64,000 nucleotides of DNA from Candidatus Aquicultor sp. GTDB taxonomy: Bacteria; Actinomycetota; Aquicultoria; Aquicultorales; Aquicultoraceae. The position numbers and the translations under genes are program-made. The stretch is taken from the NCBI GenBank assembly GCA_036504445.1, contig DASXVE010000025.1, forward strand, positions 1 to 64,000, in the 5' to 3' direction. Shown one piece after another: positions 1-64,000 of this stretch. Below the pieces are notes generated by a model, which did no database searches, had not been told where the DNA came from, and saw only the letters and a list, made by a program, of their open reading frames with translations. The stretch's first letter is position 1. Each line of letters opens with the position of its first letter.

Positions 1-122
1 CACCCCTTCTCGGCAAGGGTCTTGGTGATCGCCGCGGTAAGAGTGGTCTTGCCGTGGTCCACGTGACCGATGGTTCCGATATTCATGTGGGGTTTGTTTC
101 TTTCAAATTTCGCTTTGGCCAT
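1..122 (-). CDS. tuf: Elongation factor Tu, N-terminal part (cut by window edge)
   Basis: The translated N-terminus reads [20 protein letters not shown] followed by [12 protein letters not shown]. This is the EF-Tu start with the P-loop GHVDHGKT that binds GTP. EF-Tu carries aminoacyl-tRNA to the ribosome in the cytoplasm. Only about 40 codons lie in the window; the gene continues past base 1. A strong ribosome site (GGGAGG, minus strand, near 131-137) sits before the ATG at 122. The gene follows a tRNA-Tyr/Thr/Met operon on the same strand, an order reminiscent of the tRNA-tufB operon of E. coli. Confidence 0.97.
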
Positions 123-208
123 ACGTTTATTCCTCCCTATACGATATAAGCTATGGCATTATGCATCAAAATAGCTCGCGTGAGCCTGAGACCTCGGCTC
201 TTTATCTC

Positions 209-243
209 TACATTTATCCTTACATTTATGTAAAGATAAATGT
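209..243 (-). repeat. Inverted repeat in the tuf leader
   Basis: ACATTTATC (210-218) is mirrored by GATAAATGT, with an inner TTACAT/ATGTAA pair, so the whole block can fold into one long A/T-rich hairpin. It lies between the tRNA operon terminator and the tuf start, followed on the plus strand by a GGCCGGGGCCCC palindrome. It may be a leader structure for tuf; no T-run follows it. Confidence 0.55.
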
Positions 244-306
244 AAGGCCGGGGCCCCGCAATACGGATGCTTGTGCATATTCCCCGACCCGACAATCCTT
301 CCGGTT

Positions 307-332
307 CTAAAAAAATCGCCCATAGGGCGATT
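307..332 (-). terminator. Intrinsic terminator after tRNA-Met
   Basis: AAAATCGCCC is paired with GGGCGATTTT around a 3-4 base loop, followed on the minus strand by a run of seven T. It lies a few bases after the tRNA-Met CCA end, so it ends the tRNA operon and partly separates it from tuf. Confidence 0.85.
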
Positions 333-337
333 TTCTT

Positions 338-414
338 TGGTAGCGGTGGCTGGATTTGAACCAGCGACTCCACGGGTATGAACCGTGTGCTCTAAACCGC
401 TGAGCTACACCGCC
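338..414 (-). tRNA. tRNA-Met (CAT)
   Basis: Full cloverleaf on the minus strand: acceptor GGCGGTG/CACCGCT with encoded CCA, anticodon stem CACGG/CCGTG and loop TTCATAC giving anticodon CAT, T-arm GCTGG-TTCAAAT-CCAGC. The first pair is G-U-like and position 1 pairs, so it looks like an elongator Met tRNA; an Ile tRNA with modified CAT cannot be fully excluded. Last tRNA of a three-gene cluster. Confidence 0.93.
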
Positions 415-461
415 ATTTAAAATCAGAAGCTAGAAACATACATGTTGCATACGTTTCTAGC

Positions 462-537
462 TGGAGCCTCCGAGCGGATTTGAACCGCTGACCCCTTCCT
501 TACCATGGAAGTGCTCTGCCGACTGAGCTACGGAGGC
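462..537 (-). tRNA. tRNA-Thr (GGT)
   Basis: Acceptor GCCTCCG/CGGAGGC plus T and encoded CCA; anticodon stem CTTCC/GGAAG around ATGGTAA gives anticodon GGT. T-arm AGCGG-TTCAAAT-CCGCT. Middle gene of the Tyr-Thr-Met operon. Confidence 0.95.
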
Positions 538-627
538 AAACAATAATTCATACGCCAAAGTTATTATAATGATTTGTGCTGCATTTTCAAACTGTTTTTC
601 AAGCCAATAATCGGACCTCAGGCTCTG

Positions 628-709
628 TGGAGGGGGAAGGATTCGAACCTTCGAAGGCTCCGCCAACGGATTTACAGTCCGTCCCCTTTGGCCGCTCGGG
701 AACCCCTCC
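628..709 (-). tRNA. tRNA-Tyr (GTA)
   Basis: Class II tRNA with a long variable arm. Acceptor GGAGGGG/CCCCTCC, anticodon loop CTGTAAA with anticodon GTA. The 3' end reads ACA in the genome, so the CCA tail is not encoded, unlike its two neighbours. First gene of the operon, directly after a consensus promoter. Confidence 0.94.
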
Positions 710-734
710 ATACAGCAATTTACGCGCCCTTACG

Positions 735-763
735 ATGGTACTCGAAAAGTGCATTTATGTCAA
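735..763 (-). promoter_or_regulatory. Promoter of the tRNA-Tyr/Thr/Met operon
   Basis: On the minus strand TTGACA (758-763) and TACCAT (735-740) are separated by exactly 17 bases, about 25 bases before tRNA-Tyr. The -35 box lies in the small palindrome GTCAATTGAC. This is a near-consensus housekeeping sigma promoter. Confidence 0.85.
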
Positions 764-903
764 TTGACCAGGTTACATAAAAAATCACAGGGGTTGGGGT
801 CGGCCTGCTTAAATGAACGTATGTGCGGTAGATATCACGGCACTTAATGCAAAACAGCCCATTATTTGGTAAAATTTTAAAAAACACTATGGTAGGTGAA
901 GGT

Positions 904-1212
904 ATGCCCACATACGGTTATCGTTGTACGGTGTGTGATCACTCATTCGAGGTAATCCAATCGGTTTCCGACGAGCCCATTAAGGATTGTCCAAAATGCA
1001 ACAAGCCGGTCGCTAAGATATTCTTTCCGGTAGGTATTGCATTTAAGGGAAGCGGTTTTCACATAAACGACTACAAATCGTCACGGCGCGTAACAAACGA
1101 AAAGGAAACGTCCGAGAATGGCGCATCAAAGAGCACTGATAACGGAGTCGGCGATTCGGGATGCGCTAGCTGTGCATCTGCGGGTACGTGCGGCTCATCA
1201 AACGATGCATAA
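904..1212 (+). CDS. FmdB-family zinc ribbon protein
   Basis: A 102-residue protein beginning MPTYGYRC. The N-terminal ribbon has CTVC at about 8-11 and CPKC about 20 residues later, the pattern of the FmdB/CxxC_CXXC_SSSS regulatory-protein family. Members are small putative zinc-binding regulators of unclear function. The tail is Ser/Asn-rich and ends with a second Cys cluster (CASC..CGSS). I chose ATG 904 rather than the upstream ATG at 847 because family members start MP.Y.Y.C and a GGTAGGTGAAGG ribosome site precedes it. It stands alone between the tRNA operon and a convergent kinase gene. Confidence 0.88.
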   Translation: MPTYGYRCTVCDHSFEVIQSVSDEPIKDCPKCNKPVAKIFFPVGIAFKGSGFHINDYKSSRRVTNEKETSENGASKSTDNGVGDSGCASCASAGTCGSSNDA

Positions 1213-1289
1213 CGTAACGGTTTTAATGTAGCATAATGACAAAATGACTTACTCGCGGCAGTCTAAAACGCGCGTTCCCTGCGGGGAGT

Positions 1290-1886
1290 TTATTTCTTGC
1301 CAAGCAACATGCTGTTGCTTGGCATAGTGTTGTTCGGCATTGCAGTAGAATTGCAGCATATGCGTTGCCGTTGCAGTACTTTTACACGCGGGCATACGGC
1401 CTCACGGAATGCAACTAAGAATACCGCCGCAACATCTCTAATAGACGGTTTTGGTTTCCGTTTTCTACTCTCTTGCCAGCCATCCCGATCGGGGTTCTCA
1501 AAAGCTAGCTCAAGCACGGTTCCCGTAGCCGATGAACGGCACTCAAACCGGTCTGTTAACCGGCGTATGAGAAACAAACCAAAACCGCCATCCTCTGAAA
1601 ACACCGGTGCCTCATCAGTCAATGTGAGCCCTTTACCCTTGTCACAAACGACGAATACGAGACTATCCGATTTCAATTCGGCCCCTAATGTAATAATTGG
1701 CCGATCGTGGTCTTTCACGTAAGCGTGTCGCACAACATTTGTGCATGCCTCGGAGATCACGACAAGAATATCCCCGCCGCGCGTTTCAAACGGCGTATAT
1801 TGAATGAAGCCTTCGACTTGTCTCCTGATGGCATTGAGACTCTGCGGTTTTGCCGGAAGCAGCAGCGTAAGCCGCCTGCCTGCCAT
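1290..1886 (-). CDS. RsbW-like ATP-binding regulator (HATPase_c_2)
   Basis: A 198-residue protein with a GHKL ATPase fold: N-box EACTNVVRHAY, G1 box DKGKGL and G2 box GGFGLFLI. This is the RsbW/SpoIIAB-type serine kinase/anti-sigma group, which in known members binds a sigma factor or phosphorylates an anti-anti-sigma partner; no partner lies next to it. Start at 1886 (MAGRRLTLLL) is set by a strong AAGGAGG site; the longer open frame upstream is not needed. The last about 50 residues are low-complexity (Asn, Met, Ser) and overlap a perfect DNA hairpin, so the tail is probably not part of the fold. Confidence 0.82.
   Translation of the reverse strand: MAGRRLTLLLPAKPQSLNAIRRQVEGFIQYTPFETRGGDILVVISEACTNVVRHAYVKDHDRPIITLGAELKSDSLVFVVCDKGKGLTLTDEAPVFSEDGGFGLFLIRRLTDRFECRSSATGTVLELAFENPDRDGWQESRKRKPKPSIRDVAAVFLVAFREAVCPRVKVLQRQRICCNSTAMPNNTMPSNSMLLGKK
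1298..1324 (-). terminator. Hairpin inside the 3' end of the RsbW-like gene
   Basis: TGCCAAGCAAC (1298-1308) and GTTGCTTGGCA (1314-1324) form an 11-bp perfect stem with a 5-base loop. On the minus strand it is followed by AAATAAAC rather than a T-run. It overlaps the final codons of the gene and may act as an RNA 3' end or as a recoding/insertion scar. Confidence 0.45.
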
Positions 1887-1949
1887 CTTTTCCTCCTTGT
1901 CATTATGTAACGCTTGCTTGTTGATTTTAATTTCCCGTTTTTTTCTCAT

Positions 1950-2377
1950 ATTAAACCTTGGCTTTTGGCCAACATAACGTTATTTTTTAAACCAGCAAAT
2001 ATACTGCATGTAGTATGATATATTTGATGAATCATACCCGTTTTTGCGAAAACCTACCCCCTGTTATGACGGCAAATGTAATTTTATCGATATTCAAGTT
2101 ATGTATTGTATTTGTTTACGATTGTTCATTATGTTTTTACAACTGTTACATCGTTATGAACGTGGTTCACATTTGCGGCTTGATATATGTTTCCAGCCTT
2201 AGCGCTTATTATCGGGCAACGGGGGGATTATTCTGATTTGCACATATCATCCGTCGCTGATTATTAAATACCATTGTGAGCTAGGTTGGTGTAAGATGGT
2301 CATGCTTATGGTTGGCTGGCAAGCCCTTTTCTGCTGCCAGACCGTTTATTTTTCAGCGACTAAGGTAATCAATAGAT
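1950..2377. other. Intergenic region before the NRAMP gene
   Basis: About 430 A/T-rich bases with no convincing gene; a 73-residue open frame at 2015-2236 has no ribosome site or coding character. The right end carries a terminator-like hairpin in the leader of the transporter, listed separately. Confidence 0.6.
2310..2353 (+). promoter_or_regulatory. Terminator-like hairpin in the NRAMP gene leader
   Basis: CTGGCA (2316-2321) pairs with TGCCAG (2335-2340), extended by GGT/ACC across a three-base bulge, and is followed by GTTTATTTTT. No gene lies upstream on this strand, so the hairpin would stop transcription in the leader about 25 bases before the transporter start. This is the layout of a transcription attenuator; I see no match to a named metal riboswitch. 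Confidence 0.45.
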
Positions 2378-3628
2378 ATGAGCGTAGCCAGAAGACTGAG
2401 AGACTTCTCTAAATACCTCGGGCCCGGGATTATCACAGGTGCTTCAGATAATGATCCGGCTGGCATATCGACGTACTCGGTAACCGGTGCGGCCACCGGA
2501 TATAGTTTGTTGTGGCTAAGCCTCTATACGCTCCCTCTCGTTATAGCGGTACAAAGCATGTGTGCCCGAGTAGGCCTCATCGCGAGAGAAGGTCTCGGTA
2601 CAGCCATCAAAGACAACTATGGTAAGACAATGCTTATCATCAGCGCTTTTGCCGTTCTTATACCAAATCTAGTAACCATCGGTGCCGATCTAGCCGGTAT
2701 GGCCGCCGGCATCAACCTGCTCGTTCCTCGCTTCCCGATTTCCGCTATGGTCCCTGTTGTCGCCATTATCATCGCCGTAGTCGAAATCCTTGCGAGCTAT
2801 AAAACTATTGAACGATATTTGAAGTGGCTGCTGCTAATCCTTTTTGCATATGTCTTTGCCGGGTTTCTCGCTCAGCCCGACTGGGGTCAAGCGCTCTATC
2901 ACACAATTATTCCCACGGTCAAGTTTGATAAGACGACGCTCACGGCTATTATTGCCGTTCTTGGCACAACGATTTCACCATACTTATTTTTCTGGCAGGC
3001 GTCTGAAGAAGTCGAAGAGATTCAGGATGAGGGCGCTCAAGCGATTTCAAAACAAGAACTGCGCAGTCGTTTGCAGGAAGTCAGCGTGGGCTTTACCTTT
3101 ACTAATATAGTCTTTTTCTTCATCATCCTAACAACCGCGGCAACGCTCAACAAGCAAGGAATAATGAGTATTACCAGTGCCCGGCAAGCTGCCGAGGCGC
3201 TTGCACCCATCGCTGGAAATGCAAGCTCTCTACTGTTTGCGCTCGGGATTATAGGGTCTGGCATTCTCGCGGTTCCGGTACTGGCCGGTTCAACAGCCTA
3301 TGTTGTGTCCGAGATATTCGGCTGGAGAGAAGGCCTTAATGAGAAGCTTAGAAAAGCTCCGGGTTTTTACACGGTCCTCGTTGTTTCCATTCTGATCGGC
3401 ACCAGTATCGACCTTCTACATATCAGCCCGATTGGTGCACTTTACTACTCCCAGGTCATAGGCGGCTTACTTGTGCCGATTTTGCTGGTAGTAATCATGC
3501 GCATTTCCAACAACAAAGAGATCATGAACGCGCATGTTAATAGCCGGCTTATGAATGTCATCGGATATACGGCGATCGTATCGATGACACTTGCCGCATT
3601 ATTGTTCATATACCTATCTATCTTCTAA
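2378..3628 (+). CDS. NRAMP-superfamily divalent metal transporter, atypical
   Basis: A 416-residue inner-membrane protein with about 11 hydrophobic segments. The first segment has GPGIITGASDNDPAG, the NRAMP TM1 region, with D26-P27-A28-G29 where Mn/Fe transporters have DPGN. The sixth segment reads ISPYLFFWQASEEVEE in place of the usual Met-Pro-His motif whose Met binds soft transition metals. Loss of both features makes Mn/Fe transport doubtful; NRAMP relatives lacking this Met are known to move other ions, for example Mg. It is a single gene, with a hairpin in its leader and tRNA-Arg convergent five bases after the stop. Confidence 0.85.
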   Translation: MSVARRLRDFSKYLGPGIITGASDNDPAGISTYSVTGAATGYSLLWLSLYTLPLVIAVQSMCARVGLIAREGLGTAIKDNYGKTMLIISAFAVLIPNLVTIGADLAGMAAGINLLVPRFPISAMVPVVAIIIAVVEILASYKTIERYLKWLLLILFAYVFAGFLAQPDWGQALYHTIIPTVKFDKTTLTAIIAVLGTTISPYLFFWQASEEVEEIQDEGAQAISKQELRSRLQEVSVGFTFTNIVFFFIILTTAATLNKQGIMSITSARQAAEALAPIAGNASSLLFALGIIGSGILAVPVLAGSTAYVVSEIFGWREGLNEKLRKAPGFYTVLVVSILIGTSIDLLHISPIGALYYSQVIGGLLVPILLVVIMRISNNKEIMNAHVNSRLMNVIGYTAIVSMTLAALLFIYLSIF

Positions 3629-3632
3629 CTTG

Positions 3633-3705
3633 CGCGCTCGGCAGGATTCGAACCTGCGGCCTTTGGTTCCGGAGACCAACGCTCTATCCCCTGAGCTACG
3701 AGCGC
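3633..3705 (-). tRNA. tRNA-Arg (CCG)
   Basis: Acceptor GCGCTCG/CGAGCGC, discriminator G, no encoded CCA. Anticodon stem TTGGT/ACCAA around CTCCGGA gives anticodon CCG. T-arm GCAGG-TTCGAAT-CCTGC. It starts right after a strong promoter that is wrapped by an inverted repeat. Confidence 0.94.
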
Positions 3706-3711
3706 AGACGC

Positions 3712-3761
3712 ACATGTACCGCGTGCGTATTCAAGATACCTGCTCACGCGGTACATGTCAA
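3712..3761 (-). promoter_or_regulatory. tRNA-Arg promoter enclosed by a perfect inverted repeat
   Basis: Minus strand: TTGACA (3756-3761), 17-base spacer, TATCTT (3733-3738), about 28 bases before the tRNA. Arms ACATGTACCGCGTG (3712-3725) and CACGCGGTACATGT (3745-3758) are 14-bp perfect inverted copies; a GTAT/ATAC pair continues the stem inside. One arm overlaps the -35 box, the other lies at the start site, so the -10 box sits in the loop. Confidence 0.8.
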
Positions 3762-3802
3762 GCTGTATATAATCGGCCGCATAGCATGCGCCATCCCTAC
3801 TA

Positions 3803-4327
3803 TTATAGCTGGTCAGGAGCTTCGCCGGTGGCTTCACGCTGGGCAACCCGCTCCCGCATACGCTCGCCTGCGTCGCCCCGCACGGTCGGGAATATCGGTT
3901 CGGTCGGGGGCACGTATGACTTGCCCTCTTCAACCGCGTCCTGGACATCTTCGGTTACCAAAACCTCATCGGGCTTCAATACCTCGATATCTTCAAATTC
4001 CTGCTCGTCGGTTTCTTCCTCACCCGGCCACAGAACCTCACCGTCATAATCTGAAAGAACCACCTCGAGATTATTGGTGACCTGATTTATGCCTTCGATA
4101 TTATCGAGAAGGCTTTCTGCCATCTCTAATTCTTCTTGCGTTCGAACGCTCCCCTCAAGCGTGACGTTTCCGTTATCGACGTGCGCCTCGGTATATGTCG
4201 GATCAATCCTATCGTCACGTGCATAGATATCAGCTATCAGATCGAGTATCTCATCTTCGGTTTCGGGCGTCTCTTCAGCCGCAAGGTCGTACGGGTTGTT
4301 CTCCTTATGTTCACCTCGCATTGCCAT
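3803..4327 (-). CDS. BON-domain protein
   Basis: A 174-residue acidic, soluble protein. Residues about 20-90 form one BON domain (DEILDLIADIYARDDRID ... VDNGNVTLEGSVRTQEELEMA ... INQVTNNLEV), a fold linked to phospholipid or envelope binding. The C-terminal half is acidic and Pro-rich with no known domain. No signal peptide is visible. Start ATG 4327 is set by a GGGGGTG site; an ATG nine bases upstream lacks one. The gene reads toward tRNA-Arg with no obvious terminator other than the inverted repeat there. Confidence 0.82.
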   Translation of the reverse strand: MAMRGEHKENNPYDLAAEETPETEDEILDLIADIYARDDRIDPTYTEAHVDNGNVTLEGSVRTQEELEMAESLLDNIEGINQVTNNLEVVLSDYDGEVLWPGEEETDEQEFEDIEVLKPDEVLVTEDVQDAVEEGKSYVPPTEPIFPTVRGDAGERMRERVAQREATGEAPDQL

Positions 4328-4392
4328 GTAAAACACCCCCTTATCGGACTGCTCTTTATCTTTAGCCCGCTGACACTCCTCTTATACCTGTT

Positions 4393-4812
4393 CTACCCGC
4401 AAATATCGAAGCTAAACAGTACAAAAACAAAAGAGGCCCCATACGGCCTCGGATTATCCGGCATTAAAGCTCTTAACAATATAATCTTCGCCTGTTTTTT
4501 CATGTGCGAGATAAGCTCCTCTTCGTGAAGTTTCGAGCATATCGACTTTACGTTGCACCAGCCGTTGCATCGCCAATTGGTATAATCGGCCGGCGGCAGT
4601 ATGCCGTGTTTAAACGCCGTGTCGAGCACCGGCAATTTCTGATCGAACAGTGTTTCGATTTCGCGCTCGCTCCACAGGGGCGCATCGCAAATCTTAATGC
4701 CTTTCATGTCCATGTATGCGGCCTGTAAGCGCTCGATCTTATACGGCACAAGCCATGCGTATAAGTTGAGCTGCTGGCTGTGATTTCTAAAGGAGTAGTT
4801 GAACCTCGACAT
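4393..4812 (-). pseudogene. PD-(D/E)XK nuclease remnant, truncated and frameshifted
   Basis: The fragment matches the C-terminal half of RecB/Cas4-like PD-(D/E)XK proteins: HSQQLNLYAWLVPYKIERLQ and a Cys pair WRCNGWCNVKSIC. The N-terminal half that would hold the catalytic D-ExK is absent; no matching frame lies upstream. A run of six A (minus strand, 4495-4500) marks a frameshift: in the next frame the sequence ends naturally as TGEDYIVKSFNAG with a TAA at 4454-4456, just before a terminator, whereas the open frame runs through the terminator. I infer a dead gene copy. Confidence 0.72.
4419..4450 (-). terminator. Intrinsic terminator after the nuclease remnant
   Basis: GAGGCC (4433-4438) and GGCCTC (4445-4450) form a stem with a six-base loop, followed on the minus strand by TTTTGTTTTTG. 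It fits the original 3' end of the broken nuclease gene. Confidence 0.75.
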
Positions 4813-4954
4813 TTCATGTGCTTTCCGGTGCCGAAAAAGCCGATATAAAACAATAAATAATACGTTGAGACACGATAAAACCGCTTCTTTAGCTGGATTA
4901 TGCTCGTGGTTTTCTGTAAGCTAGTGTCAGAATATGTAAAAGTGCGTAGGTATA

Positions 4955-6328
4955 ATGGATAGCAAAACCATTTCACACTCAAATAATAAGAAACGGCAAC
5001 GATTCATACGAAAACTGCGAAAGAGTCTATCGACACTCCTCATTGTGGCGGGGATTATCATTATTGTATTCCCCCTCGCTACTGAGGCCTACGGTTATTT
5101 CAAGTCACTGCAGCTCGCACAAGCCTGGGAGCAGCAAGCAGGCGACCAGAGACGTATCGCCGATATGATCCGCCAGAAGCAAGATGCACTCATCGCAGCA
5201 GGCAAACTCCCGGAGGAAGACGCCGTATTCGGCACTCCGGTGTCCAACAAAAATCGAGGCACGGGTAAATTGAAACCGTTCCCGAAAACGAAGATAAAAA
5301 TACCGAAAATAAGTGTGGATCAAGTTATCATAGAAGGCAGCGGCCCCGAAATCTTGCAGTTCGGACCGGGCCACTACGCCGGCATGGTAAACCCGGGCGA
5401 GCGGGGCAATTGCGGTATAGCAGGCCACAGGGTCACCTACACCCACCCGTTTAACCGGCTCGATGAACTCTCTAAGGGCGACACCATAATTCTCGAAACC
5501 GTCGATTATATCTACGAGTACGAGGTTGAAAGCATGGAAGTCACCGATCCAAGCGATACCCATAACCTTCAGCCGACGCCCGACCCACGAATTACGCTAA
5601 CCACGTGTAACCCTAAATACAGTGCCAAAACCAGGCTGAATGTCATGGGTGTGTTGATCAACAGCACGGCACGGCGCCCGACTATCATCCGGGTAGTCAA
5701 AAACATCCTCCAGGAAAAGAAGCAGCCCAAGCGATTCAGCAACAAACCGAGAACGTACGCGCAACTCCTGAAGGATTACAAGAAACAGCGCCTGCAAGTC
5801 GAGAACAATCCACTCGATGCCTATGTATACGCTGATTTTGCCAGCACCTGTATTGAGCTGGATAAATATGCAGAGGCATATAAAGCTCTCAGGAGAGCAA
5901 CGCTCATTGAGCCGAATTCGGTCGATATACAGAAGCTGCAAGCGCGGTTCAGTGCGATAAAACGGAGCCTTGAAACAAACGTGGCTTTATCCGAGCAATC
6001 AATGATTAACGGCGTGCGAAACACTAACCCGGACTACTACTTTGACCTCGGCAACATGTACATCGCAACCGAAGAATACGATCGCGCGGCAACTGTCTTT
6101 AAACGTGGCGTTGACATGATGCCGTACATGTCCGACCCGTATGTATATGTAGCCGGTGCCTATGAGAAGATGGGCGTTGATAACCTGGCATTGAACTATT
6201 ACAACCAGGCGCTTCAATATGACCCAACATGCCCGGATGCGTTAAGCGGGATTAAACGGATAAGAAATAAGAAGCCTATGAATGCGTTCGAGTTAACCAA
6301 ACTGCACTACCGGCTGCAACCTCAATAA
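4955..6328 (+). CDS. Sortase (class E-like) with C-terminal TPR repeats
   Basis: A 457-residue membrane-anchored transpeptidase. One hydrophobic segment at about 27-45 is followed by a sortase domain at about 110-235. Catalytic residues are visible: His158 in GIAGHRVTYTHPF, Cys218 in TLTTCNPKYSAKTRL and Arg227. Sortases cut surface proteins at a short C-terminal signal and attach them to the cell wall. From about 275 to 450 there are TPR-type repeats (DAYVYADFASTCIELDKYAE; PDYYFDLGNMYIATEEYDRA), an unusual fusion that could hold substrates or partners. Its convergent neighbour is a cytochrome with a candidate sorting signal, a likely substrate. Confidence 0.88.
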   Translation: MDSKTISHSNNKKRQRFIRKLRKSLSTLLIVAGIIIIVFPLATEAYGYFKSLQLAQAWEQQAGDQRRIADMIRQKQDALIAAGKLPEEDAVFGTPVSNKNRGTGKLKPFPKTKIKIPKISVDQVIIEGSGPEILQFGPGHYAGMVNPGERGNCGIAGHRVTYTHPFNRLDELSKGDTIILETVDYIYEYEVESMEVTDPSDTHNLQPTPDPRITLTTCNPKYSAKTRLNVMGVLINSTARRPTIIRVVKNILQEKKQPKRFSNKPRTYAQLLKDYKKQRLQVENNPLDAYVYADFASTCIELDKYAEAYKALRRATLIEPNSVDIQKLQARFSAIKRSLETNVALSEQSMINGVRNTNPDYYFDLGNMYIATEEYDRAATVFKRGVDMMPYMSDPYVYVAGAYEKMGVDNLALNYYNQALQYDPTCPDALSGIKRIRNKKPMNAFELTKLHYRLQPQ

Positions 6329-6409
6329 AAAAATAGACCAATCTTGCGATGGTCCATTTACAATTTCGAAATATTTATTACTGCATTTTATCGCTGTATT
6401 CTTTACGTA

Positions 6410-7003
6410 TTATTCTTCGTCGCTTAACTGATTCCCCTTGTTCCTCATCGCCATACCCGAGCCGACCAATCCACCGCCGCCCAGTAAGTACCAGATTACC
6501 TCAATACCTGTTTTTGCCTGTTGTTTTGGCACGCTCGTGACGGGCGCAAGTGTTGCAGGTGGAAGCGTTGTCGTTGTGGTAGGCATCACCGTGGTTGTCG
6601 TGATTGCGGTTTTCTGAGCTTTTATATTGCCGCTGTTCGGATTCGAAGTCGTGGTTGTCGGTTTCGGCTTCTGGGTTGTCGTTGTCGTCGGCTGCTTGAT
6701 GGTACCTTTACTCATCGCGGTAAGATACTCATTAACGTCATTTGTGTCTTGATCGGTGAGCTGAGCGCCCCACATCTGCATCTTATTGACGATCTTGGAC
6801 CATTCTGCCTTGGTCTTCTTTTGGCCTTCCCAGTAAGTCTTACCGGTTTTGGGGTCTTTCTTTGCATCATGGCACTCGGTACAAGCTTTGTAGACGAGCT
6901 GTTTCGTGTCAACCGCGGACGCATTTTGTGCGATAAAAAGAGACGCGGTAAAGACGAGCACAAGAATCGATATCAACTTTTTGTTAGTCTTCCTGGCCGC
7001 CAT
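6410..7003 (-). CDS. Secreted monohaem c-type cytochrome with candidate sortase signal
   Basis: A 197-residue exported protein: signal peptide to about 30 (ending NASA), one haem site C41-T-E-C44-H45 and a small cytochrome domain to about 100 with Met75/Met77 as possible sixth ligand. Residues 105-155 are a Thr/Pro-rich linker typical of wall-spanning regions. The end has QAKTG (162-166), a hydrophobic stretch of about 19 residues, then RNKG: the layout of a sortase sorting signal, close to the LAxTG type used by class E sortases. Together with the convergent sortase next door this suggests a wall-anchored electron carrier. The short acidic tail NQLSDEE is atypical. Confidence 0.85.
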   Translation of the reverse strand: MAARKTNKKLISILVLVFTASLFIAQNASAVDTKQLVYKACTECHDAKKDPKTGKTYWEGQKKTKAEWSKIVNKMQMWGAQLTDQDTNDVNEYLTAMSKGTIKQPTTTTTQKPKPTTTTSNPNSGNIKAQKTAITTTTVMPTTTTTLPPATLAPVTSVPKQQAKTGIEVIWYLLGGGGLVGSGMAMRNKGNQLSDEE

Positions 7004-7436
7004 TATTCTATCCTGTCTGATTCTAGTATTTCCCTATCTTAAATGATAAATATTTAACCAATGGGTTGTCAATGCCTGGAAGCAATCTATCCTGGTAAAT
7101 AGTGAATATTCATATAAAAGTTGGGGTGCAAATATTGATGCATTTAGTACGTTTAAAGCCGCAGGTCATAATACGTTTTGTAGTCTTACTGCTGTAAGCA
7201 ACCAGACTCCGATACCCTCACTGGTATATTATAGCTCTACCGAGGCAGTTTTGCAATATTTCTTTACTGCCGATTTTGGTATAAGTTATTTTTTTATCAA
7301 AAAGGCTAGTGAGTACGGCACCAGTTATTTTTACCGGCCACGCTCGGGATATATCAAACCCGCTGTTTGTGGTATTTTATATCTGAGCAATCAGCAAGAA
7401 TGATTGCTTTTATTAGTATGAAGGATTGGTGACTCT
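7004..7436 (+). other. Intergenic region with candidate structured leader RNA
   Basis: About 430 bases without a gene. Several local stems can be drawn on the plus strand: CTTAC/GTAAG (7185-7198), ATACC/GGTAT (7212-7227) and a terminator at 7386-7413 directly before the CorC-type gene. Short stretches (AAAGCCGCAGGTC, then CCAGACTCCGA) recall the c-di-GMP-I riboswitch core, but the match is loose and I do not call it one. Confidence 0.35.
7386..7413 (+). terminator. Terminator-like hairpin in the leader of the CorC-type gene
   Basis: AGCAATCA (7386-7393) and TGATTGCT (7401-7408) form an 8-bp stem, followed by TTTATTAG. No gene ends upstream on this strand, so it marks either a small RNA end or an attenuator about 25 bases before the next start codon. 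Confidence 0.6.
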
Positions 7437-8720
7437 TTGTTAGTTGATTTCATAATTATTGGCGCATTAATCCTGGTAAACGCCTTCTTTGTTGCCGCTG
7501 AAATTGCGGTCATCACGGTGCGGGAAACCCGCATCCGGCCGCTTGCGGAAAAAGGGTCGGCGCCGGCTCAAATCGTAATGAAGTTCTTGCACGACCCCAG
7601 CCAGTTTCTGGCATCAACGCAAACGGGCGTTACCGTGGCCGGTTTTCTTGCAAGTGCGACCGCGGCGGCTCAGCTCAGTGAGCCGCTTAGCAGGTACATA
7701 AGAGGCCTTAACATTCCGGTGCTATCGAGCGCTGCGGGAGCGATAAGCGTCATCATTATAACGCTTATCATCTCGTATCTGACGTTGGTTTTCGGCGAAC
7801 TTGTCCCAAAACGCATCGCTATTCTTAAATCGGACCAAATCTCGCTTGCCATAGCCCGGCCGATCAACACGTTAAACATGCTTACCTATCCGGTTACCAG
7901 GGTGCTAAGTTTTTCAACCAATACAATCATCAGAGCGTTTGGGGTTAGGCCTGAAGATACCGTCCCGCAGACAACCGAAGAAGAATTAAAGCTGCTCGTT
8001 ACGCAGCATTCGGCGCTCATGGACGAGGAAAAGCGCCTCATACGCCAGGCTTTTGAATTTGGCGACACGGTATCTCGGCAGATAATGGTGCCGCGCCCGG
8101 ATATCGCTGCGGTCGAATCAAGCGCTACCGTACGCGATGCGCTAGAGGAATCAAAAGCAAGCGGGCATCCACGTTTGCTCGTGTATCAAGAGAACCTCGA
8201 TAATATCCTCGGGGCGATCCACCTAAAAGACCTTATTGCGGATATCGAAAGCAACCGGTTCGATGCGCCGATACACGATGTTATGCGCCCCGTCCTCTAC
8301 GTGCCGGAGACCAAACCCGCCATCAGCTTGTTGCAGGACCTCCAGAAAAGCAGGCTGCATATGGCCGTCGTGCTTGACGAGTACGGAGGTACTGCCGGCA
8401 TAGTAACCATCGAAGACGTTGTTGAAGAAATCGTCGGTGAATTTGGCGGCACAACGGAAGAAGAGCTTATAAAAGCCGAGACAGAGCGCGAGATCGTGGT
8501 TGACGGCCATATACCGATAGATGAGCTTAATGAGCGTTTTAACCTTGGCATCCCGGTCTCACCCGAGTACGATACTGTCGCCGGTTGGATACTGGCGGAG
8601 CTCGGACACATACCGCGACCGGGCGAGGAAATCATCTTTAACGGTGTGAGGTTCCGCGTACAATCGATGCAGCAACGCCGCGTGGCGCTCGTCCGTATAA
8701 CAAAAAAGCCGGAGCAATAA
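7437..8720 (+). CDS. Hemolysin-family/CorC-type membrane protein (DUF21-CBS-CorC_HlyC)
   Basis: A 427-residue protein with an N-terminal DUF21/CNNM membrane domain (about 1-190, FFVAAEIAVITVRETRI and FGELVPKRIAI), a CBS pair (about 205-330, ending VVLDEYGGTAGIVTIEDVVE) and a C-terminal CorC_HlyC transporter-associated domain (about 345-425). Family members are linked to Mg/Co efflux or Mg homeostasis at the inner membrane. The start is TTG 7437 with GGTGA five bases upstream; MLVDFIIIGALILVNAFF gives the expected first membrane helix. The stop codon lies inside the loop of the downstream terminator. Confidence 0.9.
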   Translation: MLVDFIIIGALILVNAFFVAAEIAVITVRETRIRPLAEKGSAPAQIVMKFLHDPSQFLASTQTGVTVAGFLASATAAAQLSEPLSRYIRGLNIPVLSSAAGAISVIIITLIISYLTLVFGELVPKRIAILKSDQISLAIARPINTLNMLTYPVTRVLSFSTNTIIRAFGVRPEDTVPQTTEEELKLLVTQHSALMDEEKRLIRQAFEFGDTVSRQIMVPRPDIAAVESSATVRDALEESKASGHPRLLVYQENLDNILGAIHLKDLIADIESNRFDAPIHDVMRPVLYVPETKPAISLLQDLQKSRLHMAVVLDEYGGTAGIVTIEDVVEEIVGEFGGTTEEELIKAETEREIVVDGHIPIDELNERFNLGIPVSPEYDTVAGWILAELGHIPRPGEEIIFNGVRFRVQSMQQRRVALVRITKKPEQ

Positions 8721-8727
8721 CTCCGGC
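8708..8727. terminator. Terminator shared by the CorC-type gene and the facing lipoprotein gene
   Basis: GCCGGAG (8708-8714) and CTCCGGC (8721-8727) pair around CAATAA, whose TAA is the CorC stop codon. On the minus strand a run of T follows (CTTTTTTG), so it also serves the convergent lipoprotein gene. A near copy occurs at 10561-10578. Confidence 0.75.
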
Positions 8728-8740
8728 CGTTCCTGTTTGA

Positions 8741-9484
8741 TCATTGAGCATGTTTAAGTTTCGACTGCTTCTTCGTTTTTGCAGTACCGTTCTTTTTTGT
8801 CGACCTTTTGTCTTGCGCTGCATCCGCTGGTTTCCTCGTCCACGATTGCTTAAATGCCTCGATCGACACTTCCCGAAGAAGATAGCTTCGCACATCGTCG
8901 AGGCCGCATAATATAACCTCGCACAATTCTCCGCTCTTCTTATCGCGGACGTTTATTCGCACCTTGGCGAAATCGGCGTTCCAAAAGTCATCAGCCAAGA
9001 ACACATCCCGCCAAAGTCTGGTGAGCTCTTCACCGTGAGCGGGCTTCCCGTATACAGCGGTGTAAAGGTCTATCACCATGGTGTTGTTCGCGCCGTATTT
9101 CATAAAGTGGATGTTACGCACGTCAACCGCCTGTTCGGGGTGAATCACGTTTTGCAGGTTGATAAGACCGGTTATCACTTTAGCAACGGTATCGTTGGAT
9201 ATGGATTCATCTTTGATGTTGGCAAAAACGTCGCGGAGTGCCTCTTTGGTTAATGTGCCGGCATATTCGCTATATTCTTTGCTGCGCGGACGCGTTGCTT
9301 GCGGTGGGATGTCTGCAGTTTCGCCAGCAATACCATCGTTTTTGCTACCGCATGTGCACGACATTGCCGTACACGAACACGCTGTCGATTTCTTTTTGGT
9401 TTTTGCAATACAACCGACTGCGGCAAACGCTGAAATAATCGCAACAAGCACGGCGAGCAACTTCTTCACTCCGTTGGTTCCCAT
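8741..9484 (-). CDS. Predicted lipoprotein of unknown function
   Basis: A 247-residue exported protein. MGTNGVKKLLAVLVAIISAF leads to a lipobox-like AAVGC, so it is probably lipid-anchored on the outer face of the membrane. A Cys-rich stretch (STACSCTAMSCTC) follows directly and may bind metal. The middle (about 75-205) is a folded domain I do not recognise, with NIHFMKYGANNTMVIDLYTA and NADFAKVRINVRDKKSGELC. The end is Lys/Thr-rich. Start 9484 is chosen over an ATG 27 bases upstream because AAGGAG precedes it at the right distance. No functional link to its neighbours is visible. Confidence 0.72.
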   Translation of the reverse strand: MGTNGVKKLLAVLVAIISAFAAVGCIAKTKKKSTACSCTAMSCTCGSKNDGIAGETADIPPQATRPRSKEYSEYAGTLTKEALRDVFANIKDESISNDTVAKVITGLINLQNVIHPEQAVDVRNIHFMKYGANNTMVIDLYTAVYGKPAHGEELTRLWRDVFLADDFWNADFAKVRINVRDKKSGELCEVILCGLDDVRSYLLREVSIEAFKQSWTRKPADAAQDKRSTKKNGTAKTKKQSKLKHAQ

Positions 9485-9572
9485 AGAGATACTCCTTCTT
9501 TGTCGAGCCACCAGGATATATCTCTCTATGTATCGAAAATTTCGAGCACCTGCTTAAGCAGATAATTTAGCT

Positions 9573-10436
9573 CTAATACACATAAACCAAAGAGCCCATA
9601 GGCATGTTGTTATAGATGTACTTGCAATCGACAATCGGCACGCGAACACAGCCGTGCGATGCCGGCTTCGTTGGAACGCTGGGATAGCCGTGAACGGCTA
9701 CGCCGCTGTAGAAGAAGCTCGTCCAGGTCATAATACCGTCATATTTCTTCGATCTGTATTGGTAACCCGGCTTGGAATACACGCGCGCCGTCACCGACGG
9801 CGTGGTGTGACCGTGCCTGCCGGTCGATACCGGAAATATCTTTGTAACTTTGCCGCCACGTACTATAAGCAGTACCTGGAGCGCTTTATTAACCTCGACA
9901 TGATCGCCTTTGTAGCGGGCTTTAATAATTTTCGGGTACGAGAGAGCGCGCAACGTGGATTTTCCCGCAGCGCCGTCCCTTGAAAGCCCGTTTACCTTCT
10001 GAAACGCTACAACCGCATAGCAGCTATGCATGTTATAGCGGCCATTAATCGCTCCCGGGTTATAACCGAGCTCGGTTAGACGCCGCTGCAAGCGTATCAC
10101 ATCGGCACCGCGTGAACCCATGCTGAGCCTATGGTTTGAGATAAACACCGGGGCGGGCTTTACCACCGGTTTTGGTGTTGGTTTGGGTTTTGGTTCGGGT
10201 TTCGGCTTGGGCGCCGGCGGCTTCGGTACCGGTATTGTTGTTGGTGTAGTTGTCGGTGTCGTTGACGGAGTTGCCGGCGCAAAGATCAACGTCGGCGTCT
10301 GCGAATCTTCTGCGAATGTTTTTGTTGGTATCGTATCGGCGGAAACCGGCATAGCCAAAGAGATGATGTATGCAACTAAGAAAAGTGCGGCAATAAGAAT
10401 GCGAGTGGTACGCGAGCTGTATTTCCGTGCGGTCAA
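9573..10436 (-). CDS. L,D-transpeptidase with peptidoglycan-binding domain
   Basis: A 287-residue secreted wall enzyme: signal peptide (about 1-33), Pro/Lys-rich linker with repeated PKP units, PG_binding_1 domain at about 105-165 (GADVIRLQRRLTELGYNPGA) and YkuD catalytic domain to the end. The catalytic motif HGYPSVPTKPASHGCVRV holds the active Cys. Such enzymes make 3-3 peptidoglycan cross-links or attach proteins to the wall. TTG 10436 is the start: a GGGGG site lies six bases before it and the signal peptide needs it. The leader upstream contains several stems. Confidence 0.9.
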   Translation of the reverse strand: MTARKYSSRTTRILIAALFLVAYIISLAMPVSADTIPTKTFAEDSQTPTLIFAPATPSTTPTTTPTTIPVPKPPAPKPKPEPKPKPTPKPVVKPAPVFISNHRLSMGSRGADVIRLQRRLTELGYNPGAINGRYNMHSCYAVVAFQKVNGLSRDGAAGKSTLRALSYPKIIKARYKGDHVEVNKALQVLLIVRGGKVTKIFPVSTGRHGHTTPSVTARVYSKPGYQYRSKKYDGIMTWTSFFYSGVAVHGYPSVPTKPASHGCVRVPIVDCKYIYNNMPMGSLVYVY

Positions 10437-10487
10437 GGTAAACCCCCATCGTAGCCAAAATTATGTAAAGACGCCGGTTACTATACT

Positions 10488-10535
10488 AAAAAAGCGCTCT
10501 AAGAGCAAGGCCTTTGTGGCTTTTTTATGCCTTGC
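10488..10535 (-). other. Overlapping stems in the L,D-transpeptidase leader
   Basis: AAAAAAGC (10488-10495) can pair with GCTTTTTT (10519-10526), while GCAAGGC (10505-10511) can pair with GCCTTGC (10529-10535). The two stems exclude each other. On the minus strand GCTCTTAGAGC followed by GCTTTTTT also resembles a terminator. The arrangement would suit an attenuator. Confidence 0.4.
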
Positions 10536-10554
10536 AAGCAAGTTTTTTTATAAA

Positions 10555-10580
10555 GAAAAACCGGAGCTGTTACTCCGGCT
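10555..10580 (-). terminator. Terminator of the ferredoxin-hcp operon
   Basis: CCGGAG (10561-10566) and CTCCGG (10573-10578) form a stem with a six-base loop; the minus strand continues with TTTTTC. It is the first strong terminator after the hcp stop codon. Confidence 0.75.
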
Positions 10581-10660
10581 TTTCTAACGCTTATCGCATA
10601 TTCATCGTGTTATTTCTTGAGCACGCTATGTGCGCTGCCCAACCAACATATGTAACTATT

Positions 10661-10682
10661 TATGCGCTATCTATAGCGCATA
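10661..10682. repeat. Perfect inverted repeat after hcp
   Basis: TATGCGCTA (10661-10669) and TAGCGCATA (10674-10682) form a 9-bp perfect stem around TCTA, 25 bases after the hcp stop. It has no T-run and may protect the transcript end. Confidence 0.5.
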
Positions 10683-10706
10683 TGTTAACGCTATAAACAG
10701 CTTGGC

Positions 10707-12338
10707 TTAGCCAAGTATGGCGGCCAGGTCCTCGTCCGGCGTTGAAATCGGTTTGATCCCGAAGTTCTTCACCAGAACATCAAGCACATTCGGTGTAATA
10801 AACGCCGGCAGTGACGGCCCGAGGCGGATATCCTTAATGCCGAGATGGAGCAAGGTCAACAGAATCGCGACCGCTTTTTGCTCGTACCAGGAAAGCACGA
10901 GTGATAGCGGCAGGTCGTTTACGCCGACGCCGAACGCATCCGCTAATGCAACCGCTATTTGGGTTGCCGAATAGGCGTCGTTACACTGACCGACATCGAG
11001 CAGGCGCGGTATGCCGCCGATATCGCCGAGCTCTTTGTCGAAGAAGCGGAATTTTCCGCAGGCCAGCGTAAGTACTATGCAATCGTCCGGCACCTTTTCA
11101 ACAAATTCGGTGTAGTAATTACGGCCCGGTTTCGCGCCATCACACCCGGCAACCAGGAAGAAATGGCGAATGTCTTTGTTTTTAACTCCCTCGATAACTT
11201 GACCGGCCACCCCCATAACCGTGTTGCGGGCAAAGCCGACCGTGACGGATTTGCCCTCTTCGTCCTCGACAAAGCCCGGCAGCTCGAGTGCTTTTGCAAC
11301 AGCCGGAGTGAAATCCTTATCGGCAATATGGGGTACACCGGGCCACGCTACGCAACCGGTTGTAAAAATATTGCCTTTATAGGAATCGAGCGGCTTCTGG
11401 ATGCAGTTCGTTGTCATCACAATCGCACCCGGGAAGTTTGTAAACTCCTTGTGCTGGTTCTGCCATGCCGTACCGTAATGCCCGTAAAAGTGGTCGTATT
11501 TCTTAAGCTCCGGGTAGCCGTGCGTCGGCAGCATCTCGCCGTGAGTGTAAACGTAAATGCCCTTCCCTTCGGTTTGCTTGAGAATTGCTTCAAGGTCTTT
11601 CAAATCGTGGCCGGACACGAGAAGCGCTTTACCTGCTCTATGACCAAGCGTTACCTTGGTGGGCACCGGATGCCCGTACGTGCCCGTATTGGCTGCATCA
11701 AGCAGCTCCATGGCACAAAGATTGATCTCTCCGCACTTCAAGACTATGCCAAGCCATTCGTTCAGGTCTCCCCCGCCGCGCGCAAGCGCCGCAAGCGTAT
11801 CGTGGATGAAGCCGTAAACCGCATCGTCTTCCTGGCCTAAAATCCGTGCGTGGTCGGCATACGCCGCTATTCCGTGCAAACCGAGAAGCGCAATATCCTG
11901 CAGGGATTTGATGTCGTAGTCGGCGGCTACCTCATGAGATACCCATCTGACTTGCTCGCCTTGACCAACCATCTTTTCAATAGTGTTTTCCGACACAAAA
12001 CCTGCGCTTGCCTCGGCGATATCCGAAATGCCACCTGCCTCACGGACCTTCTGCCTCATGGTCTCGCGAAGCCGAACCGCACGATTGATTAGAGCCGCAA
12101 GACGCTTCGGGTCGAAATTCACGTTGGTGAGCGTTGAGAAGAGCGCTTCGGCGGTAAACGCATTTGTCTCTTGATTAACAATGCCTGCTTTCCTGCCTTC
12201 GGACGCCCAAAGACCAAGGCACTTTACGGCGTACGTAAGTAAATCCTGCAAAGCCGCTACGCCGGGCTGCTTACCGCATACGCCCGCGACCGTGCAGCCT
12301 GTGCCTTTTGCTGTTTGTTCGCATTGATAACAGAACAT
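10707..12338 (-). CDS. hcp: Hydroxylamine reductase / hybrid cluster protein
   Basis: A 543-residue cytoplasmic iron-sulphur protein. The N-terminal cluster motif is C3-x2-C6-x8-C15-x5-C21 (MFCYQCEQTAKGTGC), the class I pattern. Later motifs for the hybrid Fe-S-O cluster are present (VSHEVAADYDIKSLQDIALL, TNCIQKP, TGCVAWPGVPHI, GQCNDAYSA, SWYEQKA). Hcp reduces NO or hydroxylamine and protects anaerobes from nitrosative stress. It lies downstream of its ferredoxin on the same strand with a long hairpin between, and a Crp/Fnr regulator lies just upstream. Length is normal for the family. Confidence 0.97.
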   Translation of the reverse strand: MFCYQCEQTAKGTGCTVAGVCGKQPGVAALQDLLTYAVKCLGLWASEGRKAGIVNQETNAFTAEALFSTLTNVNFDPKRLAALINRAVRLRETMRQKVREAGGISDIAEASAGFVSENTIEKMVGQGEQVRWVSHEVAADYDIKSLQDIALLGLHGIAAYADHARILGQEDDAVYGFIHDTLAALARGGGDLNEWLGIVLKCGEINLCAMELLDAANTGTYGHPVPTKVTLGHRAGKALLVSGHDLKDLEAILKQTEGKGIYVYTHGEMLPTHGYPELKKYDHFYGHYGTAWQNQHKEFTNFPGAIVMTTNCIQKPLDSYKGNIFTTGCVAWPGVPHIADKDFTPAVAKALELPGFVEDEEGKSVTVGFARNTVMGVAGQVIEGVKNKDIRHFFLVAGCDGAKPGRNYYTEFVEKVPDDCIVLTLACGKFRFFDKELGDIGGIPRLLDVGQCNDAYSATQIAVALADAFGVGVNDLPLSLVLSWYEQKAVAILLTLLHLGIKDIRLGPSLPAFITPNVLDVLVKNFGIKPISTPDEDLAAILG

Positions 12339-12382
12339 AGCATCTCCCTTTACCCGTAGAGCTGCAATTGAGTTATTAAATC

Positions 12383-12427
12383 TTTAGCCCTCGCCCGCCG
12401 AGGGGTTGTTGGCGGGCGAGGGCTAAA
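12383..12427 (-). terminator. Very long hairpin between ferredoxin gene and hcp
   Basis: Perfect 17-bp arms (12383-12399 and 12411-12427; core GCCCTCGCCCGCC) around an 11-base loop. On the minus strand it follows the ferredoxin stop by 30 bases and precedes hcp by about 45. Only a short T tract follows, so it could be a partial terminator or an RNA processing/stabilising site that sets the ferredoxin to hcp ratio. Confidence 0.7.
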
Positions 12428-12456
12428 ATATATCTCAAAATTTTTAGTTGTAAGGC

Positions 12457-12843
12457 TTACCCGTGAATCAGCGGCGGCAAGCATTTCACGCATACCCAGA
12501 CGCTTTCACCTTTAAAGCGGGCTGGAAGCAACGGGCGGTCGGTATCCGCAGCGCCGCACCAGCGGCAATGCTGCGTAACCGGGTCAACGCTATGCACCGT
12601 CCTATGCTCGTTAACCGCCTCTTCGCTGAACTCATCAGCTTCACGCTCTATAACCGAAAGTGCGCCTTCCGGACAGGTGCCGATGCAAAAGCCGGCCCCG
12701 TCACATAGCTCCTCTTTAATAACTTTGGCTTTGCCGTTAATAATCTCGATAGCGCTTTCAGCGCACGGGCTAACGCACGCCCCACAGCCTGTGCATTTAT
12801 CCTCATCAATTTTGACGATTTTTCGAAAAGTTTTTGCAGTCAT
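12457..12843 (-). CDS. 4Fe-4S ferredoxin of the hcp operon
   Basis: A 128-residue protein with two clusters near the N-terminus: CTGCGACVSPC and CDGAGFCIGTC, the second spaced unusually. A 4Fe-4S ferredoxin with an extra C-terminal CRWC...CVKC pair (about 93-122) commonly accompanies class I Hcp and is the probable electron donor. The C-terminal Cys pairs look like a small zinc or rubredoxin-like knuckle. The start has a very strong GGAGGAGG site. A 20-bp palindrome for the neighbouring regulator lies 51-70 bases upstream. Confidence 0.92.
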   Translation of the reverse strand: MTAKTFRKIVKIDEDKCTGCGACVSPCAESAIEIINGKAKVIKEELCDGAGFCIGTCPEGALSVIEREADEFSEEAVNEHRTVHSVDPVTQHCRWCGAADTDRPLLPARFKGESVWVCVKCLPPLIHG

Positions 12844-12867
12844 GATGACCTCCTCCCTCGTACTCTT

Positions 12868-12913
12868 AGAATACTGTGCGCACGCCTAAATCAGCTTTGA
12901 CTTAAGTCAAAGC
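12868..12913 (-). promoter_or_regulatory. Palindromic operator and -10 box of the ferredoxin-hcp operon
   Basis: GCTTTGACTTAAGTCAAAGC (12894-12913) is a perfect 20-bp palindrome containing TTGAC-N4-GTCAA, the pattern known for HcpR-type Crp/Fnr regulators. On the minus strand TATTCT (12868-12873) could be the -10 box; the start site would then be near 12861 and the palindrome centre near -42, the place for a class II activator. No -35 box is needed there. Confidence 0.8.
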
Positions 12914-12960
12914 CGGAAGATTATTTCGAAAAGTTTGTTTAGGGGGCGGTTGTTCGGCGG

Positions 12961-13653
12961 TTACTTGCGAAGACCTGAGGCGATTTCTTCAAGCGAGTCC
13001 ATATCGAGCACCACGATCCTGCGACCCGCAATATCGATAACGCCGGTCGATTTCAGCTTACCCAGGGTCCGGGAGATGGTTTCGCTAATTGTGCCGAGCT
13101 TTTGGGCAAGCTCGGTTTTACTTGAATCAAGCTCAAATTCCACCGTTGAGTCGATGGAGCGGCCGTTTTTTACGGCAAGATCAAGTAGGTACCGGGCAAC
13201 CCGAGCCGGTACGTCTTTGAGCGAGAGTTCTTCAACCAGCGTTGCAAAGCGGCGCAGGTGCCGCGACATGATAGCGATCATATTTAAGCTAAGCTGCGGG
13301 TCTTTACCGACAAGCGCTTTGAAATCATCTCGATTGAAACAGAGGGCTTCGAGCTCTGTAGAAGCGTGGGCAAAGGCGGGGTACGAGACATCGGAAAAGA
13401 GCGTGACCTCGCCAAACGGATCGCCGTCGCTCACGAAATGCAGGATTTGCTCGCGCCCGTCCATTCCGAGTTTATAGAGTTTAACCCGGCCGTGAACGAC
13501 AACGTAAAACCCCTGGCCTACATCCCCGTCACAAAAGATGAGGTCTCCTTTTTTGAACCGTAAGAATACTGCGATACCGCTGAGTTCTTCAAGGTTGTTC
13601 TCAGGTAATCCCTTAAAAAGCTGGCACGTCCTGAGCGCTTCAATTTTATCCAT
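12961..13653 (-). CDS. Crp/Fnr-family regulator, HcpR-like
   Basis: A 230-residue transcription factor: cyclic-nucleotide-type sensor domain (about 10-130, FCDGDVGQGFYVVVHGRVKL and GDPFGEVTLFSD), long dimer helix and winged helix at the end with recognition segment LGTISETISRTLGKLKSTGV. It lacks the N-terminal Cys cluster of Fnr. Position directly before the ferredoxin-hcp genes, with a TTGAC-N4-GTCAA palindrome between, makes it the likely HcpR that activates hcp in response to NO or nitrite. I infer the function from context; cluster or haem binding is not visible in sequence. Confidence 0.87.
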   Translation of the reverse strand: MDKIEALRTCQLFKGLPENNLEELSGIAVFLRFKKGDLIFCDGDVGQGFYVVVHGRVKLYKLGMDGREQILHFVSDGDPFGEVTLFSDVSYPAFAHASTELEALCFNRDDFKALVGKDPQLSLNMIAIMSRHLRRFATLVEELSLKDVPARVARYLLDLAVKNGRSIDSTVEFELDSSKTELAQKLGTISETISRTLGKLKSTGVIDIAGRRIVVLDMDSLEEIASGLRK

Positions 13654-13795
13654 TCAATTAACCCCGCGGTATAAACCAGTTTCTTCATTCTATGCAAAAT
13701 AAAGCGGTGACCAGCCACGTCGCTTTGTAAATCGATGCATCTACTTTGCGTTCTTTTGCAAATTCACACCGCACAAACAAACGCACTGCGTAAAT

Positions 13796-14152
13796 CTAGC
13801 CTGCGCATGTTTTCGGTGCAATCGGGATAAGGCAGATGAACTCGACATCCGCATCGCCAGTGTTTTTAAACTGGTGCTCCTCCTCGCCGGGGACAAAGAT
13901 GACATCGCCGGGCGCAAACGGTACATCCGCCCCGTTGCTTACAACAACGCCGGTTCCTTTTAGAATGAAAACTTCATGCTCCCACGCGTGCATGTGCAGC
14001 GGTGTGTAACCGCCCGGGGTCATGGTAAAGACGCGCATCGCAAAGTTATCCGCGCCCTCCCGCTCGGAAATAACCCAGCGGACCGAAACATTGTTTGCCC
14101 CCGCCTCTTCAACAGCGGTTGCGTTAACTTGATCGTATTGAACCTTATACAT
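13796..14152 (-). CDS. Small cupin-domain protein
   Basis: A 118-residue single cupin_2 barrel. Motif 1 is HMHAWEHEVFILKGTG with two His and a Glu as metal ligands; motif 2 is PGDVIFVPGEEEHQF with the last His. Small cupins bind a metal and act as isomerases, dioxygenases or sensors; the substrate cannot be told. It lies upstream of the HcpR-like gene on the same strand, 142 bases away, and may be cotranscribed with it. The start ATG has GGAGGTTATTAC upstream. Confidence 0.88.
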   Translation of the reverse strand: MYKVQYDQVNATAVEEAGANNVSVRWVISEREGADNFAMRVFTMTPGGYTPLHMHAWEHEVFILKGTGVVVSNGADVPFAPGDVIFVPGEEEHQFKNTGDADVEFICLIPIAPKTCAG

Positions 14153-14624
14153 GTAATAACCTCCGCGTAATCTTCTCAGCCCGGCAATATATGTAAGCTA
14201 TCGCTCAGCGGTTTCATCCGGCAAGTATCGCCAGGCAACCTTGCACCGTATAGTGCCAGAATTACGGTGTGCGGCACATTAAAATAATAAGTCGTGCCTT
14301 AGAATCCCCATGCACCCTCATCTACTATATTACTATATAGCGTCATACTGGATTTGCCGGCGGTTTTTGCCGATACTTGCACAATCTTTTTAGCGTTGTC
14401 ATCGACAGATACCGAACCATGTCCCGCCAGGTTCAGCGATTCCATACTGCAACACCGCGAAACCTATTGGTAATACTGCCGTAATCCGCACGTAATATGA
14501 ATGAAATGCACATTTAATGTGCTCGAAACCGCCTTGAAACACGTACTGCCTATTATCTAAAGTAGCACAGCTGCTGAGCAACGATTGCACTTATAAGTTT
14601 ACGTGATGAAAGGAGATGGTTTCA
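14153..14624. other. Divergent intergenic region cupin / amt
   Basis: About 470 bases between divergent genes. I see no further gene and no clear consensus promoter or sigma-54 site; a partly symmetric A/T block (CTATATTACTATATAG) lies near 14325-14340. Confidence 0.5.
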
Positions 14625-15956
14625 ATGCAGAACATTAATACAGGCGATACGGCCTGGATGTTGATTGCAACGGCGCTGGTCATGTTTATGACCCCCGGCC
14701 TGGCGCTATTTTATGGGGGTATGGTGCGGAGCAAAAACGTACTCGGCACCCTTATGCAGAGCTTTATTATGCTCGGCGTCGGCACCATTGTATGGATTCT
14801 TATCGGCTATACCCTGGCGTTCGGCCCGGACAAATTCGGTATGATCGGCGATTTAAGCTGGATCGGCCTTAGGGGTGTAGGTATGGCTCCAAACGCCGAT
14901 TATGCCGCCACGATACCGCACATCTTGTTTATGGCGTTTCAGATGATGTTTGCCATCATCACCCCGGCGCTTATAACCGGCGCATTTGCGGAGCGCATGA
15001 AGTTCAGTTCTTTTCTCGTCTTTATGGTCGCGTGGATGATACTTATCTACAGTCCGGTCGCACACTGGGTGTGGGGCGTCGGCGGCTGGGTCCGCAACTT
15101 AGGCGCACTCGATTTTGCCGGCGGAACGGTCGTTCACATCAACGCCGCGGTCGCCGCTCTTGCAGCCATCATTATTATGGGTAAACGCAAAGGATTCGGA
15201 AAAGAGGCTATGCATCCGCATAACCTGCCGATGACCATCCTCGGTGCGGCTATTCTATGGTTCGGATGGTTCGGTTTTAACGCCGGCAGCGCCCTTACCG
15301 CCGGCGGTCTTGCCGCAGTAGCATTTGTCGTAACCCAGGTCGCAACAGCGGCGGCGGCTTTAAGCTGGATTCTTTTTGAGCGAATCAAAACCGGTAAAGC
15401 GACAACGCTCGGCGCCGCATCCGGTGCGGTTGCCGGTCTGGTAGCGATTACGCCGGCGTCAGGATATGTCGGCCCGCTCGCGGCTATCGCAATCGGTTTT
15501 ATTGCCGGTGCCCTATGCTACTTCGCGGTCGGCCTTAAGTATAAGCTCGGCTACGACGACTCGCTCGATGTTGTGGGTGTACACGGTGTGGGTGGTGTGA
15601 CCGGAGCGCTTCTTACCGGTGTGTTCGCGACGACTGTTATTAACAGCGCCGGTGCAAACGGCCTGTTACACGGCAACCCGGGGCTTTTGGTAAAGCAGCT
15701 TATCGCTGTCGCCGTCACAATCGGATTCTCGTTTATAGGTTCGTTCGCCATTCTCAAAGTCATCGACTTGGTCATGGGCTTACGCATCAGCGAGGAAGAC
15801 GAACTAACCGGTCTCGATTTAACACAGCATGCCGAGAACGGCTACGCGCTCGGCGGTTTCGGTTCGGGCACAATGGGCCATCTTGAGCCGGGGATGGCAA
15901 TAAATGCACAGCCCGGTTTTGCAGCAATGAAACCGGTAACCCACAAACCCAACTAG
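14625..15956 (+). CDS. amt: Ammonium transporter (Amt), first copy
   Basis: A 443-residue inner-membrane channel of about 11 helices. Signature segments are FYGGMVRSKNVLG, ADYAATIPHILFMAFQMMFA and GGTVVHINAA; the twin pore histidines lie in VAHWVWG-type and GVHGVGGVTGAL segments as in other Amt proteins. It imports ammonium when nitrogen is low. I start at ATG 14625 (MQNINTG) because AAAGGAG is nine bases before it; an ATG at 14616 overlaps that site. A PII gene follows 12 bases later, the usual amtB-glnK arrangement in which PII plugs the channel. Confidence 0.95.
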   Translation: MQNINTGDTAWMLIATALVMFMTPGLALFYGGMVRSKNVLGTLMQSFIMLGVGTIVWILIGYTLAFGPDKFGMIGDLSWIGLRGVGMAPNADYAATIPHILFMAFQMMFAIITPALITGAFAERMKFSSFLVFMVAWMILIYSPVAHWVWGVGGWVRNLGALDFAGGTVVHINAAVAALAAIIIMGKRKGFGKEAMHPHNLPMTILGAAILWFGWFGFNAGSALTAGGLAAVAFVVTQVATAAAALSWILFERIKTGKATTLGAASGAVAGLVAITPASGYVGPLAAIAIGFIAGALCYFAVGLKYKLGYDDSLDVVGVHGVGGVTGALLTGVFATTVINSAGANGLLHGNPGLLVKQLIAVAVTIGFSFIGSFAILKVIDLVMGLRISEEDELTGLDLTQHAENGYALGGFGSGTMGHLEPGMAINAQPGFAAMKPVTHKPN

Positions 15957-16307
<351 letters not shown>

Positions 16308-16370
16308 GTTATAGAAAATAATAGAGGTTGTAAAGCGGGTTCTGCAAAGGCGCAGATCCTTCCATCACAC

Positions 16371-16400
16371 ACAAGGGGCGGACCCGACCGCCCCTTGTGG
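16371..16400 (+). terminator. Terminator after the first amt-PII pair
   Basis: ACAAGGGGCG and CGCCCCTTGT pair around eight bases and are followed by GGTTTTGC. It separates the two amt-PII units. Confidence 0.75.
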
Positions 16401-16504
16401 TTTTGCTGCCCGTAACACGCCGTTAACGCCGGGGTAACACGAACTTAATATTGCAGAAACACCAGCGAAATAATCCATGCCTACAATAACCATATAATTG
16501 GCAG

Positions 16505-16549
16505 GCCCGTCACCCTGGTGACGGGCATCATGGTAGACGAGGGTATAAT
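16505..16549 (+). promoter_or_regulatory. Palindrome and consensus -10 box before the second amt
   Basis: GCCCGTCACC (16505-16514) and GGTGACGGGC (16517-16526) form a 22-bp palindrome. A perfect TATAAT lies at 16544-16549 with no -35 hexamer at the expected place. With a start site near 16556 the palindrome centre is near -40, which suits an activator that replaces the -35 contact. The first amt copy has no such element. Confidence 0.65.
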
Positions 16550-16604
16550 CGGGAAATTTGTGCACTCACAGGCGCGCTACCAGCTCTTTTGATGGAGGGA
16601 AATC

Positions 16605-17924
16605 ATGGGACATATCAATACCGGTGACACCGCGTTTATGCTCATCTGCGCAGCCCTTGTGCTATTCATGACACCGGGGCTCGCATTGTTTTACGGCGGG
16701 ATGGTTCGCAGCAAGAACGTGCTCGGCACTATTATGCAGAGCTTTATTATTATCGGAATCATAAATATTATATGGATGCTGTTCGGCTACTCTCTAGCAT
16801 TCGGCCCGGACGCGTTCGGCGGCCTCATCGGCGGCTTGAACTGGATCGGCCTTCATGGTGTAGGCATGGCGCCAAACCCGACATATGCTCCCACGATACC
16901 TCATGAAGCCTTTATGATCTTCCAAGCGATGTTCGCCATAATTACCCCGGCGCTTATAACGGGCGCATTTGCGGAGCGCATGAAGTTCACATCATTTCTC
17001 GTCTTTACCGTCGCATGGTTTGTTATCGTATATATACCGGTTGCACACTGGGTCTGGGGCGCGGGCGGCTGGCTTCGTGATTTTGGTGCGCTCGATTTTG
17101 CCGGCGGCATCGTCGTGCACGCAAGCTCAGGTGCGGCCGCGCTTGCCGCAGCTATCTTTACCGGAAAACGAAAGGGGTTCGGAAGCGAGCCGATGATCCC
17201 GCACAACATACCGCTTACCATTATCGGTACCGGTATCCTGTGGTTCGGCTGGTTCGGCTTTAATGCAGGCAGTGCGCTTGCCGCGAACGGGGTTGCCGTA
17301 AATGCTTTCGTGACGACGCATATTGCGGCGACAGCGGCGACGGTCAGCTGGGTTATCGCTGAATGGCGCAAGAACGGTAAGCCCACAACGCTTGGCGCGG
17401 CGACCGGCGCGGTGGCGGGTCTTGCAACGATCACGCCGGCGTCCGGGTTCGTTGGCCCTGCTGCTGCTTTAGTTATCGGGCTTGTCGCCGGCGTGGTTTG
17501 CTATTATGCTATATCCTTGAAGTTCAAGCTCGGTTACGACGATTCGCTCGACGTCGTCGGAGTACATGGTGTCGGCGGTATTGTCGGGACGCTCGCGATC
17601 GGCATATTTGCGACAACAGCTATTAACAGCGCCGGTGCAAACGGCCTGCTATCTGGTAATGCAAGCCTGCTTGGGATTCAGGCCTTCGCAGTGTTGATAG
17701 TTGTGGGATTCTCTTTTGTCGCCAGCATGGTTATATTAAAAGTAATCGATGCAATCGCCGGCGTGCGCGTCGCCGATGAAGATGAGCTTACCGGCCTCGA
17801 TCTCTCACAGCACAGTGAGGTCGGGTACGACATGTCCGGCTTAGGCGGTGGAGGCGGCGAATTCGTGTTCGGTAGCGAGTTTGCCGGTCATACAGCTCCT
17901 GAGGCATCGCTCGGTATGGAATAG
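16605..17924 (+). CDS. amt: Ammonium transporter (Amt), second copy
   Basis: A 439-residue paralogue of the preceding Amt, sharing most signature segments (FYGGMVRSKNVLGT, FAERMKFTSFLVF, GVHGVGGIVG). The C-terminal tail differs and is Gly-rich (SGLGGGGGEFVFGSEF). The start has GGAGGGAAATC before it. Its own promoter region with a palindrome and TATAAT suggests regulation separate from the first copy. A PII gene follows 41 bases downstream. Confidence 0.95.
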   Translation: MGHINTGDTAFMLICAALVLFMTPGLALFYGGMVRSKNVLGTIMQSFIIIGIINIIWMLFGYSLAFGPDAFGGLIGGLNWIGLHGVGMAPNPTYAPTIPHEAFMIFQAMFAIITPALITGAFAERMKFTSFLVFTVAWFVIVYIPVAHWVWGAGGWLRDFGALDFAGGIVVHASSGAAALAAAIFTGKRKGFGSEPMIPHNIPLTIIGTGILWFGWFGFNAGSALAANGVAVNAFVTTHIAATAATVSWVIAEWRKNGKPTTLGAATGAVAGLATITPASGFVGPAAALVIGLVAGVVCYYAISLKFKLGYDDSLDVVGVHGVGGIVGTLAIGIFATTAINSAGANGLLSGNASLLGIQAFAVLIVVGFSFVASMVILKVIDAIAGVRVADEDELTGLDLSQHSEVGYDMSGLGGGGGEFVFGSEFAGHTAPEASLGME

Positions 17925-17950
17925 ACACCGCATCTTTATGGCTTGAATAA

Positions 17951-18304
<354 letters not shown>

Positions 18305-18434
18305 TAGCGCGCAGTGCTATTAATTAGCACGTTATGAATAGCGGCGGTGTTCAGGCCGCGTAAAAACGACACGGCTACTATAAGCGTATCAGCATATAGT
18401 AGCGCCGCAACACATGTAAGGTGGTTGAGTATAT

Positions 18435-21050
18435 TTGGCAACTGCTTCAGGAATTGCCAAAAGATATACGGACGGGTTGGCAACACTCGAAAAGGCATAC
18501 GCCGCCCGCCCGTCCGGGCGTGAGAATGCGCAGCACCACGCCGACCTCGTCGATGAGGTTATTATCGCTTTGTATAACGAAGTCATAGCGGAGCCTGGAT
18601 TGGGATATGATCCGGGCTCAAACGATATCGCCATCATAGCGCTCGGCGGCTATGGCCGGCGTGAGCTTTGCCCCTATTCGGACATTGACCTCATGATTCT
18701 TCACAGGATCAAAGACAAAGCACTCATCGCCGGGATCACCGAGAAATTGTTTTACCCCTTATGGGACTTAGGATTGCAGGTCGGGTACGGTACGCGAACC
18801 GTCAAAGAAAGCCTCGTCATGGCGTCCGCAAATTTCGAATTGCAGACCTCGTTTCTCGAAGCACGCCTCATTATAGGCAACGGCGAGCTTCTCACACAGC
18901 TTGAAACCGGTCTCACGAAAGAACTTCGCGCACGTGGTGGGCGCCGCTTCATCGAACTCATACTTAAGGAAAATGAAACCCGGCACACCCAAGCCGGCCA
19001 AGCGGCGTACCTGCTTGAACCCGATCTTAAGGAGGGCGAAGGCGGCCTGCGTGATATTCATGCCATGTTGTGGGCGGCAAAAGGCTTGCTCGGCTATTCG
19101 ACGATCCGGCAGCTCACACAAAGCGACTACCTGTCAGAATTCGATGCCGACAAGCTTGAAGAAGGTTTCGAGTTCTTGCTTACGATCCGTAGCCTGCTCC
19201 ACTATCTTACCGGTAGAAAAAACGACCGTCTCTTTTTCGAACACCAGCTTGAGATATCGAAACGGCTCGGTTTTAAGGATGCGAACGGAATCAGCGGTAT
19301 CGAAAAATTCATGCGCGCATTTTACATGCATGCAAGCGCAATAGAGCTAACACAGCGCTCATTCTGGGAACAAATAAAGACGGACTATTTAGGCGCTGTG
19401 CCGGTGAATCAAGCTAAAGGGGCGCATGAAACCACACCGGGAATAATTATGACCGGTGGCGGGCTTTCGCTGGAGAGCACAACGGTTGTCGGGATGCATC
19501 CGGGGTCGGAGATCAAACTCTTCACCAAAGCCGTCACCGAACACGTCCCGATTGCCTACGGAAACCTTGGCTTTATTCGCGAAGGAATTGACGCGATTGA
19601 TCTTCAACCGGCATGGACGCACGCGACCCGCGAGGACTTTATCGCGCTGCTCAAAGCAGGACGTGCGGCGATTCCGGCTCTTGAGGTTATGGATTACCTC
19701 GGTGTAGTTGCGCGCTATATCCCCGAGTGGTCGGCTGTTCGCTGCCTGCCGCAATACGATTCGTACCATCTTTACACTGTGGATATGCACCTGTATTTAA
19801 CAGTCGCCGAGCTCGAAAAGTTCGGTTCCGGTTTCTACGACGCCACAAACCCGCTGTTCGAGCAAATCTATAACGAGATAGAGCAAAAGGATCTGCTCTT
19901 CGTAGCCGGGTTACTGCATGACATCGGCAAAGGGCGCGGCAAAAACCATAGCGAAAACGGCGCGCGTATTGCCACAGCTATCTGCAAACGCATGGGCTTT
20001 AGTGAAAGCGATGTCGAAACAATCGTATTCCTTGTTGCCAACCACCTGCTGCTCTCAGACGCGGCGCTTCGCCGCGACCTCGATGACGAAAACGTAATCG
20101 TTGAAACAGCTGAGACGATTGTTAATGAGGAGCGCCTTAAGATGCTCTATCTTATCTCGATAGCCGACTCGCTTGCAACCGGTCCCAAAGCCTGGGATAT
20201 GTGGAAAGATAACCTTTTGCGGGAACTCTTCATAAAAACGCTCCATATTATTAAAAGCGGCGAATATACCGGCGAGCAAACTATCGAGCGATTGCGCGTA
20301 ACTGAAGCCGGTGTGAAATCCGCGCTGGTGGCCCGTTACTATGATGCGGACATCGACCGGTTCTTAAAACAAATGCCGCACTCCTACCTGCTCACCCAGG
20401 ATATTGCCGATATAATCGACCATTTCAAGCAGGCGTTCGAGACGCAACACACGGGCACACCGGTCTCGGTTAAGGTAAAACGAATCAACGGAATTCACGA
20501 GCTGGTGCTTATAGCTAAGGATCAACCGGGGTTGTTCAGTAAAGTATCCGGCGTTCTCGCCATCCACGGCATCAACATTCTCGGCGCCCAGGTATATACG
20601 CGAAGCGATGGCGGGGCTCTCGATATCTTCAAAATCGCCGGCTATTTCGATCAGGGGCTGCATGCGGCCGACCAAGACGTACTGGCGAAAGACATTGCGC
20701 GTGCACTTGAAGGCAAAATCGCTCTTGAATATCGAATTGCCGAGAAAGCTAAGCGCTATCAGAACCAAAAGAAGCACACGCTCAAGAAGCCCGCACGGGT
20801 AGAGGTCGATAACGAATCATCCGATTTCTATACAATCATTGAAGTGCATGCCGAAGACCGCATCGGCCTGCTCTACACCATTACCCGGGTGATGTTCGAA
20901 CTCAACCTCGACATCCACCTTGCCAAGGTCTCAACCAACGTGGATAAAGTCATAGACGTCTTTTACGTCTGGGATATGTACGGCCAGAAGCTTTCCGATG
21001 CGGAACAAATCCTCGATGTAAAACGCGCTATTTTAATGGCGCTTGAGTAA
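18435..21050 (+). CDS. glnD: [Protein-PII] uridylyltransferase/uridylyl-removing enzyme
   Basis: An 871-residue bifunctional enzyme. The nucleotidyltransferase domain has GGYGRRELCPYSDIDLMIL; a central HD domain has HDIGKGRGKNHSENGA; two ACT domains end the protein (FSKVSGVLAIHGINILGA and RIGLLYTITRVMFELNLD). It adds UMP to PII when glutamine is low and removes it when glutamine is high. The start is TTG 18435 after AGGTGG; an ATG alternative would cut into the N-terminal helix. It follows the second PII gene by 130 bases on the same strand, so the transporter, sensor and modifier lie together. Confidence 0.95.
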   Translation: MATASGIAKRYTDGLATLEKAYAARPSGRENAQHHADLVDEVIIALYNEVIAEPGLGYDPGSNDIAIIALGGYGRRELCPYSDIDLMILHRIKDKALIAGITEKLFYPLWDLGLQVGYGTRTVKESLVMASANFELQTSFLEARLIIGNGELLTQLETGLTKELRARGGRRFIELILKENETRHTQAGQAAYLLEPDLKEGEGGLRDIHAMLWAAKGLLGYSTIRQLTQSDYLSEFDADKLEEGFEFLLTIRSLLHYLTGRKNDRLFFEHQLEISKRLGFKDANGISGIEKFMRAFYMHASAIELTQRSFWEQIKTDYLGAVPVNQAKGAHETTPGIIMTGGGLSLESTTVVGMHPGSEIKLFTKAVTEHVPIAYGNLGFIREGIDAIDLQPAWTHATREDFIALLKAGRAAIPALEVMDYLGVVARYIPEWSAVRCLPQYDSYHLYTVDMHLYLTVAELEKFGSGFYDATNPLFEQIYNEIEQKDLLFVAGLLHDIGKGRGKNHSENGARIATAICKRMGFSESDVETIVFLVANHLLLSDAALRRDLDDENVIVETAETIVNEERLKMLYLISIADSLATGPKAWDMWKDNLLRELFIKTLHIIKSGEYTGEQTIERLRVTEAGVKSALVARYYDADIDRFLKQMPHSYLLTQDIADIIDHFKQAFETQHTGTPVSVKVKRINGIHELVLIAKDQPGLFSKVSGVLAIHGINILGAQVYTRSDGGALDIFKIAGYFDQGLHAADQDVLAKDIARALEGKIALEYRIAEKAKRYQNQKKHTLKKPARVEVDNESSDFYTIIEVHAEDRIGLLYTITRVMFELNLDIHLAKVSTNVDKVIDVFYVWDMYGQKLSDAEQILDVKRAILMALE

Positions 21051-21261
21051 AACCGCGTTTGTTATCTTCAGCCGTGATTGGTAACAGCCAGCGCAACAAG
21101 CGCATTCTTGTAAAAATCATTGGCGAATAGGCGAATATCACTTAAATTCACCGTTTTTCATACAGTTTTCTCGCTTAGGTCTAAAATAACCGCAGATAAA
21201 ACCGATAACAACTCGTATAGGTACAGTTTCACGAATTATTAGATAAGCTAGGTGAACCTGC

Positions 21262-24108
21262 ATGATACGTAGTTTTTCCGGTTGTAAAGGTAACAGTAAC
21301 GTTGCATTAAAAAGAATTGTCCTTGTCGGCGCCGTTCTGGGCACGCTGCTCGTGTTGCTTGTCCCCGAGCTGGCCTCGGCCGCTGTGGATGAATGGGTCA
21401 CAAACGGCCCGAGCAACACCATTGTCTACAGCCTAAGCGCATCACCTGATTACGGCAGCGACCGCACCGTCTTTGCCGGAACCGATCACGGTATCTATAA
21501 AACCACCAACGGCGGGCAGAGCTGGTCTCAGGTCGGCCTTCCATCAACCTATGTGGAATCGATCGCGATATCACCTACCTATACCAATGACTTCACCGTC
21601 TTTGCCGGCACGATCGGCGGCGGTATCTACAAATCGGCCAACGGCGGCGCGAGCTGGACCTATATGGCTCTTACGGGTAAAGAAATCAGCGCCCTGTGCA
21701 TTTCGCCGAATTACGCAACGGACCATACGGTGTTTGCCAGTACGACCGGTAGCGGCGTCTATAAATCCACCGATTCCGGGACGAACTGGACGCAGACTAT
21801 ATTCGGCATGGGCAACTACTTCATAAGCGCACTTGCCATATCCCCCGATTTTGCAGCTGACCAGACGGTTTTTGCGGCAACAATTGATAACCACGGTATA
21901 TATAAATCAACCAACAGCGGTTCGAGCTGGACGCAGGTTAATACCGGCCTTACAAGATCATCCATAAGAGCGCTTGCAATCAGTCCGGCGTATAGTACCG
22001 ACCACACGATATTTGCCGATACTTTCTGCTCGGTAAACGGAGGTGCTAATTGGGCGGCTACGGGACTGGCAGATGATGTATACTCACTCATTGTATCGCC
22101 TGGTTATGCAACGAACAATACTGTTTTCGCCGGTACATATGCCGGCGGAGTATACAGGACGACCAATAGCGGAACAAACTGGACGCAGGTTAATACTGAT
22201 CTCACCAATCTTAAGATCCCGGCCCTGGCGATAGCAAACGATCCGCAATCGGGTAGTACGCTCTTTGCCGGTACCTGGAACTCCGGCGTATTTAGCACGC
22301 TTACGCAGGCCGATATAACACCCCCAAACGTGGTGAGTGCCGATCCGGTCAATGGAGCGACAGGCATTGCATCCAATAAAACCGTCACAATTACATTTAG
22401 TGAGAATATCCAGACCAGCATAGCTTACGGTATGATCACCGTAAAAGACAGCTCGAATAACCCGGTTGCGATAGCAACAAGCATCAGTAACAGAACGCTT
22501 ACTATCACCGTGCCGGGCGGTTGGGGCTCGAACACTACGTACACCGTGATCATCCCCGCTGCCGCCGTCAAAGACATGGTAGTTCCGACGGGCAATAATA
22601 TGGCGACGCAATACACGCTGAGCTTTACTACGCAAGATACTACGGCGCCGGCGGTCTCGAGCGCCGACCCGGTAAACGGCGTGACTGCCGTTGCCGTCAA
22701 CAAGACAATAACCATTACGTTTTCCGAGCCCATTCAGGTTGGTACCGCCTACAACTCGATAGCGCTTGCAACTGGCGGCAACGCGGCAAGTATCACCAAA
22801 AGCATTAGCGGCAGTACGCTTTCGATAACGCCGCTAGGCACGTTGAATTATGGGGTGGTATATACGCTCACCGTACCGGCCGCTGCCGTGCGGGATGCAA
22901 CCGGCAACGTGCTGGCGGGCCAATATACACTCACTTTTACCACCGGTGCGGATACCGAGGCCCCGACTGTTTCAAGCACGCTGCCCGCAAGCGGCGCGGC
23001 AACAGTAGCAACGGATACCACGGTAAGCGTTACATTTAGCGAAAATATCGTGACGGGAGCCCATTATGACGAAATAGCGCTAAAAGACTCGGCCGGCACA
23101 AGTGTCCCAATAACAAAGAGCATCAACTCTAAAGTGCTTAATCTGAAGCCGAGTAGCGGCCTCACGTGCTCGACCGTCTATACGGTTACCATCCCTGCCG
23201 GTGCGGTCAAGGATAGCTCTGACAACAACCTTGTCTCAGCATATACGCTGAGCTTTACGATAACACCAAACACAACACCGCCGGCTAAACCAACCGGCCT
23301 GGCAGTTGCTATAAGTACGATCTCTGCTGTCGAAATCCTGTGGAATCAAGTCACCGATTCGGAGGCCGCAGGCTACTATGTCTATCGAAAAATAAAAGGT
23401 ACGAGCTCGTTTTCTAAGATCAGCTCACTCGTTACCACAACCCGGTATCAGGATACGAGCGCCGAGGCATACCTCATCTACGTTTATTACGTGACTGCGG
23501 TTAACCGTTCAGCCTACGAAAGCGCGAAATCAAGTGAAGTTGAAGCGGCAATCGGCGGTACTAAAGGTATATTTGTCGATGTGGCTCCCAGCGCGTGGTA
23601 TAGAGTCCCGATTTTTAACCTTACCAAGCAAGACGTATTGTCGGGCTACACCGACGGCACTTTCAAGCCCAATAAGAACATCACCAGGGCGGAGTTTGCG
23701 AAACTCATATGTCTTGCGGCTAAATGGTCGCTTGAAGAATCAGCTTCGTCATCTACTACTACGGACACGGCCCAATCGTTCCGTGACGTCGCCGGCACCT
23801 CGTGGATGTACACATACGTCGAAACGGCGAAGGTACATGGCGTGATTAGCGGCTATCGCGACGGCGCGTTCAAACCCAATAAGAACATCACGCGCGCCGA
23901 GATGGCTAAGATGATCGCCACCGCATTCAAGCTCCCCAGTGGACCCAGCAGGTTCCGTGACGTCAAATCAAACTGGGCTCGAGGCAGCATTTACGCCTGC
24001 ATCGCTGCAGATATCGTAAACGGTTATGCCGACGGCACATTTAAACCGAACCGGACAGCGACGCGAGCCGAAGCGGCAAAAATGATGGCCGAAGCCTTAG
24101 GGCTGTAA
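21262..24108 (+). CDS. S-layer-type surface protein: BNR repeats, Ig-like, Fn3 and three SLH domains
   Basis: A 948-residue exported protein. Signal peptide to about 41; residues 45-350 hold repeated sialidase/BNR-type blades (each with TVFAGT..GGIYKSTNSG..W); three bacterial Ig-like Big_5 domains follow (about 352-665, each PPNVVSADPVNGATGI-like then ITFSENI); one Fn3 domain (about 670-765); and three SLH domains (about 770-948, GYTDGTFKPNKNITRAEFAK and two relatives). SLH domains bind pyruvylated wall polymer, so this is a surface-attached structural or adhesive protein. A hairpin terminator follows. Confidence 0.9.
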   Translation: MIRSFSGCKGNSNVALKRIVLVGAVLGTLLVLLVPELASAAVDEWVTNGPSNTIVYSLSASPDYGSDRTVFAGTDHGIYKTTNGGQSWSQVGLPSTYVESIAISPTYTNDFTVFAGTIGGGIYKSANGGASWTYMALTGKEISALCISPNYATDHTVFASTTGSGVYKSTDSGTNWTQTIFGMGNYFISALAISPDFAADQTVFAATIDNHGIYKSTNSGSSWTQVNTGLTRSSIRALAISPAYSTDHTIFADTFCSVNGGANWAATGLADDVYSLIVSPGYATNNTVFAGTYAGGVYRTTNSGTNWTQVNTDLTNLKIPALAIANDPQSGSTLFAGTWNSGVFSTLTQADITPPNVVSADPVNGATGIASNKTVTITFSENIQTSIAYGMITVKDSSNNPVAIATSISNRTLTITVPGGWGSNTTYTVIIPAAAVKDMVVPTGNNMATQYTLSFTTQDTTAPAVSSADPVNGVTAVAVNKTITITFSEPIQVGTAYNSIALATGGNAASITKSISGSTLSITPLGTLNYGVVYTLTVPAAAVRDATGNVLAGQYTLTFTTGADTEAPTVSSTLPASGAATVATDTTVSVTFSENIVTGAHYDEIALKDSAGTSVPITKSINSKVLNLKPSSGLTCSTVYTVTIPAGAVKDSSDNNLVSAYTLSFTITPNTTPPAKPTGLAVAISTISAVEILWNQVTDSEAAGYYVYRKIKGTSSFSKISSLVTTTRYQDTSAEAYLIYVYYVTAVNRSAYESAKSSEVEAAIGGTKGIFVDVAPSAWYRVPIFNLTKQDVLSGYTDGTFKPNKNITRAEFAKLICLAAKWSLEESASSSTTTDTAQSFRDVAGTSWMYTYVETAKVHGVISGYRDGAFKPNKNITRAEMAKMIATAFKLPSGPSRFRDVKSNWARGSIYACIAADIVNGYADGTFKPNRTATRAEAAKMMAEALGL

Positions 24109-24115
24109 CAAAATG

Positions 24116-24147
24116 CGGCCGCCAACTAATGCCGGCGGCCGGTTCGT
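24116..24147 (+). terminator. Terminator after the large SLH protein
   Basis: CGGCCGCC (24116-24123) and GGCGGCCG (24134-24141) pair around ten bases, followed by GTTCGTTTAA. Confidence 0.65.
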
Positions 24148-24180
24148 TTAATTAAGCAGCTCTGCAAATCTATTTTCTAT

Positions 24181-25047
24181 CTATCCTATATCGCGGCGTC
24201 TAAAGGCGTATGCCGCAACCCCGAGCAGCCCTAGTATATAGATGAAGACGTAGACGACCATCGCGCTACTCGGCTCTGAGGCGGCCCCAAACGGCCCAAA
24301 ACTAAACGCCTCAAGAGGATTACTCGATGAACCGAACAACGCCACAACCAGTTTGCGGTACATCGCGTCGACCGGTATAACAAGGCTCGTTACAACCCCC
24401 GCATGAATCAGCGATGAATTTTGAATAAGCGCGCCGATCTGCTCGACCATGCCGCCGATAACGCCGATCATATAGACCATAAATGCCGTGATGCCGTTCG
24501 CAAGCGTGGATAAACGCGTGCTCCCCATCATGGTGACCGCCAGTAAAATTAACGGCTGCAGGGTAAATAGCCCGATGGCCGTCAACGAATTCGGGATATC
24601 CACGCCGGTCAGATACTTATTCAGCAACAGCACTGAAGTAAAGAGCAACAAGGAATAGACGATGAGCATAAGCGCATAGCCGATAAACTTGCCTATGATG
24701 ATACTGCGCCGTGCAATCGGTTTAGCGAGAATAGCGTGCAGCATACCGTTTTCGACTTCCGACGAGACCGAGCCGACCGCCGAGAACACAGCGAGCACAG
24801 AAACAATCGAGCTCGAGAAATAGATGCCGAGAATGAAGAGCATCCGCTTGGATTGCTCCACCATTACGTTGGCGTTAAGTCCATCCGCCCGCCCGCCAAA
24901 GTTTTTAGCCTGTTCTTGTAACCCCAGAGTCACATAGTGTAAGCCAACTCCATATACCAGTAAAAACAGTAGCGTTAGTATAACACCGGCCAGGAGGATT
25001 TTCTTTCGCAATGCTTCTTTAAAGGTTAAGCTCGCGATGGTTAACAT
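24181..25047 (-). CDS. ABC-2 type transporter permease
   Basis: A 288-residue membrane protein with six predicted helices. The N-terminus MLTIASLTFKEALRKKILLA and the segment VENGMLHAILAKPIARRSIIIGK are typical of ABC-2 permeases of the NosY/Nat type. It overlaps the upstream ATPase gene by seven bases, so the two are translationally coupled and form one exporter. The substrate is unknown. Confidence 0.87.
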   Translation of the reverse strand: MLTIASLTFKEALRKKILLAGVILTLLFLLVYGVGLHYVTLGLQEQAKNFGGRADGLNANVMVEQSKRMLFILGIYFSSSIVSVLAVFSAVGSVSSEVENGMLHAILAKPIARRSIIIGKFIGYALMLIVYSLLLFTSVLLLNKYLTGVDIPNSLTAIGLFTLQPLILLAVTMMGSTRLSTLANGITAFMVYMIGVIGGMVEQIGALIQNSSLIHAGVVTSLVIPVDAMYRKLVVALFGSSSNPLEAFSFGPFGAASEPSSAMVVYVFIYILGLLGVAAYAFRRRDIG

Positions 25048-25955
25048 GAGGCATCGCCACCTTGTATCGTAGTAACAAAGAGTTCTTCAAGGGATAGCTT
25101 CTTATGGCTCAAGTTATAGAGCTGGCCTCCACTTTTTATGATAAGCGCGGCCAGTTCGGGCACATCTTCTTCCCGCTCAAGCTCAACAACATAATGCAAC
25201 CCGTCATCGGCCACTACCTTGCCGAAGCGTGAAACCGTTTGACTCAGCGCACCGTTAAGATTGGTCGCGGTAATCTCGACTTCGATTTTGTTCTTCAAAA
25301 GCTCATCAAGCGAGCCGCTTTTTACAATGCGGCCGCTTTTGATGATAGCGACCTCATCGCACACCATCTCGATCTCACTGAGCAGATGGCTGTTCAAGAA
25401 GACCGCTTTACCGCGATCGCGCAACGAGGTAATAATCTCGCGTACCTCCATGCGACCGATCGGGTCGAGCGCCGAGGTGGGTTCATCTAAAAATAGCAGG
25501 TCCGGGTCGCCTACGAGCGCCGCCGCAATGCCGATGCGCTGCTGCATACCCTTGCTATACGTCCGTATCTTGGCGTCACCCGCACCCTCGAGTTTCACCA
25601 CGTTGAACGCATCGCGAATGCGTTCGGCACGTTTCTCTTTCGGAACGTGCGCGAGCGCCGCGTGGTAGTGCAGCAACTCGTTGCCGGTCAACCAATCCTG
25701 ATAGCGGAAGTTCTCCGGCAAAAACCCGATACGTCTACGCATCTTAATATTGCCGATCGGCTCACCCAAAAGTTTGGCGCTGCCCGATGTGGGCGCGATC
25801 AGGCCGACCAGCATCTTTACAAACGTGCTTTTGCCGGCCCCGTTCGGGCCGAGAAAGCCGAATACTTGCCCCTCGCCGACGGAGAGGTATATCTTCTCGC
25901 ATCCGATCTTTTTTCCGTAGATTTTCGTTAAATCTGTGGTTTCAATTACTGCCAT
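25041..25955 (-). CDS. ABC transporter ATP-binding protein
   Basis: A 304-residue ATPase: Walker A GPNGAGKST, signature YSKGMQQRIGIAAALVG, Walker B LLFLDEPTSALDP and an H-loop NSHLLSE. The C-terminal 80 residues form the extra domain seen in NatA/CcmA-like exporters. It is the partner of the overlapping permease. No accessory gene indicates the cargo. Confidence 0.92.
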   Translation of the reverse strand: MAVIETTDLTKIYGKKIGCEKIYLSVGEGQVFGFLGPNGAGKSTFVKMLVGLIAPTSGSAKLLGEPIGNIKMRRRIGFLPENFRYQDWLTGNELLHYHAALAHVPKEKRAERIRDAFNVVKLEGAGDAKIRTYSKGMQQRIGIAAALVGDPDLLFLDEPTSALDPIGRMEVREIITSLRDRGKAVFLNSHLLSEIEMVCDEVAIIKSGRIVKSGSLDELLKNKIEVEITATNLNGALSQTVSRFGKVVADDGLHYVVELEREEDVPELAALIIKSGGQLYNLSHKKLSLEELFVTTIQGGDASC

Positions 25956-25992
25956 AATGTCTTAACCAAATCCATCTCTTTAAAATTACGCT

Positions 25993-26041
25993 AAACGGGA
26001 GCCGCGTATTCGTGTTTCCATTATACGCGAGGCTCCCGTTT
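25993..26041 (-). terminator. Strong terminator between the anti-sigma gene and the ABC genes
   Basis: AAACGGGAGCC-GCGTAT is mirrored by ATACGC-GA-GGCTCCCGTTT around a 13-base loop. On the minus strand it follows the anti-sigma factor stop and isolates the ABC operon. Confidence 0.8.
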
Positions 26042-26060
26042 GCTTCTATTCCAATACTTA

Positions 26061-27230
26061 TTACTTCAGTGAACTCGCGATAGCTTGCGCCTGCTCGAGT
26101 GTTACCTCGCCGCCGACAGCGTAGACTACGCCATCTTTTTGCCAGATGAGCCCGCCCATGCTGCCAACACTTGCTCCCTCGAGTGCCTTTGCACCCTTCT
26201 CACGCATATCTTGCGGTATATCTTTCGGCGGTGTAATGAACACACCGCTGGTGCCGTTTACCGTTACATCCTTGGCGGTACCGTTGATGTTCGGGATAAC
26301 CAGCGTGCTCGTCCAGTCGGTAATCCCTCTGAGCTGTGCCTTAAAGTTTTCCGGAAGCGGCATGCCGAGCAACGCATCGCGCACGACCGCCGGGTCGGTA
26401 CCTTCAGGTAATACCAGTTCAGGGCTGCGTGCTTCGGCTACCGTAACCGCTTTGCCTGCCGCATTCTTGTATTCGGCGGTAGCAACGGTCGGTACCTTTA
26501 CGCTAAAGGTCTTGTTGTCAAGCGATGCCGGCAGTGCCTTGCTGCCGCCGAACACCTTGATAATGCTGTTCGCCTGCTCGACGTTAAGTGTAAAGTTCGC
26601 ACTAAACGCCGGTGATATCTTGTACGCTGCTGCACCGTAACCGGCGATATCCGCCGTCTTCAGGTCGAAATCAACAGCTTTTTTTGCTTCTGCAGCCGTC
26701 GACATTACCGGCTCTTTGAACCCGGTTGTCTCGAATTTGCCGAGGTTTTTAATATCGACTTTACCTCCATTTGCGCCGCCTAAATGCTGCATCTGCTGCA
26801 GGTCGTCCTGCGAAATCGTAATGGTCTGCACCTTCTCTACGCGGAAGATGTTGAGGAAGCCTGCGGCCGCCTCTCTGACCGGGGCAAAGCTGAACGATAC
26901 CGCGATAATGGCTGCGGCAGCAACCGGTATAAGGATCGCTTTTGCTCTACTCTGTAACATCATATAAGCTCCTTTCTTCTGTGCCGGGGTGCCGAAACGC
27001 TCATCATGCGTTAGGCGCTGCCACGCGGCATCGGTGGTAATGCTTGTGCTGGAAATATCCTTCGCGAAGGCCGATAAGCCCACCTTCGCAACTTCGTTCG
27101 CCTCTTCAAGTCGCGCAAGCATAGCGCTACATTTTGCACAGGTAGCGATATGTGCTTCAATCTCCCAACGCTTCCGGCCCGGGAGTTCCCGGTCGAGGTA
27201 GGCCTGAAGCGTACCCTCGTTATAGCACAT
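26061..27230 (-). CDS. Membrane anti-sigma factor with zinc-finger domain
   Basis: A 389-residue protein. The cytoplasmic N-terminus has the zinc-type anti-sigma motif H-x3-C-x2-C (AHIATCAKCSAML); a single membrane helix (about 100-120, AILIPVAAAAIIAVSFSF) leads to an extracytoplasmic region of about 260 residues ending in a DUF4367-like segment (LIWQKDGVVYAVGG). It would hold the neighbouring ECF sigma factor inactive. I start at ATG 27230 (MCYNEGTLQ), which overlaps the sigma gene end by 11 bases with AAAGGA before it, a coupling typical of such pairs. Confidence 0.88.
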   Translation of the reverse strand: MCYNEGTLQAYLDRELPGRKRWEIEAHIATCAKCSAMLARLEEANEVAKVGLSAFAKDISSTSITTDAAWQRLTHDERFGTPAQKKGAYMMLQSRAKAILIPVAAAAIIAVSFSFAPVREAAAGFLNIFRVEKVQTITISQDDLQQMQHLGGANGGKVDIKNLGKFETTGFKEPVMSTAAEAKKAVDFDLKTADIAGYGAAAYKISPAFSANFTLNVEQANSIIKVFGGSKALPASLDNKTFSVKVPTVATAEYKNAAGKAVTVAEARSPELVLPEGTDPAVVRDALLGMPLPENFKAQLRGITDWTSTLVIPNINGTAKDVTVNGTSGVFITPPKDIPQDMREKGAKALEGASVGSMGGLIWQKDGVVYAVGGEVTLEQAQAIASSLK

Positions 27231-27723
27231 GGTTTCCCGTCCTTTCATATGCCTGGCGAAACTTTACTAGCGACCGGGCAATCGTGGTGCCAATGGATGA
27301 CTCTTTTATTCCGGTAACCTGCGCAATCTCGCTATAGCTGAAACCGGAGAACTTGAGTACCAGGCACGTGCGGTCCCGGTCGTCGAGCGTTCGCAGTGCG
27401 GCGCGCGCCTCCGCCGCTTCGCTCGTGCGTAAAAAATCCTCTTCAAAAACATCGCGTACGAACCCTTGGGCTTCTTCGCGTTTCTTACGGTTTTTCTCGC
27501 CCCGCAGGTGGTTGTAGGCAAGATTCGTTGAGACTTTCATGAGCCACCCGGAAAGGTTCGTGAACTCACGGGGCGGATTCTCGTAGAGTTTAATAAACGT
27601 CTCCTGCGCGATATCCTCGGCTAGCGTCTTGTTACCTGTCAGGAGTATAAGGTGCCGAAGTACATGCTGGTAATTTGCAGTGAACAACTCTTTGAAATCG
27701 AAATCATCCGGCGCTATAGTCAT
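27220..27723 (-). CDS. ECF-type RNA polymerase sigma factor
   Basis: A 167-residue sigma factor: region 2 (NYQHVLRHLILLTGNKTLAE, DIAQETFIKLYENP, SGWLMKVSTNLAYNHLRG) and region 4 (LDDRDRTCLVLKFSGFSYSE, IAQVTGIKESSIGTTIARSL). It directs polymerase to an envelope or stress regulon and is paired with the overlapping anti-sigma gene. The frame stays open to a TTG at 27774, but region 2 fits ATG 27723 and a GGAACC box lies at 27780-27785, suggesting an autoregulated promoter; its spacing to CGT is longer than usual, so this is tentative. Confidence 0.88.
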   Translation of the reverse strand: MTIAPDDFDFKELFTANYQHVLRHLILLTGNKTLAEDIAQETFIKLYENPPREFTNLSGWLMKVSTNLAYNHLRGEKNRKKREEAQGFVRDVFEEDFLRTSEAAEARAALRTLDDRDRTCLVLKFSGFSYSEIAQVTGIKESSIGTTIARSLVKFRQAYERTGNHVL

Positions 27724-27907
27724 ATGTTCTTTGTGCCTGTTGTTCTGTAAAACCACGAGATCCCGTACCCCCAATATTTGGTTCCATAACTATAACACCA
27801 TGGGGTAGACGAATGTGACAACAAAACCGTCAAAAAGCGGTGAAAAATTTGCGGAGTGGATACGCGTATATTATAGCCGGTGTGTCGGCAAGAATTAGAC
27901 GGGGCGA

Positions 27908-28192
27908 TTATCGTTTTTTCTTGGTGTTTTTCGCATTCTCAAGCGTGGCTTTAACGGCTTTATCGAACGCCCAGATTGAAAGGGCGATTATCGGCGAGGC
28001 TACTATCATAGCGCCACCGAAGAGCGCCACCCAGCCATAGGGTGATCCGGTAAGCGCAACGACAAAACTTTTATTGCCGGAAAACACGCCGGCGAACCGG
28101 CCGAAGATAACAAATATGGCAAGTCCTAAGAAAAAGGATGCCAAGAACATAATAAGTGCGCTTTTACCCGGTGAAATATTCTGCGGTATCAT
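27908..28192 (-). CDS. Small two-helix membrane protein, hypothetical
   Basis: A 94-residue protein with two or three hydrophobic segments (ALIMFLASFFLGLAIFVIFG; WVALFGGAMIVASPIIALSI) and a basic tail ENAKNTKKKR. I do not recognise a family. A GGAAG site precedes the ATG. It lies downstream of an RNA methyltransferase-divergent gap and on the same strand as the genes around it. Confidence 0.6.
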   Translation of the reverse strand: MIPQNISPGKSALIMFLASFFLGLAIFVIFGRFAGVFSGNKSFVVALTGSPYGWVALFGGAMIVASPIIALSIWAFDKAVKATLENAKNTKKKR

Positions 28193-28253
28193 ATCTTACT
28201 TCCCTCTGATGTTTGTACCCGAAATAAAGTAAAAAGACAATATTGGAGAGGGC

Positions 28254-29441
28254 TTAATACAGCTCAAATTTAAGAAGTCGTGACTCAATCGGCCCGTTAA
28301 AGAGGACGATCCGCTGCGATGCCTTCAACCCAATAGCCTTGGCGAGATCGGGGTTGCCGGTAAACACATAGCCGGTGTATCCCTTGCACCGCTGCTTGAA
28401 CACATCGCCGATCAATTTATAGAGCCCTTCAAGCTGCTGCTTATCGCCAATGCGCTCGCCATAGGGTGGATTGAGGACGATTATGCCGGGGCCGGGGGGC
28501 GGCGTAAAATCGGCAAGATCTTTGCGGATGAACGGCACGAAGTCAACGCCCGCAGCTCGCGCGTTAGTCATGGCGGCGCGAATCGCTCTGGACGAGGCAT
28601 CATAGCCCCGAATAGTCGTGCGGGCATGCCCCTTGCGCTGTGCTTCGGCATCCTTCAGCAGGCTCTTCCAAAGGCCTGCATCAAAATCGAGCCAGCGTTG
28701 AAACCCGAATGTCTTATGGATAAGCCCCGGGGCGATATTCGCGGCCTTGAGCGCCGCTTCGATTACAATCGTGCCCGAACCGCACATCGGGTCGATGAAC
28801 GGACTCCTCATGTCCCATTCGGTATACTCGACAATCGCCGCAGCCAACGTTTCTTTTAGCGGCGCCTCGACCGGCTCAACCCGGTAGCCCCGTTTATGCA
28901 GGCTCTCCCCCGACGAATCGAGGCTGATGGTGCACTCATTGTTTACTATATGGATATTGATGCGAAGATCGGGGTCGGCCGTATCCACGCTCGGGCGGCT
29001 GCCGAGCAGCTCGCGGAGCTGGTCGACAATAGCGTCCTTGGCTTTCAATGCGGCATATTTCGAGTGTTTAATGGCCGAATCGCGCACGTTGGCATCTATC
29101 GCCAGGGTCATTTTCGGTGTCAGATACCGGCGCCAGTCGATACGGCGCATACCCTCGTAAAGCTCGTCGTCGGAGCGGCAGATAAATTCGCGAACCGGCA
29201 AGAGAATCCGGTTTGCAGTTCGAAGCCACAGATTTGCCCGGTACATGTCGGCCTTTGTGCCGGTAAATGAGACACCGCCGGCGTCTTGCCGTACGTCCTT
29301 CATGCCAAGCGCTGTAAGCTCACCTGCCAAAACCGGCTCGACACCCTTGGCGGCAGACACAAAAAGGCGTAAGTTATTGGGGTTAGTTGTTTTGTTGTTG
29401 TTTGGTCCGCTATTCCTACTATGCGGTCTTTTTTCCGCCAT
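28254..29441 (-). CDS. THUMP-domain rRNA methyltransferase (RlmL/YpsC-like)
   Basis: A 395-residue SAM-dependent RNA methyltransferase. Residues about 30-190 form the N-terminal ferredoxin-like and THUMP region (VEPVLAGELTALGMKDVRQD); the Rossmann domain follows with DPMCGSGTIVIEAALKAANI and the N6/N2-type catalytic motif NPPYGER. Family members methylate 23S rRNA guanines. The frame is open for 61 codons upstream, but ATG 29441 has AAGGAT before it and the extra part is Asp/Thr-rich and unlike the family. Confidence 0.9.
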   Translation of the reverse strand: MAEKRPHSRNSGPNNNKTTNPNNLRLFVSAAKGVEPVLAGELTALGMKDVRQDAGGVSFTGTKADMYRANLWLRTANRILLPVREFICRSDDELYEGMRRIDWRRYLTPKMTLAIDANVRDSAIKHSKYAALKAKDAIVDQLRELLGSRPSVDTADPDLRINIHIVNNECTISLDSSGESLHKRGYRVEPVEAPLKETLAAAIVEYTEWDMRSPFIDPMCGSGTIVIEAALKAANIAPGLIHKTFGFQRWLDFDAGLWKSLLKDAEAQRKGHARTTIRGYDASSRAIRAAMTNARAAGVDFVPFIRKDLADFTPPPGPGIIVLNPPYGERIGDKQQLEGLYKLIGDVFKQRCKGYTGYVFTGNPDLAKAIGLKASQRIVLFNGPIESRLLKFELY

Positions 29442-29629
29442 GTTATCCTTTTCCGTAACCGTCTTCGTTGCAGTCGTGCTGTCTTTACTATCGTTGCCGT
29501 CTTCGCTATCTTCGCAAACTTCTCGCTCGTCATTCCAAGATATTTCGAAGTTAATATACCCTGTTGATTGTAAACGGCCTGCTTGGATAGAGCAAGCAAT
29601 TAAACTGTGTGCGTTAGCGCGCATCTACC

Positions 29630-30913
29630 TTACCTTACCGCTTTTGTTGCGACCTGGCCCTGGCCGTAGGCGATCGTCGCCTCTTCGCGGTGTGAATACC
29701 GTTTATATCTGTCCTGATAAGTGATCACGACGCGGTATTTCACGCCTTTCTTAACCGCTACTTTTACCGGGAACGACCAGTACGGCGTGGCCCCGGGCAT
29801 AGAACCGGCACGCTGGCGCTTCGTCGAATATATGAGCTTGCCGTTTGCCGCATACACAGCCGTGGTAACGTCCCCCATTGCCTGGATATTTCCGGTGCTC
29901 TTGAGATAATGGCGAATGAGAAGGCCCTTGCTGGTAAAACCCACCTTCCCTGTTGCTGCCGCGCTGAAATCGGTTCTAACCGCGCTCCCGTCTGAGACCG
30001 CCGCCCAGTTTATGGATTGGGACGCGAGCTCTTTTGCCGTATCGGCGTAAGAAGCGAGGCGCGAGTGCCACCAGAAATCCATAACCTTAAAGGTGAAATA
30101 GACTAATTTGCCTTTGCCGTACTGCCCCGCCCACAGCGCCGGCGTCCCATTCGAGTACCACATAACCGGCGCCACATTTTTATTAACCGTACCAGGGAGC
30201 GCCTGGGTGTAAACAACACCGGCGGCCTGCGGCTCGACCAGTGTGATCGAGCTGTCGTCGAGCGTGCTTTTGGTCGCGTTGATAATCGGATGTGTTGAAG
30301 TGCGGCTCGAGACCGTGAAACCCGAATCGAACGGGTCGTTGATAAAACGAATCTGCAAGAGCTCGCTGATCGGGCCCCACTCCCACGCATCGTGGGCAAA
30401 ATAGCGGATATAGAGGCCGAACGGCGGGTAGACGCGCGAAATATCAAAGAGCATAACGGCCGAGCCGCCCTGCCCCACATAGTCGCGCACCGTGGCCCCC
30501 TGGGCCTCATCCATCATAAACATCCATGGGAACACGACAACCGGGTATTGCTGAAGCGTCGCCAGACTCTTGAGGTCGGAATCGCTCACCTTCACGACAT
30601 CATAGCCCCGTTTCTCAAGCATGTTGTAGACTATGGTCTCGCGTTCGATAACCGCAACCTGGCCCATGTTGCTTCCCGGATGCGTTTTCTGTTTGCCCGA
30701 TTCCTCGGTTTGGTACGAGAAGACAACCCCGATTTTACCGGTCGCCTGCTCGAGGCCCGATGCCGCCGGCTTGCCGGACATCGATAGTGCCGGGATAACC
30801 GCCCCCCGGGCCTCACGTGGTGATGTTGCGGCAGCCAGCGCAAACGCCAGGAATAAAACGCAAATCAACCACAACACCAGATCAACTTTTGTGGTATCAT
30901 CCAATCGCCTCAT
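29630..30913 (-). CDS. Exported protein with GATase1-like domain, hypothetical
   Basis: A 427-residue secreted protein; signal peptide near the N-terminus (VDLVLWLICVLFLAFALAAA). Residues about 60-310 resemble the class I glutamine-amidotransferase-like fold used by secreted ThuA-like and trimerisation domains: IGVVFSYQTEESG, then YPVVVFPWMFMMDEAQGATV and GQYGKGKLVYFTFKVMDFWW. I see no catalytic Cys/His pair, so binding rather than catalysis is likely. A beta-rich region ends the protein. Start 30913 (MRRLDDTTK) follows AAGGGAGGA. Confidence 0.68.
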   Translation of the reverse strand: MRRLDDTTKVDLVLWLICVLFLAFALAAATSPREARGAVIPALSMSGKPAASGLEQATGKIGVVFSYQTEESGKQKTHPGSNMGQVAVIERETIVYNMLEKRGYDVVKVSDSDLKSLATLQQYPVVVFPWMFMMDEAQGATVRDYVGQGGSAVMLFDISRVYPPFGLYIRYFAHDAWEWGPISELLQIRFINDPFDSGFTVSSRTSTHPIINATKSTLDDSSITLVEPQAAGVVYTQALPGTVNKNVAPVMWYSNGTPALWAGQYGKGKLVYFTFKVMDFWWHSRLASYADTAKELASQSINWAAVSDGSAVRTDFSAAATGKVGFTSKGLLIRHYLKSTGNIQAMGDVTTAVYAANGKLIYSTKRQRAGSMPGATPYWSFPVKVAVKKGVKYRVVITYQDRYKRYSHREEATIAYGQGQVATKAVR

Positions 30914-31142
30914 GTATCCTCCCTTAAGACTAGAATAAAAAACACCTGGTTCGTGTGTTTGTGGAAAGTGCTTGTATTGCTTATTTTGCATGATAAAGAT
31001 GCGGCTCGTAGTGCAGGTATGAATTACTAATAATTACCATATGATACTATTAATATCGGTGGCTCCCTTGCAAACCTATAGGCTAATTAGCTATCGTATG
31101 GTGGGTTTGAATTGGATATTAGAATTTGGGGATTTAAAGCAT

Positions 31143-32510
31143 ATGGCTCAACAACGACGAAGAAATAATCAGAAGACAGGCGGCAAACCGTTGCCGGAAA
31201 ATGTAGTGCTGGTTGCAGGGCCGCCGGCTTACGGCGGATACACGATCGGCCGCATTCCGGCGGAAGTAGAACGCAGTGACGAAGAGCAGCCCGGCGGCGA
31301 ACCTCGTAGTAAAGTCGCGCTCATTCGAGGTGCGATTCCCGGCGAGCTTGTCGAAGTATCCGCCATCGAAGAAAAGAAAGATTACTACATCGCCCAGGTC
31401 GACCGTATCATCGAGCCCTCACCCTACCGCGTGCGCCCGAAGTACGGGTACTGCACGGGCTGCCAGCTCGAATATATCGCCTATGACAAGCAAGTAGAGA
31501 TTAAGCAAGACGTGCTTGCCGACGCCTTGCGGCGCATCGGCGGTCTCAATATTGTGCTTGACGAGCCGCTTGCGCTCAAAGAAAGCGCCTGGCACTACCG
31601 CTACCGAGCACAGTTTAAGCTGCAGGATGGCAAAATCGGCTTTTTTAAAGAGCGCACCAATGAAGTAACCGATATGGAGTATAGTCCGCTTCTTATCGAA
31701 CCGATCAATATCGGGCTTAAGCGCACACATGATGCACTGCACAAGCAGCCGAAGCTTTTTGAGGGTGTGACCGAGATTCATATAGCGTACGGGGACGGCC
31801 TGTTCGCCACGATAAAAACTAATCCGGCGGCAGACGTGCCGAACAGGCACTGGGACGAGCTGGCGCACGCCATGATTAATTACGATTTCAGAGGTATCCT
31901 CATCGAAACCGGTACACGCAACCAGCGGAAATCTCTGGCATTCGGCGAGGAATTCCTGGTGCTAAAACTGGACCCGATTACCTATACCGTATCGCCGAAC
32001 AGCTTCTTCCAGAGCAACTGGCTGCTTAATCAAAAACTGGTCGCGCTGATCCGGGAGAAACTCCGGCCGCTCCATGTGCGGCGCGTGCTCGACCTTTATT
32101 CGGGCGCCGGCAACTTTGCGCTTCCGGTCGCTCTTGATGCTGGTTATGTGGTTGCCGTCGAAGAAAACCCTGTCGCGGTTAAGGACGGTTTGCGCAATCT
32201 GTCTATCAACAAGATCGAAAATGTGGAGTTTGTGCGTTCATCAGCCGAGGACTTCGATATAGAAGGCTTGATCCCGCTCGATGTTGTGCTCCTCGACCCG
32301 CCGCGCGCGGGTGTCTCACCTACCTTGATTGACGGGTTGATAGAAGCTAGTCCCCAACGTATCGTCTACGTGTCGTGCAACCCGTCGACATTCGCGCGTG
32401 ACCTGAAGAAACTTATCGCTAATTACGAGGTAGAATCGGTCCGCCTTGTCGATTTCTTCCCGCAGACGTACCATATCGAAGCGGTCGGCTTCTTAAATAG
32501 AAGATGGTAA
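31143..32510 (+). CDS. TrmA/RlmD-family RNA (uracil-5)-methyltransferase
   Basis: A 455-residue enzyme: N-terminal TRAM-like OB fold (about 15-80), central domain and SAM domain with LDLYSGAGNFALPVA, LLDPPRAGVS and catalytic Cys in VYVSCNPSTFARD. It makes m5U in 23S rRNA or tRNA. The RlmD/RumA iron-sulphur cluster normally needs four Cys; here only YCTGCQ is left, the preceding Cys is Tyr/Gly and the distal one is Ser (EYSPLLIEP), so the cluster may be absent. Start ATG 31143 (MAQQRRRNN) is chosen over an upstream ATG that gives an odd N-terminus. Confidence 0.9.
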   Translation: MAQQRRRNNQKTGGKPLPENVVLVAGPPAYGGYTIGRIPAEVERSDEEQPGGEPRSKVALIRGAIPGELVEVSAIEEKKDYYIAQVDRIIEPSPYRVRPKYGYCTGCQLEYIAYDKQVEIKQDVLADALRRIGGLNIVLDEPLALKESAWHYRYRAQFKLQDGKIGFFKERTNEVTDMEYSPLLIEPINIGLKRTHDALHKQPKLFEGVTEIHIAYGDGLFATIKTNPAADVPNRHWDELAHAMINYDFRGILIETGTRNQRKSLAFGEEFLVLKLDPITYTVSPNSFFQSNWLLNQKLVALIREKLRPLHVRRVLDLYSGAGNFALPVALDAGYVVAVEENPVAVKDGLRNLSINKIENVEFVRSSAEDFDIEGLIPLDVVLLDPPRAGVSPTLIDGLIEASPQRIVYVSCNPSTFARDLKKLIANYEVESVRLVDFFPQTYHIEAVGFLNRRW

Positions 32511-32539
32511 CAACGGCTATCGCGCTGAAATCCGCCACA

Positions 32540-32567
32540 GAAAAAGCGCCCTCGTAAGGACGCTTTT
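32540..32567 (+). terminator. Terminator after the RNA methyltransferase
   Basis: AAAAAGCG and CGCTTTTT pair around a 12-base loop; it is symmetric and also fits the facing SLH gene. Confidence 0.75.
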
Positions 32568-32592
32568 TGTAATGCAATATTTTGTGCGGCGT

Positions 32593-33609
32593 CTACTCGC
32601 CGACCAACCTTGCGATTATCTTGACGGCCTCAGCGCGTGTTGCCGTATTTGCGGGTCTGAACGTCCCGTCGGCGTATCCGCTGACGATTCCCGCCTTAAC
32701 ACAGGCGGTAATGTAGTCGCTAGCCCAGTTCTTATTGATATCTTTCAGCGAGCTGGTGCCCGGTGAGAGACCTAATACTTCGGCGATTACCTTGGTAATC
32801 TCTGCTCTGGTTATTTTTTTATTGGGACCGAACGTTCCATCCGTATAGCCCGTGATAACGCCCCGGGACTTAGCGGTTTCGATATAACGGTACGCCCAGT
32901 TGTCGTAAGGAACATCGCTGAAGGATGCCTTTGCCGGGTCATCCAGCATGTAATCCATCGCGAAGCAGACCATCTTGGCGAATTCAGCCCGCGTTACCGA
33001 TGCGGCCGGGCTAAACGACCCGTCGCTATAACCGGAGATTATACCTTTACTAAACAACTTGGCGATGTATGCGTTCGCCCAATGTGACGCCGGGACATCG
33101 TTAAATAAAATCGGTGGCTTTTCGGCTGCCGATACCGGGCCCGTCATAGCACCTTCATTATCGGTTGTATCATAGGCCGACACCCAATAGTAATATGTGG
33201 TACCTGCTGATACATCCCGGTCGATGTAACTCAGATTGTCCTGCAACAAATTTGCGAGCTTAAACGCCTGGGTTGCATCGTTGGTCGTTGTGCGGTAGAT
33301 GCGATATCCCCAGAGGTCGTTCTCGGTATTTGCCTTCCACGAAACCGTTATCTGGCCTTCTCCTGCCGTTGCGGCGAGGCCTGTCGGCGCGGCCGGCGGT
33401 GCCGTATCCGTACTTAAAGCGCTATAACCGCTCGTTGCCATTGTCTTGGTGGTATTCCCCAACAGAACAGCATGTCCGCCATTCACTGATGATTGCACTG
33501 CGAACGCCGGCAGTACCGGCATAACGCAAAAACTTAGCATGATCGCGATACACGATATGAACGCTCTCCACAATACCGTAGGTTTGTTTGGTGTGGTATT
33601 ACTAATCAC
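32593..33609 (-). CDS. Surface protein with Fn3 and three SLH domains
   Basis: A 338-residue exported protein. Signal peptide to about 37; one fibronectin type III domain (about 70-160, PPAAPTGLAATAGEGQITVS); three SLH domains to the end (FNDVPASHWANAYIAKLF, GYSDGSFSPAASVTRAEFAK, GYTDGTFGPNKKITRAEITK, GYADGTFRPANTATRAEAVK). It resembles the C-terminal third of the large SLH protein at 21262 and likely binds the same wall polymer. Confidence 0.9.
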   Translation of the reverse strand: MISNTTPNKPTVLWRAFISCIAIMLSFCVMPVLPAFAVQSSVNGGHAVLLGNTTKTMATSGYSALSTDTAPPAAPTGLAATAGEGQITVSWKANTENDLWGYRIYRTTTNDATQAFKLANLLQDNLSYIDRDVSAGTTYYYWVSAYDTTDNEGAMTGPVSAAEKPPILFNDVPASHWANAYIAKLFSKGIISGYSDGSFSPAASVTRAEFAKMVCFAMDYMLDDPAKASFSDVPYDNWAYRYIETAKSRGVITGYTDGTFGPNKKITRAEITKVIAEVLGLSPGTSSLKDINKNWASDYITACVKAGIVSGYADGTFRPANTATRAEAVKIIARLVGE

Positions 33610-33753
33610 GACAATTGCCTCCTCTATCAGCAGAACTCGTGCTCTATGCGCTTTTTAGCGCGAGCGCAAGCCCAGTTCAACGTTCCCACTAGAAGTATCG
33701 GCTCCAGGGCATACGACTTTACAAAAATGGCAGGCAGCATCGGCGACACGGCA

Positions 33754-34791
33754 CTACCTGAAATCGCGGATGGTGTTTACCAGCATATCGCCTGAGAACG
33801 AGACTCGTTTGAGGACAAGATGCGAGGTAATGTCGCCCATCGTATGGTATACCGGGTCTGTTTCGCAACAAAACCAGACGCTTGGGATACCCGCCTTCTC
33901 GAACGGCTCGTGGTCGCTCCATTCGGGCGCTTTTTCGTAAACCATATCGACCCCGAGCAATTTCGCCTGGTTGATGAGCATGTTGCACACCGTTTTCGGG
34001 CCTTTTCCAAGCGAGCGGGCCCTGAACTGCGAGCCGTATCCCACCATGTCGACCGATATCATGCCGGCGATTTTGTTTATCTCGTTGGCGCTGAGCTGCT
34101 TCACGTAGTAGCGAGACCCGAGGTGGTGCTGGTCGAGCGCTTTGTTGCCGTACTCTTCGGCCCCGAACACCATAAGACGAAGCGTTACCGGCGGCGCCTG
34201 CTGTTTGAATATCCGGGCCAGCTCCAGCACGATTGCAACACCGAGCGCGTCGTCGTTCGCGCCAAGCGTGGTCGGCCGCGAATCGATGTGTCCGCCGATC
34301 AACAATATTTTCCCGGGACTTTTCGCCCCGGGGATATCGACTATGAGATTCTGGCACGGCTTGCCCGGCGGCAATGTGAACGGCTGCCTGGTCACGGCAT
34401 ATCCCATGCTTTTGAATTTCGATTCCGCGAAGGCGGCGGCGGCGCGCTCGTTTTTGCTGCCTTCCGCGCGGATGCCGAATGCGGTAATCGCCTTAACGTC
34501 GACCATGACGCGGTCGGTATCAAACGGGATCGGTTTAGTCTCCGCTGTCGTTGCCGTGGGCGCAAACGTCGTAGTTGTCGCCGATGCTTCGCTGGTAGCG
34601 CTTTGTTTGTTCGTGGTGCTCTGGGCTTGGCGCTCGGTTGTTATGGATGCCGTTCTGTTCGAAACCCTTTCCTGCGCGCACCCGCCTATTAATGCAGCGA
34701 ATACCATGCCAAGTAATGCAAGCAGTTGAAGACGGCGGGCGCCGGTTACATTATCTAACGCCCTGCAGTAACTTGATTTCTTCTGGCTCAT
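33754..34791 (-). CDS. M28-family zinc aminopeptidase-like lipoprotein
   Basis: A 345-residue exported peptidase. Signal peptide ends in lipobox LIGGC near residue 38, followed by a Thr/Ser-rich linker. The M28 domain covers about 100-345 with zinc ligands in LIGGHIDSRP, GANDDALG, FGAEEYG, SVDMVG and SDHEPFEKAGIP. Members cut N-terminal residues from peptides, so it probably works outside the membrane in peptide scavenging. It is a single gene; its start ATG follows AAAAGAGGTCGTGCA. Confidence 0.9.
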   Translation of the reverse strand: MSQKKSSYCRALDNVTGARRLQLLALLGMVFAALIGGCAQERVSNRTASITTERQAQSTTNKQSATSEASATTTTFAPTATTAETKPIPFDTDRVMVDVKAITAFGIRAEGSKNERAAAAFAESKFKSMGYAVTRQPFTLPPGKPCQNLIVDIPGAKSPGKILLIGGHIDSRPTTLGANDDALGVAIVLELARIFKQQAPPVTLRLMVFGAEEYGNKALDQHHLGSRYYVKQLSANEINKIAGMISVDMVGYGSQFRARSLGKGPKTVCNMLINQAKLLGVDMVYEKAPEWSDHEPFEKAGIPSVWFCCETDPVYHTMGDITSHLVLKRVSFSGDMLVNTIRDFR

Positions 34792-35085
34792 TGCACGACC
34801 TCTTTTACCTCATAAAATGTAGCATCAGCTGGCTGTCCCTAGACACCATAGCTACAGGCTATGCATAATAGCACAGCTTTGACATGCAGCAAAACCGGCC
34901 CCAGCATAATGGCACGAAATTATAGCTGGTTACTACTACATGAGCATATTATGGCACAACGCTATATGCCCTTCTACTTCTAGAGGCTCCCAGCTGGCGG
35001 CTACCGATAACTTGCCGATAATGGTATGATGTAGACGGCAGGCACCGATCACATCATTCAACATAACAACTGATACCAACCTGAT

Positions 35086-36549
35086 ATGTTTTCTATACCA
35101 CAAAATAACCGGCAGGCGCATAACGATTCAGGCAACACCCCCTCCAGGGTTCAAACGATGCCGCCTCGGTCGGAGCTCCCGGCGTTTCGAGTGATCAGGC
35201 GACTTGCGTTCGCCCTTATCTTCTTTGCCTTAATCGACATTCTTGTGGGACGTGCCGTAACACGTTCGATGACACCGGCGTTTGATAGCCAGTACCGTTT
35301 CAAAAGCGGCACCGATATTACGTCGCTTCGCCTCTACGTGGATCACATCGGGCAAATTCATGCTAACAACACGGACAATCGTAAAATCGTGGCGTTCTTA
35401 GGCGCATCGCCTACGTACGGCTACCGGATTAAGAATGCCCGCAACACGTACCCGTATGCGTTTGAATCTACGGTGAATACCCTGATGAGGAAGCCTGAGA
35501 AAACCCAAAAAGAAGTTTACCGGAATGCAGTGCAAACAGGTGCCGAAGCCGCTGCAGATTTAAAGCACAATATGGGTCCCCGAACTATCGGAGATATAGA
35601 TGATAAACCAGATACTAAAGTTGTTATACCCCCGGCTTATAATCAAAGCCCGAAGACAATTAAGGCCTACAACCTCGCATCGAACGGGCAGCTTGTGGCC
35701 GACCAGTATTATATCGCAAAAGCGCTCATAGGCAATGCGGACGCGTTTGTCATCCAGCTTAACTACCACACGTTTAACCCGCATGACGCAAACCGCCCGC
35801 ACATACGCTATGCCGACCTGCCCCACCGCCTCGGCGGGCCGGTCTCAAGCGGCGAGGCAAAAACGCTCGGCTCCACTAGAACGCTGGACCAGCGCGCGAA
35901 CGCGACACTCTCAAGCGCCCTATCGCGATACAGTTTCACCTTTGCCCAGCGTGACTATATTACGAGCACCGTGTTCGGCGGGTCGCCTAAAGCACTCTTT
36001 GCGCAACTTAACCCGGCCACGGCCGGTGCCGGTACGGATATAGTTGATGGTAAAACCACTCCGATTAACGGCGGTGCAGGCTCGAGCGCCGGCGGTGCTG
36101 AAGCAAACGCACTGGCCGGCGATACCGGTGAGAGCAGCAAGCCGTTTGATTCACTCTCGGCGGCGCAAAAACTTCTTATCATCAAGCGCTGCTCTCAGCT
36201 CTATGATTACAAAATCGACCCGAATGATAGCGAGATATTTTTCTTGAAGCGCCTGCTCGCGCTTCTGGCCGAACATAAAAAACGGGCGTTTTTCTTTATC
36301 GCGCCGCTTAACGTCCAGGCGCTCGACGAGTACGGCATCTATAGCTGGGATTCGTATGATGCCAACTCAAAAACCCTACGGTCAATCGTGGAGGCGCAAG
36401 GGTTCCCGTTTGCCGATGCTAACCTGGGGGCCGGCGTTGTCGCCGCCGATCAATTCTTCGATATCAGCCACACCACCGACGCCGGCGGCATTGCCTGCGG
36501 CAAGTGGATTACCGACCTAACCGCGGGCTACATCTGGGAGCGGCAATGA
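35086..36549 (+). CDS. SGNH/DltD-like acyl-handling protein
   Basis: A 487-residue protein with one N-terminal membrane helix (about 40-55, LAFALIFFALIDILVG). The rest is extracytoplasmic with an SGNH hydrolase pattern: block I FLGASPTYGYRIKN with Ser108 and block V DISH (Asp459, His462). A low-complexity Gly/Ala insertion lies at about 310-345. It is followed by an MBOAT gene with an ATGA overlap, the arrangement of DltB/DltD and AlgI/AlgX-type systems, in which the SGNH protein passes an acyl group to a wall or exopolymer. The start is uncertain; ATG 35158 is possible. Confidence 0.8.
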   Translation: MFSIPQNNRQAHNDSGNTPSRVQTMPPRSELPAFRVIRRLAFALIFFALIDILVGRAVTRSMTPAFDSQYRFKSGTDITSLRLYVDHIGQIHANNTDNRKIVAFLGASPTYGYRIKNARNTYPYAFESTVNTLMRKPEKTQKEVYRNAVQTGAEAAADLKHNMGPRTIGDIDDKPDTKVVIPPAYNQSPKTIKAYNLASNGQLVADQYYIAKALIGNADAFVIQLNYHTFNPHDANRPHIRYADLPHRLGGPVSSGEAKTLGSTRTLDQRANATLSSALSRYSFTFAQRDYITSTVFGGSPKALFAQLNPATAGAGTDIVDGKTTPINGGAGSSAGGAEANALAGDTGESSKPFDSLSAAQKLLIIKRCSQLYDYKIDPNDSEIFFLKRLLALLAEHKKRAFFFIAPLNVQALDEYGIYSWDSYDANSKTLRSIVEAQGFPFADANLGAGVVAADQFFDISHTTDAGGIACGKWITDLTAGYIWERQ

Positions 36550-37721
36550 TATTTACGAGCCTTATCTATCCCCTGTTTTTACTGGCGGCAGTCCTGGTGT
36601 TTCATCTGCTGCCGAAGCAATGGCGCCCGGTATGGATAACCCTGTGCGGCACGGCCTTTTACACCTTTTACGCCGGCGGCTTCCTGTTGTTTATCCTGGT
36701 TGAGGCGGTTGCCGTCTACGTGCTCGCACGCAACTCCGTGCGGCACGGCGGCACCTTTATCGTCGGGCTTTCGCTCGCAATCGGCGCGCTCGCCTATTAC
36801 AAATACCGGATTATGCTCTTCAACCTGGTCGCAACTCTATTTCATATGACGCCGCTTTCGGCCGAGCGCATTATCATACCGCTCGCGCTCTCGTTCTATA
36901 CGTTCGAGTTCATCCACTACCTGGCCGACATGCGAAAAGGCACCATTGCCGAGCACGGCTTTTTCGAGTTCATGGCCTTTACCATGTTCTTCCCGACCAT
37001 GGTTGCCGGGCCGATCAAACGCTTCCAGGACTTCACGCCGAAGCTTCGCGATGCGGGGCTTTCCTGGGCGCTGGTGAACGCCGGCGTGCTTCGCATAGCT
37101 GTGGGTGTTGCTAAAAAAGTGGTGATCGCCGATAGCATCAGCACCTGGGTCGACCCGTTAACGCAGGCAACCGGGCATGTGAGCGCCGGCGTTGTCGCGA
37201 TATCACTGGTTGCATATTCGGTTAAGATATACATGGACTTCTCCGGCTATTCCGATATCGCTATCGGCTCGGCGGCGCTCTTCGGCATCGCGGTGCCCGA
37301 GAACTTCTCGCTGCCCTACTTTAAAACCAGTATCGCCAACTTCTGGAAGAGCTGGCACATCTCGCTTACCAGGTGGATCATCGATTACGTTTTCATTCCA
37401 CTCGGCGGCAGCAGAAGTGGTTTTGCACTCGCCGGCATTAATACGGTGATCGCGATGTCGATCTCGGGCTTGTGGCACGGAGCCGCGCTTAACTTTGCTT
37501 TCTGGGGGCTCTACCACGGGTTATTGCTTGTGGGATATCGGGCTTACCGGGTGTTTATAAAGCCGTTGATTGCACTGCCTTCCGCATTCCGACCGGTCAC
37601 CAATATTGCAAGCGGCGTGTTTACGTTTGCACTGGTTTCCTTCGGCTGGGGGTTCTTCATTATGCCAGCCGGTAAGTTCTTAGGTATCATCACCGAAATC
37701 GCTAAGGGGGTTATTGGATGA
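36546..37721 (+). CDS. MBOAT-family O-acyltransferase (AlgI/DltB type)
   Basis: A 391-residue polytopic membrane enzyme. Segments LSFYTFEFIHYLADM, MVAGPIKRFQDF, YMDFSGYSDIAIGSAALFGI and FWKSWHISLTRW are MBOAT signatures, with catalytic His311 in SGLWHGAALNFAFW. Such proteins move an acyl group from an intracellular donor across the membrane. The start ATG 36546 overlaps the previous stop (ATGA); the longer frame from 36504 lies in the previous gene. Its stop again overlaps the next start, a 36-residue microprotein. Confidence 0.94.
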   Translation: MIFTSLIYPLFLLAAVLVFHLLPKQWRPVWITLCGTAFYTFYAGGFLLFILVEAVAVYVLARNSVRHGGTFIVGLSLAIGALAYYKYRIMLFNLVATLFHMTPLSAERIIIPLALSFYTFEFIHYLADMRKGTIAEHGFFEFMAFTMFFPTMVAGPIKRFQDFTPKLRDAGLSWALVNAGVLRIAVGVAKKVVIADSISTWVDPLTQATGHVSAGVVAISLVAYSVKIYMDFSGYSDIAIGSAALFGIAVPENFSLPYFKTSIANFWKSWHISLTRWIIDYVFIPLGGSRSGFALAGINTVIAMSISGLWHGAALNFAFWGLYHGLLLVGYRAYRVFIKPLIALPSAFRPVTNIASGVFTFALVSFGWGFFIMPAGKFLGIITEIAKGVIG

Positions 37722-37828
37722 GAGATATGCTTGTCGATGCCGCATACGGCCTCGTGATAGCGGCGCTTATCATGCTCATCATCATGTTCTCAAGCGGCAC
37801 CACCAAGTTTTTATACATCGACTTTTAA
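37718..37828 (+). CDS. DltX-like microprotein with C-terminal FLYIDF acyl-shuttle motif
   Basis: A 36-residue protein starting MRDMLVDAAYGLVIAALIML, i.e. a short N-terminus and one membrane helix, and ending FLYIDF. The start overlaps the MBOAT stop (ATGA). In Dlt pathways the microprotein DltX ends in a hexapeptide FxYxxF whose Tyr receives the acyl group from the MBOAT and passes it to the SGNH partner; here the motif, its extreme C-terminal place, the helix and the gene order all match. Sequence shows the motif; the acyl group and acceptor are unknown. No DltA/DltC-like activating genes are nearby, so the cargo may not be D-alanine. Confidence 0.8.
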   Translation: MRDMLVDAAYGLVIAALIMLIIMFSSGTTKFLYIDF

Positions 37829-37959
37829 GAGAAGCGGTTTGGAGTTCTAGAAGTAGCGTGAAAACGTACAATTCCCGGCACTCAGCATAAAACGATTTCT
37901 GCTCGTTTTAGCCCAAATTTCATTAACTTATGCCAATATTTTATCTTTAGACGATAAAA

Positions 37960-37993
37960 GTGGAGCAAAACTTGAAAGTTTGCTCCGCCACTG
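37960..37993 (+). terminator. Hairpin after the acyltransferase operon
   Basis: GGAGCAAA and TTTGCTCC pair around a 9-base loop, extended by GTG/CAC after a small bulge, about 130 bases after the microprotein stop. No clear T-run follows. Confidence 0.5.
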
Positions 37994-38102
37994 TTCTCAT
38001 ACTTACTTATAACTGCTGTGCTGACCAGGCGTTATCATACCCAGCAACGGCTTACATTTTTGTTCCATAGGCCGCTAGTGTTACTACACTTCAACGGCGT
38101 TA

Positions 38103-39074
38103 CTACTCTTCCACGAAAACAGCGGAGCCGATTTTGACTTTGTCGAACAGCTGGATTACATCCTCATTGTAGAGGCGGATGCAGCCGTGCGAGGCCATCT
38201 TGCCGATGCTGCTCGGGCGGTTGGTGCCGTGAATATTGTAACCGCTGTAGTGCGGCCCGTCTTTGCGTTTTTGGTACAGCACTAGGCGCCGTGCGCCCCA
38301 ATCGCCGTCCGGACTGGTATAGAGCTTCTTGCCTACATAAAATACGCCTGCCGGTGTGGGTGTCGCCGGAGTGCCGATGGCAATCGGATACAGAATTGAT
38401 AACTTGCCGTTTTCAAACAGTGAGAGCGACATATCGCCTTTACTAACAAGGATATAGTTGAGCGGCTTTACTGTTCCACTCCGCACTAGCGCTGTCTTGG
38501 TGAAGGTTTTGCCCCATGCATTGCAGGCAATAACCTGGATATGCGAATACCCCTGTCGCAGCCACACATTTTTAAATCCGTAAACTCCATTTACCGGTGT
38601 CGTGCGGTAAGTGATCTTCCCATTTATAGCTAAATAGAGACTTTGCGTGCGATCATCGACATTGCCGTTTATTGTCAGCCGGCCAGGAATCGCCATGTTG
38701 TCGGTAACGTCCCATGACGGCGTAAGCGGCCGATAATCGTCGAGGTTAACATAGATGCTATTGCTCATGGCAACCATGACTCCACTCGCATCATATGCAA
38801 CCGCGGTGTATTCATGGCTATCATCGGGAGCAACGACGGTAAACGTCGTCTCGGCGCTTGCGTGATCCTGCAGCGCAGTTGCAACTACTTTACCGTCGCT
38901 CTTGAGCTGTATCTGGCTTACACCGTTTTGTTTAGCTACCGAAAAGTGGAGCCCGTTATCCTCGTAAGATGGTTGTTGCAGCGACAAAGTTATAAAGTTG
39001 CCGGCATTTGCTACGAGTGATGCTATCATGGCGAACGCCACAGTAAACAGTAATACTGTGATAATCCGCTTCAT
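38103..39074 (-). CDS. L,D-transpeptidase with N-terminal Ig-like domain
   Basis: A 323-residue secreted enzyme: signal peptide MKRIITVLLFTVAFAMIAS, a beta-sandwich region (about 30-190) and a YkuD domain to the end. The active motif HGTNRPSSIGKMASHGCIRL holds the catalytic Cys. It forms or edits 3-3 cross-links or anchors proteins to the wall; a second such gene lies at 9573. I start at 39074 because the signal peptide begins there; the frame is open 66 codons further but that part is unlike any leader. Confidence 0.88.
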   Translation of the reverse strand: MKRIITVLLFTVAFAMIASLVANAGNFITLSLQQPSYEDNGLHFSVAKQNGVSQIQLKSDGKVVATALQDHASAETTFTVVAPDDSHEYTAVAYDASGVMVAMSNSIYVNLDDYRPLTPSWDVTDNMAIPGRLTINGNVDDRTQSLYLAINGKITYRTTPVNGVYGFKNVWLRQGYSHIQVIACNAWGKTFTKTALVRSGTVKPLNYILVSKGDMSLSLFENGKLSILYPIAIGTPATPTPAGVFYVGKKLYTSPDGDWGARRLVLYQKRKDGPHYSGYNIHGTNRPSSIGKMASHGCIRLYNEDVIQLFDKVKIGSAVFVEE

Positions 39075-39292
39075 TCCTGTATTCTCTTGATAAACGTGCT
39101 CCTGGTGCATATTAATCACATCATTCATGCCAGGGTAACTCTTAGCAAGTATGCACCTCATTACTGCAGCTTGTGCTAGCCGCCTGCGGCTGTAAAGCGC
39201 CTGTTCAGCAGCTTGTGAGATTGTGATACTTGCACCTACATAGTAGCATACCCACCGTGGTATATGCAACAAAAGCGCTGGTTAGATGCTTA

Positions 39293-39817
39293 TTAATAAC
39301 TACGAACGATAATCTGGGTTACTTTACCGGCTTTAACGAAGAAATCGGTGCCCACTTTGCTGCCTAGCCAGTAGTGATTGTAGACGCGACCGGCTTTAAA
39401 CTTTAGGTTCTTGCCATACTTCGCTTTGAGCTGAGCCTCGGTTGAGCCGACCTTTGTTCCCTCGTCGGTCGGGTATGCGGACGCGTTGATCGCAAACATA
39501 AAGACTTTGTGCTTTGTATCGCTATAGATCTCGAGCGGGTATTCGCCGTTTTTGTTCGCCTTGCCGTAGAACTTGTAGTAGACGACCCGGCCTTCATACT
39601 CAGAATCCTTGCCTGATTTGGATGGTTTGCCTATCGCCTTCACGGCGTTCGTGTCGGTAACGCCGAGCTTGACTGCGCCAAAGCCTTTATTTACGTGGAT
39701 AACGAGTTTTGTCGCCGCTTGAGCTGATACGGCGGCAGTAATGAGTAGCAGCGCCACAAGCAGGGCGAGAGAACCTCTAGAGATACGAGAGGCATTAAAC
39801 AGTTTTCGTGCGCGCAT
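39293..39817 (-). CDS. Small secreted protein, hypothetical
   Basis: A 174-residue protein with a clear signal peptide (LALLVALLLITAAVSAQAAT). The mature part has NKGFGAVKLGVTDTNAVKAI near its start and GTKVGSTEAQLKAKYGKNLK later. These two GxxxLGxT..V...GKP-like units recall repeated small wall or lipoprotein modules seen in monoderms, but I cannot name a family. It lies upstream of the L,D-transpeptidase on the same strand, 218 bases away. Confidence 0.7.
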   Translation of the reverse strand: MRARKLFNASRISRGSLALLVALLLITAAVSAQAATKLVIHVNKGFGAVKLGVTDTNAVKAIGKPSKSGKDSEYEGRVVYYKFYGKANKNGEYPLEIYSDTKHKVFMFAINASAYPTDEGTKVGSTEAQLKAKYGKNLKFKAGRVYNHYWLGSKVGTDFFVKAGKVTQIIVRSY

Positions 39818-39938
39818 GGTGCCTCCAATGCTAGTAAAAAACTTTTGTTGTTGTTACGGTTATTGTTCCCCCTATGCTTGCATGTCAAACATACAAGCTC
39901 AAGGCAACAATTCCAGCTAGTTGTAATACCTTTGAACC

Positions 39939-40216
39939 CTATTTTACATCAATTGTCTGCCCGTCGCTAACCGTTATAACGGAAAAGTCGCTGCCGAGTT
40001 TCGCATCAAAGAGCGAATGGTTTTCGGTGTGAACCGGCACGACGATTTCCGGCTCAATCAAGCGGATGAGTTCCATGAGCTCAGGCCCGGAAATGTGCCC
40101 GGACGAGTGCTATTAAACGCGAACGCGGATGTGCCCGGTACCGAGTGATCGACCGGATACGCCCAGTATTCCATGCCAGCGATGTTTTGCGCGTCGTCTA
40201 GAACGGTAAGCTTCAT
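39939..40216 (-). pseudogene. Beta-CASP metallo-hydrolase remnant with internal deletion
   Basis: Two parts of an RNase-J-like MBL/beta-CASP protein are joined out of frame. The 5' part reads MKLTVLDDAQNIAGM then YPVDHSVPGTSAFAFNS, the end of the first MBL half. The 3' part, in another frame, reads HSSGHISGPELMELIRLIEP then EIVVPVHTENHSLF and stops at TAG 39939-39941; HxSGH is the beta-CASP metal motif. The beta-CASP domain between them is missing and the N-terminal HxHxDH half is absent, so the gene is dead. The junction lies near 40107-40113. Confidence 0.75.
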
Positions 40217-40276
40217 ATCTCCCACCTGCCGTATGAACATAGATTACTCACCGGACGCTAAGCACTTTACTATGTG

Positions 40277-41125
40277 CTATTCGTCAAATGCAAGAAGGCT
40301 GCGGCCGTAGTTTTTCTCGGGTAATGTGGCACCGGCTTCTTTGAAAAAGGCCTGCCAGAACTTTTGTACGAGCATCGCTTTTGAAATGGTGTTTGCCTTG
40401 GCACCGCTCACATACACCGTCACGCCGGAGAGGTTCGGAAGAACGCCTTCGCTTTTTTCATGCTTGATTAATACGGGGATGCTCTTCTCGTTGAACGACG
40501 GATTAGTGAAATCGTAACCGGCGGCTTCCCCCGGCTGGTGGTACATATCGCTAAAGACGATGAGCACGCGCTTTTTGTCCTGGTAGGTATCGAACACCCG
40601 CTGGGCTACCTTAAAGGCGCCGAACATCTCGGTGGCCTCGCTGTTCTTCTCGAGCAGCGTTTTTACCTGGGCTAGAATTGCGTCTTTTTGCTGCTTGACC
40701 CGCTTGGGTAGATCGCGCTGCTTTGTATAGGCCTTTATCTGGTTTTCATTAGGGTCGCTTTTAAGCTGCTTGATCGTCTCATTGATGGGAAACGTCGAGT
40801 CGGATAAAGAGTTACTGTCGATGCGCTCGGCAACTATCACGTCGCCCGGGTTAAGACCATCCAGAACCTTCCGAAAATCCTTCAGGTACTGGCCGCGATC
40901 CGACGAGGTGCTGTTCGAGATGTCGAACAAGGCGAGAACGACTTTCGATTGCGTACCCGTCTGAGCTGTTGAAGAACCGCAGCCCGAAATGAGCGGTAAA
41001 CAGGTTAATAAGATGGCTATAGAGATGACAATAGGCGCCGGTAATTTAACCAGTATGCTTAGATGCGTTATCAGCTTCGCGCTTAAAATATTATGGTTTT
41101 TGCCAGGTATTTTATACCGTCTCAT
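40277..41125 (-). CDS. VWA-like lipoprotein, unknown system
   Basis: A 282-residue exported protein. A long basic N-terminus leads to a hydrophobic core and lipobox LISGC (Cys49). The domain at about 60-240 is von Willebrand A-like: MIDAS start VVLALFDISNSTS (Asp68, Ser70, Ser72), Thr165 region and VLIVFSDMYHQ (Asp193). Such domains bind protein ligands through a metal ion. The gene starts directly after the stop of a coiled-coil membrane protein, with no gap, so the two are coupled and likely one complex. I do not recognise the system. Confidence 0.78.
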   Translation of the reverse strand: MRRYKIPGKNHNILSAKLITHLSILVKLPAPIVISIAILLTCLPLISGCGSSTAQTGTQSKVVLALFDISNSTSSDRGQYLKDFRKVLDGLNPGDVIVAERIDSNSLSDSTFPINETIKQLKSDPNENQIKAYTKQRDLPKRVKQQKDAILAQVKTLLEKNSEATEMFGAFKVAQRVFDTYQDKKRVLIVFSDMYHQPGEAAGYDFTNPSFNEKSIPVLIKHEKSEGVLPNLSGVTVYVSGAKANTISKAMLVQKFWQAFFKEAGATLPEKNYGRSLLAFDE

Positions 41126-42322
41126 TTAAGCGCTCTCCATATCCTCTGCGGTGTCTTGCGGAACAACCACGCGCAGGTTATCGGTGCTGATATTGCGTCC
41201 GGCAATCGATTCAAGCACGTGAATCTGGTTATCGATCTCCTGATACGCGTTCGACAGGCACGCCGGCTCAGCGATGACCGGTTCGACCGAGAAACTCGCG
41301 ATATCCCGCTCGCTATCCTTGCGCCACCTGATATTTGAGCGGCGATAAATCCGTATGACCTGCTTAGCCTGCGCCCGGCGCCCGTCGGCCATCGACTTGG
41401 TGGCATTTCGGTGTTTTATGAGTTCAGTGGTTGAATCCTGGGCGTTTCTAATCAAAGTGAATAGTTCGCGCTCGAGAGAATCACGGTTCTCTAAAGTGCT
41501 TTCAAGCTCTGACGCCGCCCGTTTCGCCCCGTCCTCCCTGCACTTGAAGAGCTGCGGGTTCTTTACCTGGCAGGCATATGACGTCCAGTACGCCGCCCCG
41601 ACAATGAGCAGGTTCGCCGAGAAAAACATGACCCCGGACAAAAACCCGCTGACGTGGATATTGAGCGCCTGGTCGATTGCCATTGCACTCATGACCTGCG
41701 TTCGCAAATACGAGATGCCGAGTAGAAAAACCAGCAGCACGGCCGATATCGCGATGAATTTGGGGCTGACGCGCTCCCCTTCCCGCAGTTTTGATTCCTG
41801 CCCTGCCAGGTGGGCAAGCCACGGGATTGCAAAGCATATGCCGGCCGCCATCAAGTATGTCTCAGTTCTTGAGCCCCCGAACAGGCTAAAGACAAACGAG
41901 TTTAACGGGACTTCGGTAAACGCCAGCACACCGATGATCGGCCAGACTATCCACGGTCGAAGATGCGGGTGCTCCTGGCCGCGCATCTCTTCCTGTGCCT
42001 CCCGGTTCTCCTCCTGCGCCGTTGCAAGATCAAGATTTGCCTGGTAAAGCTTCTCCTTGATCAGCCCTTCGCGGTGCGCCCTATCCGATATCGCTCTCGT
42101 AAAATGAGAGAGCCTGTCGGTTAGCTGTTTCGCCAGCGCGCACATGTATTCTTCGGCCTGGTCTTTAACGTCGATTTCAAATTGTGGAGATCCTGTCTGA
42201 TCCTTGGTCGGGATGTTGAGCCGCCCGTCGGCAAAGCCCTGACGCCACGCAAAAAAGTTGCCGTTAGAATTCTGATTTGCTATCCGCTTCGGTGCTTTTT
42301 TAGGTGCTTTTCGCTTTTTCAT
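41126..42322 (-). CDS. Coiled-coil membrane protein, unknown system
   Basis: A 398-residue protein: basic N-terminus (KKRKAPKKAPKRIANQ), a coiled coil at about 55-120, then four hydrophobic helices (about 122-250: WIVWPIIGVLAFTEVPLNSF, AAGICFAIPWLAHLAG, FIAISAVLLVFLLGISYL, SGVMFFSANLLIVGAAYW) and a second coiled coil at about 265-330. The rest is charged. This layout suits a scaffold or gated channel. It precedes a VWA lipoprotein with no intergenic space. I cannot assign a family. Confidence 0.75.
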   Translation of the reverse strand: MKKRKAPKKAPKRIANQNSNGNFFAWRQGFADGRLNIPTKDQTGSPQFEIDVKDQAEEYMCALAKQLTDRLSHFTRAISDRAHREGLIKEKLYQANLDLATAQEENREAQEEMRGQEHPHLRPWIVWPIIGVLAFTEVPLNSFVFSLFGGSRTETYLMAAGICFAIPWLAHLAGQESKLREGERVSPKFIAISAVLLVFLLGISYLRTQVMSAMAIDQALNIHVSGFLSGVMFFSANLLIVGAAYWTSYACQVKNPQLFKCREDGAKRAASELESTLENRDSLERELFTLIRNAQDSTTELIKHRNATKSMADGRRAQAKQVIRIYRRSNIRWRKDSERDIASFSVEPVIAEPACLSNAYQEIDNQIHVLESIAGRNISTDNLRVVVPQDTAEDMESA

Positions 42323-42678
42323 AGCTTCCCTTACTTAGTTACCGATTTCGGACTGGTTGCAGGGATGAGTCGTAGGTACCATTAAGCTTTTCCCCGACTA
42401 CTCTGCGGATTAACCGATTCGTACGAAAATTCACAACTTATTCATGAATCACAATACGGATATTTTGCCTTATTGCCGCTTTCCACCTTATTCCAAGCAC
42501 TCTTTTAGCCACATCGCGGGCAGATCTCTCCGATGTCGTGCTCGACCAATAGCAATATCAGCTAAATATATTAACCGACTACCACATAAGTGAACCTGCC
42601 GCGTGCTTCTGATAAAATAAGTTACGACTAGCATGGCGAGCATTTCCAGGAATTGCCCATATCTACCGGGAGCCATAT
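42323..42678. other. Divergent intergenic region before addB
   Basis: About 355 bases, A/T-rich, between divergent genes. It presumably holds promoters for both sides; I see no gene, strong palindrome or terminator. Confidence 0.5.
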
Positions 42679-45639
42679 ATGCCTCTTAACGTTATTATCG
42701 GTCCAGCGCGGAGCGGGAAGAAAAATGTGCTGTTTGAGCGCTTTATCGATCGGCTCGATGATACTCCTCTTCTTCTCGTGCCCAGCGAAACCGAAGCCAT
42801 CTCTATTCGAAGGGAGCTCCTTCAGGCTCTTAATGCGGCTGTAGGGATAAGCATCACAACGTATGATGAATTTCTAGATCAGTTGGCAAAAAGTGCAGAA
42901 ATAACCCAGCACCGAATCGACCCCATCCAGCAGGAGTTTATTGTGAGGCGAATCGTCGAAGACGCCGACCTCACTTCGCTTGCCAAATCGGCCCGATATC
43001 CGGGCTTTAGTAAGGCTCTAATCTACCTATTTAACGATTTAAAGCAGGGCATGAACACTCCTGAAAAACTCAAAGAGGCCTTTGCGAAGTGGGCCGGGAA
43101 CAGCTTTAGGGCTGCTAATTATCTCAATGATATCCTTAAGCTGTACCAAAGCTACTTGGAGGAGCTTCAAAACCTCAACCTACTTGATGAGCAGCTTCTT
43201 CGCTGGGAAATTGTTGATGCGCTTGAGAACGGCGAATTTGTGGAAACCCGCCCGATTTTTCTATACGGGTTTGATGATTTCACCACCAGCCAGCGGCGAA
43301 TCATAGAACTTCTAAGCCTCAACGCGAACATCACATTTGCGCTCACCTTCGAAGATACGGATGCCTTCCTTGGCCGAAAAGAGGCGGTCGAGGAGCTCGT
43401 GAACGCCGCGGACAGCGTAGCCTGGACGAGCGCGGGCTTACCCGGGGGCGATCCCAAGCCGGTATTACAACCCAACTTTCTCGTAGCCGCCGGCGAGCGG
43501 GGCGAGATTGAGCTCGTTGGCGCCAAAATCCTAGAGCTCATCAGAAAAGATGGCTTTAAACCCGAGGAGATAGCGGTGATCATGCGAGAACCGAGCAGGT
43601 ATGCTCGCACCCTCATCCAGGTGTTTGAGGATTTCGCTCTCCCCTATTCGTTGAGCGAGCTGACGCCACTTGGCCAAAGCTCACTGGGACGTGCGATGCT
43701 GGCACTTTTAAGCTTCTGCTATGCATCGAAAGATATTGCCGACCTTGTCACCTATCTGCGAATTCGCTATATAAACAAGCAAAGTGAAATCGACCGGTTT
43801 GCGCGAGAAGTAAGGCTTAATAGAATTGTTGAGACGCACGAAGTGCTCGATCTCTGGGCACAGGTATCCGGTATCGGTGCGAAAGAGATCAACGATCTTA
43901 TGGCAATCGGCAATTTCTCGGAGATGGTACCACTGGTACGCTCGATCGGCTCCGAGCTCCTCACCTGTATCTTGGTAAGCAATTTGGATTCGAGCAACAG
44001 GCCGGATGGCAACAACGCACCCATATTTACCTACGATGAGAAGGCCGGCCTAAAGGCGCTATCGGTTATTGAAGACACACTTAACAGTCTTGGCGGGCTT
44101 GTGTCTGTTGACCCCAAATTCAACCCGGACCTAGCCGATGTTTATAAAATCCTTTCAAGCACCGAGATGCGTGTCAACCGCGAGGCAGAGGCCGAAAAGG
44201 TGCACGTTCTAAGAGTCCATCGCTCTCGCGGACGCTCCTATAGAGCTGTCTTCTTGCTTGGCTTAAATGAGGGCTCCTTCCCGCAGTCAACGAGCGAAGA
44301 TCCGTTTTTCAATCTGGAAGAGCGCAAGCAGCTCGCATCATATGATCTTGAAATAGATACCAGGGGCGGCGATATAGCCGAGGAGCGCTATTTGTTTTAT
44401 ATCGCTGCAACCAGGGCAACTGAGAGGTTGTTTTTGAGCTATCAAAGCGTTAACAGTAACGGCAGGGCCCTGTTAAAGTCCTCGTTCCTCAGCGACCTCC
44501 AGGAGTCGATCGATGAAGACGACCTAATAAAGCTGACCATGAGACGCTATCTATCTGATGTGGTGTTTAATGGCAACCTCGTATCCATACCGAGCGCTAA
44601 AGAAGCTATCCGTTTGGCCGCAAGTTGCCATAGTAAGCAGCCAAACCTTACAAAAACCGTCATTGAAAGCATAGGTGGCTCCCATCAGCTGGGGGGTATA
44701 CTAGCCAGAGTCCCCTCCCCACCGGCACGCTTCATCTCAACCGGGGCGAGAGAACTGATTTCAAACCGCGATACCTTTAGCATCACCGAGCTTGAGTCGT
44801 TTGCGAATTGCCCCTTCAAATGGTATGTAGAGAGAATGCTTAAGCCACAGGCAATTGAAGTTGAGCTTGATGCTCTCAATAAGGGGTCGATCCTCCACTC
44901 AACGCTGGAAAAGTTCTACAGGGCTCTTCCTGAGCGCTTCGGTGTAGGCAAGCCGGTTAAAGATAAACTTGATGACATGGAGTCGTTCCTTGTAGAGATA
45001 TTCGAAGAAGAGTTCGGGCATGAAGCGGCGGACACAAAGAGCGTTGATGCCAAGTTTAGCCGCCATGAGATGGCTGAAAATCTCAAGCGCTTTATCAGGG
45101 CTGAGGCCGTCAGGTCGACCGGGTTTACACCCGGCCTTTTTGAAGCGTCCTTTGGTCTACCCGCCGAGGAGTACAATAACGAGCATAAACAGGAGTGCCT
45201 TGTGCTTGAAGACGGCACTAAGATCCGGGGCAAGATCGACCGCATCGATATCGACGAGAACAACCGGGCAGTGGTTATCGATTATAAAAGTAGGGGCATC
45301 CCGAGCGCGAAAGATATAGAATCGGGAAAAAGCCTGCAAGTATCGCTCTATATCGAGGCCGTCAAGAAGCTTTGGGGCTTGCACCCGGTCGCCGGTGGTT
45401 ACCTTTCCATCGCAAGAATCAACGCCGAGGGTATGTATAATAGCGATGCCATCGAAAAAACCGCCCTACCGTTAAGAGCAGCGAAAAGTGACGAGGAGTT
45501 CGAGGCAATACTCTCCAATGCCCTTGAGAAGACCGGTGAGATAGCCGGGCGCATCAGGAATGGCTCCTTCGCCCCCGCCGACGATGCGGACTGCACGTTC
45601 TGCGAGCTCACTCACATATGCCGGAAGGGTCGTGCGTAG
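42679..45639 (+). CDS. addB: AddB-like helicase-nuclease subunit
   Basis: A 986-residue protein of the AddAB double-strand-break repair complex. The N-terminus VIIGPARSGKKNVLFERF is a degenerate Walker A loop; the helicase-like part has VLRVHRSRGRSYRAVFLLGL and RYLFYIAATRATERLFLSYQ. The C-terminal PD-(D/E)XK nuclease has GKIDRIDIDENN and VVIDYKSRG. Four Cys (NCPFKWY and CTFCELTHIC) match the AddB iron-sulphur cluster. The next gene begins one base after its stop. Confidence 0.9.
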   Translation: MPLNVIIGPARSGKKNVLFERFIDRLDDTPLLLVPSETEAISIRRELLQALNAAVGISITTYDEFLDQLAKSAEITQHRIDPIQQEFIVRRIVEDADLTSLAKSARYPGFSKALIYLFNDLKQGMNTPEKLKEAFAKWAGNSFRAANYLNDILKLYQSYLEELQNLNLLDEQLLRWEIVDALENGEFVETRPIFLYGFDDFTTSQRRIIELLSLNANITFALTFEDTDAFLGRKEAVEELVNAADSVAWTSAGLPGGDPKPVLQPNFLVAAGERGEIELVGAKILELIRKDGFKPEEIAVIMREPSRYARTLIQVFEDFALPYSLSELTPLGQSSLGRAMLALLSFCYASKDIADLVTYLRIRYINKQSEIDRFAREVRLNRIVETHEVLDLWAQVSGIGAKEINDLMAIGNFSEMVPLVRSIGSELLTCILVSNLDSSNRPDGNNAPIFTYDEKAGLKALSVIEDTLNSLGGLVSVDPKFNPDLADVYKILSSTEMRVNREAEAEKVHVLRVHRSRGRSYRAVFLLGLNEGSFPQSTSEDPFFNLEERKQLASYDLEIDTRGGDIAEERYLFYIAATRATERLFLSYQSVNSNGRALLKSSFLSDLQESIDEDDLIKLTMRRYLSDVVFNGNLVSIPSAKEAIRLAASCHSKQPNLTKTVIESIGGSHQLGGILARVPSPPARFISTGARELISNRDTFSITELESFANCPFKWYVERMLKPQAIEVELDALNKGSILHSTLEKFYRALPERFGVGKPVKDKLDDMESFLVEIFEEEFGHEAADTKSVDAKFSRHEMAENLKRFIRAEAVRSTGFTPGLFEASFGLPAEEYNNEHKQECLVLEDGTKIRGKIDRIDIDENNRAVVIDYKSRGIPSAKDIESGKSLQVSLYIEAVKKLWGLHPVAGGYLSIARINAEGMYNSDAIEKTALPLRAAKSDEEFEAILSNALEKTGEIAGRIRNGSFAPADDADCTFCELTHICRKGRA

Positions 45640-45640
45640 A

Positions 45641-48600
45641 ATGACTGAGTTTAAACCCAACCCCCAACAAGAAGAAGCGATAAATTTACGCAAAGGTAAC
45701 GTCTTTGTCAGCGCCGCTGCAGGAAGCGGCAAGACCAAAGCCATGACCGAGCGCTTTGCTGCGGCCGTCATGGATGATAAAATCCCGGTCGATCAAATTC
45801 TCACTCTTACCTTTACCAACGAGGCTGCGGCCCAGCTTCAGGACAAAACGAAGAAGCGTCTCGCGGAAGTGGGCTTCATCGAGGCGGGCAGAAAGCTTCC
45901 CGATGCCTATATCAGCACCATCCACAGCTTTTGCTCACGCGTCCTTAAAGCCTATCCTTTTGCGGCAGGCATCGATCCCAACTTTACCGTGGTCGAAGAC
46001 GTAGCAGCAAAAACCCTTGTAAAAGAGGCAATCGAGCAGGCTATGGACGAGTTCGCGGGTGGCGGCGAGGGGTGTGCAGGGTTCATCTACCGGATCGGCA
46101 AAGACAAACTCGCAGATGTGATTCTGTCATTGTACGGCGCATTGAGAAGCGCCGGTTTTAGCGATCCTTCACATGGTATTCCTGAGGCCGACGCCCAGCC
46201 GCAGAACCGGTCGGAAATTAATGTCGTCATTGATGAGCTTACAAACGAGGTCACAGGAGTATTGAGCACAGCAGACAGAGATGCCGGCCCGAAAACCTAC
46301 ATCACCAACTTCAGTGTCGCTGAGGACCTGGTCGCCTACCTCGATATTCAAGGCTACGGCCTGCTGCCCGGTTTAGGCGGCAGGTTTAAACTGAGCATGG
46401 CGGCGGGGCTCTCCAAGACGGTTTTTGGCATGGCCAAGGACCTGCTCGATACAATCGACCGTATGCTCGCTGAGGATATGGCACACCGATACTACGGTTT
46501 TTATGCCGAGCTTCTCCGCCTATTTTCGACCATATACCAGCAGAAAAAAGCGGAGATCTCCGCGCTTGATTTTGAGGATCTTCAGCTCTTGACCAAGGAT
46601 CTATTCGAGCACCACCCCGAGATACAACAGAGCTACCGGCAGCGATTTAAAATGATAATGGTCGATGAGTTTCAGGATACCAACGGGCTCCAATGCAACC
46701 TCATCGATCTCATCGCTAACGATAACCTCTTTACCGTTGGTGACGAGTTTCAATCGATATATAAGTTCCGCCATGCAGATGTCTCCATCTTCAGGGGTCT
46801 TCGTGACCGCACGCAAACGAGCGCGGGTAAGTTCGTCACATTCCCGGAAAACTTCCGCAGTCGCGAAGAAGTGCTCGCCTTCGTGAATCAGGTCGGACGC
46901 AGTACGAAGTTCTTCGGCGACGCCCACCTGCACCTCAAACCGGGTAGAGCTCACGACGACTTCAAGCAACCTGAGGGTACGGCAGTTGAACTTGCGGTTG
47001 TCGATACTACGTGGGAAGAGGTTTCTTCGGCACAAGCCGAAGCCGACTTCATCGCCGATCGGATTAAGGAGATTACCGCCCAGAGCCCGTACGAGCCGAA
47101 CGATATCGCCATCCTTATCCCAAAGAGAACCAAGCTAAAGGAGATCGAAGATGCCCTCAAGCTTCGCGGTATCCCCTATCACACGGTTGACGGCACCGGC
47201 TATTACGCCACCGATGAGGTCGCCGAGGTACGAGATCTCCTCGCAACACTGGTAAACCCATATGATGATATCTCGCTCATCGGCGTTCTTCGCGGACCGT
47301 GCGTTCGCTTAAGCGATGACGCACTTTACCTGATGCGGAAAGCGGCTGGAAGAATCAACGGGGACGACGCCCCGCTCTGGCACGCCGTAATCGACAAGAA
47401 TGTATCGCTTGAGACGCCCGACAACGAAAAGCTTGAGCGCTTTGCCGCTATGCTCAACGAGCTTCGGCGGTTCGCCGCTTACTCCGGGCTCTCTGCGGTT
47501 ATAGAGAAAGCAATCTCGGAGACAGGCTACGATCTTTGCTCGCTTATGCGGGACCATAACGGAACCTTACGCTATGCGAACATCAGAAAGCTCATGCGCC
47601 TTGCCGACGCCTACGAGGACGTACACGGCCCCAATCTGGCGGGCTTCGTCGACTATCTCGCGCTACAGAAGGGCCTCTCGAGCCGTGAGGGCGAAGCCGT
47701 CCTTGCCGACGAGAACCTCGGAGCAGTGCGCATAATGACGGTACATGCTGCTAAGGGCCTGCAATTTCCCGTGGTATTTCTCGCATTATCGAAGGGCGCA
47801 CCGATGTACGGCACACCTGGTAGCAGCGAAATGGTGCTTTTCCGCACCGCGAAACCCGCTATAGCGTTCAAAGTAGCCGGCATAGATAAGCCCTTTGAAG
47901 CGCCTGGTTATCCCGAGCTAAAGGATAAGCTTAAAGCCGATACCGATGACGAAGACAAGCGGCTCTTGCACGTCGCCATAACGAGGGCCGAGGAGCGCCT
48001 GGTTATAACCGGTATCTGTAATATTGATAAGAAAGACCCTGCCAAGAGCGAGAACAATACCTATGTCGAGTGGCTAATGGCGGCCCTTGAACTCAGCCAC
48101 CACACCGTTCGAGATCTAAGGGACGGTGGATCGTATGCGTGGCATGAGAGCGGTATCGATTGCCGTATAATCTGCCCTGGGGCTATCGTTGATACCGGCA
48201 AGAAGACTGTAATTCTCCTTGCAGATGGTTCGGACACCGACATGGAGCATGCTGAAGAAGCACTACCGGTGATCGATCTCACGCCGGTTAATTCGGTAAG
48301 CCGTCTTCATGTCCGTCAACTCACCTATTCCTCTCTCAAGGATTATCAAGCGTGTCCGCACGCGTTCTATCTAAAGAGAATAATCGGCACCAAAGCGGAC
48401 GGCTTGATGCCGCCCGTCGAGGGCGAAGCGGTCTCTCCCCCCGCTTCCTCGTTCGGGTCCATCGTGCATGAGGTATTTGAGAACATAGATATCACCGTCC
48501 TGCTTGAAGACGGCGTGTCGGCCGTTAGCGAGAATGTGGAGATTGTTCTTGCAAATTATCCCGATCTGAGCGAAAGCGATATAAGTCGCACATTCGGCAT

Positions 48601-49099
48601 CCTTGGAGAATTCGCCGTATCGCCCATAGCTAAGCGGCTCGCACGGGCTTCGATCATCCAAAAAGAAATATCCTTCTCCTTCCTGATCGGCGACGTAGTC
48701 ATCTCGGGCCGTATCGATGCTCTGGCCGCAGAGGGTGATCGCACATTGATTGTCGACTACAAGACCGGTAACAAACACGCGAGCCTGGAGGCGCTTGAAG
48801 AAAAATATAGCCTGCAGATGGATATCTATGGCTTGGCACTGCTGAAAAGTGGCGCCGAGCGGATCGAGGTGGCCGTAGTCGAGCTTGAAAACGGAGCCCG
48901 GACAATTAGCCGTGCTTATGATCGACAAGGGGCTGCAGCATACGAGGCTCGGCTACTGGCGATGGTGGACGCCATAAATAGCATCGATCAGAGCTGGCCT
49001 TTCACGGACGATGAAAGCAAGTGCAGGTTCTGCGGGGTTGCGGGCTTCTGCCGGCGGAGTTTAGTCTCCGGGCCCCATCTATTCAAATCGTTAGCCTAG
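45641..49099 (+). CDS. addA: AddA-like UvrD/RecB-type helicase-nuclease subunit
   Basis: An 1152-residue motor subunit: Walker A SAAAGSGKTKAMTERF, motif Ia TFTNEAAAQLQ, Walker B VDEFQDTN, motif IV-VI VGDEFQSIYKFRHAD, TVHAAKGLQFPVVFL and HVAITRAEERL. A C-terminal PD-(D/E)XK nuclease has GRIDALAAEGDR and LIVDYKTGNK. Unusually it also carries four Cys (DYQACPHAFYLKR and CRFCGVAGFC) like those that bind the cluster in AddB. Start ATG 45641 overlaps nothing and has GGAAGGG before it; the upstream open frame lies in addB. Confidence 0.92.
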   Translation: MTEFKPNPQQEEAINLRKGNVFVSAAAGSGKTKAMTERFAAAVMDDKIPVDQILTLTFTNEAAAQLQDKTKKRLAEVGFIEAGRKLPDAYISTIHSFCSRVLKAYPFAAGIDPNFTVVEDVAAKTLVKEAIEQAMDEFAGGGEGCAGFIYRIGKDKLADVILSLYGALRSAGFSDPSHGIPEADAQPQNRSEINVVIDELTNEVTGVLSTADRDAGPKTYITNFSVAEDLVAYLDIQGYGLLPGLGGRFKLSMAAGLSKTVFGMAKDLLDTIDRMLAEDMAHRYYGFYAELLRLFSTIYQQKKAEISALDFEDLQLLTKDLFEHHPEIQQSYRQRFKMIMVDEFQDTNGLQCNLIDLIANDNLFTVGDEFQSIYKFRHADVSIFRGLRDRTQTSAGKFVTFPENFRSREEVLAFVNQVGRSTKFFGDAHLHLKPGRAHDDFKQPEGTAVELAVVDTTWEEVSSAQAEADFIADRIKEITAQSPYEPNDIAILIPKRTKLKEIEDALKLRGIPYHTVDGTGYYATDEVAEVRDLLATLVNPYDDISLIGVLRGPCVRLSDDALYLMRKAAGRINGDDAPLWHAVIDKNVSLETPDNEKLERFAAMLNELRRFAAYSGLSAVIEKAISETGYDLCSLMRDHNGTLRYANIRKLMRLADAYEDVHGPNLAGFVDYLALQKGLSSREGEAVLADENLGAVRIMTVHAAKGLQFPVVFLALSKGAPMYGTPGSSEMVLFRTAKPAIAFKVAGIDKPFEAPGYPELKDKLKADTDDEDKRLLHVAITRAEERLVITGICNIDKKDPAKSENNTYVEWLMAALELSHHTVRDLRDGGSYAWHESGIDCRIICPGAIVDTGKKTVILLADGSDTDMEHAEEALPVIDLTPVNSVSRLHVRQLTYSSLKDYQACPHAFYLKRIIGTKADGLMPPVEGEAVSPPASSFGSIVHEVFENIDITVLLEDGVSAVSENVEIVLANYPDLSESDISRTFGILGEFAVSPIAKRLARASIIQKEISFSFLIGDVVISGRIDALAAEGDRTLIVDYKTGNKHASLEALEEKYSLQMDIYGLALLKSGAERIEVAVVELENGARTISRAYDRQGAAAYEARLLAMVDAINSIDQSWPFTDDESKCRFCGVAGFCRRSLVSGPHLFKSLA

Positions 49100-49160
49100 C
49101 AAACCAGTGCTTACTAGTTTTATAATCAGGCTAAGAAGTAGCTACGATTAAGGATGACTA

Positions 49161-50141
49161 ATGACTATCGATCTCAATAAGCTCAGAGATGGCGAACAAG
49201 TAAATTGCTGCCTCCTGGTTTTTAAGAAAGAGAGAAAGCTGGACAAAAACGGTAAGCCTTATGGCGACCTCCTGATCGGGAACAAGACCGGTTCTATCCA
49301 AGCAAGGATATGGGATTTAAACGATGCGACCTACAATCTCTTCAGCGTAGAATCGGTTGTTGAAATATCGGGAATTGCAGGGTCGTTTGCAGGCCGACCG
49401 CAAATAAAGATAAACAGCATCAGCCCCGTCGATGAGGGCAAAATCGACTACGCCGAGTTCCTTCCGACAACCGGCAAAGATATGGGTGAGCTGCAAGCAG
49501 AGCTTCTCGCATTAATCGGCTCATTCCGGAATGTTCATATCGAGCAATTGATCAACCGCGTCTTCGATAGCCATCCCGTCTTCGAAAGCTTCCTAAAAGC
49601 ACCGGCCGCTAAGGCTTTCCACCACGCATACCTCGGTGGCCTGCTTGAGCATACGGTTAGCGTGGCGAACCTGTGCGATTCCGTCGCCAAAAACTATCCC
49701 ATCGACGTGAATCGCGACTTGCTGGTAGCCGGCGCATTGCTGCACGATATCGGCAAGATTAAAGAGTTGTCCTATCTTAAATCGATTGATTACACAACTG
49801 AAGGCCGCCTGATCGGGCATCATGTTATTGGGTACGAAATGCTGAAACAAGCGGCAAGTGGGCTTGCCGATATCCCCGATGAGGTCGTGCTTCAGCTTAG
49901 CCACCTCATCCTTAGCCACCACGGATCATACGAGCTGCAATCACCACGAAGGCCTAAAACGATCGAGGCCCTGCTTCTGCACTTTTGCGACGACGCTGAT
50001 GCAAAAATCAATATGTTCTTGCAAGCAGACGAGATCGCCGATGAGGATGCCGAGTGGAGCTCTTATGTTAAGCCTCTTGAGCGCTTTATGTATCTGAAGA
50101 GGCTGAATAGTACCGAGAATGAGGCGTTGTTGCCGGAGTAG
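49161..50141 (+). CDS. OB-fold/HD-domain exoribonuclease, YhaM-like
   Basis: A 326-residue protein: OB-fold nucleic-acid-binding domain (about 15-90, GDLLIGNKTGSIQARIWD) and an HD domain (about 150-300) with HHAYLGGLLEHTV and LLHDIGK. YhaM-type enzymes are 3'-5' exoribonucleases, sometimes acting on DNA. It follows addA by 61 bases on the same strand. Length is normal. Confidence 0.92.
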   Translation: MTIDLNKLRDGEQVNCCLLVFKKERKLDKNGKPYGDLLIGNKTGSIQARIWDLNDATYNLFSVESVVEISGIAGSFAGRPQIKINSISPVDEGKIDYAEFLPTTGKDMGELQAELLALIGSFRNVHIEQLINRVFDSHPVFESFLKAPAAKAFHHAYLGGLLEHTVSVANLCDSVAKNYPIDVNRDLLVAGALLHDIGKIKELSYLKSIDYTTEGRLIGHHVIGYEMLKQAASGLADIPDEVVLQLSHLILSHHGSYELQSPRRPKTIEALLLHFCDDADAKINMFLQADEIADEDAEWSSYVKPLERFMYLKRLNSTENEALLPE

Positions 50142-50195
50142 AATTGCTGTCGTCGGTACGGATTCTATGGTAACGAAATAAAAACCTATACGTAT

Positions 50196-50888
50196 TTACA
50201 AAGCATTAATTTTACCGGGACCTGCGGTATCAGACAGTAACCAAATCGCAAGCTCCAAAATCCGTACATCGGTCAAACTGAATCCATTATCACCGCTTGA
50301 GATACGGTTTTGAATCTTGGCGATAGCAGCCTGGTTGCTATCGAGCACTAGATCGTTTCTAAAGTGATTAAATATAATACTTGAAGCCGACTCTACTTGC
50401 TGGACATTGTCTTGCGATGTCAAGCTCCACCCCAAATAGAACTGCGCAACAATGCGTTCAACAACCGGGATCAAATTCGGGCGCTTTTTATGAAGAATCT
50501 TGATAGCGATAGGCGACCCAATACCGTTGACTGTAAGCATCTCTGTGAGCAATGCTTTAAATCTTACCTCATATTCGCTTGCCGCCTCGTCAGTTAGATG
50601 CCAGCCGGCATCAACTTGCTCGAGTTTCGCATTGACTTCATGCCACTTGCTTTTTGTCCCTTCGTCCCAAAGCGCGTCACGAACATTCTTCCAATTAGGA
50701 ACACCGTTCAGCAGAATGCTGACAGTCCAATCTTGCGGCGATATTTCGTTATCTTGTTTTACATCTGCAGCATCGTAAAAGTGTAAGAATTGAAGGCCTA
50801 CCACTTTGTCTGCAAACTCTTTGGCAGGTATACTTACCTGGTTTTCCTTGTTACTTCTTAATATGAGCTCTCCGCTTATTCTCTCCAT
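50196..50888 (-). CDS. Accessory protein with HhH-like segment, hypothetical (DUF6308-like)
   Basis: A 230-residue soluble protein. Residues about 110-150 contain MLTVNGIGSPIAIKILHKKR then PNLIPVVERIV, which resembles a helix-hairpin-helix DNA-binding element and the DUF6308-type proteins; I am not certain of the family. No catalytic motif is evident. Its base use is more A/T-rich than the core genes to its left, and it opens an accessory region. The ATG at 50888 is preferred over an adjacent TTG. Confidence 0.6.
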   Translation of the reverse strand: MERISGELILRSNKENQVSIPAKEFADKVVGLQFLHFYDAADVKQDNEISPQDWTVSILLNGVPNWKNVRDALWDEGTKSKWHEVNAKLEQVDAGWHLTDEAASEYEVRFKALLTEMLTVNGIGSPIAIKILHKKRPNLIPVVERIVAQFYLGWSLTSQDNVQQVESASSIIFNHFRNDLVLDSNQAAIAKIQNRISSGDNGFSLTDVRILELAIWLLSDTAGPGKINAL

Positions 50889-51524
50889 CAAGCATCTTCT
50901 TTCTTTTAGGCTGATATTATGCGCTTCGTTAGTTACCTATGAAAACGCCGGTTCTCAATTTAACGGTTGCCCCATCAATTTTGCCGGACGTCTCGATTAG
51001 CCAAACTTTAGCCTTGCGCTTAGGGACCTAGCTTACTCTTCTAGGTCGCGCGGGATATTATCTACTGGAATTGCAACGACGGAAGCTTCGTTAGTATCGA
51101 CTAATTATACCATATGCTTGAATTTGCTTAATGCGTGGTTCGTCGAGGGTATCCATGCAATCGCTGTTAGACATTATTTGATCGAGAGTAAGATTTCGCA
51201 TTTATTCTGAGGTCTTTTTATAATTTTACTACTTTGCCGTTATTTACATAGGCTAGAGGTGATGCTTTTAATTAAATAGTGCTGACGCGAATTAGCAGAA
51301 GTGTACTTGTTTGAGTACGAGACGATCGGTTAAGCCGGAATGCATATTGGTGAATTTATCGAAGACGTCTGCAAACACAAGAGACTGCGCTCAGTGCTTG
51401 GCTGTATGCACCGAGTGATTTTGAGGAATGCGTAGTGTCGATATTAGCTTAACTGTGGGTGTGCCAAATATAGGTTTCACTCCAATTCGTTGTCGATAGG
51501 GTTAGCCTGATCTATACTGAAAGC
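50889..51524. other. Gene-poor A/T-rich stretch at the island edge
   Basis: About 640 bases with no supported gene. Short open frames have no ribosome sites. A/T-richness and lack of signals suggest decayed DNA within the accessory region. Confidence 0.5.
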
Positions 51525-52170
51525 ATGAACCAACGCGAAGCGGTTATCCGGACAATGGCAGAAAACGATGGTATTGCAACGCTCGGATACCTATACCAAA
51601 ATGCCCTGAAGGTCAAAAAATTGCGTGGAAAACGAGAACGCCATTTGCCAGCATCCGCCGAATTGTTCAAAATGATAAATACTTTTTTAGGATTAAACCA
51701 GGTTTGTGGGCGCTGAAGTCTCATAGAGACAAGCTGCCGCCCGAGATTACGGAGAGTATGCGGCACCTGGCGTAAAAGCCTTGGAATTCAACCATAGTTA
51801 TTACCAGGGGTTATTGGTTGAAATAGGAAACCTTAAGAAACTCAACACCTTTGTACCGAACCAGGATAGAAACAAGCGGTTTCTCAATAAGAGACTTTGT
51901 GAAATAACTACGCTTGACTCTATATGCCAGTTCAGCTACAACCATATTATTAATAAGGCACAGACAGTAGATGTGACCTGGTTTAACCTAAGACAAATGC
52001 CAGCAAGCTTTTTTGAGGTCGAGCACTCAACAGATATTCATAACTCGCTCTTGAAGTTTGTGGAGTTACAGGATTTCTATACAGATTTCTTCATTGTCGC
52101 AGATCAACATAGATACAGAGAATTTAAAGCAACCGGCTTTCTTTACAGATACCGGATAGCCCAGGTATGA
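51525..52170 (+). pseudogene. Broken HTH-nuclease-type protein with at least two frameshifts
   Basis: Three pieces of one protein lie in three frames. Piece 1: MNQREAVIRTMAENDGIATL (51525 on). After a six-A run at 51615-51620 the frame changes; with one more A the sequence continues as KIAWKTRTPFASIRRIVQND then FFRIKPGLWALKSHRDKLPP, a winged-helix domain, to TAA 51773-51775. Piece 3 from about 51781: EFNHSYYQGLLVEIGNLKKL and FFEVEHSTDIHNSLLKFVEL, a nuclease-like domain with VEH, cut short after FFIVADQHRYREF. The intact form looks like a restriction-type helix-turn-helix nuclease. Confidence 0.72.
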
Positions 52171-52174
52171 AGCC

Positions 52175-52738
52175 CTACAGTTCCACCCTTTTACTCATAC
52201 TATCTAAGAGCACATCAAACTCGGCTCTACTGCTAATCGGGCTCCAATATGGGCCAAGCGGTAATCTTGTCATCTCATCGTGGTACTGCCACGCTTCATC
52301 AGGACTTATAGAGCCGTTTGCCGCAAACATCGCAAGCAAACCGACAGTCCCGATATATGGAATCCCATATGTAGTAGCGGCCCTCCTGGCAACAGCATCA
52401 TCCACAACCGCTACGAGATCATATCTCTTAGCTAAAACAAGCGCAGCCGCTTCACCTTTGTTTCGATCCACCTTCCCCCAGCGACGAATTAACCTGGCAA
52501 AAAGATCGAGGTTATCAAGCTCAGTAATTTCCAGCGTCTGCAACCAATCGGCTTCTCGAATTGCCATAAGGCTCTGCGCAATATCCGGATATTCGCTGAT
52601 GCCAAGATCGACCTCGATTGCTACCTCTTTGGGGATATGGGATGCTGTTAGATTATCCCTTAGTAAATGCAGGCAATTAGTTCGGGCAAAGTAGTTTAGG
52701 CTTGTGGTATCAAAAACATAGCCCTTTTTAGACGTCAT
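52175..52738 (-). CDS. PIN-domain protein (DUF3368-like), likely toxin or nuclease
   Basis: A 187-residue protein with a PIN ribonuclease fold: first acidic residue in GYVFDTTSLNYFAR, then DRNKGEAAALVLAK and AVVDDAVARRAATTYGIPYI, GTVGLL. PIN domains cleave RNA with a metal held by these acids. Start ATG 52738 overlaps the stop of the ImmA/IrrE gene by 11 bases with GAGGG before it, so the genes are coupled. The arrangement regulator-protease-PIN suggests a toxin-antitoxin or stress module. Confidence 0.85.
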   Translation of the reverse strand: MTSKKGYVFDTTSLNYFARTNCLHLLRDNLTASHIPKEVAIEVDLGISEYPDIAQSLMAIREADWLQTLEITELDNLDLFARLIRRWGKVDRNKGEAAALVLAKRYDLVAVVDDAVARRAATTYGIPYIGTVGLLAMFAANGSISPDEAWQYHDEMTRLPLGPYWSPISSRAEFDVLLDSMSKRVEL

Positions 52739-53507
52739 CCGCGCCCTCAAGGATGCTTGGTTCTTTTTGTGATATGCCTCTGTCAACAAGAAATGCATGC
52801 AGCTCAGAGGGATCTTTCTCAAGAAGCTCAGCAAGCTTGTTTAAGGAAATATCCGCTTGCTCATAAGCCTTTATGGCTCGCTTCACGAAAGCGGCCGGTA
52901 GGTGCTTGATGCTTTTGTCAGCATCCTCATATACATCAAAATAGCCAATTTCGAGGGCTAATTTTCTTGGCTTCAGAGTCACCCACTCTTCCCTCGTTCG
53001 CTTCGAAATAACGCCCAAGTTTAGGATGTGATATAAAGCTGCTTGATAGCTGACGCCAAAATGCCGTTGTAAGTGGACTACATCGTGTGGCGTCAACTGC
53101 CTCGGGGAATCATATATGCCAAGGACAGAACGCACACCAGATTCAGGCATCAAGAGGTGTGCCGCAAAAGCATTAGCTCTTTTTTCTGCAATCGTGGCCG
53201 CATCGAAGATATCATGATCTATTGTAAGCCCGTCATTATCAAACAAATGATGGGCGTATTCATGCGCTGCGGTAAATCGCTGTCTTCCTAGAGTCCGACT
53301 ATTATTTATCGCAATCAACACATCTTCATTATGTTTAGCATAAATACCATCCGGGCCATCTTCACCCATCGGTCTTCTTGCAACTAAAATGCCTTGCTCT
53401 TCAAGGAAATGAAAGATGTCACTTATGGCGTCGACTCCCAGACCAAAACGATCTCGGATTTCCTGAGCTTTGCCTCTGACTTCAAGCGTATACTGCGGAG
53501 CTGCCAC
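52728..53507 (-). CDS. ImmA/IrrE-family zinc metallopeptidase
   Basis: A 259-residue protein with the zinc protease motif HEYAH in RFTAAHEYAHHLFDNDG; a third ligand may lie in EKRANAFAAHLLMPE. ImmA/IrrE proteases cut XRE-type repressors, switching on genes under their control. It lies between an XRE regulator (its likely target) and a PIN gene that overlaps its end. The C-terminal 90 residues form an extra helical domain. The start follows the XRE stop without a gap. Confidence 0.88.
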   Translation of the reverse strand: MAAPQYTLEVRGKAQEIRDRFGLGVDAISDIFHFLEEQGILVARRPMGEDGPDGIYAKHNEDVLIAINNSRTLGRQRFTAAHEYAHHLFDNDGLTIDHDIFDAATIAEKRANAFAAHLLMPESGVRSVLGIYDSPRQLTPHDVVHLQRHFGVSYQAALYHILNLGVISKRTREEWVTLKPRKLALEIGYFDVYEDADKSIKHLPAAFVKRAIKAYEQADISLNKLAELLEKDPSELHAFLVDRGISQKEPSILEGADDV

Positions 53508-53831
53508 CTAACCTAGCTCCTTTAAAAACTCATAATTCTCGAAGAATCCGTTAACCCACTTAATCTGCTGCTTAATTGATTCCGGTTCACTTTCCGGCGC
53601 ACGCAAATAAATCGCTTCTGTTTCTTGAACAGTAAGAAGGGATAACTCGGTTACACCTAACGCTGCGGCAATCTTAACCAGTTCTATGCTGTCTACTTTT
53701 CTGCTCCCAGACTCAACACGCGATATTGCCGAGCGATCAAGCTCAACTAAATCGGCAAGCTGCTGCTGATTTAAACCAGCGTTGACCCTTGCTTGCTCTA
53801 TATTTTGCCCCAATGTTATCTCATTTAGCAT
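53508..53831 (-). CDS. XRE-family helix-turn-helix regulator
   Basis: A 107-residue protein with an HTH_3 domain (about 7-62): LGQNIEQARVNAGLNQQQLA, DLVELDRSAISRVESGSRKV. It is the probable repressor of its own three-gene operon; two palindromes flank the promoter. ATG 53831 has AAAGGAG eight bases before it; the GTG at 53840 lies inside that site. The C-terminal half may be the target cut by the adjacent protease. Confidence 0.9.
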   Translation of the reverse strand: MLNEITLGQNIEQARVNAGLNQQQLADLVELDRSAISRVESGSRKVDSIELVKIAAALGVTELSLLTVQETEAIYLRAPESEPESIKQQIKWVNGFFENYEFLKELG

Positions 53832-53845
53832 ATTTGCCACTCCTT

Positions 53846-53906
53846 TAGTGTATATATTACACTATCGGCACTTTATTAAACAATATTATGTGCTATTATA
53901 GCACAT
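53846..53906 (-). promoter_or_regulatory. Promoter and two operator palindromes of the XRE operon
   Basis: Minus strand: TTGTTT (53878-53883), 18-base spacer, TAATAT (53854-53859). TAGTGTA-N5-TACACTA (53846-53864) covers the -10 box; ATGTGCTAT-T-ATAGCACAT (53888-53906) lies just upstream of the -35 box. Both are perfect 19-bp palindromes but of different sequence, so the second may bind another protein. Confidence 0.75.
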
Positions 53907-54042
53907 TTCCAGACAAACCTTTAGCGGTTACCTTATCGCGAGTGCGTCACAGATAAGCGGTATCTACCTTGAAGTATGCACGCCACTCTTATGAGCTTAT
54001 TAAATGTATGGTTTTCGCTGGCATGGGGGATATGTTGTATGG

Positions 54043-54207
54043 CTATTTCTTGCTCGAGTCGTTCTTCTGTAGTTCTTCTTTGGCTCTGCTAATCGTTTGG
54101 CCCAGCTTGTCCTGAACGCCAGTATTAAATAAGTATGAAGAAGGGTTCTTATCCTCCCACGTGAGGTTCGCAGGACCTGGTTCCCCTGTCTTAATGACTT
54201 TTACCAT
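54043..54207 (-). CDS. 54-residue protein next to the deoxyribosyltransferase-like gene
   Basis: A small soluble protein starting MVKVIKTGEPGPANLTWEDK, with a charged helical end RAKEELQKNDSSKK. A strong GGAGGT site lies seven bases before its ATG. It starts 63 bases after the stop of the 513-residue gene on the same strand, so the two probably share a transcript. No family is recognised. It could be an inhibitor, a partner or a sensor of the larger protein. Confidence 0.68.
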   Translation of the reverse strand: MVKVIKTGEPGPANLTWEDKNPSSYLFNTGVQDKLGQTISRAKEELQKNDSSKK

Positions 54208-54270
54208 AATTTACCTCCACATTCAATACTAACATATTCAAAACATCAAACTAAATAGAAGTTCCAGAAG

Positions 54271-55812
54271 CTATTGGTGAGCTTCTGATAATCTGTTACT
54301 ACCCGAAAGGGACAGCCCGAGATATCCTTCAAGGATAGTCATACCCGAACCATCATTCTCTAAGCGCTTTACCGTAAACGTTATCGCATTTGTTAATATC
54401 CCAAATAGTAGATCGGCACATTGCTCGATGCTCCGAACTACTAAAACGCCGTTGGATACACCTGACGCCAAGTTGACCTGCAAGGCAAGCGGATGGATCG
54501 CTCGCAGCGTTCTTGCCCGTTTCTCGTAATTGTGATGCTCGGCAATAGAGAGAATTCGGCACATCTTGTCGAAAACCTCTCGATTCCGTGCCTTGAATTC
54601 ATCTTCTTTTTCTTGCCATAAGAGAAAAGGCTGTGCCTTTCTGTGAATTTCCAGCTCTTCATGGAATTTATTGATCACTACGTCATAATCCAAATCAAAC
54701 GCTTTTAGATCTGGTAGGCACTTTTCGTCTTCAAATATGCCTTCGGCTTGAAGTATAAGCGATCTGGTTTTGAAATAATCGAGCGGGTATTTTCTGATCT
54801 TATCTGTGTGCCTTTCAATATCGATAGAAGGAATATAAGCTATGACCGGCTTACCTTGGGCTAAAGTCGCCGCCAGTTCAGAGTCTTTACCCATTGTGTC
54901 GGTTTCTTGCGCCATATATACCGTGCAATAAGCGCGCTTTACCATCAGGCCTTCGATCAAACCTTTGTCGATTCGGTCAGCGCACAGCGACGATGTCGGA
55001 TCAAAATACCTGAGATTGAGCGGTTTAAGACGTTTATCTTCAAACAGTCTCTCGATAAAACCTGCTGTCTCTTCAAATTCCCATCTTGCCCGCATAGAGG
55101 TCGCGATATAAATATCCATGTAATCCCAGGTCAAGTAGATATCTGTATTCCTTGTCGCGACTGCTGCTACTTCCTTACGTCTGGCATCTGCAGTATGATA
55201 TATCTCTGCAACCTCAACCAGCCTTTCGAACTCAACGCCTGGCAGGCCTTCTTTGCTTTCAGGCCAGTTGTTGATCAGTTCATCAATTTGATCGCCCTGT
55301 CGTTTTATAACGCGAGGCGCTATATAGCCCGTATACCAGGTCTCACTGCTGTTTATTGGTGCCACCTCGACCGCTATTGGCGGGCGAATTGAGAGATCGG
55401 GTGGCACAAATGAACGGTCTTTAACGAAACTACTGATCTCGCTTTCAGTCATTCTAATAAGCTGCTTATAAGCGGATTTGAAGTTGCCAAAATAGAGCAA
55501 AGCATGAGCGCGATACCTCTTGATGCCCTCCTGCAACTCTACCAACGAAATGGTCCCGTCTGAAAAGAAGAACTCGAAAAACCCAATGCTAACCCTATCC
55601 TGGTTAAGCAGAAGCAATATCTCGTTGAACTCTGCATAGCCGAGCCCTCTACTTTTCATTCCGTTCAGTAGGCTAAAAAGCAGCTCCTTGTCATCGTCAT
55701 CCTTCAGAACATTTTCAGTGCATTCTGCACACAAGCACTCTATGATCATAGTGGCAATGCTTTCAGGTTCCTCAAGCTTAAATTTCTTCAGCTCAAGATC
55801 AGCAAATTCCAT
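54271..55812 (-). CDS. 513-residue protein with nucleoside-deoxyribosyltransferase/TIR-like core, candidate defence effector
   Basis: The middle (about 228-330) reads YMDIYIATSMRARWEFEE, NLRYFDPTSSLCADRIDKGL, KRAYCTVYMAQETDTMGKDS and ELAATLAQGKPVIAYIP. A first strand of IYIAT type, a conserved Glu (E312 in DSELA) and GKPVIAY are the layout of the nucleoside 2-deoxyribosyltransferase / TIR / SLOG-like fold that binds or cuts nucleotides. The N-terminal 225 and C-terminal 180 residues are helical and unfamiliar; LLFGILTNAITFTVKRLE may be a membrane-associated helix. It sits in an accessory region with an XRE-protease-PIN unit and a broken nuclease. Function as an NAD or nucleotide-targeting defence effector is inference. 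Confidence 0.65.
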   Translation of the reverse strand: MEFADLELKKFKLEEPESIATMIIECLCAECTENVLKDDDDKELLFSLLNGMKSRGLGYAEFNEILLLLNQDRVSIGFFEFFFSDGTISLVELQEGIKRYRAHALLYFGNFKSAYKQLIRMTESEISSFVKDRSFVPPDLSIRPPIAVEVAPINSSETWYTGYIAPRVIKRQGDQIDELINNWPESKEGLPGVEFERLVEVAEIYHTADARRKEVAAVATRNTDIYLTWDYMDIYIATSMRARWEFEETAGFIERLFEDKRLKPLNLRYFDPTSSLCADRIDKGLIEGLMVKRAYCTVYMAQETDTMGKDSELAATLAQGKPVIAYIPSIDIERHTDKIRKYPLDYFKTRSLILQAEGIFEDEKCLPDLKAFDLDYDVVINKFHEELEIHRKAQPFLLWQEKEDEFKARNREVFDKMCRILSIAEHHNYEKRARTLRAIHPLALQVNLASGVSNGVLVVRSIEQCADLLFGILTNAITFTVKRLENDGSGMTILEGYLGLSLSGSNRLSEAHQ

Positions 55813-56242
55813 TTAAGAGACTCCCAGCCTATTGTGTGGATACTAACCTTACGATGGTTATGCTGTATGATGCTTGCTTATCATAATACGACTTATTAGC
55901 CACCATCTAGCATTCACCTATAGTAGAGATAATTCCTGCAAAAGGCAGAAGCGTTTCAATGGAGATTCGTGCATATGCAGCAATGTATTTGTTAAACAGC
56001 ACCTTTCTATCCAAGCACCAGCCATGAAGCGTCACTGGTTGCATTCCCGTCTCTCCACAAAACAGCTCGCCTTTATTGCCTGCAACCAAAGCCAGATCAC
56101 TTCCGCCAATAATTCACACCGTACATGGGTATCAACACATATAACAAAAACAAATGCAAAAGCGACAAGCGCTTTTGCGAATCCAGAACCCTGCAAATAT
56201 AAGGTTCTGCAGAAACAAAGCTTTACGGCAACCACTGAGAGG
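55813..56242. other. Divergent intergenic region with two hairpins before hoxE
   Basis: About 430 bases between divergent genes. A frame continuous with hoxE reaches back to 55874 but has no coding character. GCAAAAGCG/CGCTTTTGC (56156-56178) and CAGAACC/GGTTCTG (56184-56209) form consecutive hairpins about 35 bases before hoxE. Confidence 0.6.
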
Positions 56243-56848
56243 ATGGTTCCCTTGATAAGTTTCGAGAAGCCTTCACCGCCTTCGGACGACCGGAGGTGGA
56301 AACTTGTCGACAGAACGATGCGCCAATACGGTTATGCGCCGGACGCGGTTATCCAGGTGCTGCATACGGTTCAGGAAACGTTCGGCTTCCTTGACATTGA
56401 TGCGATGAATTACGTGGCCGCTTCGCTGCGCGTGCCGTTGAGCCAGGTGTACGGCGTAGCGACGTTTTACCACTTCTTCACGCTAAAGCCCCAGGGCGAA
56501 CACACCTGCGTGGTATGCACGGGGACGGCGTGCTACATCAAGGGTGCTCAGGATTTGCTCGACGCCGTTGAGGAGGTTACCGGGGCAAAACCCGGCGAGA
56601 CAAGCGTCGATGGCAAGGTATCGGTTCTAACCGCCAGGTGCCTTGGCGCGTGCGGGCTCGCAGCGGCGGCGGTTTACGACGGTGAAATCGCGGCAAAAGT
56701 TACCCCGGACGCCATCAAGAAACAGGTGCACGAGTGGACCGACATCGTCGAAGAGGCAGCCGGCAGCCCGCCGCAAGGTATCCCTACCACGCCTCCCGAA
56801 GGCCCCGCCCCGCAAAATCCGATCATTGAAGGGGTGACCGCCGAATGA
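56243..56848 (+). CDS. hoxE: Hox hydrogenase diaphorase subunit HoxE (NuoE-like)
   Basis: A 201-residue thioredoxin-like [2Fe-2S] protein. Core segments are MRQYGYAPDAVIQVLHTVQE, GVATFYHFF, CTGTACYIKGA and ARCLGACGLA, giving the four cluster Cys. The Pro-rich end (SPPQGIPTTPPEGPAPQNP) is a linker. It is the small electron-entry subunit of the NAD-linked hydrogenase. ATG 56243 is used; TTG 56252 has better spacing from a GAGAGG site and is possible. It overlaps hoxF (ATGA). Confidence 0.9.
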   Translation: MVPLISFEKPSPPSDDRRWKLVDRTMRQYGYAPDAVIQVLHTVQETFGFLDIDAMNYVAASLRVPLSQVYGVATFYHFFTLKPQGEHTCVVCTGTACYIKGAQDLLDAVEEVTGAKPGETSVDGKVSVLTARCLGACGLAAAAVYDGEIAAKVTPDAIKKQVHEWTDIVEEAAGSPPQGIPTTPPEGPAPQNPIIEGVTAE

Positions 56849-58566
56849 CGCACGATGAGCTTGCGGAAATCCGCAAAGCCGAACAGGAGCGCAAGCAGAA
56901 ATATAAGCACAAGATCAACGTCTGCATGGCGTCGGGTTGCCTGTCGCTTCGAAGCGACCTGGTCAAAGAGGCCATTACAAAGGAAGTGGATAAAGAATGC
57001 CTCGCAGACAGCGTGCTCGTGAGCAAAGTGGGCTGTGTGGGCCTCTGCTCTCAAGGGCCGATTGTCGTGCTCGAAACCAAAGGCGAGGTTCGCGAAGGCA
57101 TCACGCCTGAAGATGCCGAAGCGATAATTAAGAGCCTTGGTGCGGAGCACGATGGTGGTAACAGCAACGAGCTAGTTGACGGTGTCGTGCTCCGGTTGGA
57201 TAGTAAGTTTTTCACCCGCCAGAAAAAGATCGTCATGGAGCACTCGGGCTTGATCGACCCGGACCGTATCGAAGACTATATCGCCGTCGGCGGTTACGAG
57301 TCCGTGCTCGATGTGCTCACCGAAATGAGCCCGGCGGAAGTTATCGACCAGGTGACCCGGAGCGGTCTGCGCGGCCGGGGCGGTGCCGGGTACCCGACCG
57401 GTTTGAAGTGGAGCACCGTCGCCAAGGCGTTTAGCAGTAGCGGCGAGAAGTTCATTATCTGCAATGCCGACGAGGGCGACCCCGGCGCGTACATGGACCG
57501 CAGCATTCTGGAGAGCAATCCGCACCAGGTCATCGAGGGCATGATAATCGGTGCGTTTGCGGTCGGCGCATCCAAGGGATTTGTTTACGTGCGGGCGGAG
57601 TATCCGCTTGCGATAGAGCGCTTGAAAATCGCGCTCAAACAGGCCGAGAAATTCGGCTTTCTCGGGCACAACATCGGCGGCACCACGTTTAGCTTCACCG
57701 TCGAGCTGCGCTACGGCGCCGGGGCGTTCGTCACCGGTGAGGAAACGGCGCTTATAGCGTCGGTCGGAGGGCAGCGAGGCCTTCCGCAGCAGCGCCCGCC
57801 CTACCCCGCCGAGCGCGGCCTGTTTGGTCGCCCGACGCTGATCAATAACGTCGAAACCCTGGCCAACATCCCGCCGATCATCCGAAACGGCGGCGATTGG
57901 TTTGCGAAGATCGGTACCGAGAAAAGCAAAGGAACCAAAGTGTTTTCCTTGGTAGGCAAGATCAATAATGTGGGTCTCGTCGAGGTGCCGCTCGGTATGC
58001 CGCTTCGCGAGGTCATCTATGACCTCGGCGGCGGCATCCCGGACGGGCGCACATTTAAGGCGGTACAAACCGGTGGGCCATCCGGCGGCTGCATCCCGGC
58101 AGAGCACCTGGATTTACCGGTCGACTTTGAATCGCTGCAGCAGGCCGGCTCGATCATGGGCTCGGGCGGCATGATCGTCATGGATGATGCCTCATGTATG
58201 GTTGACGTGGCGAAATACTTTATGGGTTTCTGTAAGTCGGAGTCGTGCGGCAAGTGCATCCCCTGCCGGGTGGGAACCGTGCAGATGCACGCCATCTTAG
58301 AGCGAATCACTGATGGCACGGCGACCATGGAGGATCTCGGTTTATTAGAGAACCTTTGCGGCCTGGCTAAGAACGCGAGCATTTGCGGCCTCGGCCAGTC
58401 GGCACCGAACCCGGTACTCTCCACGCTGCGATATTTCCGCGATGAGTACCGGGCGCACATTGAGGAGAGGCGCTGCCCGGCCGGCGTGTGCAAGTTTAAA
58501 AACGCCGGTAAAGATGTATACGAAGAAGACCTGGAGGTGCGAGATGAGACGGGAACCTCGAGTTAA
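56845..58566 (+). CDS. hoxF: Hox hydrogenase diaphorase subunit HoxF (NuoF-like)
   Basis: A 573-residue NAD- and FMN-binding subunit. An N-terminal thioredoxin-like [2Fe-2S] domain (CMASGCLS, CVGLCSQGP) is followed by the NuoF core: NADH site GRGGAGYPTGLKW, FMN-binding GAYMDRSILESNPHQV and a 4Fe-4S motif ESCGKCIPCRVGT. It transfers electrons between NAD(H) and the hydrogenase clusters. The start overlaps hoxE and the end overlaps hoxU. Confidence 0.95.
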   Translation: MTHDELAEIRKAEQERKQKYKHKINVCMASGCLSLRSDLVKEAITKEVDKECLADSVLVSKVGCVGLCSQGPIVVLETKGEVREGITPEDAEAIIKSLGAEHDGGNSNELVDGVVLRLDSKFFTRQKKIVMEHSGLIDPDRIEDYIAVGGYESVLDVLTEMSPAEVIDQVTRSGLRGRGGAGYPTGLKWSTVAKAFSSSGEKFIICNADEGDPGAYMDRSILESNPHQVIEGMIIGAFAVGASKGFVYVRAEYPLAIERLKIALKQAEKFGFLGHNIGGTTFSFTVELRYGAGAFVTGEETALIASVGGQRGLPQQRPPYPAERGLFGRPTLINNVETLANIPPIIRNGGDWFAKIGTEKSKGTKVFSLVGKINNVGLVEVPLGMPLREVIYDLGGGIPDGRTFKAVQTGGPSGGCIPAEHLDLPVDFESLQQAGSIMGSGGMIVMDDASCMVDVAKYFMGFCKSESCGKCIPCRVGTVQMHAILERITDGTATMEDLGLLENLCGLAKNASICGLGQSAPNPVLSTLRYFRDEYRAHIEERRCPAGVCKFKNAGKDVYEEDLEVRDETGTSS

Positions 58567-59260
58567 AACGCTTAGGATAGATGATTGCGATTGCGCCGGG
58601 CGCGAGGACCAGACGGTTCTTGACGTTGCGCGCGAGAACAACATCCGCATACCCACGCTGTGTCAGATCAACGGTCTCACCAACGTGGGGTCATGCCGTA
58701 TGTGCCTCGTCGAGGTAAAAGGCGTGCCGAAGCTGCTCACCGCATGCACCACCATGGTCTGGGAGGGTATGAAGGTTGTGACGAACTCGGAGCGCCTACA
58801 TGAATATCGCAAGATGATTCTCGAGCTCTTCTTTGCCGAGCGAAACCACATCTGCGCGATCTGCGTTGCCAACAGAAGCTGCGAGCTACAAGCGCTGGCG
58901 TTAGAGCTCGGTGTGGACCACATCCGCTACCCCTACCTCTACCAGGCCCTTGAGATTGACTCGACACACGATAAATTCGTGCTCGACCACAACCGCTGCA
59001 TCCTGTGCACCCGCTGCATACGGGCATGCTCGGAGATCGAAGGCGCCAATACGCTGGGCATGATGCGCCGTGGCGTCAACGACAAGGTCATCACCGACCT
59101 CAACCAGCCGTGGGGTGAGTCGCGAACCTGCACGAGCTGCGGCAAGTGCGTAAACGTCTGCCCGGTCGGAGCCATTTATGAAAAGGGCTTATCGCGCACC
59201 GAGTCGCGAAGAGAGCACACCTTCCTGCCTTACTTAACAATCATGCGGGGTGAGCGCTAA
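58544..59260 (+). CDS. hoxU: Hox hydrogenase diaphorase subunit HoxU (NuoG-like)
   Basis: A 238-residue iron-sulphur subunit. The N-terminal [2Fe-2S] domain has CQINGLTNVGSCRMC; a His-Cys3 site HICAICVANRSCELQ and two 4Fe-4S motifs CILCTRCIRAC and CTSCGKCVNVCPVG follow. It wires HoxF to HoxY. ATG 58544 follows GGAGGT and lies in the end of hoxF; the frame opens earlier but within hoxF. Confidence 0.94.
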   Translation: MRREPRVKTLRIDDCDCAGREDQTVLDVARENNIRIPTLCQINGLTNVGSCRMCLVEVKGVPKLLTACTTMVWEGMKVVTNSERLHEYRKMILELFFAERNHICAICVANRSCELQALALELGVDHIRYPYLYQALEIDSTHDKFVLDHNRCILCTRCIRACSEIEGANTLGMMRRGVNDKVITDLNQPWGESRTCTSCGKCVNVCPVGAIYEKGLSRTESRREHTFLPYLTIMRGER

Positions 59261-59793
59261 TGAGAGAGAGAAATAAAGCGCGGGTGGCGACGGTATGGCT
59301 CGACGGGTGCTCGGGATGTCACATGTCGATTTTCGATATGGACGATCGGCTTCTCGAGCTCAAAGACCGGATCGAGCTGGTATACAGCCCGCTGGTGGAT
59401 GCCAAAGATTATCCTAAAGACGTCGACGTCGCCCTGGTCGAGGGGTGTATCGGCAATGAAGAGCAGCGCAAATTCGCCCACACCATGCGCGCGAGCACCA
59501 AGACCTTTGTATCACTCGGCGACTGTGCGGTGACGAGCAACATCGTCGCCTACCGCAACCCGTTCAAGATGCACGACGTGATACACCGCGCGTTCATCGA
59601 AAATTCGGAGGGCGAGATCGTGCTGCCGCAAGAGGACGTCCCTCCGCTTCTCCCCTTCGCGGTGCCGATTCACGAGATTATCGACGTCGATGTATACATT
59701 CCCGGGTGCCCGCCCTCGGCCGATTTGATTCACTACACCTTGGTCGAACTGCTGGAAGGACGTCATCCGGATATCAAGAATCGCTTCGGATAG
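59260..59793 (+). CDS. hoxY: Hox [NiFe] hydrogenase small subunit
   Basis: A 177-residue small subunit. Cluster ligands are seen in WLDGCSGCHMSIFD, EGCIGNEE, SLGDCAVTSN and IPGCPPSAD, which bind the proximal 4Fe-4S cluster. It overlaps hoxU by one base (TAATG). It connects the active site in HoxH to the HoxU clusters in the cytoplasm. Confidence 0.95.
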   Translation: MRERNKARVATVWLDGCSGCHMSIFDMDDRLLELKDRIELVYSPLVDAKDYPKDVDVALVEGCIGNEEQRKFAHTMRASTKTFVSLGDCAVTSNIVAYRNPFKMHDVIHRAFIENSEGEIVLPQEDVPPLLPFAVPIHEIIDVDVYIPGCPPSADLIHYTLVELLEGRHPDIKNRFG

Positions 59794-59803
59794 GAGGCGC
59801 GAT

Positions 59804-61255
59804 ATGGCAAAAAAGGCAGAAAGCGCGCGTAAAAATATCGAAATAGCTCCGATAACCCGTATCGAAGGGCATGCCAAGATAACCGTTCACCTCAATGACG
59901 ACGGACAGGTCGAGGACGCCCGCCTTCACCTCACCCAATTTCGCGGGTTTGAGAAGTTCTGTGATGGGCGCCCCTTCTACGAGATGCCTTTTATCGTGCA
60001 GCGCATCTGTGGGATTTGCCCGGTAAGCCATGCTATAGCCTCATCCAAGGCGTGCGATCAGATCTTATCCGTGCGGGTGCCGAACGCGGGAATGCGGCTG
60101 AGAAAACTCGCCAATCTCGCCCAGGTTATCCAGTCGCACGCGCTGAGCCTGTTCTATCTCTCCTCCCCCGACATTCTCTTGGGGATGGACGCCGATCCGG
60201 CAAAGCGTAACCTCTACGGCGTTTTAGAGGCCAACCGTCAGCTCGCGTACGACGGGGTTTACCTGCGCAAATTCGGTCAATCGGTTATCGCCCATCTGGC
60301 AAGCACCGGCAAGCGCGTCCACCCTGGCTGGATCGTGCCCGGCGGCGTTGCCACTCCCCTCTCCGCCGAAGCCCGCGAGCAGATGCAGGCAATGATTCCG
60401 GGGGCTCTGGCGGCGGCACAGCGCTCGCTTATCTGGTTCAAGCAAGCGATGGAAAACTTCCGCGAGGAGATCCGCGCCTTTGCGTGCTTCCCCTCCCTGT
60501 TCATGGGGATAGTAGGTCCGGATGGCGAGCTCGAGTACAGCGACGGGCTCGTTCGAATTGTCGATTCTTCCGGCGCCACCATAGCCGATGAGCTCGATCC
60601 TTCGAGCTACCAGGACTTTATCCGCGAGATAGCGGTGCCCTGGACCTACATGAAATTCCCTTCGTATAAGCACCTACCGCCCCCGGAAAACTCGCTGCGT
60701 GTGGGGCCGCTCGCCCGCCTGAATATTATTGGTAAGGTGGATATGCCGCATGCAGCCCAGGAGTGGGCCGAGTTTCGAACCCTTGAGCGAGGTGTGGTCT
60801 TGAGCTCGTTTTATTACCACTATGCCCGGCTTATTGAGGTTCTTTACTCGATTGAGAAGATCGAAGCGATGTTAAAAGATCCGGAAATTCTGGGCAGACG
60901 TGCCCGGGCAAAAGCCGAGCCCAACTGCTCCGAGGGTATCGGCGTGGCCGAAGCGCCGCGCGGGATGCTCATCCACCATTACAAAATCAACGACGACGGC
61001 CTAATCACCTGGGCGAACCTCGTCATTGCGACCGGTTTCAATAACTACGCGATGAACCGCGGCGTGCTGCAGGTAGCCAAACATTACATCACCGGCCCCG
61101 AAATACCCGAAGGTGTGCTCAATAGGCTGGAGGCGGTCGTCCGCGCGTTCGACCCGTGCCTGAGCTGCGCAAGCCACGCCGTCGGCCAGATGGCGATGCG
61201 GGTGCAGCTCGTCGGCCCGGATGGAGCAGTGTTGGACGAGGTTATTCGGGGTTAA
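59804..61255 (+). CDS. hoxH: Hox [NiFe] hydrogenase large subunit
   Basis: A 483-residue catalytic subunit of a group 3d-type, NAD-coupled hydrogenase. L1 motif RICGICPVSHA and L2 motif DPCLSCASHAVGQM hold the four Ni/Fe Cys. The 20-odd residues after the last His form the tail removed by a maturation protease. H2 oxidation or evolution is coupled to NAD(H). No hyp or hoxW maturation genes lie within the window. Its stop is two bases from the convergent recQ stop. Confidence 0.96.
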   Translation: MAKKAESARKNIEIAPITRIEGHAKITVHLNDDGQVEDARLHLTQFRGFEKFCDGRPFYEMPFIVQRICGICPVSHAIASSKACDQILSVRVPNAGMRLRKLANLAQVIQSHALSLFYLSSPDILLGMDADPAKRNLYGVLEANRQLAYDGVYLRKFGQSVIAHLASTGKRVHPGWIVPGGVATPLSAEAREQMQAMIPGALAAAQRSLIWFKQAMENFREEIRAFACFPSLFMGIVGPDGELEYSDGLVRIVDSSGATIADELDPSSYQDFIREIAVPWTYMKFPSYKHLPPPENSLRVGPLARLNIIGKVDMPHAAQEWAEFRTLERGVVLSSFYYHYARLIEVLYSIEKIEAMLKDPEILGRRARAKAEPNCSEGIGVAEAPRGMLIHHYKINDDGLITWANLVIATGFNNYAMNRGVLQVAKHYITGPEIPEGVLNRLEAVVRAFDPCLSCASHAVGQMAMRVQLVGPDGAVLDEVIRG

Positions 61256-61256
61256 G

Positions 61257-63059
61257 CTACCGCTTTTTGGGTGGTTCGACCCCGTTGGCGTCGCAGTACT
61301 CTTTGATGGTTTTCAAGAATATGTTGCCGTACCGCTTGAGCTTCACCTCGCCAACGCCGCTGATATTGGCCAGTGCTGCATTGGTGCGCGGATAATACGC
61401 GGCCATCTCTTTGAGCGTCGCATCGTGGAAGATAACGTACGGGGGCAGATCCGACTCGTCCGCCATGGTTTTACGCAGCGCCCTGAGGGCTTCAAACAGC
61501 CCCTGGTCACACTTATCGTCGACGCTTACAGGTACTATCTCCACCTCGACGTGCGGCTTCGTAAGGAAAACCTGCTCATCCTCGAGCAACACGCCCCTGC
61601 TCTTCTCGTTGAGCCTGAGAACAGGATATCTGTCGCCCTCCAAACTCAGATACCCGAGTTGAACGAGTTCTCGAATCATCGACTGCCACTCAGTTCTTGA
61701 ATGTTCTTTGCCGATGCCGTGTGTCGGCAGCTCGTCGTGGCCCCGCTCAATGATCTTCTGGTTATTCGAGCCGACCAGAATATCGATGATATGGGTAACC
61801 CCGAAGCCATTATTGACCCGGTGGACACAAGAGAGCACCTTCTGCGCGACAACCGTAGCGTCGAACTTCTCCCGCGGCTCCAGACAGACATCGCATAGGC
61901 CGCAGTTGGGCTCGTCGAACGCCTCGCCGAAGTAGCCAAGGAGCACTTTGCGCCGGCAGATGTTCCCCTCGCAGTAGTCGGTCATCTCTTTGAGCTTCTT
62001 GTAGGCGATATCGCGCTCCGCCTGGTCTTCTTTTTGTCTGATAAAATACTCGATTTTCGCTTTGTCGGCATAGCTGAAGAAAAGAATACAGTCGCTTTTT
62101 AAGCCATCCCTGCCTGCCCTGCCCGTCTCCTGGTAGTAGCCCTCGATGTTCTTGGGAAGATCGTAGTGGATGACGTAGCGAACGTTCGGCTTGTCGATCC
62201 CCATCCCGAAGGCAATCGTGGCGACGATTATCTCAGCGTCATCGCGGATAAAGCGTTCCTGGTTCCTGCTCCGTTTCTCCGGGTCCATCCCGGCATGGTA
62301 CGGGAGCGCGCGAAACCCGGCCTTTTTAAGATCGGACGCGAGGCTGCTCACCAGCTTTCTGCTCTGGCAGTAGATGATCCCGGAATCCCCACGGTGCTCC
62401 GATATGTATTTTAACAGCCGCTGGTAAGCGCTGGTCTTGGGCTCGATTTTGTAGTAGAGGTTGCTCCTGTTGAAGCTCGCTCGATATTTGCTGCAGTCCG
62501 GGATACCCAGTTGCACCGCAATATCGTCTTGCACATGTTCGGTAGCCGTGGCGGTCAGGGCGATAATAGGTACCTCGGGGAAGTTATCCTTAAGGCTCCT
62601 AAGCTGGCGGTATTCCGGCCTAAAATCGTGCCCCCATTCTGAAATGCAATGCGCCTCGTCGATAGCAAAGAGCGCTATCGGAAGCCGTTTGAGAAAGCTT
62701 AAGAATTCGGGCATCATCAAGCGTTCGGGCGCAACGTAAAGAATCTTTATCTCGCCCCGCTCTAGCTGACTTCTCGCCCTGGTGATCTCGGAAGGATTAA
62801 GCGAGCTGTTGATAAACGCCGCCGCAACCCCGTTAGATACAAGCCCATCCACCTGGTCTTTCATCAAAGCGATGAGGGGCGAAACCACAATCGTTACACC
62901 ATCGAGTTGCAAGGCCGGCAGCTGGTAACACAGCGACTTTCCCCCGCCGGTCGGCATCAAGGCAAGCACGTCTTTTTTATTGAGAACATCGTTGATAATA
63001 TCCTGCTGGAGCGGTAGAAATGTCGTGTAACCAAAATATTTATTGAGCGTTGTAAGCAC
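61257..63059 (-). CDS. recQ: ATP-dependent DNA helicase RecQ
   Basis: A 600-residue helicase: motif I ALMPTGGGKSLCYQ, motif II IDEAHCISEWGHDFRPEY, motif III ALTATAT, motif V-VI ATIAFGMGIDKPNVRYVIHY and YQETGRAGRDG. A zinc-binding region (CEGNICRRKVLLGYFGE, CGLCDVC), RQC winged helix and a C-terminal HRDC domain (RALRKTMADESDLPPYVIF) follow. It unwinds DNA for recombination and repair. It is convergent with hoxH. Confidence 0.96.
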   Translation of the reverse strand: MLTTLNKYFGYTTFLPLQQDIINDVLNKKDVLALMPTGGGKSLCYQLPALQLDGVTIVVSPLIALMKDQVDGLVSNGVAAAFINSSLNPSEITRARSQLERGEIKILYVAPERLMMPEFLSFLKRLPIALFAIDEAHCISEWGHDFRPEYRQLRSLKDNFPEVPIIALTATATEHVQDDIAVQLGIPDCSKYRASFNRSNLYYKIEPKTSAYQRLLKYISEHRGDSGIIYCQSRKLVSSLASDLKKAGFRALPYHAGMDPEKRSRNQERFIRDDAEIIVATIAFGMGIDKPNVRYVIHYDLPKNIEGYYQETGRAGRDGLKSDCILFFSYADKAKIEYFIRQKEDQAERDIAYKKLKEMTDYCEGNICRRKVLLGYFGEAFDEPNCGLCDVCLEPREKFDATVVAQKVLSCVHRVNNGFGVTHIIDILVGSNNQKIIERGHDELPTHGIGKEHSRTEWQSMIRELVQLGYLSLEGDRYPVLRLNEKSRGVLLEDEQVFLTKPHVEVEIVPVSVDDKCDQGLFEALRALRKTMADESDLPPYVIFHDATLKEMAAYYPRTNAALANISGVGEVKLKRYGNIFLKTIKEYCDANGVEPPKKR

Positions 63060-63381
63060 TGTTCCTCCGAAGTCGTCGATTCTTGCTAAGATTTTTTCTA
63101 AGAGCTTGCGATTAAACGCCTTGCGATCAAAGCTATCGAATTATAAAAGCGCATTTGCACATTAACGTTATATGGTGCCGCTGCCAAGAGCTTGCTTGGC
63201 TTGGTGTCCAATAAAAGGCATAGTCTAGAATGTTAGTAAAGCATATCAGCGAACACATCTACCTGGAGACAAAACAAGCGGCTATGAAGATGCTTGCCAA
63301 GAATTTTGCTACCACAGTGCTACCATTGCAGAAAAATGAGGGACATCCATTATCTGAACACCCCTCATAGCCTGCTAGAAT
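63060..63381. other. Intergenic region recQ / tRNA-Thr
   Basis: About 320 bases without a supported gene; it holds the recQ promoter and the end of the tRNA transcript. Confidence 0.5.
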
Positions 63382-63457
63382 TGGAGCCACTGAGCGGATT
63401 CGAACCGCTGACCTGCTCATTACGAGTGAGCTGCTCTGCCTGCTGAGCTACAGTGGC
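63382..63457 (-). tRNA. tRNA-Thr (CGT)
   Basis: Acceptor GCCACTG/CAGTGGC with encoded CCA; anticodon stem GCTCA/TGAGC around CTCGTAA gives anticodon CGT. T-arm AGCGG-TTCGAAT-CCGCT. Single gene with its own promoter. Confidence 0.95.
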
Positions 63458-63506
63458 GCTTAACTATCGTTGCTGAGCTGCTAAAACAGTTTTAATCAGC
63501 GTAGAT

Positions 63507-63536
63507 AGTGTAGCGTAAAATCCATCATTTTTGCAA
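63507..63536 (-). promoter_or_regulatory. tRNA-Thr(CGT) promoter
   Basis: Minus strand TTGCAA (63531-63536), 18-base spacer, TACACT (63507-63512), about 50 bases before the tRNA. Confidence 0.7.
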
Positions 63537-63540
63537 GTTT

Positions 63541-63570
63541 GTTAGCACGCTGTTAGCACGAGATTAGCAC
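63541..63570. repeat. Three TTAGCAC units at 11-bp spacing
   Basis: GTTAGCAC at 63541 and 63552 and ATTAGCAC at 63563 repeat with an exact 11-bp period, i.e. one helical turn. They lie just upstream of the tRNA-Thr promoter. TTAGCAC resembles one half of the HrcA operator CIRCE, but no inverted half is present. Confidence 0.6.
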
Positions 63571-63720
63571 TGTTTAAGCTCGTCACAGTACTTAAGACTT
63601 AGATATTATCTCTAAAATCGACACAATTGACAAGAGACGGATGGCGCTTTATGCTCGCGCAGTATGAGCCCAGAAGTCTGGATGACGGCCCTGCCCATAG
63701 AAAACTAGCGGGCAAGCAAT

Positions 63721-64000
63721 CTACCAATCATCTATACCGGAACGTATTATGTGAACGCCAAGCAAAAGAGCGGCTAAGTATGCTGTAGCCTGTAACCAGA
63801 ACAGCCCACCATCATTTGCGACCTCATCAAATTGGTTGTGTAAATAAATACCACTTTTGGAAAGCATAAAGCCTGCATATAGAACTAGAACGCCCCCAAA
63901 CAACTGTGCAAACAAGACGCCCTTCCGTCTTGACAGGAGTCGCGGTTTTCTCGCACTGTGTCTAGCTGCTCTAGGTTGTACATATGTTTGCTGAGCTGTT
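63721..64000 (-). CDS. Small two-helix membrane protein, partial at the window edge
   Basis: Two membrane helices (FAQLFGGVLVLYAGFMLS and FWLQATAYLAALLLGVHIIR) end the protein. A TTG at 63915 with GGAAGGG before it would give 64 residues, but the frame stays open to the window edge and codes a basic stretch (RAARHSARKPRLLSRRKG) that looks like a real cytoplasmic N-terminus. I therefore treat it as partial. I do not recognise the family. Confidence 0.55.
   Translation of the reverse strand, partial: TAQQTYVQPRAARHSARKPRLLSRRKGVLFAQLFGGVLVLYAGFMLSKSGIYLHNQFDEVANDGGLFWLQATAYLAALLLGVHIIRSGIDDW

Follow-up and report, generated by a model that had tools for sequence, protein, structure and literature searches.

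A TPR-fused sortase and a c-type cytochrome with a QAxTG tail as a probable dedicated sortase–substrate pair in Candidatus Aquicultor

The window, a 64,000-nucleotide stretch of a contig from Candidatus Aquicultor, a member of the Aquicultor family within the Actinomycetota, carries near its start two convergent genes whose stop codons lie 81 bp apart: one encodes a sortase fused to a TPR domain (sortase-TPR), and the other a monohaem c-type cytochrome precursor with a sorting-like tail. The gap between them holds an inverted repeat with A/T runs (6327–6361) that looks like a shared two-way terminator. Elsewhere in the window, an apparent NiFe-hydrogenase operon (56845–61255) is recognisable from the open reading frames alone, with small and large subunit-like frames and iron-sulphur partners, and likely L,D-transpeptidases are encoded at 9573–10436, where Pfam YkuD confirms the assignment, and at 38103–39272, from an SHGCIRL motif only. 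The sortase-TPR gene comprises the following features:

4955..6328, plus strand: sortase-TPR fusion, 457 residues (Pfam Sortase, E 1e-30, and TPR models; orthologues at 35–55% identity)
5030..5089, plus strand: N-terminal membrane helix after a basic stretch (read from sequence; helical in the AlphaFold2 model; topology predicted)
5294..5653, plus strand: sortase catalytic domain, residues 114–233 (Pfam Sortase)
5375..5377, plus strand: Tyr141, equivalent to SrtE1 Tyr229, proposed P3-Ala recognition residue (invariant in TPR sortases; PMC5148588)
5426..5428, plus strand: catalytic His158 (invariant in orthologues; aligns with SrtE1 His251)
5606..5608, plus strand: catalytic Cys218 (invariant in orthologues; aligns with SrtE1 Cys320)
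5633..5635, plus strand: catalytic Arg227 (invariant in orthologues; aligns with SrtE1 Arg329)
5639..5641, plus strand: Asn229, equivalent to SrtE1 Ile331 in the S4 pocket (Asn/Asp in all TPR sortases covering the site)
5762..6274, plus strand: TPR domain, residues about 270–440 (Pfam TPR; helical repeats in the model)

The initial annotation had described a sortase with His158, Cys218, Arg227 and a TPR tail, and both parts of this description are borne out by the sequence, by Pfam, and by the invariance of the three catalytic residues among 11 aligned orthologues. Several Pfam TPR models match at about residues 285–431, and the helical repeats are mostly predicted with pLDDT 82–94; the AlphaFold2 models are good for the TPR part, mixed for the sortase domain, and poor for the cytochrome. 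A type II topology is expected, which would place the sortase and TPR domains outside if the usual topology holds. The extreme C-terminus (6275–6325) carries a YxL[RQ]P[QR] motif that is conserved in TPR sortases of the Aquicultor family and missing in other families. The proposal that the enzyme is a class E sortase with an LAxTG-like signal stands in part. The NCBIfam class E model NF033747 is the top-scoring sortase class model, although its 116.8 bits fall below the cut-off of 160, and the His/Cys/Arg-bearing sortase domain and an invariant β3/β4-loop tyrosine (Tyr141) are present; the client signal shares Ala at P3 with LAxTG but has Gln at P4. On these sequence traits sortase-TPR appears class-E-like, but we do not assign it to class E, since it scores under the curated cut-off and the client signal is not LAxTG.

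The features of the cytochrome gene, on the opposite strand, are:

6410..7003, minus strand: monohaem c-type cytochrome precursor with a sorting-like tail, 197 residues (sequence, Pfam, alignment)
6914..7003, minus strand: N-terminal signal peptide with basic N-terminus, hydrophobic core and ASA end (sequence; same layout in orthologues)
6713..6913, minus strand: cytochrome domain, residues 31–97 (Cytochrome_CBB3 at residues 33–94)
6869..6883, minus strand: haem attachment motif CTECH, residues 41–45 (C41, C44 and H45 aligned as invariant; spacing altered in genome G002)
6779..6781, minus strand: Met75, likely axial ligand (from its spacing to W78-G79-L82; nearly invariant)
6521..6712, minus strand: Thr/Pro-rich linker, residues 98–161 (26% mean pairwise identity; variable length)
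6506..6520, minus strand: predicted QAKTG sorting motif, residues 162–166 (Q, A, T and G invariant; the sole such tail in the genome)
6446..6499, minus strand: C-terminal hydrophobic helix (alignment; helical in a low-confidence model)
6434..6445, minus strand: basic stop-transfer RNKG (R187 invariant in the alignment)

All elements of the convergent cytochrome named at the outset (CTECH, Thr-rich linker, QAKTG, helix, and RNKG) can thus be read in the sequence, and the 197-residue frame matches Cytochrome_CBB3 over the curated cut-off (E 1e-6). Like monohaem class I c-type cytochromes, the protein has a CXXCH motif close to its N-terminus, and Met75 is by its spacing a likely axial ligand; unlike them, it is connected through a long stretch of Thr-rich linker to a tail of the sortase type. 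Its fold was modelled poorly (pLDDT 57), and a PDB search with the whole protein returned no match. The layout of a sorting signal is complete, with signal peptide, pentapeptide, hydrophobic helix and basic end supported by sequence and alignment. Pfam Gram_pos_anchor gave no match over cut-off in the source genome, the cytochrome tail included; this search is insensitive here, because it also missed an LPRTG protein. In the G002 orthologue (L035:7694-8338), CSDTQSGCH (CX6CH) replaces CXXCH while the tail and the sortase are kept, which could mean that the haem motif is unusual, that assembly varies, or that haem has been lost. In three genomes of other families (L037:7786-8385, L189:3846-4268, L055:867-1430), Glu takes the place of the likely axial Met, a change that would alter haem ligation and potential. 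Because of the CX6CH orthologue and these three without the likely axial Met, redox properties may differ, or the haem may be dispensable, in some lineages.

The tag within the tail is conserved. Fifteen cytochromes have a complete C-terminus, 13 of them aligned and two (G033, G034) read directly. Among the 13, Q, A, T and G of the motif and Glu168, two residues after the Gly, are 100% identical, with identities of 26% in the linker, 22% at the QAxTG x position, and 57% in the helix; the two remaining tails, QAETGIE and QADTGVE, have the same motif. Because Q, A, T, G and Glu168 are invariant while the linker and the x position diverge, the QAKTG tail appears not to be a chance look-alike. Loss of QAxTG with retention of the helix was seen in no orthologue. 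The short cytochromes of G012, G013 and G018 lack the tail and were rejected.

The two genes occur together almost without exception. Among the 36 genomes of the source genome's class, 14 have both (G000–G006, G008–G011, G015, G033, G034), 20 have neither, and two yielded only one (Fisher's test for co-occurrence, 6e-8, on related and hence non-independent genomes). Contig ends feature in both single finds: in G030 the cytochrome lies at a contig end, and a different contig end holds the beginning of a TPR-type sortase that is almost identical to the one in G015; in G021 the sortase runs off the contig end and the cytochrome was not found. Within the paired set, the G010 sortase is broken by a masked stretch and the G034 sortase is cut at the contig start. 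G007, a member of the same family with 97% completeness, has neither gene. A fifteenth paired genome, G038, is the only one among those examined that belongs to another class; at locus L039 it too carries the two genes in convergent order. Across 396 genomes sampled from the phylum, none outside this set has a full-length TPR sortase or a QAxTG tail. In all 15 genomes the two genes share a contig, adjacent and convergent in 13, convergent with a response regulator, a histidine kinase and an unknown protein between them in G005, and adjacent but co-directional in G011. The pairing is strict. In most paired genomes the genes are convergent and form no operon, which counts against a dedicated pair. 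The surroundings of the pair differ in other families. Within about 5 kb of the pair, genomes G003 and G010 of genus g4 encode a heptahaem cytochrome, and G003 also encodes a NapC/NirT-type protein; neither is found in this part of the window.

Searches of the source genome, in line with a comparison of sorting tails and sortases that the initial annotation had proposed as a check, gave one QAxTG tail and six sortases, one of them with a TPR domain. A tail profile search likewise returned a single match there. Every genome in which the pair is intact gave one strong match and no more, genomes without the TPR sortase gave none, and each paired genome has a single TPR sortase; weak matches in G228 (an LPFTG protein) and G254 (TPGTG) represent different sorting signals and were set aside. 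The other five sortases of the source genome are open frames of 206–289 residues without TPR repeats. An LPRTG protein is encoded by the gene next to one of them, and another shares a polysaccharide-type locus with an LPFTG protein. The LPxTG-type proteins found thus adjoin TPR-less sortases and are therefore no obvious clients of sortase-TPR; this outcome and the retention of QAxTG in all orthologues with the helix both favour the reading of the initial annotation. Large proteins at L204:1148-3001 (G000:C25 near 193662) and L183:4908-8999 (G009:C15) end in GANTN or GLNTN followed by a helix and a basic end; that of G009 adjoins a sortase of a different clade, also represented in G000:C10, which suggests a second non-canonical sorting signal.

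Comparison with SrtE1 from Streptomyces coelicolor (PDB 5CUW) relates the tag to the enzyme. Sortase-TPR resembles SrtE1 in its catalytic residues, in the β3/β4-loop tyrosine, and in a client with Ala at P3 (PMC5148588), but adds the TPR domain, has shorter loops in the alignment, and is paired with a predicted QAxTG rather than an LAxTG signal. In SrtE1, Tyr229 is proposed to recognise the P3 Ala, and the pocket for the P4 Leu, derived from a model rather than from mutants, is lined by Ile331, Val296, Val298 and Leu299 (PMC5148588). Alignment places Tyr141 and Asn229 of sortase-TPR at the positions of Tyr229 and Ile331, respectively, so that the S4 pocket Ile is exchanged for Asn/Asp. Wherever the sequence of a TPR sortase covers these sites, Tyr occupies the first position and Asn or Asp the second, and Asn/Asp at the second is absent from every other sortase checked. 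Sortases near LPRTG, LPVTG, LPPTG, LPYTG, LPFTG, FPITG and YPFTG tails have Met/Leu/Val at the Tyr229 site and Val/Ile/Leu at the Ile331 site. Non-cytochrome proteins of G013 (L164:4992-5666) and G028 (L159:4644-5120) end in LAYTG and TAYTG tails, respectively, and adjoin TPR-less sortases with the P3-Ala tyrosine and with Val or Ile at the Ile331 site. In all cases examined, therefore, Tyr tracks Ala at P3 and Asn/Asp tracks Gln at P4. The tree unites the TPR sortases in a single clade (support 99/94). The TAYTG enzyme branches next to it with weak support and the LAYTG enzyme in another part of the tree; because of this grouping, the number of independent co-variation events is small. The co-variation, seen in few lineages and with a P4 pocket taken from a published model, supports but does not prove a tie between sortase-TPR and QAxTG.

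The pair itself thus rests on its observed parts, the strict pairing, the single tail per sortase, and the co-variation of pocket and tag. With a probability of about 0.82, we take sortase-TPR and the cytochrome to be a dedicated sortase–substrate pair in which the cytochrome is covalently fixed to the wall, most likely as an electron relay across it; pairing across genomes, tail conservation and pocket co-variation support the anchoring originally proposed, with attachment to the wall as its predicted outcome. The signal peptide would export the cytochrome, the haem would be attached outside (cytochrome c assembly genes are present in the genome), and the C-terminal helix would keep the protein in the membrane. 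Membrane-anchored sortase-TPR would then bind QAxTG, Tyr141 accommodating the P3 Ala and Asn/Asp229 with its surroundings the P4 Gln, and Cys218 would cut between Thr and Gly and join the Thr to a cell-wall amine. The product would be a class I-type cytochrome bound covalently to the wall through a flexible, Thr-rich tether of ~60 residues, on which the haem domain could move within the wall and relay electrons between membrane and surface partners. The TPR domain may dock the cytochrome or another wall protein; that it selects the cytochrome, as the initial annotation suggested, is tentative. A more specific version, in which monoderm bacteria have a wall-spanning electron relay with a private sortase and its own QAxTG tag, and the TPR domain docks the cytochrome, perhaps in its haem-loaded form only, before it is fixed, is possible but tentative.

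By sequence, one C-terminal helix followed by basic residues is also what makes an ordinary tail anchor, and the helix might serve as a mere membrane anchor, with QAxTG left uncut and its likeness to a sorting signal due to descent or chance. A plain anchor, however, is not expected to preserve Q, A, T, G and E without any change as the rest of the tail drifts, and the tail tracks one sortase subtype across families, which makes such an anchor highly improbable. Some sortases polymerise pilins, a precedent that favours the idea that sortase-TPR links the cytochrome not to the wall but to another protein, or to itself in a polymer like a pilus; the extra TPR domain could hold a protein acceptor. 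Against this, the 13 aligned cytochromes have no invariant lysine, comparison of neighbourhoods across families revealed no third protein conserved beside the pair, and the enzyme is nearer to class E than to class C, so that we regard such a linkage as improbable.

The cytochrome could instead be anchored by one of the five other sortases, with the neighbouring sortase-TPR serving other clients. Cross-talk of this kind is conceivable because, in vitro, SrtE1 cuts signals with Ala as well as signals with Pro (PMC5148588). However, the five lack the combination of Tyr and Asn/Asp, genomes that have sortases but not the TPR type also lack the tail, and the searches revealed no further QAxTG protein for the TPR-type sortase, leaving this as the least probable explanation of those weighed. 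Fixation of the cytochrome by sortase-TPR itself remains the preferred reading.

The sorting signal of the SrtB–IsdC pair is, like QAxTG, of a non-LPxTG type. SrtB–IsdC of Staphylococcus aureus also resembles the present pair in that a dedicated sortase is encoded with the haem-binding client that it anchors, but SrtB belongs to a different sortase class, and IsdC holds haem via a NEAT domain and relays it for uptake (PMC12670364). Because the haem here is c-type and the fold that of a cytochrome, electron transfer is the likelier role here. The suggestion that haem proteins are rarely described as sortase substrates needs qualifying, since Isd proteins from S. aureus are familiar examples (PMC12670364); a c-type cytochrome substrate was not found described. 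Literature searches on QAXTG, on sortase with c-type cytochrome, on Aquicultor with cytochrome, and on sortase with TPR found nothing relevant, which is not proof of absence. Relative to dedicated pairs such as SrtB–IsdC, the differences are the c-type cytochrome client, the QAxTG tag, and the TPR fusion. The pair offers a sharp case of co-evolution between sortase pocket and tag (P4 Gln with Asn/Asp, P3 Ala with Tyr), which could aid the design of orthogonal sortases. If true, a dedicated sortase that fixes a c-type cytochrome would be, for this little-studied lineage of subsurface bacteria, a simple answer to how electrons pass through a thick monoderm wall.

Follow-up and report, generated by a model that had tools for sequence, protein, structure and literature searches.

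The window, a 64,000-nt stretch of contig DASXVE010000025.1 of Candidatus Aquicultor sp., carries at 35086-37828 on the forward strand a trio of genes encoding, in this order, an SGNH-type acyltransferase, an MBOAT acyltransferase and a microprotein (Table 1). An ATGA overlap is found at both the SGNH/MBOAT and the MBOAT/microprotein junction, and the coordinates and junctions agree exactly with those of an earlier, sequence-only reading, as do the residue numbers of Ser108, the DISH motif (459-462) and the WHG His311, and the single-helix ORF of 36 residues with FLYIDF as its last six. The anatomy of the trio is solid. An alternative, longer GTG start for the MBOAT ORF lies at 36504, while upstream of the microprotein ATG the same frame is stopped a few codons earlier.

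Table 1. Features of the trio, of its surroundings and of the comparison loci
Feature	Position	Strand	Basis
SLH protein (three such domains), close to the trio	32593-33609		
SGNH-type acyltransferase, DltD-like, 487 aa	35086..36549	+	ORF, motifs, hhalign to DltD
Codon of Ser108, proposed nucleophile	35407..35409	+	sequence, GASP motif
D459-I-S-H462, proposed Asp/His of the triad	36460..36471	+	sequence, aligned with DltD Asp-x-x-His
MBOAT acyltransferase of 391 aa that lacks the C-terminal extension seen in fused MBOATs	36546..37721	+	Pfam, model, DltB match, alignment
Codon of catalytic His311 (WHG)	37476..37478	+	invariant column in both MBOAT alignments
AAGGGGG, probable microprotein ribosome-binding site	37704..37710	+	sequence, 7 nt before ATG
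Single-helix microprotein, 36 aa, proposed acyl shuttle	37718..37828	+	ORF, motif, fused-helix profile
C-terminal hexapeptide FLYIDF	37808..37825	+	sequence; motif fused in homologous MBOATs
Tyr33, proposed acyl carrier	37814-37816	+	sequence
SAR11 MBOAT without Tyr motif, with divergent microprotein	L010 4760-6317; L011 4767-6311		
FkbH-domain protein, tail-less MBOAT, SGNH-like protein and microprotein	L158 3761-8055; L159 3700-7965; L156 whole	- (L158, L159)	

The trio is flanked by divergent and convergent neighbours, with polymer genes absent alongside. Neither a mobile element nor a compositional island could be upheld for the region, as flanking inverted repeats were only short, imperfect matches and the GC content of the trio (0.52-0.56) is similar to that of its surroundings. 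A search of the 33-40 kb portion of the window returned no RNA element. In a synteny check within the same family, the flanking M28 peptidase had relatives at just 34-37% in three genomes. The trio itself is known from one genome only according to MBOAT and SGNH searches of the class and phylum, 35 further genomes of the class having yielded no such MBOAT.

Membership of the MBOAT superfamily is established by Pfam domain, invariant histidine and fold combined. The protein scores 102 bits with PF03062 (cut-off 27), and the column of His311 is invariant in alignments A1 and A2. An AlphaFold model computed from a 30-sequence alignment, with plasmid-record proteins left out, reached a pLDDT of 90.9, and its best match among solved structures in Foldseek was DltB (6bug_C, TM 0.79). 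With the DltB equivalog TIGR04091, however, the score is 172.5 bits against a cut-off of 375, which is no better than that of ordinary, PatA-like fused MBOATs (156-196), compared with 468 and 519 for two true DltBs; the MBOAT thus folds like DltB yet is not DltB. When aligned with fused MBOATs it ends approximately 80 residues early, with the invariant Phe371 and a single short helix just before its end, and the PatA-type arrangement, in which the MBOAT bears a Tyr hexapeptide on a pair of additional C-terminal helices, is absent. A short C-terminus without these helices is a trait common to the window MBOAT and DltB.

In PatA the Tyr of the enzyme's own C-terminal hexapeptide is auto-acetylated, PatB accepts acetyl from a FIYANF peptide, and the motif is modelled as being reached via two helices, one running out-to-in and the other in-to-out (PMC12148441). 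The same 2025 paper describes MBOAT/SGNH pathways other than Dlt as being without a DltX-like microprotein (PMC12148441). Surveys comprised the MBOAT ORFs of the window's phylum, plasmid records and a second survey. The first of these contained 76 non-DltB MBOATs whose own C-terminal extension bears a Tyr motif, 67 in the standard pattern and 9 in variants such as MYAQF, along with 7 DltBs, and the sole exception inside the phylum was P0001. Plasmid records contributed 14 non-Dlt MBOATs, mainly of other phyla, and every one was fused. Across these approximately 90 proteins the fused tail extends the C-terminus by about 80 residues, and nearly all complete non-Dlt MBOATs of the second survey were fused as well. 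The sequence-only reading had described the motif as fused to the MBOAT elsewhere; free-standing microproteins also occur in the SAR11 and FkbH sets described below. It had also named homologous loci devoid of the microprotein or its Tyr as evidence against the shuttle; this refutation does not take hold, the homologous MBOATs retaining the Tyr in fused form. A group of MBOATs of 529-557 aa at L091, L050, L093, L095, L051, L094, L092 and L096 have the motif without its leading Phe, ending in PMYAQF, PIYAQF or similar.

The microprotein, MRDMLVDAAYGLVIAALIMLIIMFSSGTTKFLYIDF (36 aa), has its hydrophobic stretch at residues 5-22 and ends in FLYIDF, a separate one-helix microprotein with a C-terminal FxYxxF being likewise a component of Dlt; unlike the Dlt component, it is recognised by no Pfam or NCBIfam model. 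Alone among the 941 window ORFs of at least 20 aa it terminates in F.Y..F, for which Markov-shuffled windows give an expectation of 0.03 per 64 kb. In addition, a helix profile made from the 34 C-terminal residues of each of 78 fused MBOATs and run against the same 941 ORFs placed it at the top (E 0.015). With the six motif residues cut it was still first, at E 0.023 against 0.71 for the next, a signal that is weak in absolute terms and independent of the motif. That a protein of 36 aa without relatives might be a chance ORF, or merely a structural or regulatory subunit beside an MBOAT that acylates another acceptor directly, appears very improbable in view of this profile rank and of a motif situated at the exact C-terminus, as in shuttle peptides; moreover, analogous separate microproteins exist in other lineages, one pair of which is under purifying selection. 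At this locus the fused helix is replaced by the microprotein, which by sequence would occupy the place of the C-terminal Tyr helix of fused MBOATs and supply the missing last helix with a fresh start codon.

Alternatively, loss of one G from the GGGGG run during assembly or sequencing could have split one MBOAT that itself ended in FLYIDF. An additional base within 37706-37710 does join the frames (...AK-GGYW-MRDML...) with no stop, and it is in keeping with this account that nearly all relatives are fused. The joined protein, however, would still be without the first extra helix, having some 20 residues between its last core helix and the microprotein portion where fused proteins have approximately 80 extra. 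A single added helix should leave the motif facing the cytoplasm, if fused proteins exit via two helices in the manner of the PatA model (PMC12148441). Because joining the frames yields one added helix with the motif on the wrong side, an error of this kind is considered improbable, and the microprotein furthermore possesses its own ATG at the ATGA overlap together with a plausible ribosome-binding site.

The SGNH protein is the weakest assignment within the trio, its family call relying on motifs and partial DltD similarity. No Pfam model matches it above cut-off, DltD (PF04914) reaching 11.4 bits against 22.7. In hhalign with the DltD profile the C-terminal 93 residues (383-475) align at E 3e-4 and a probability of 39%, and within this alignment DISH falls on the catalytic Asp-x-x-His of DltD. 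AlphaFold, applied to the protein alone, returned a pLDDT of 35 and was confident only for an N-terminal helix at 32-60, so that a membrane anchor is predicted at approximately these residues. Searches of phylum genomes, plasmids and the PDB returned no relatives. With a DltD-like partner of this type, the locus unites an MBOAT, an SGNH protein and a terminal Tyr motif in one operon, the broad definition of an MBOAT-SGNH acyl-shuttle system.

Separate microproteins were also sought by re-examining, on both strands, the neighbourhood of MBOATs without a terminal Tyr motif. A contig scan with a few peptide patterns matched two SAR11 loci only, belonging to two single-cell genomes and encoding MBOATs of 436-438 aa. 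Their microprotein has 50 aa, one helix and the ending DPFIYFQF. As in the window, a separate one-helix protein there accompanies an MBOAT without a fused motif, whereas it lies upstream on the opposite strand, divergent and 81-88 nt from the MBOAT, and no linked SGNH partner was assigned. The SAR11 pair is under purifying selection (dN 0.22, dS 1.05), and the genes farther upstream differ between the two loci.

A further arrangement, found in three genomes that all belong to the window's phylum, resembles the trio in its non-Dlt MBOAT with a short C-terminus, its SGNH-like partner and its separate microprotein, which ends in FVYQGY, FVYQGL or FVYQGF (the microprotein start in L159 being ambiguous). 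It differs in the position of the microprotein and in an adjacent FkbH-domain protein (315, 263 and 241 bits against a cut-off of 147), which suggests a carrier-bound donor. FkbH domains are associated with the loading of glyceryl-type groups onto carrier proteins, and these sets may therefore be Dlt-like systems whose carrier-bound cargo is not D-alanine. The source genome of the window has no FkbH match, in a search that was also blank in all 14 control genomes. Taken together, these loci indicate that free-standing shuttles also serve non-Dlt MBOATs besides that of the window, the trio hence not being unique in kind. The window, SAR11 and FkbH sets contradict the statement that non-Dlt MBOAT/SGNH pathways have no DltX-like microprotein.

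The source genome is listed as 100% complete. It gave no match to DltC, while the controls B. subtilis and L. lactis were matched, and its best DltA score was 62 bits against a cut-off of 560, as expected of ordinary AMP-binding enzymes; what the sequence-only reading had noted for the vicinity, the absence of DltA and DltC, accordingly extends to the whole genome in that DltC is unmatched and DltA nowhere above cut-off. In free trees the order is DltB, FkbH group, window MBOAT and fused clade, with the window MBOAT outside the DltB clade (100/100) and basal to the fused clade with moderate support (84/83, 91/84 and 89/51), and with SAR11, at variance with the window MBOAT, inside the fused clade. 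Constrained alternatives were rejected neither in a first test round (p 0.52 and 0.43) nor in a second (p 0.155 and 0.228), the values 0.52 and 0.155 applying to a nesting of the window MBOAT with a fused group from its own phylum, and forcing SAR11 out of the fused clade cost 25.8 log units (p 0.078).

These data bear on whether the trio is a Dlt system that has diverged yet continues to D-alanylate a teichoic-acid-like polymer, its DltA and DltC being unlinked and unrecognised. The DltB-like fold, the short C-terminus, the separate microprotein and the DltD-like C-terminus of the SGNH protein would all accord with such an origin, and a tree joining the MBOAT with DltB was not rejected (AU p 0.228). 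The missing DltC match, the low DltA score, an MBOAT score within the non-Dlt range and the exclusion of this MBOAT from the DltB clade in free trees nevertheless render it a slight probability. In gene order, SGNH-MBOAT-microprotein, the trio differs from Dlt as well. Several lineages with a separate shuttle exist, and both an ancestral separation and repeated fission fit them. A wider scheme, in which free-standing shuttle microproteins would form a general, overlooked class serving several non-Dlt pathways, the window MBOAT would branch between DltB-type and fused MBOATs, the PatA-type tail would have arisen by fusion of an ancestral DltX-like microprotein, and some systems (the FkbH sets) would deliver a glyceryl-type group from a carrier to an envelope polymer, is rather doubtful as a whole.

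The position of the microprotein, the short DltB-like end of the MBOAT, the absence of DltC and the absence of a DltA above cut-off make a DltX-like shuttle outside Dlt the best reading, and the trio is very likely a non-Dlt MBOAT-SGNH cell-envelope acylation machine with a separate microprotein as Tyr33 acyl shuttle. The acyl-Tyr chemistry, topology, partner contacts and donor of such a machine are inferred from the biochemistry of PatA and DltX. By this analogy the MBOAT would pick up an acyl group on the cytoplasmic side, acetyl from acetyl-CoA being the likeliest, and His311 would move it to Tyr33 of the microprotein, the C-terminus of which would be held at the outer face. The tail would then swing to the membrane-anchored SGNH protein and hand the acyl group over to Ser108, with Asp459/His462 as the residues activating this serine, for final placement on an envelope polymer by the SGNH protein. 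PatA/PatB and other fused pairs share with the trio the sequence level of the MBOAT, a likely acyl-CoA donor, an adjoining SGNH partner and the Tyr hexapeptide, while in the trio the hexapeptide and last helix are on their own ORF and the other extra helix is absent.

The placement of an acyl-transfer machine outside the dlt operon by the sequence-only reading is supported. Its suggestion that the donor and the wall polymer acceptor may be new fared less well, as no finding points to a new donor, acetyl-CoA being the likeliest by analogy with PatA, and no evidence fixes the acceptor. The genome encodes CsaB (locus L122, 306 bits, above cut-off), and together with the protein containing three SLH domains this makes a pyruvylated secondary cell-wall polymer probable in the source organism. 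In Bacillus anthracis, PatA/PatB pairs O-acetylate a secondary cell-wall polymer of this kind. The tie between the trio and that polymer as acceptor is only circumstantial.

MBOAT-SGNH machines are themselves known, and what the best reading adds is one outside Dlt whose acyl shuttle is free-standing. The related systems suggest that the detached tail, thought to be confined to Dlt, is more widespread. If so, genomes with tail-less MBOATs deserve a cheap check for an adjacent ORF of 35-65 residues ending in FxYxxF, which would bring to light subunits of envelope-modifying enzymes that annotation has missed. With the shuttle detached, the acyl-Tyr intermediate would also be easier to isolate, and to swap between systems, than in the fused form. 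Outside these systems, a plasmid-borne dltB (L108, 3262-4670) lies directly 3' of a bactofencin A family bacteriocin gene, other dlt genes being absent from the stretch shown, and genome G416 has an unusually high number of MBOAT matches, with seven in 3.0 Mb.
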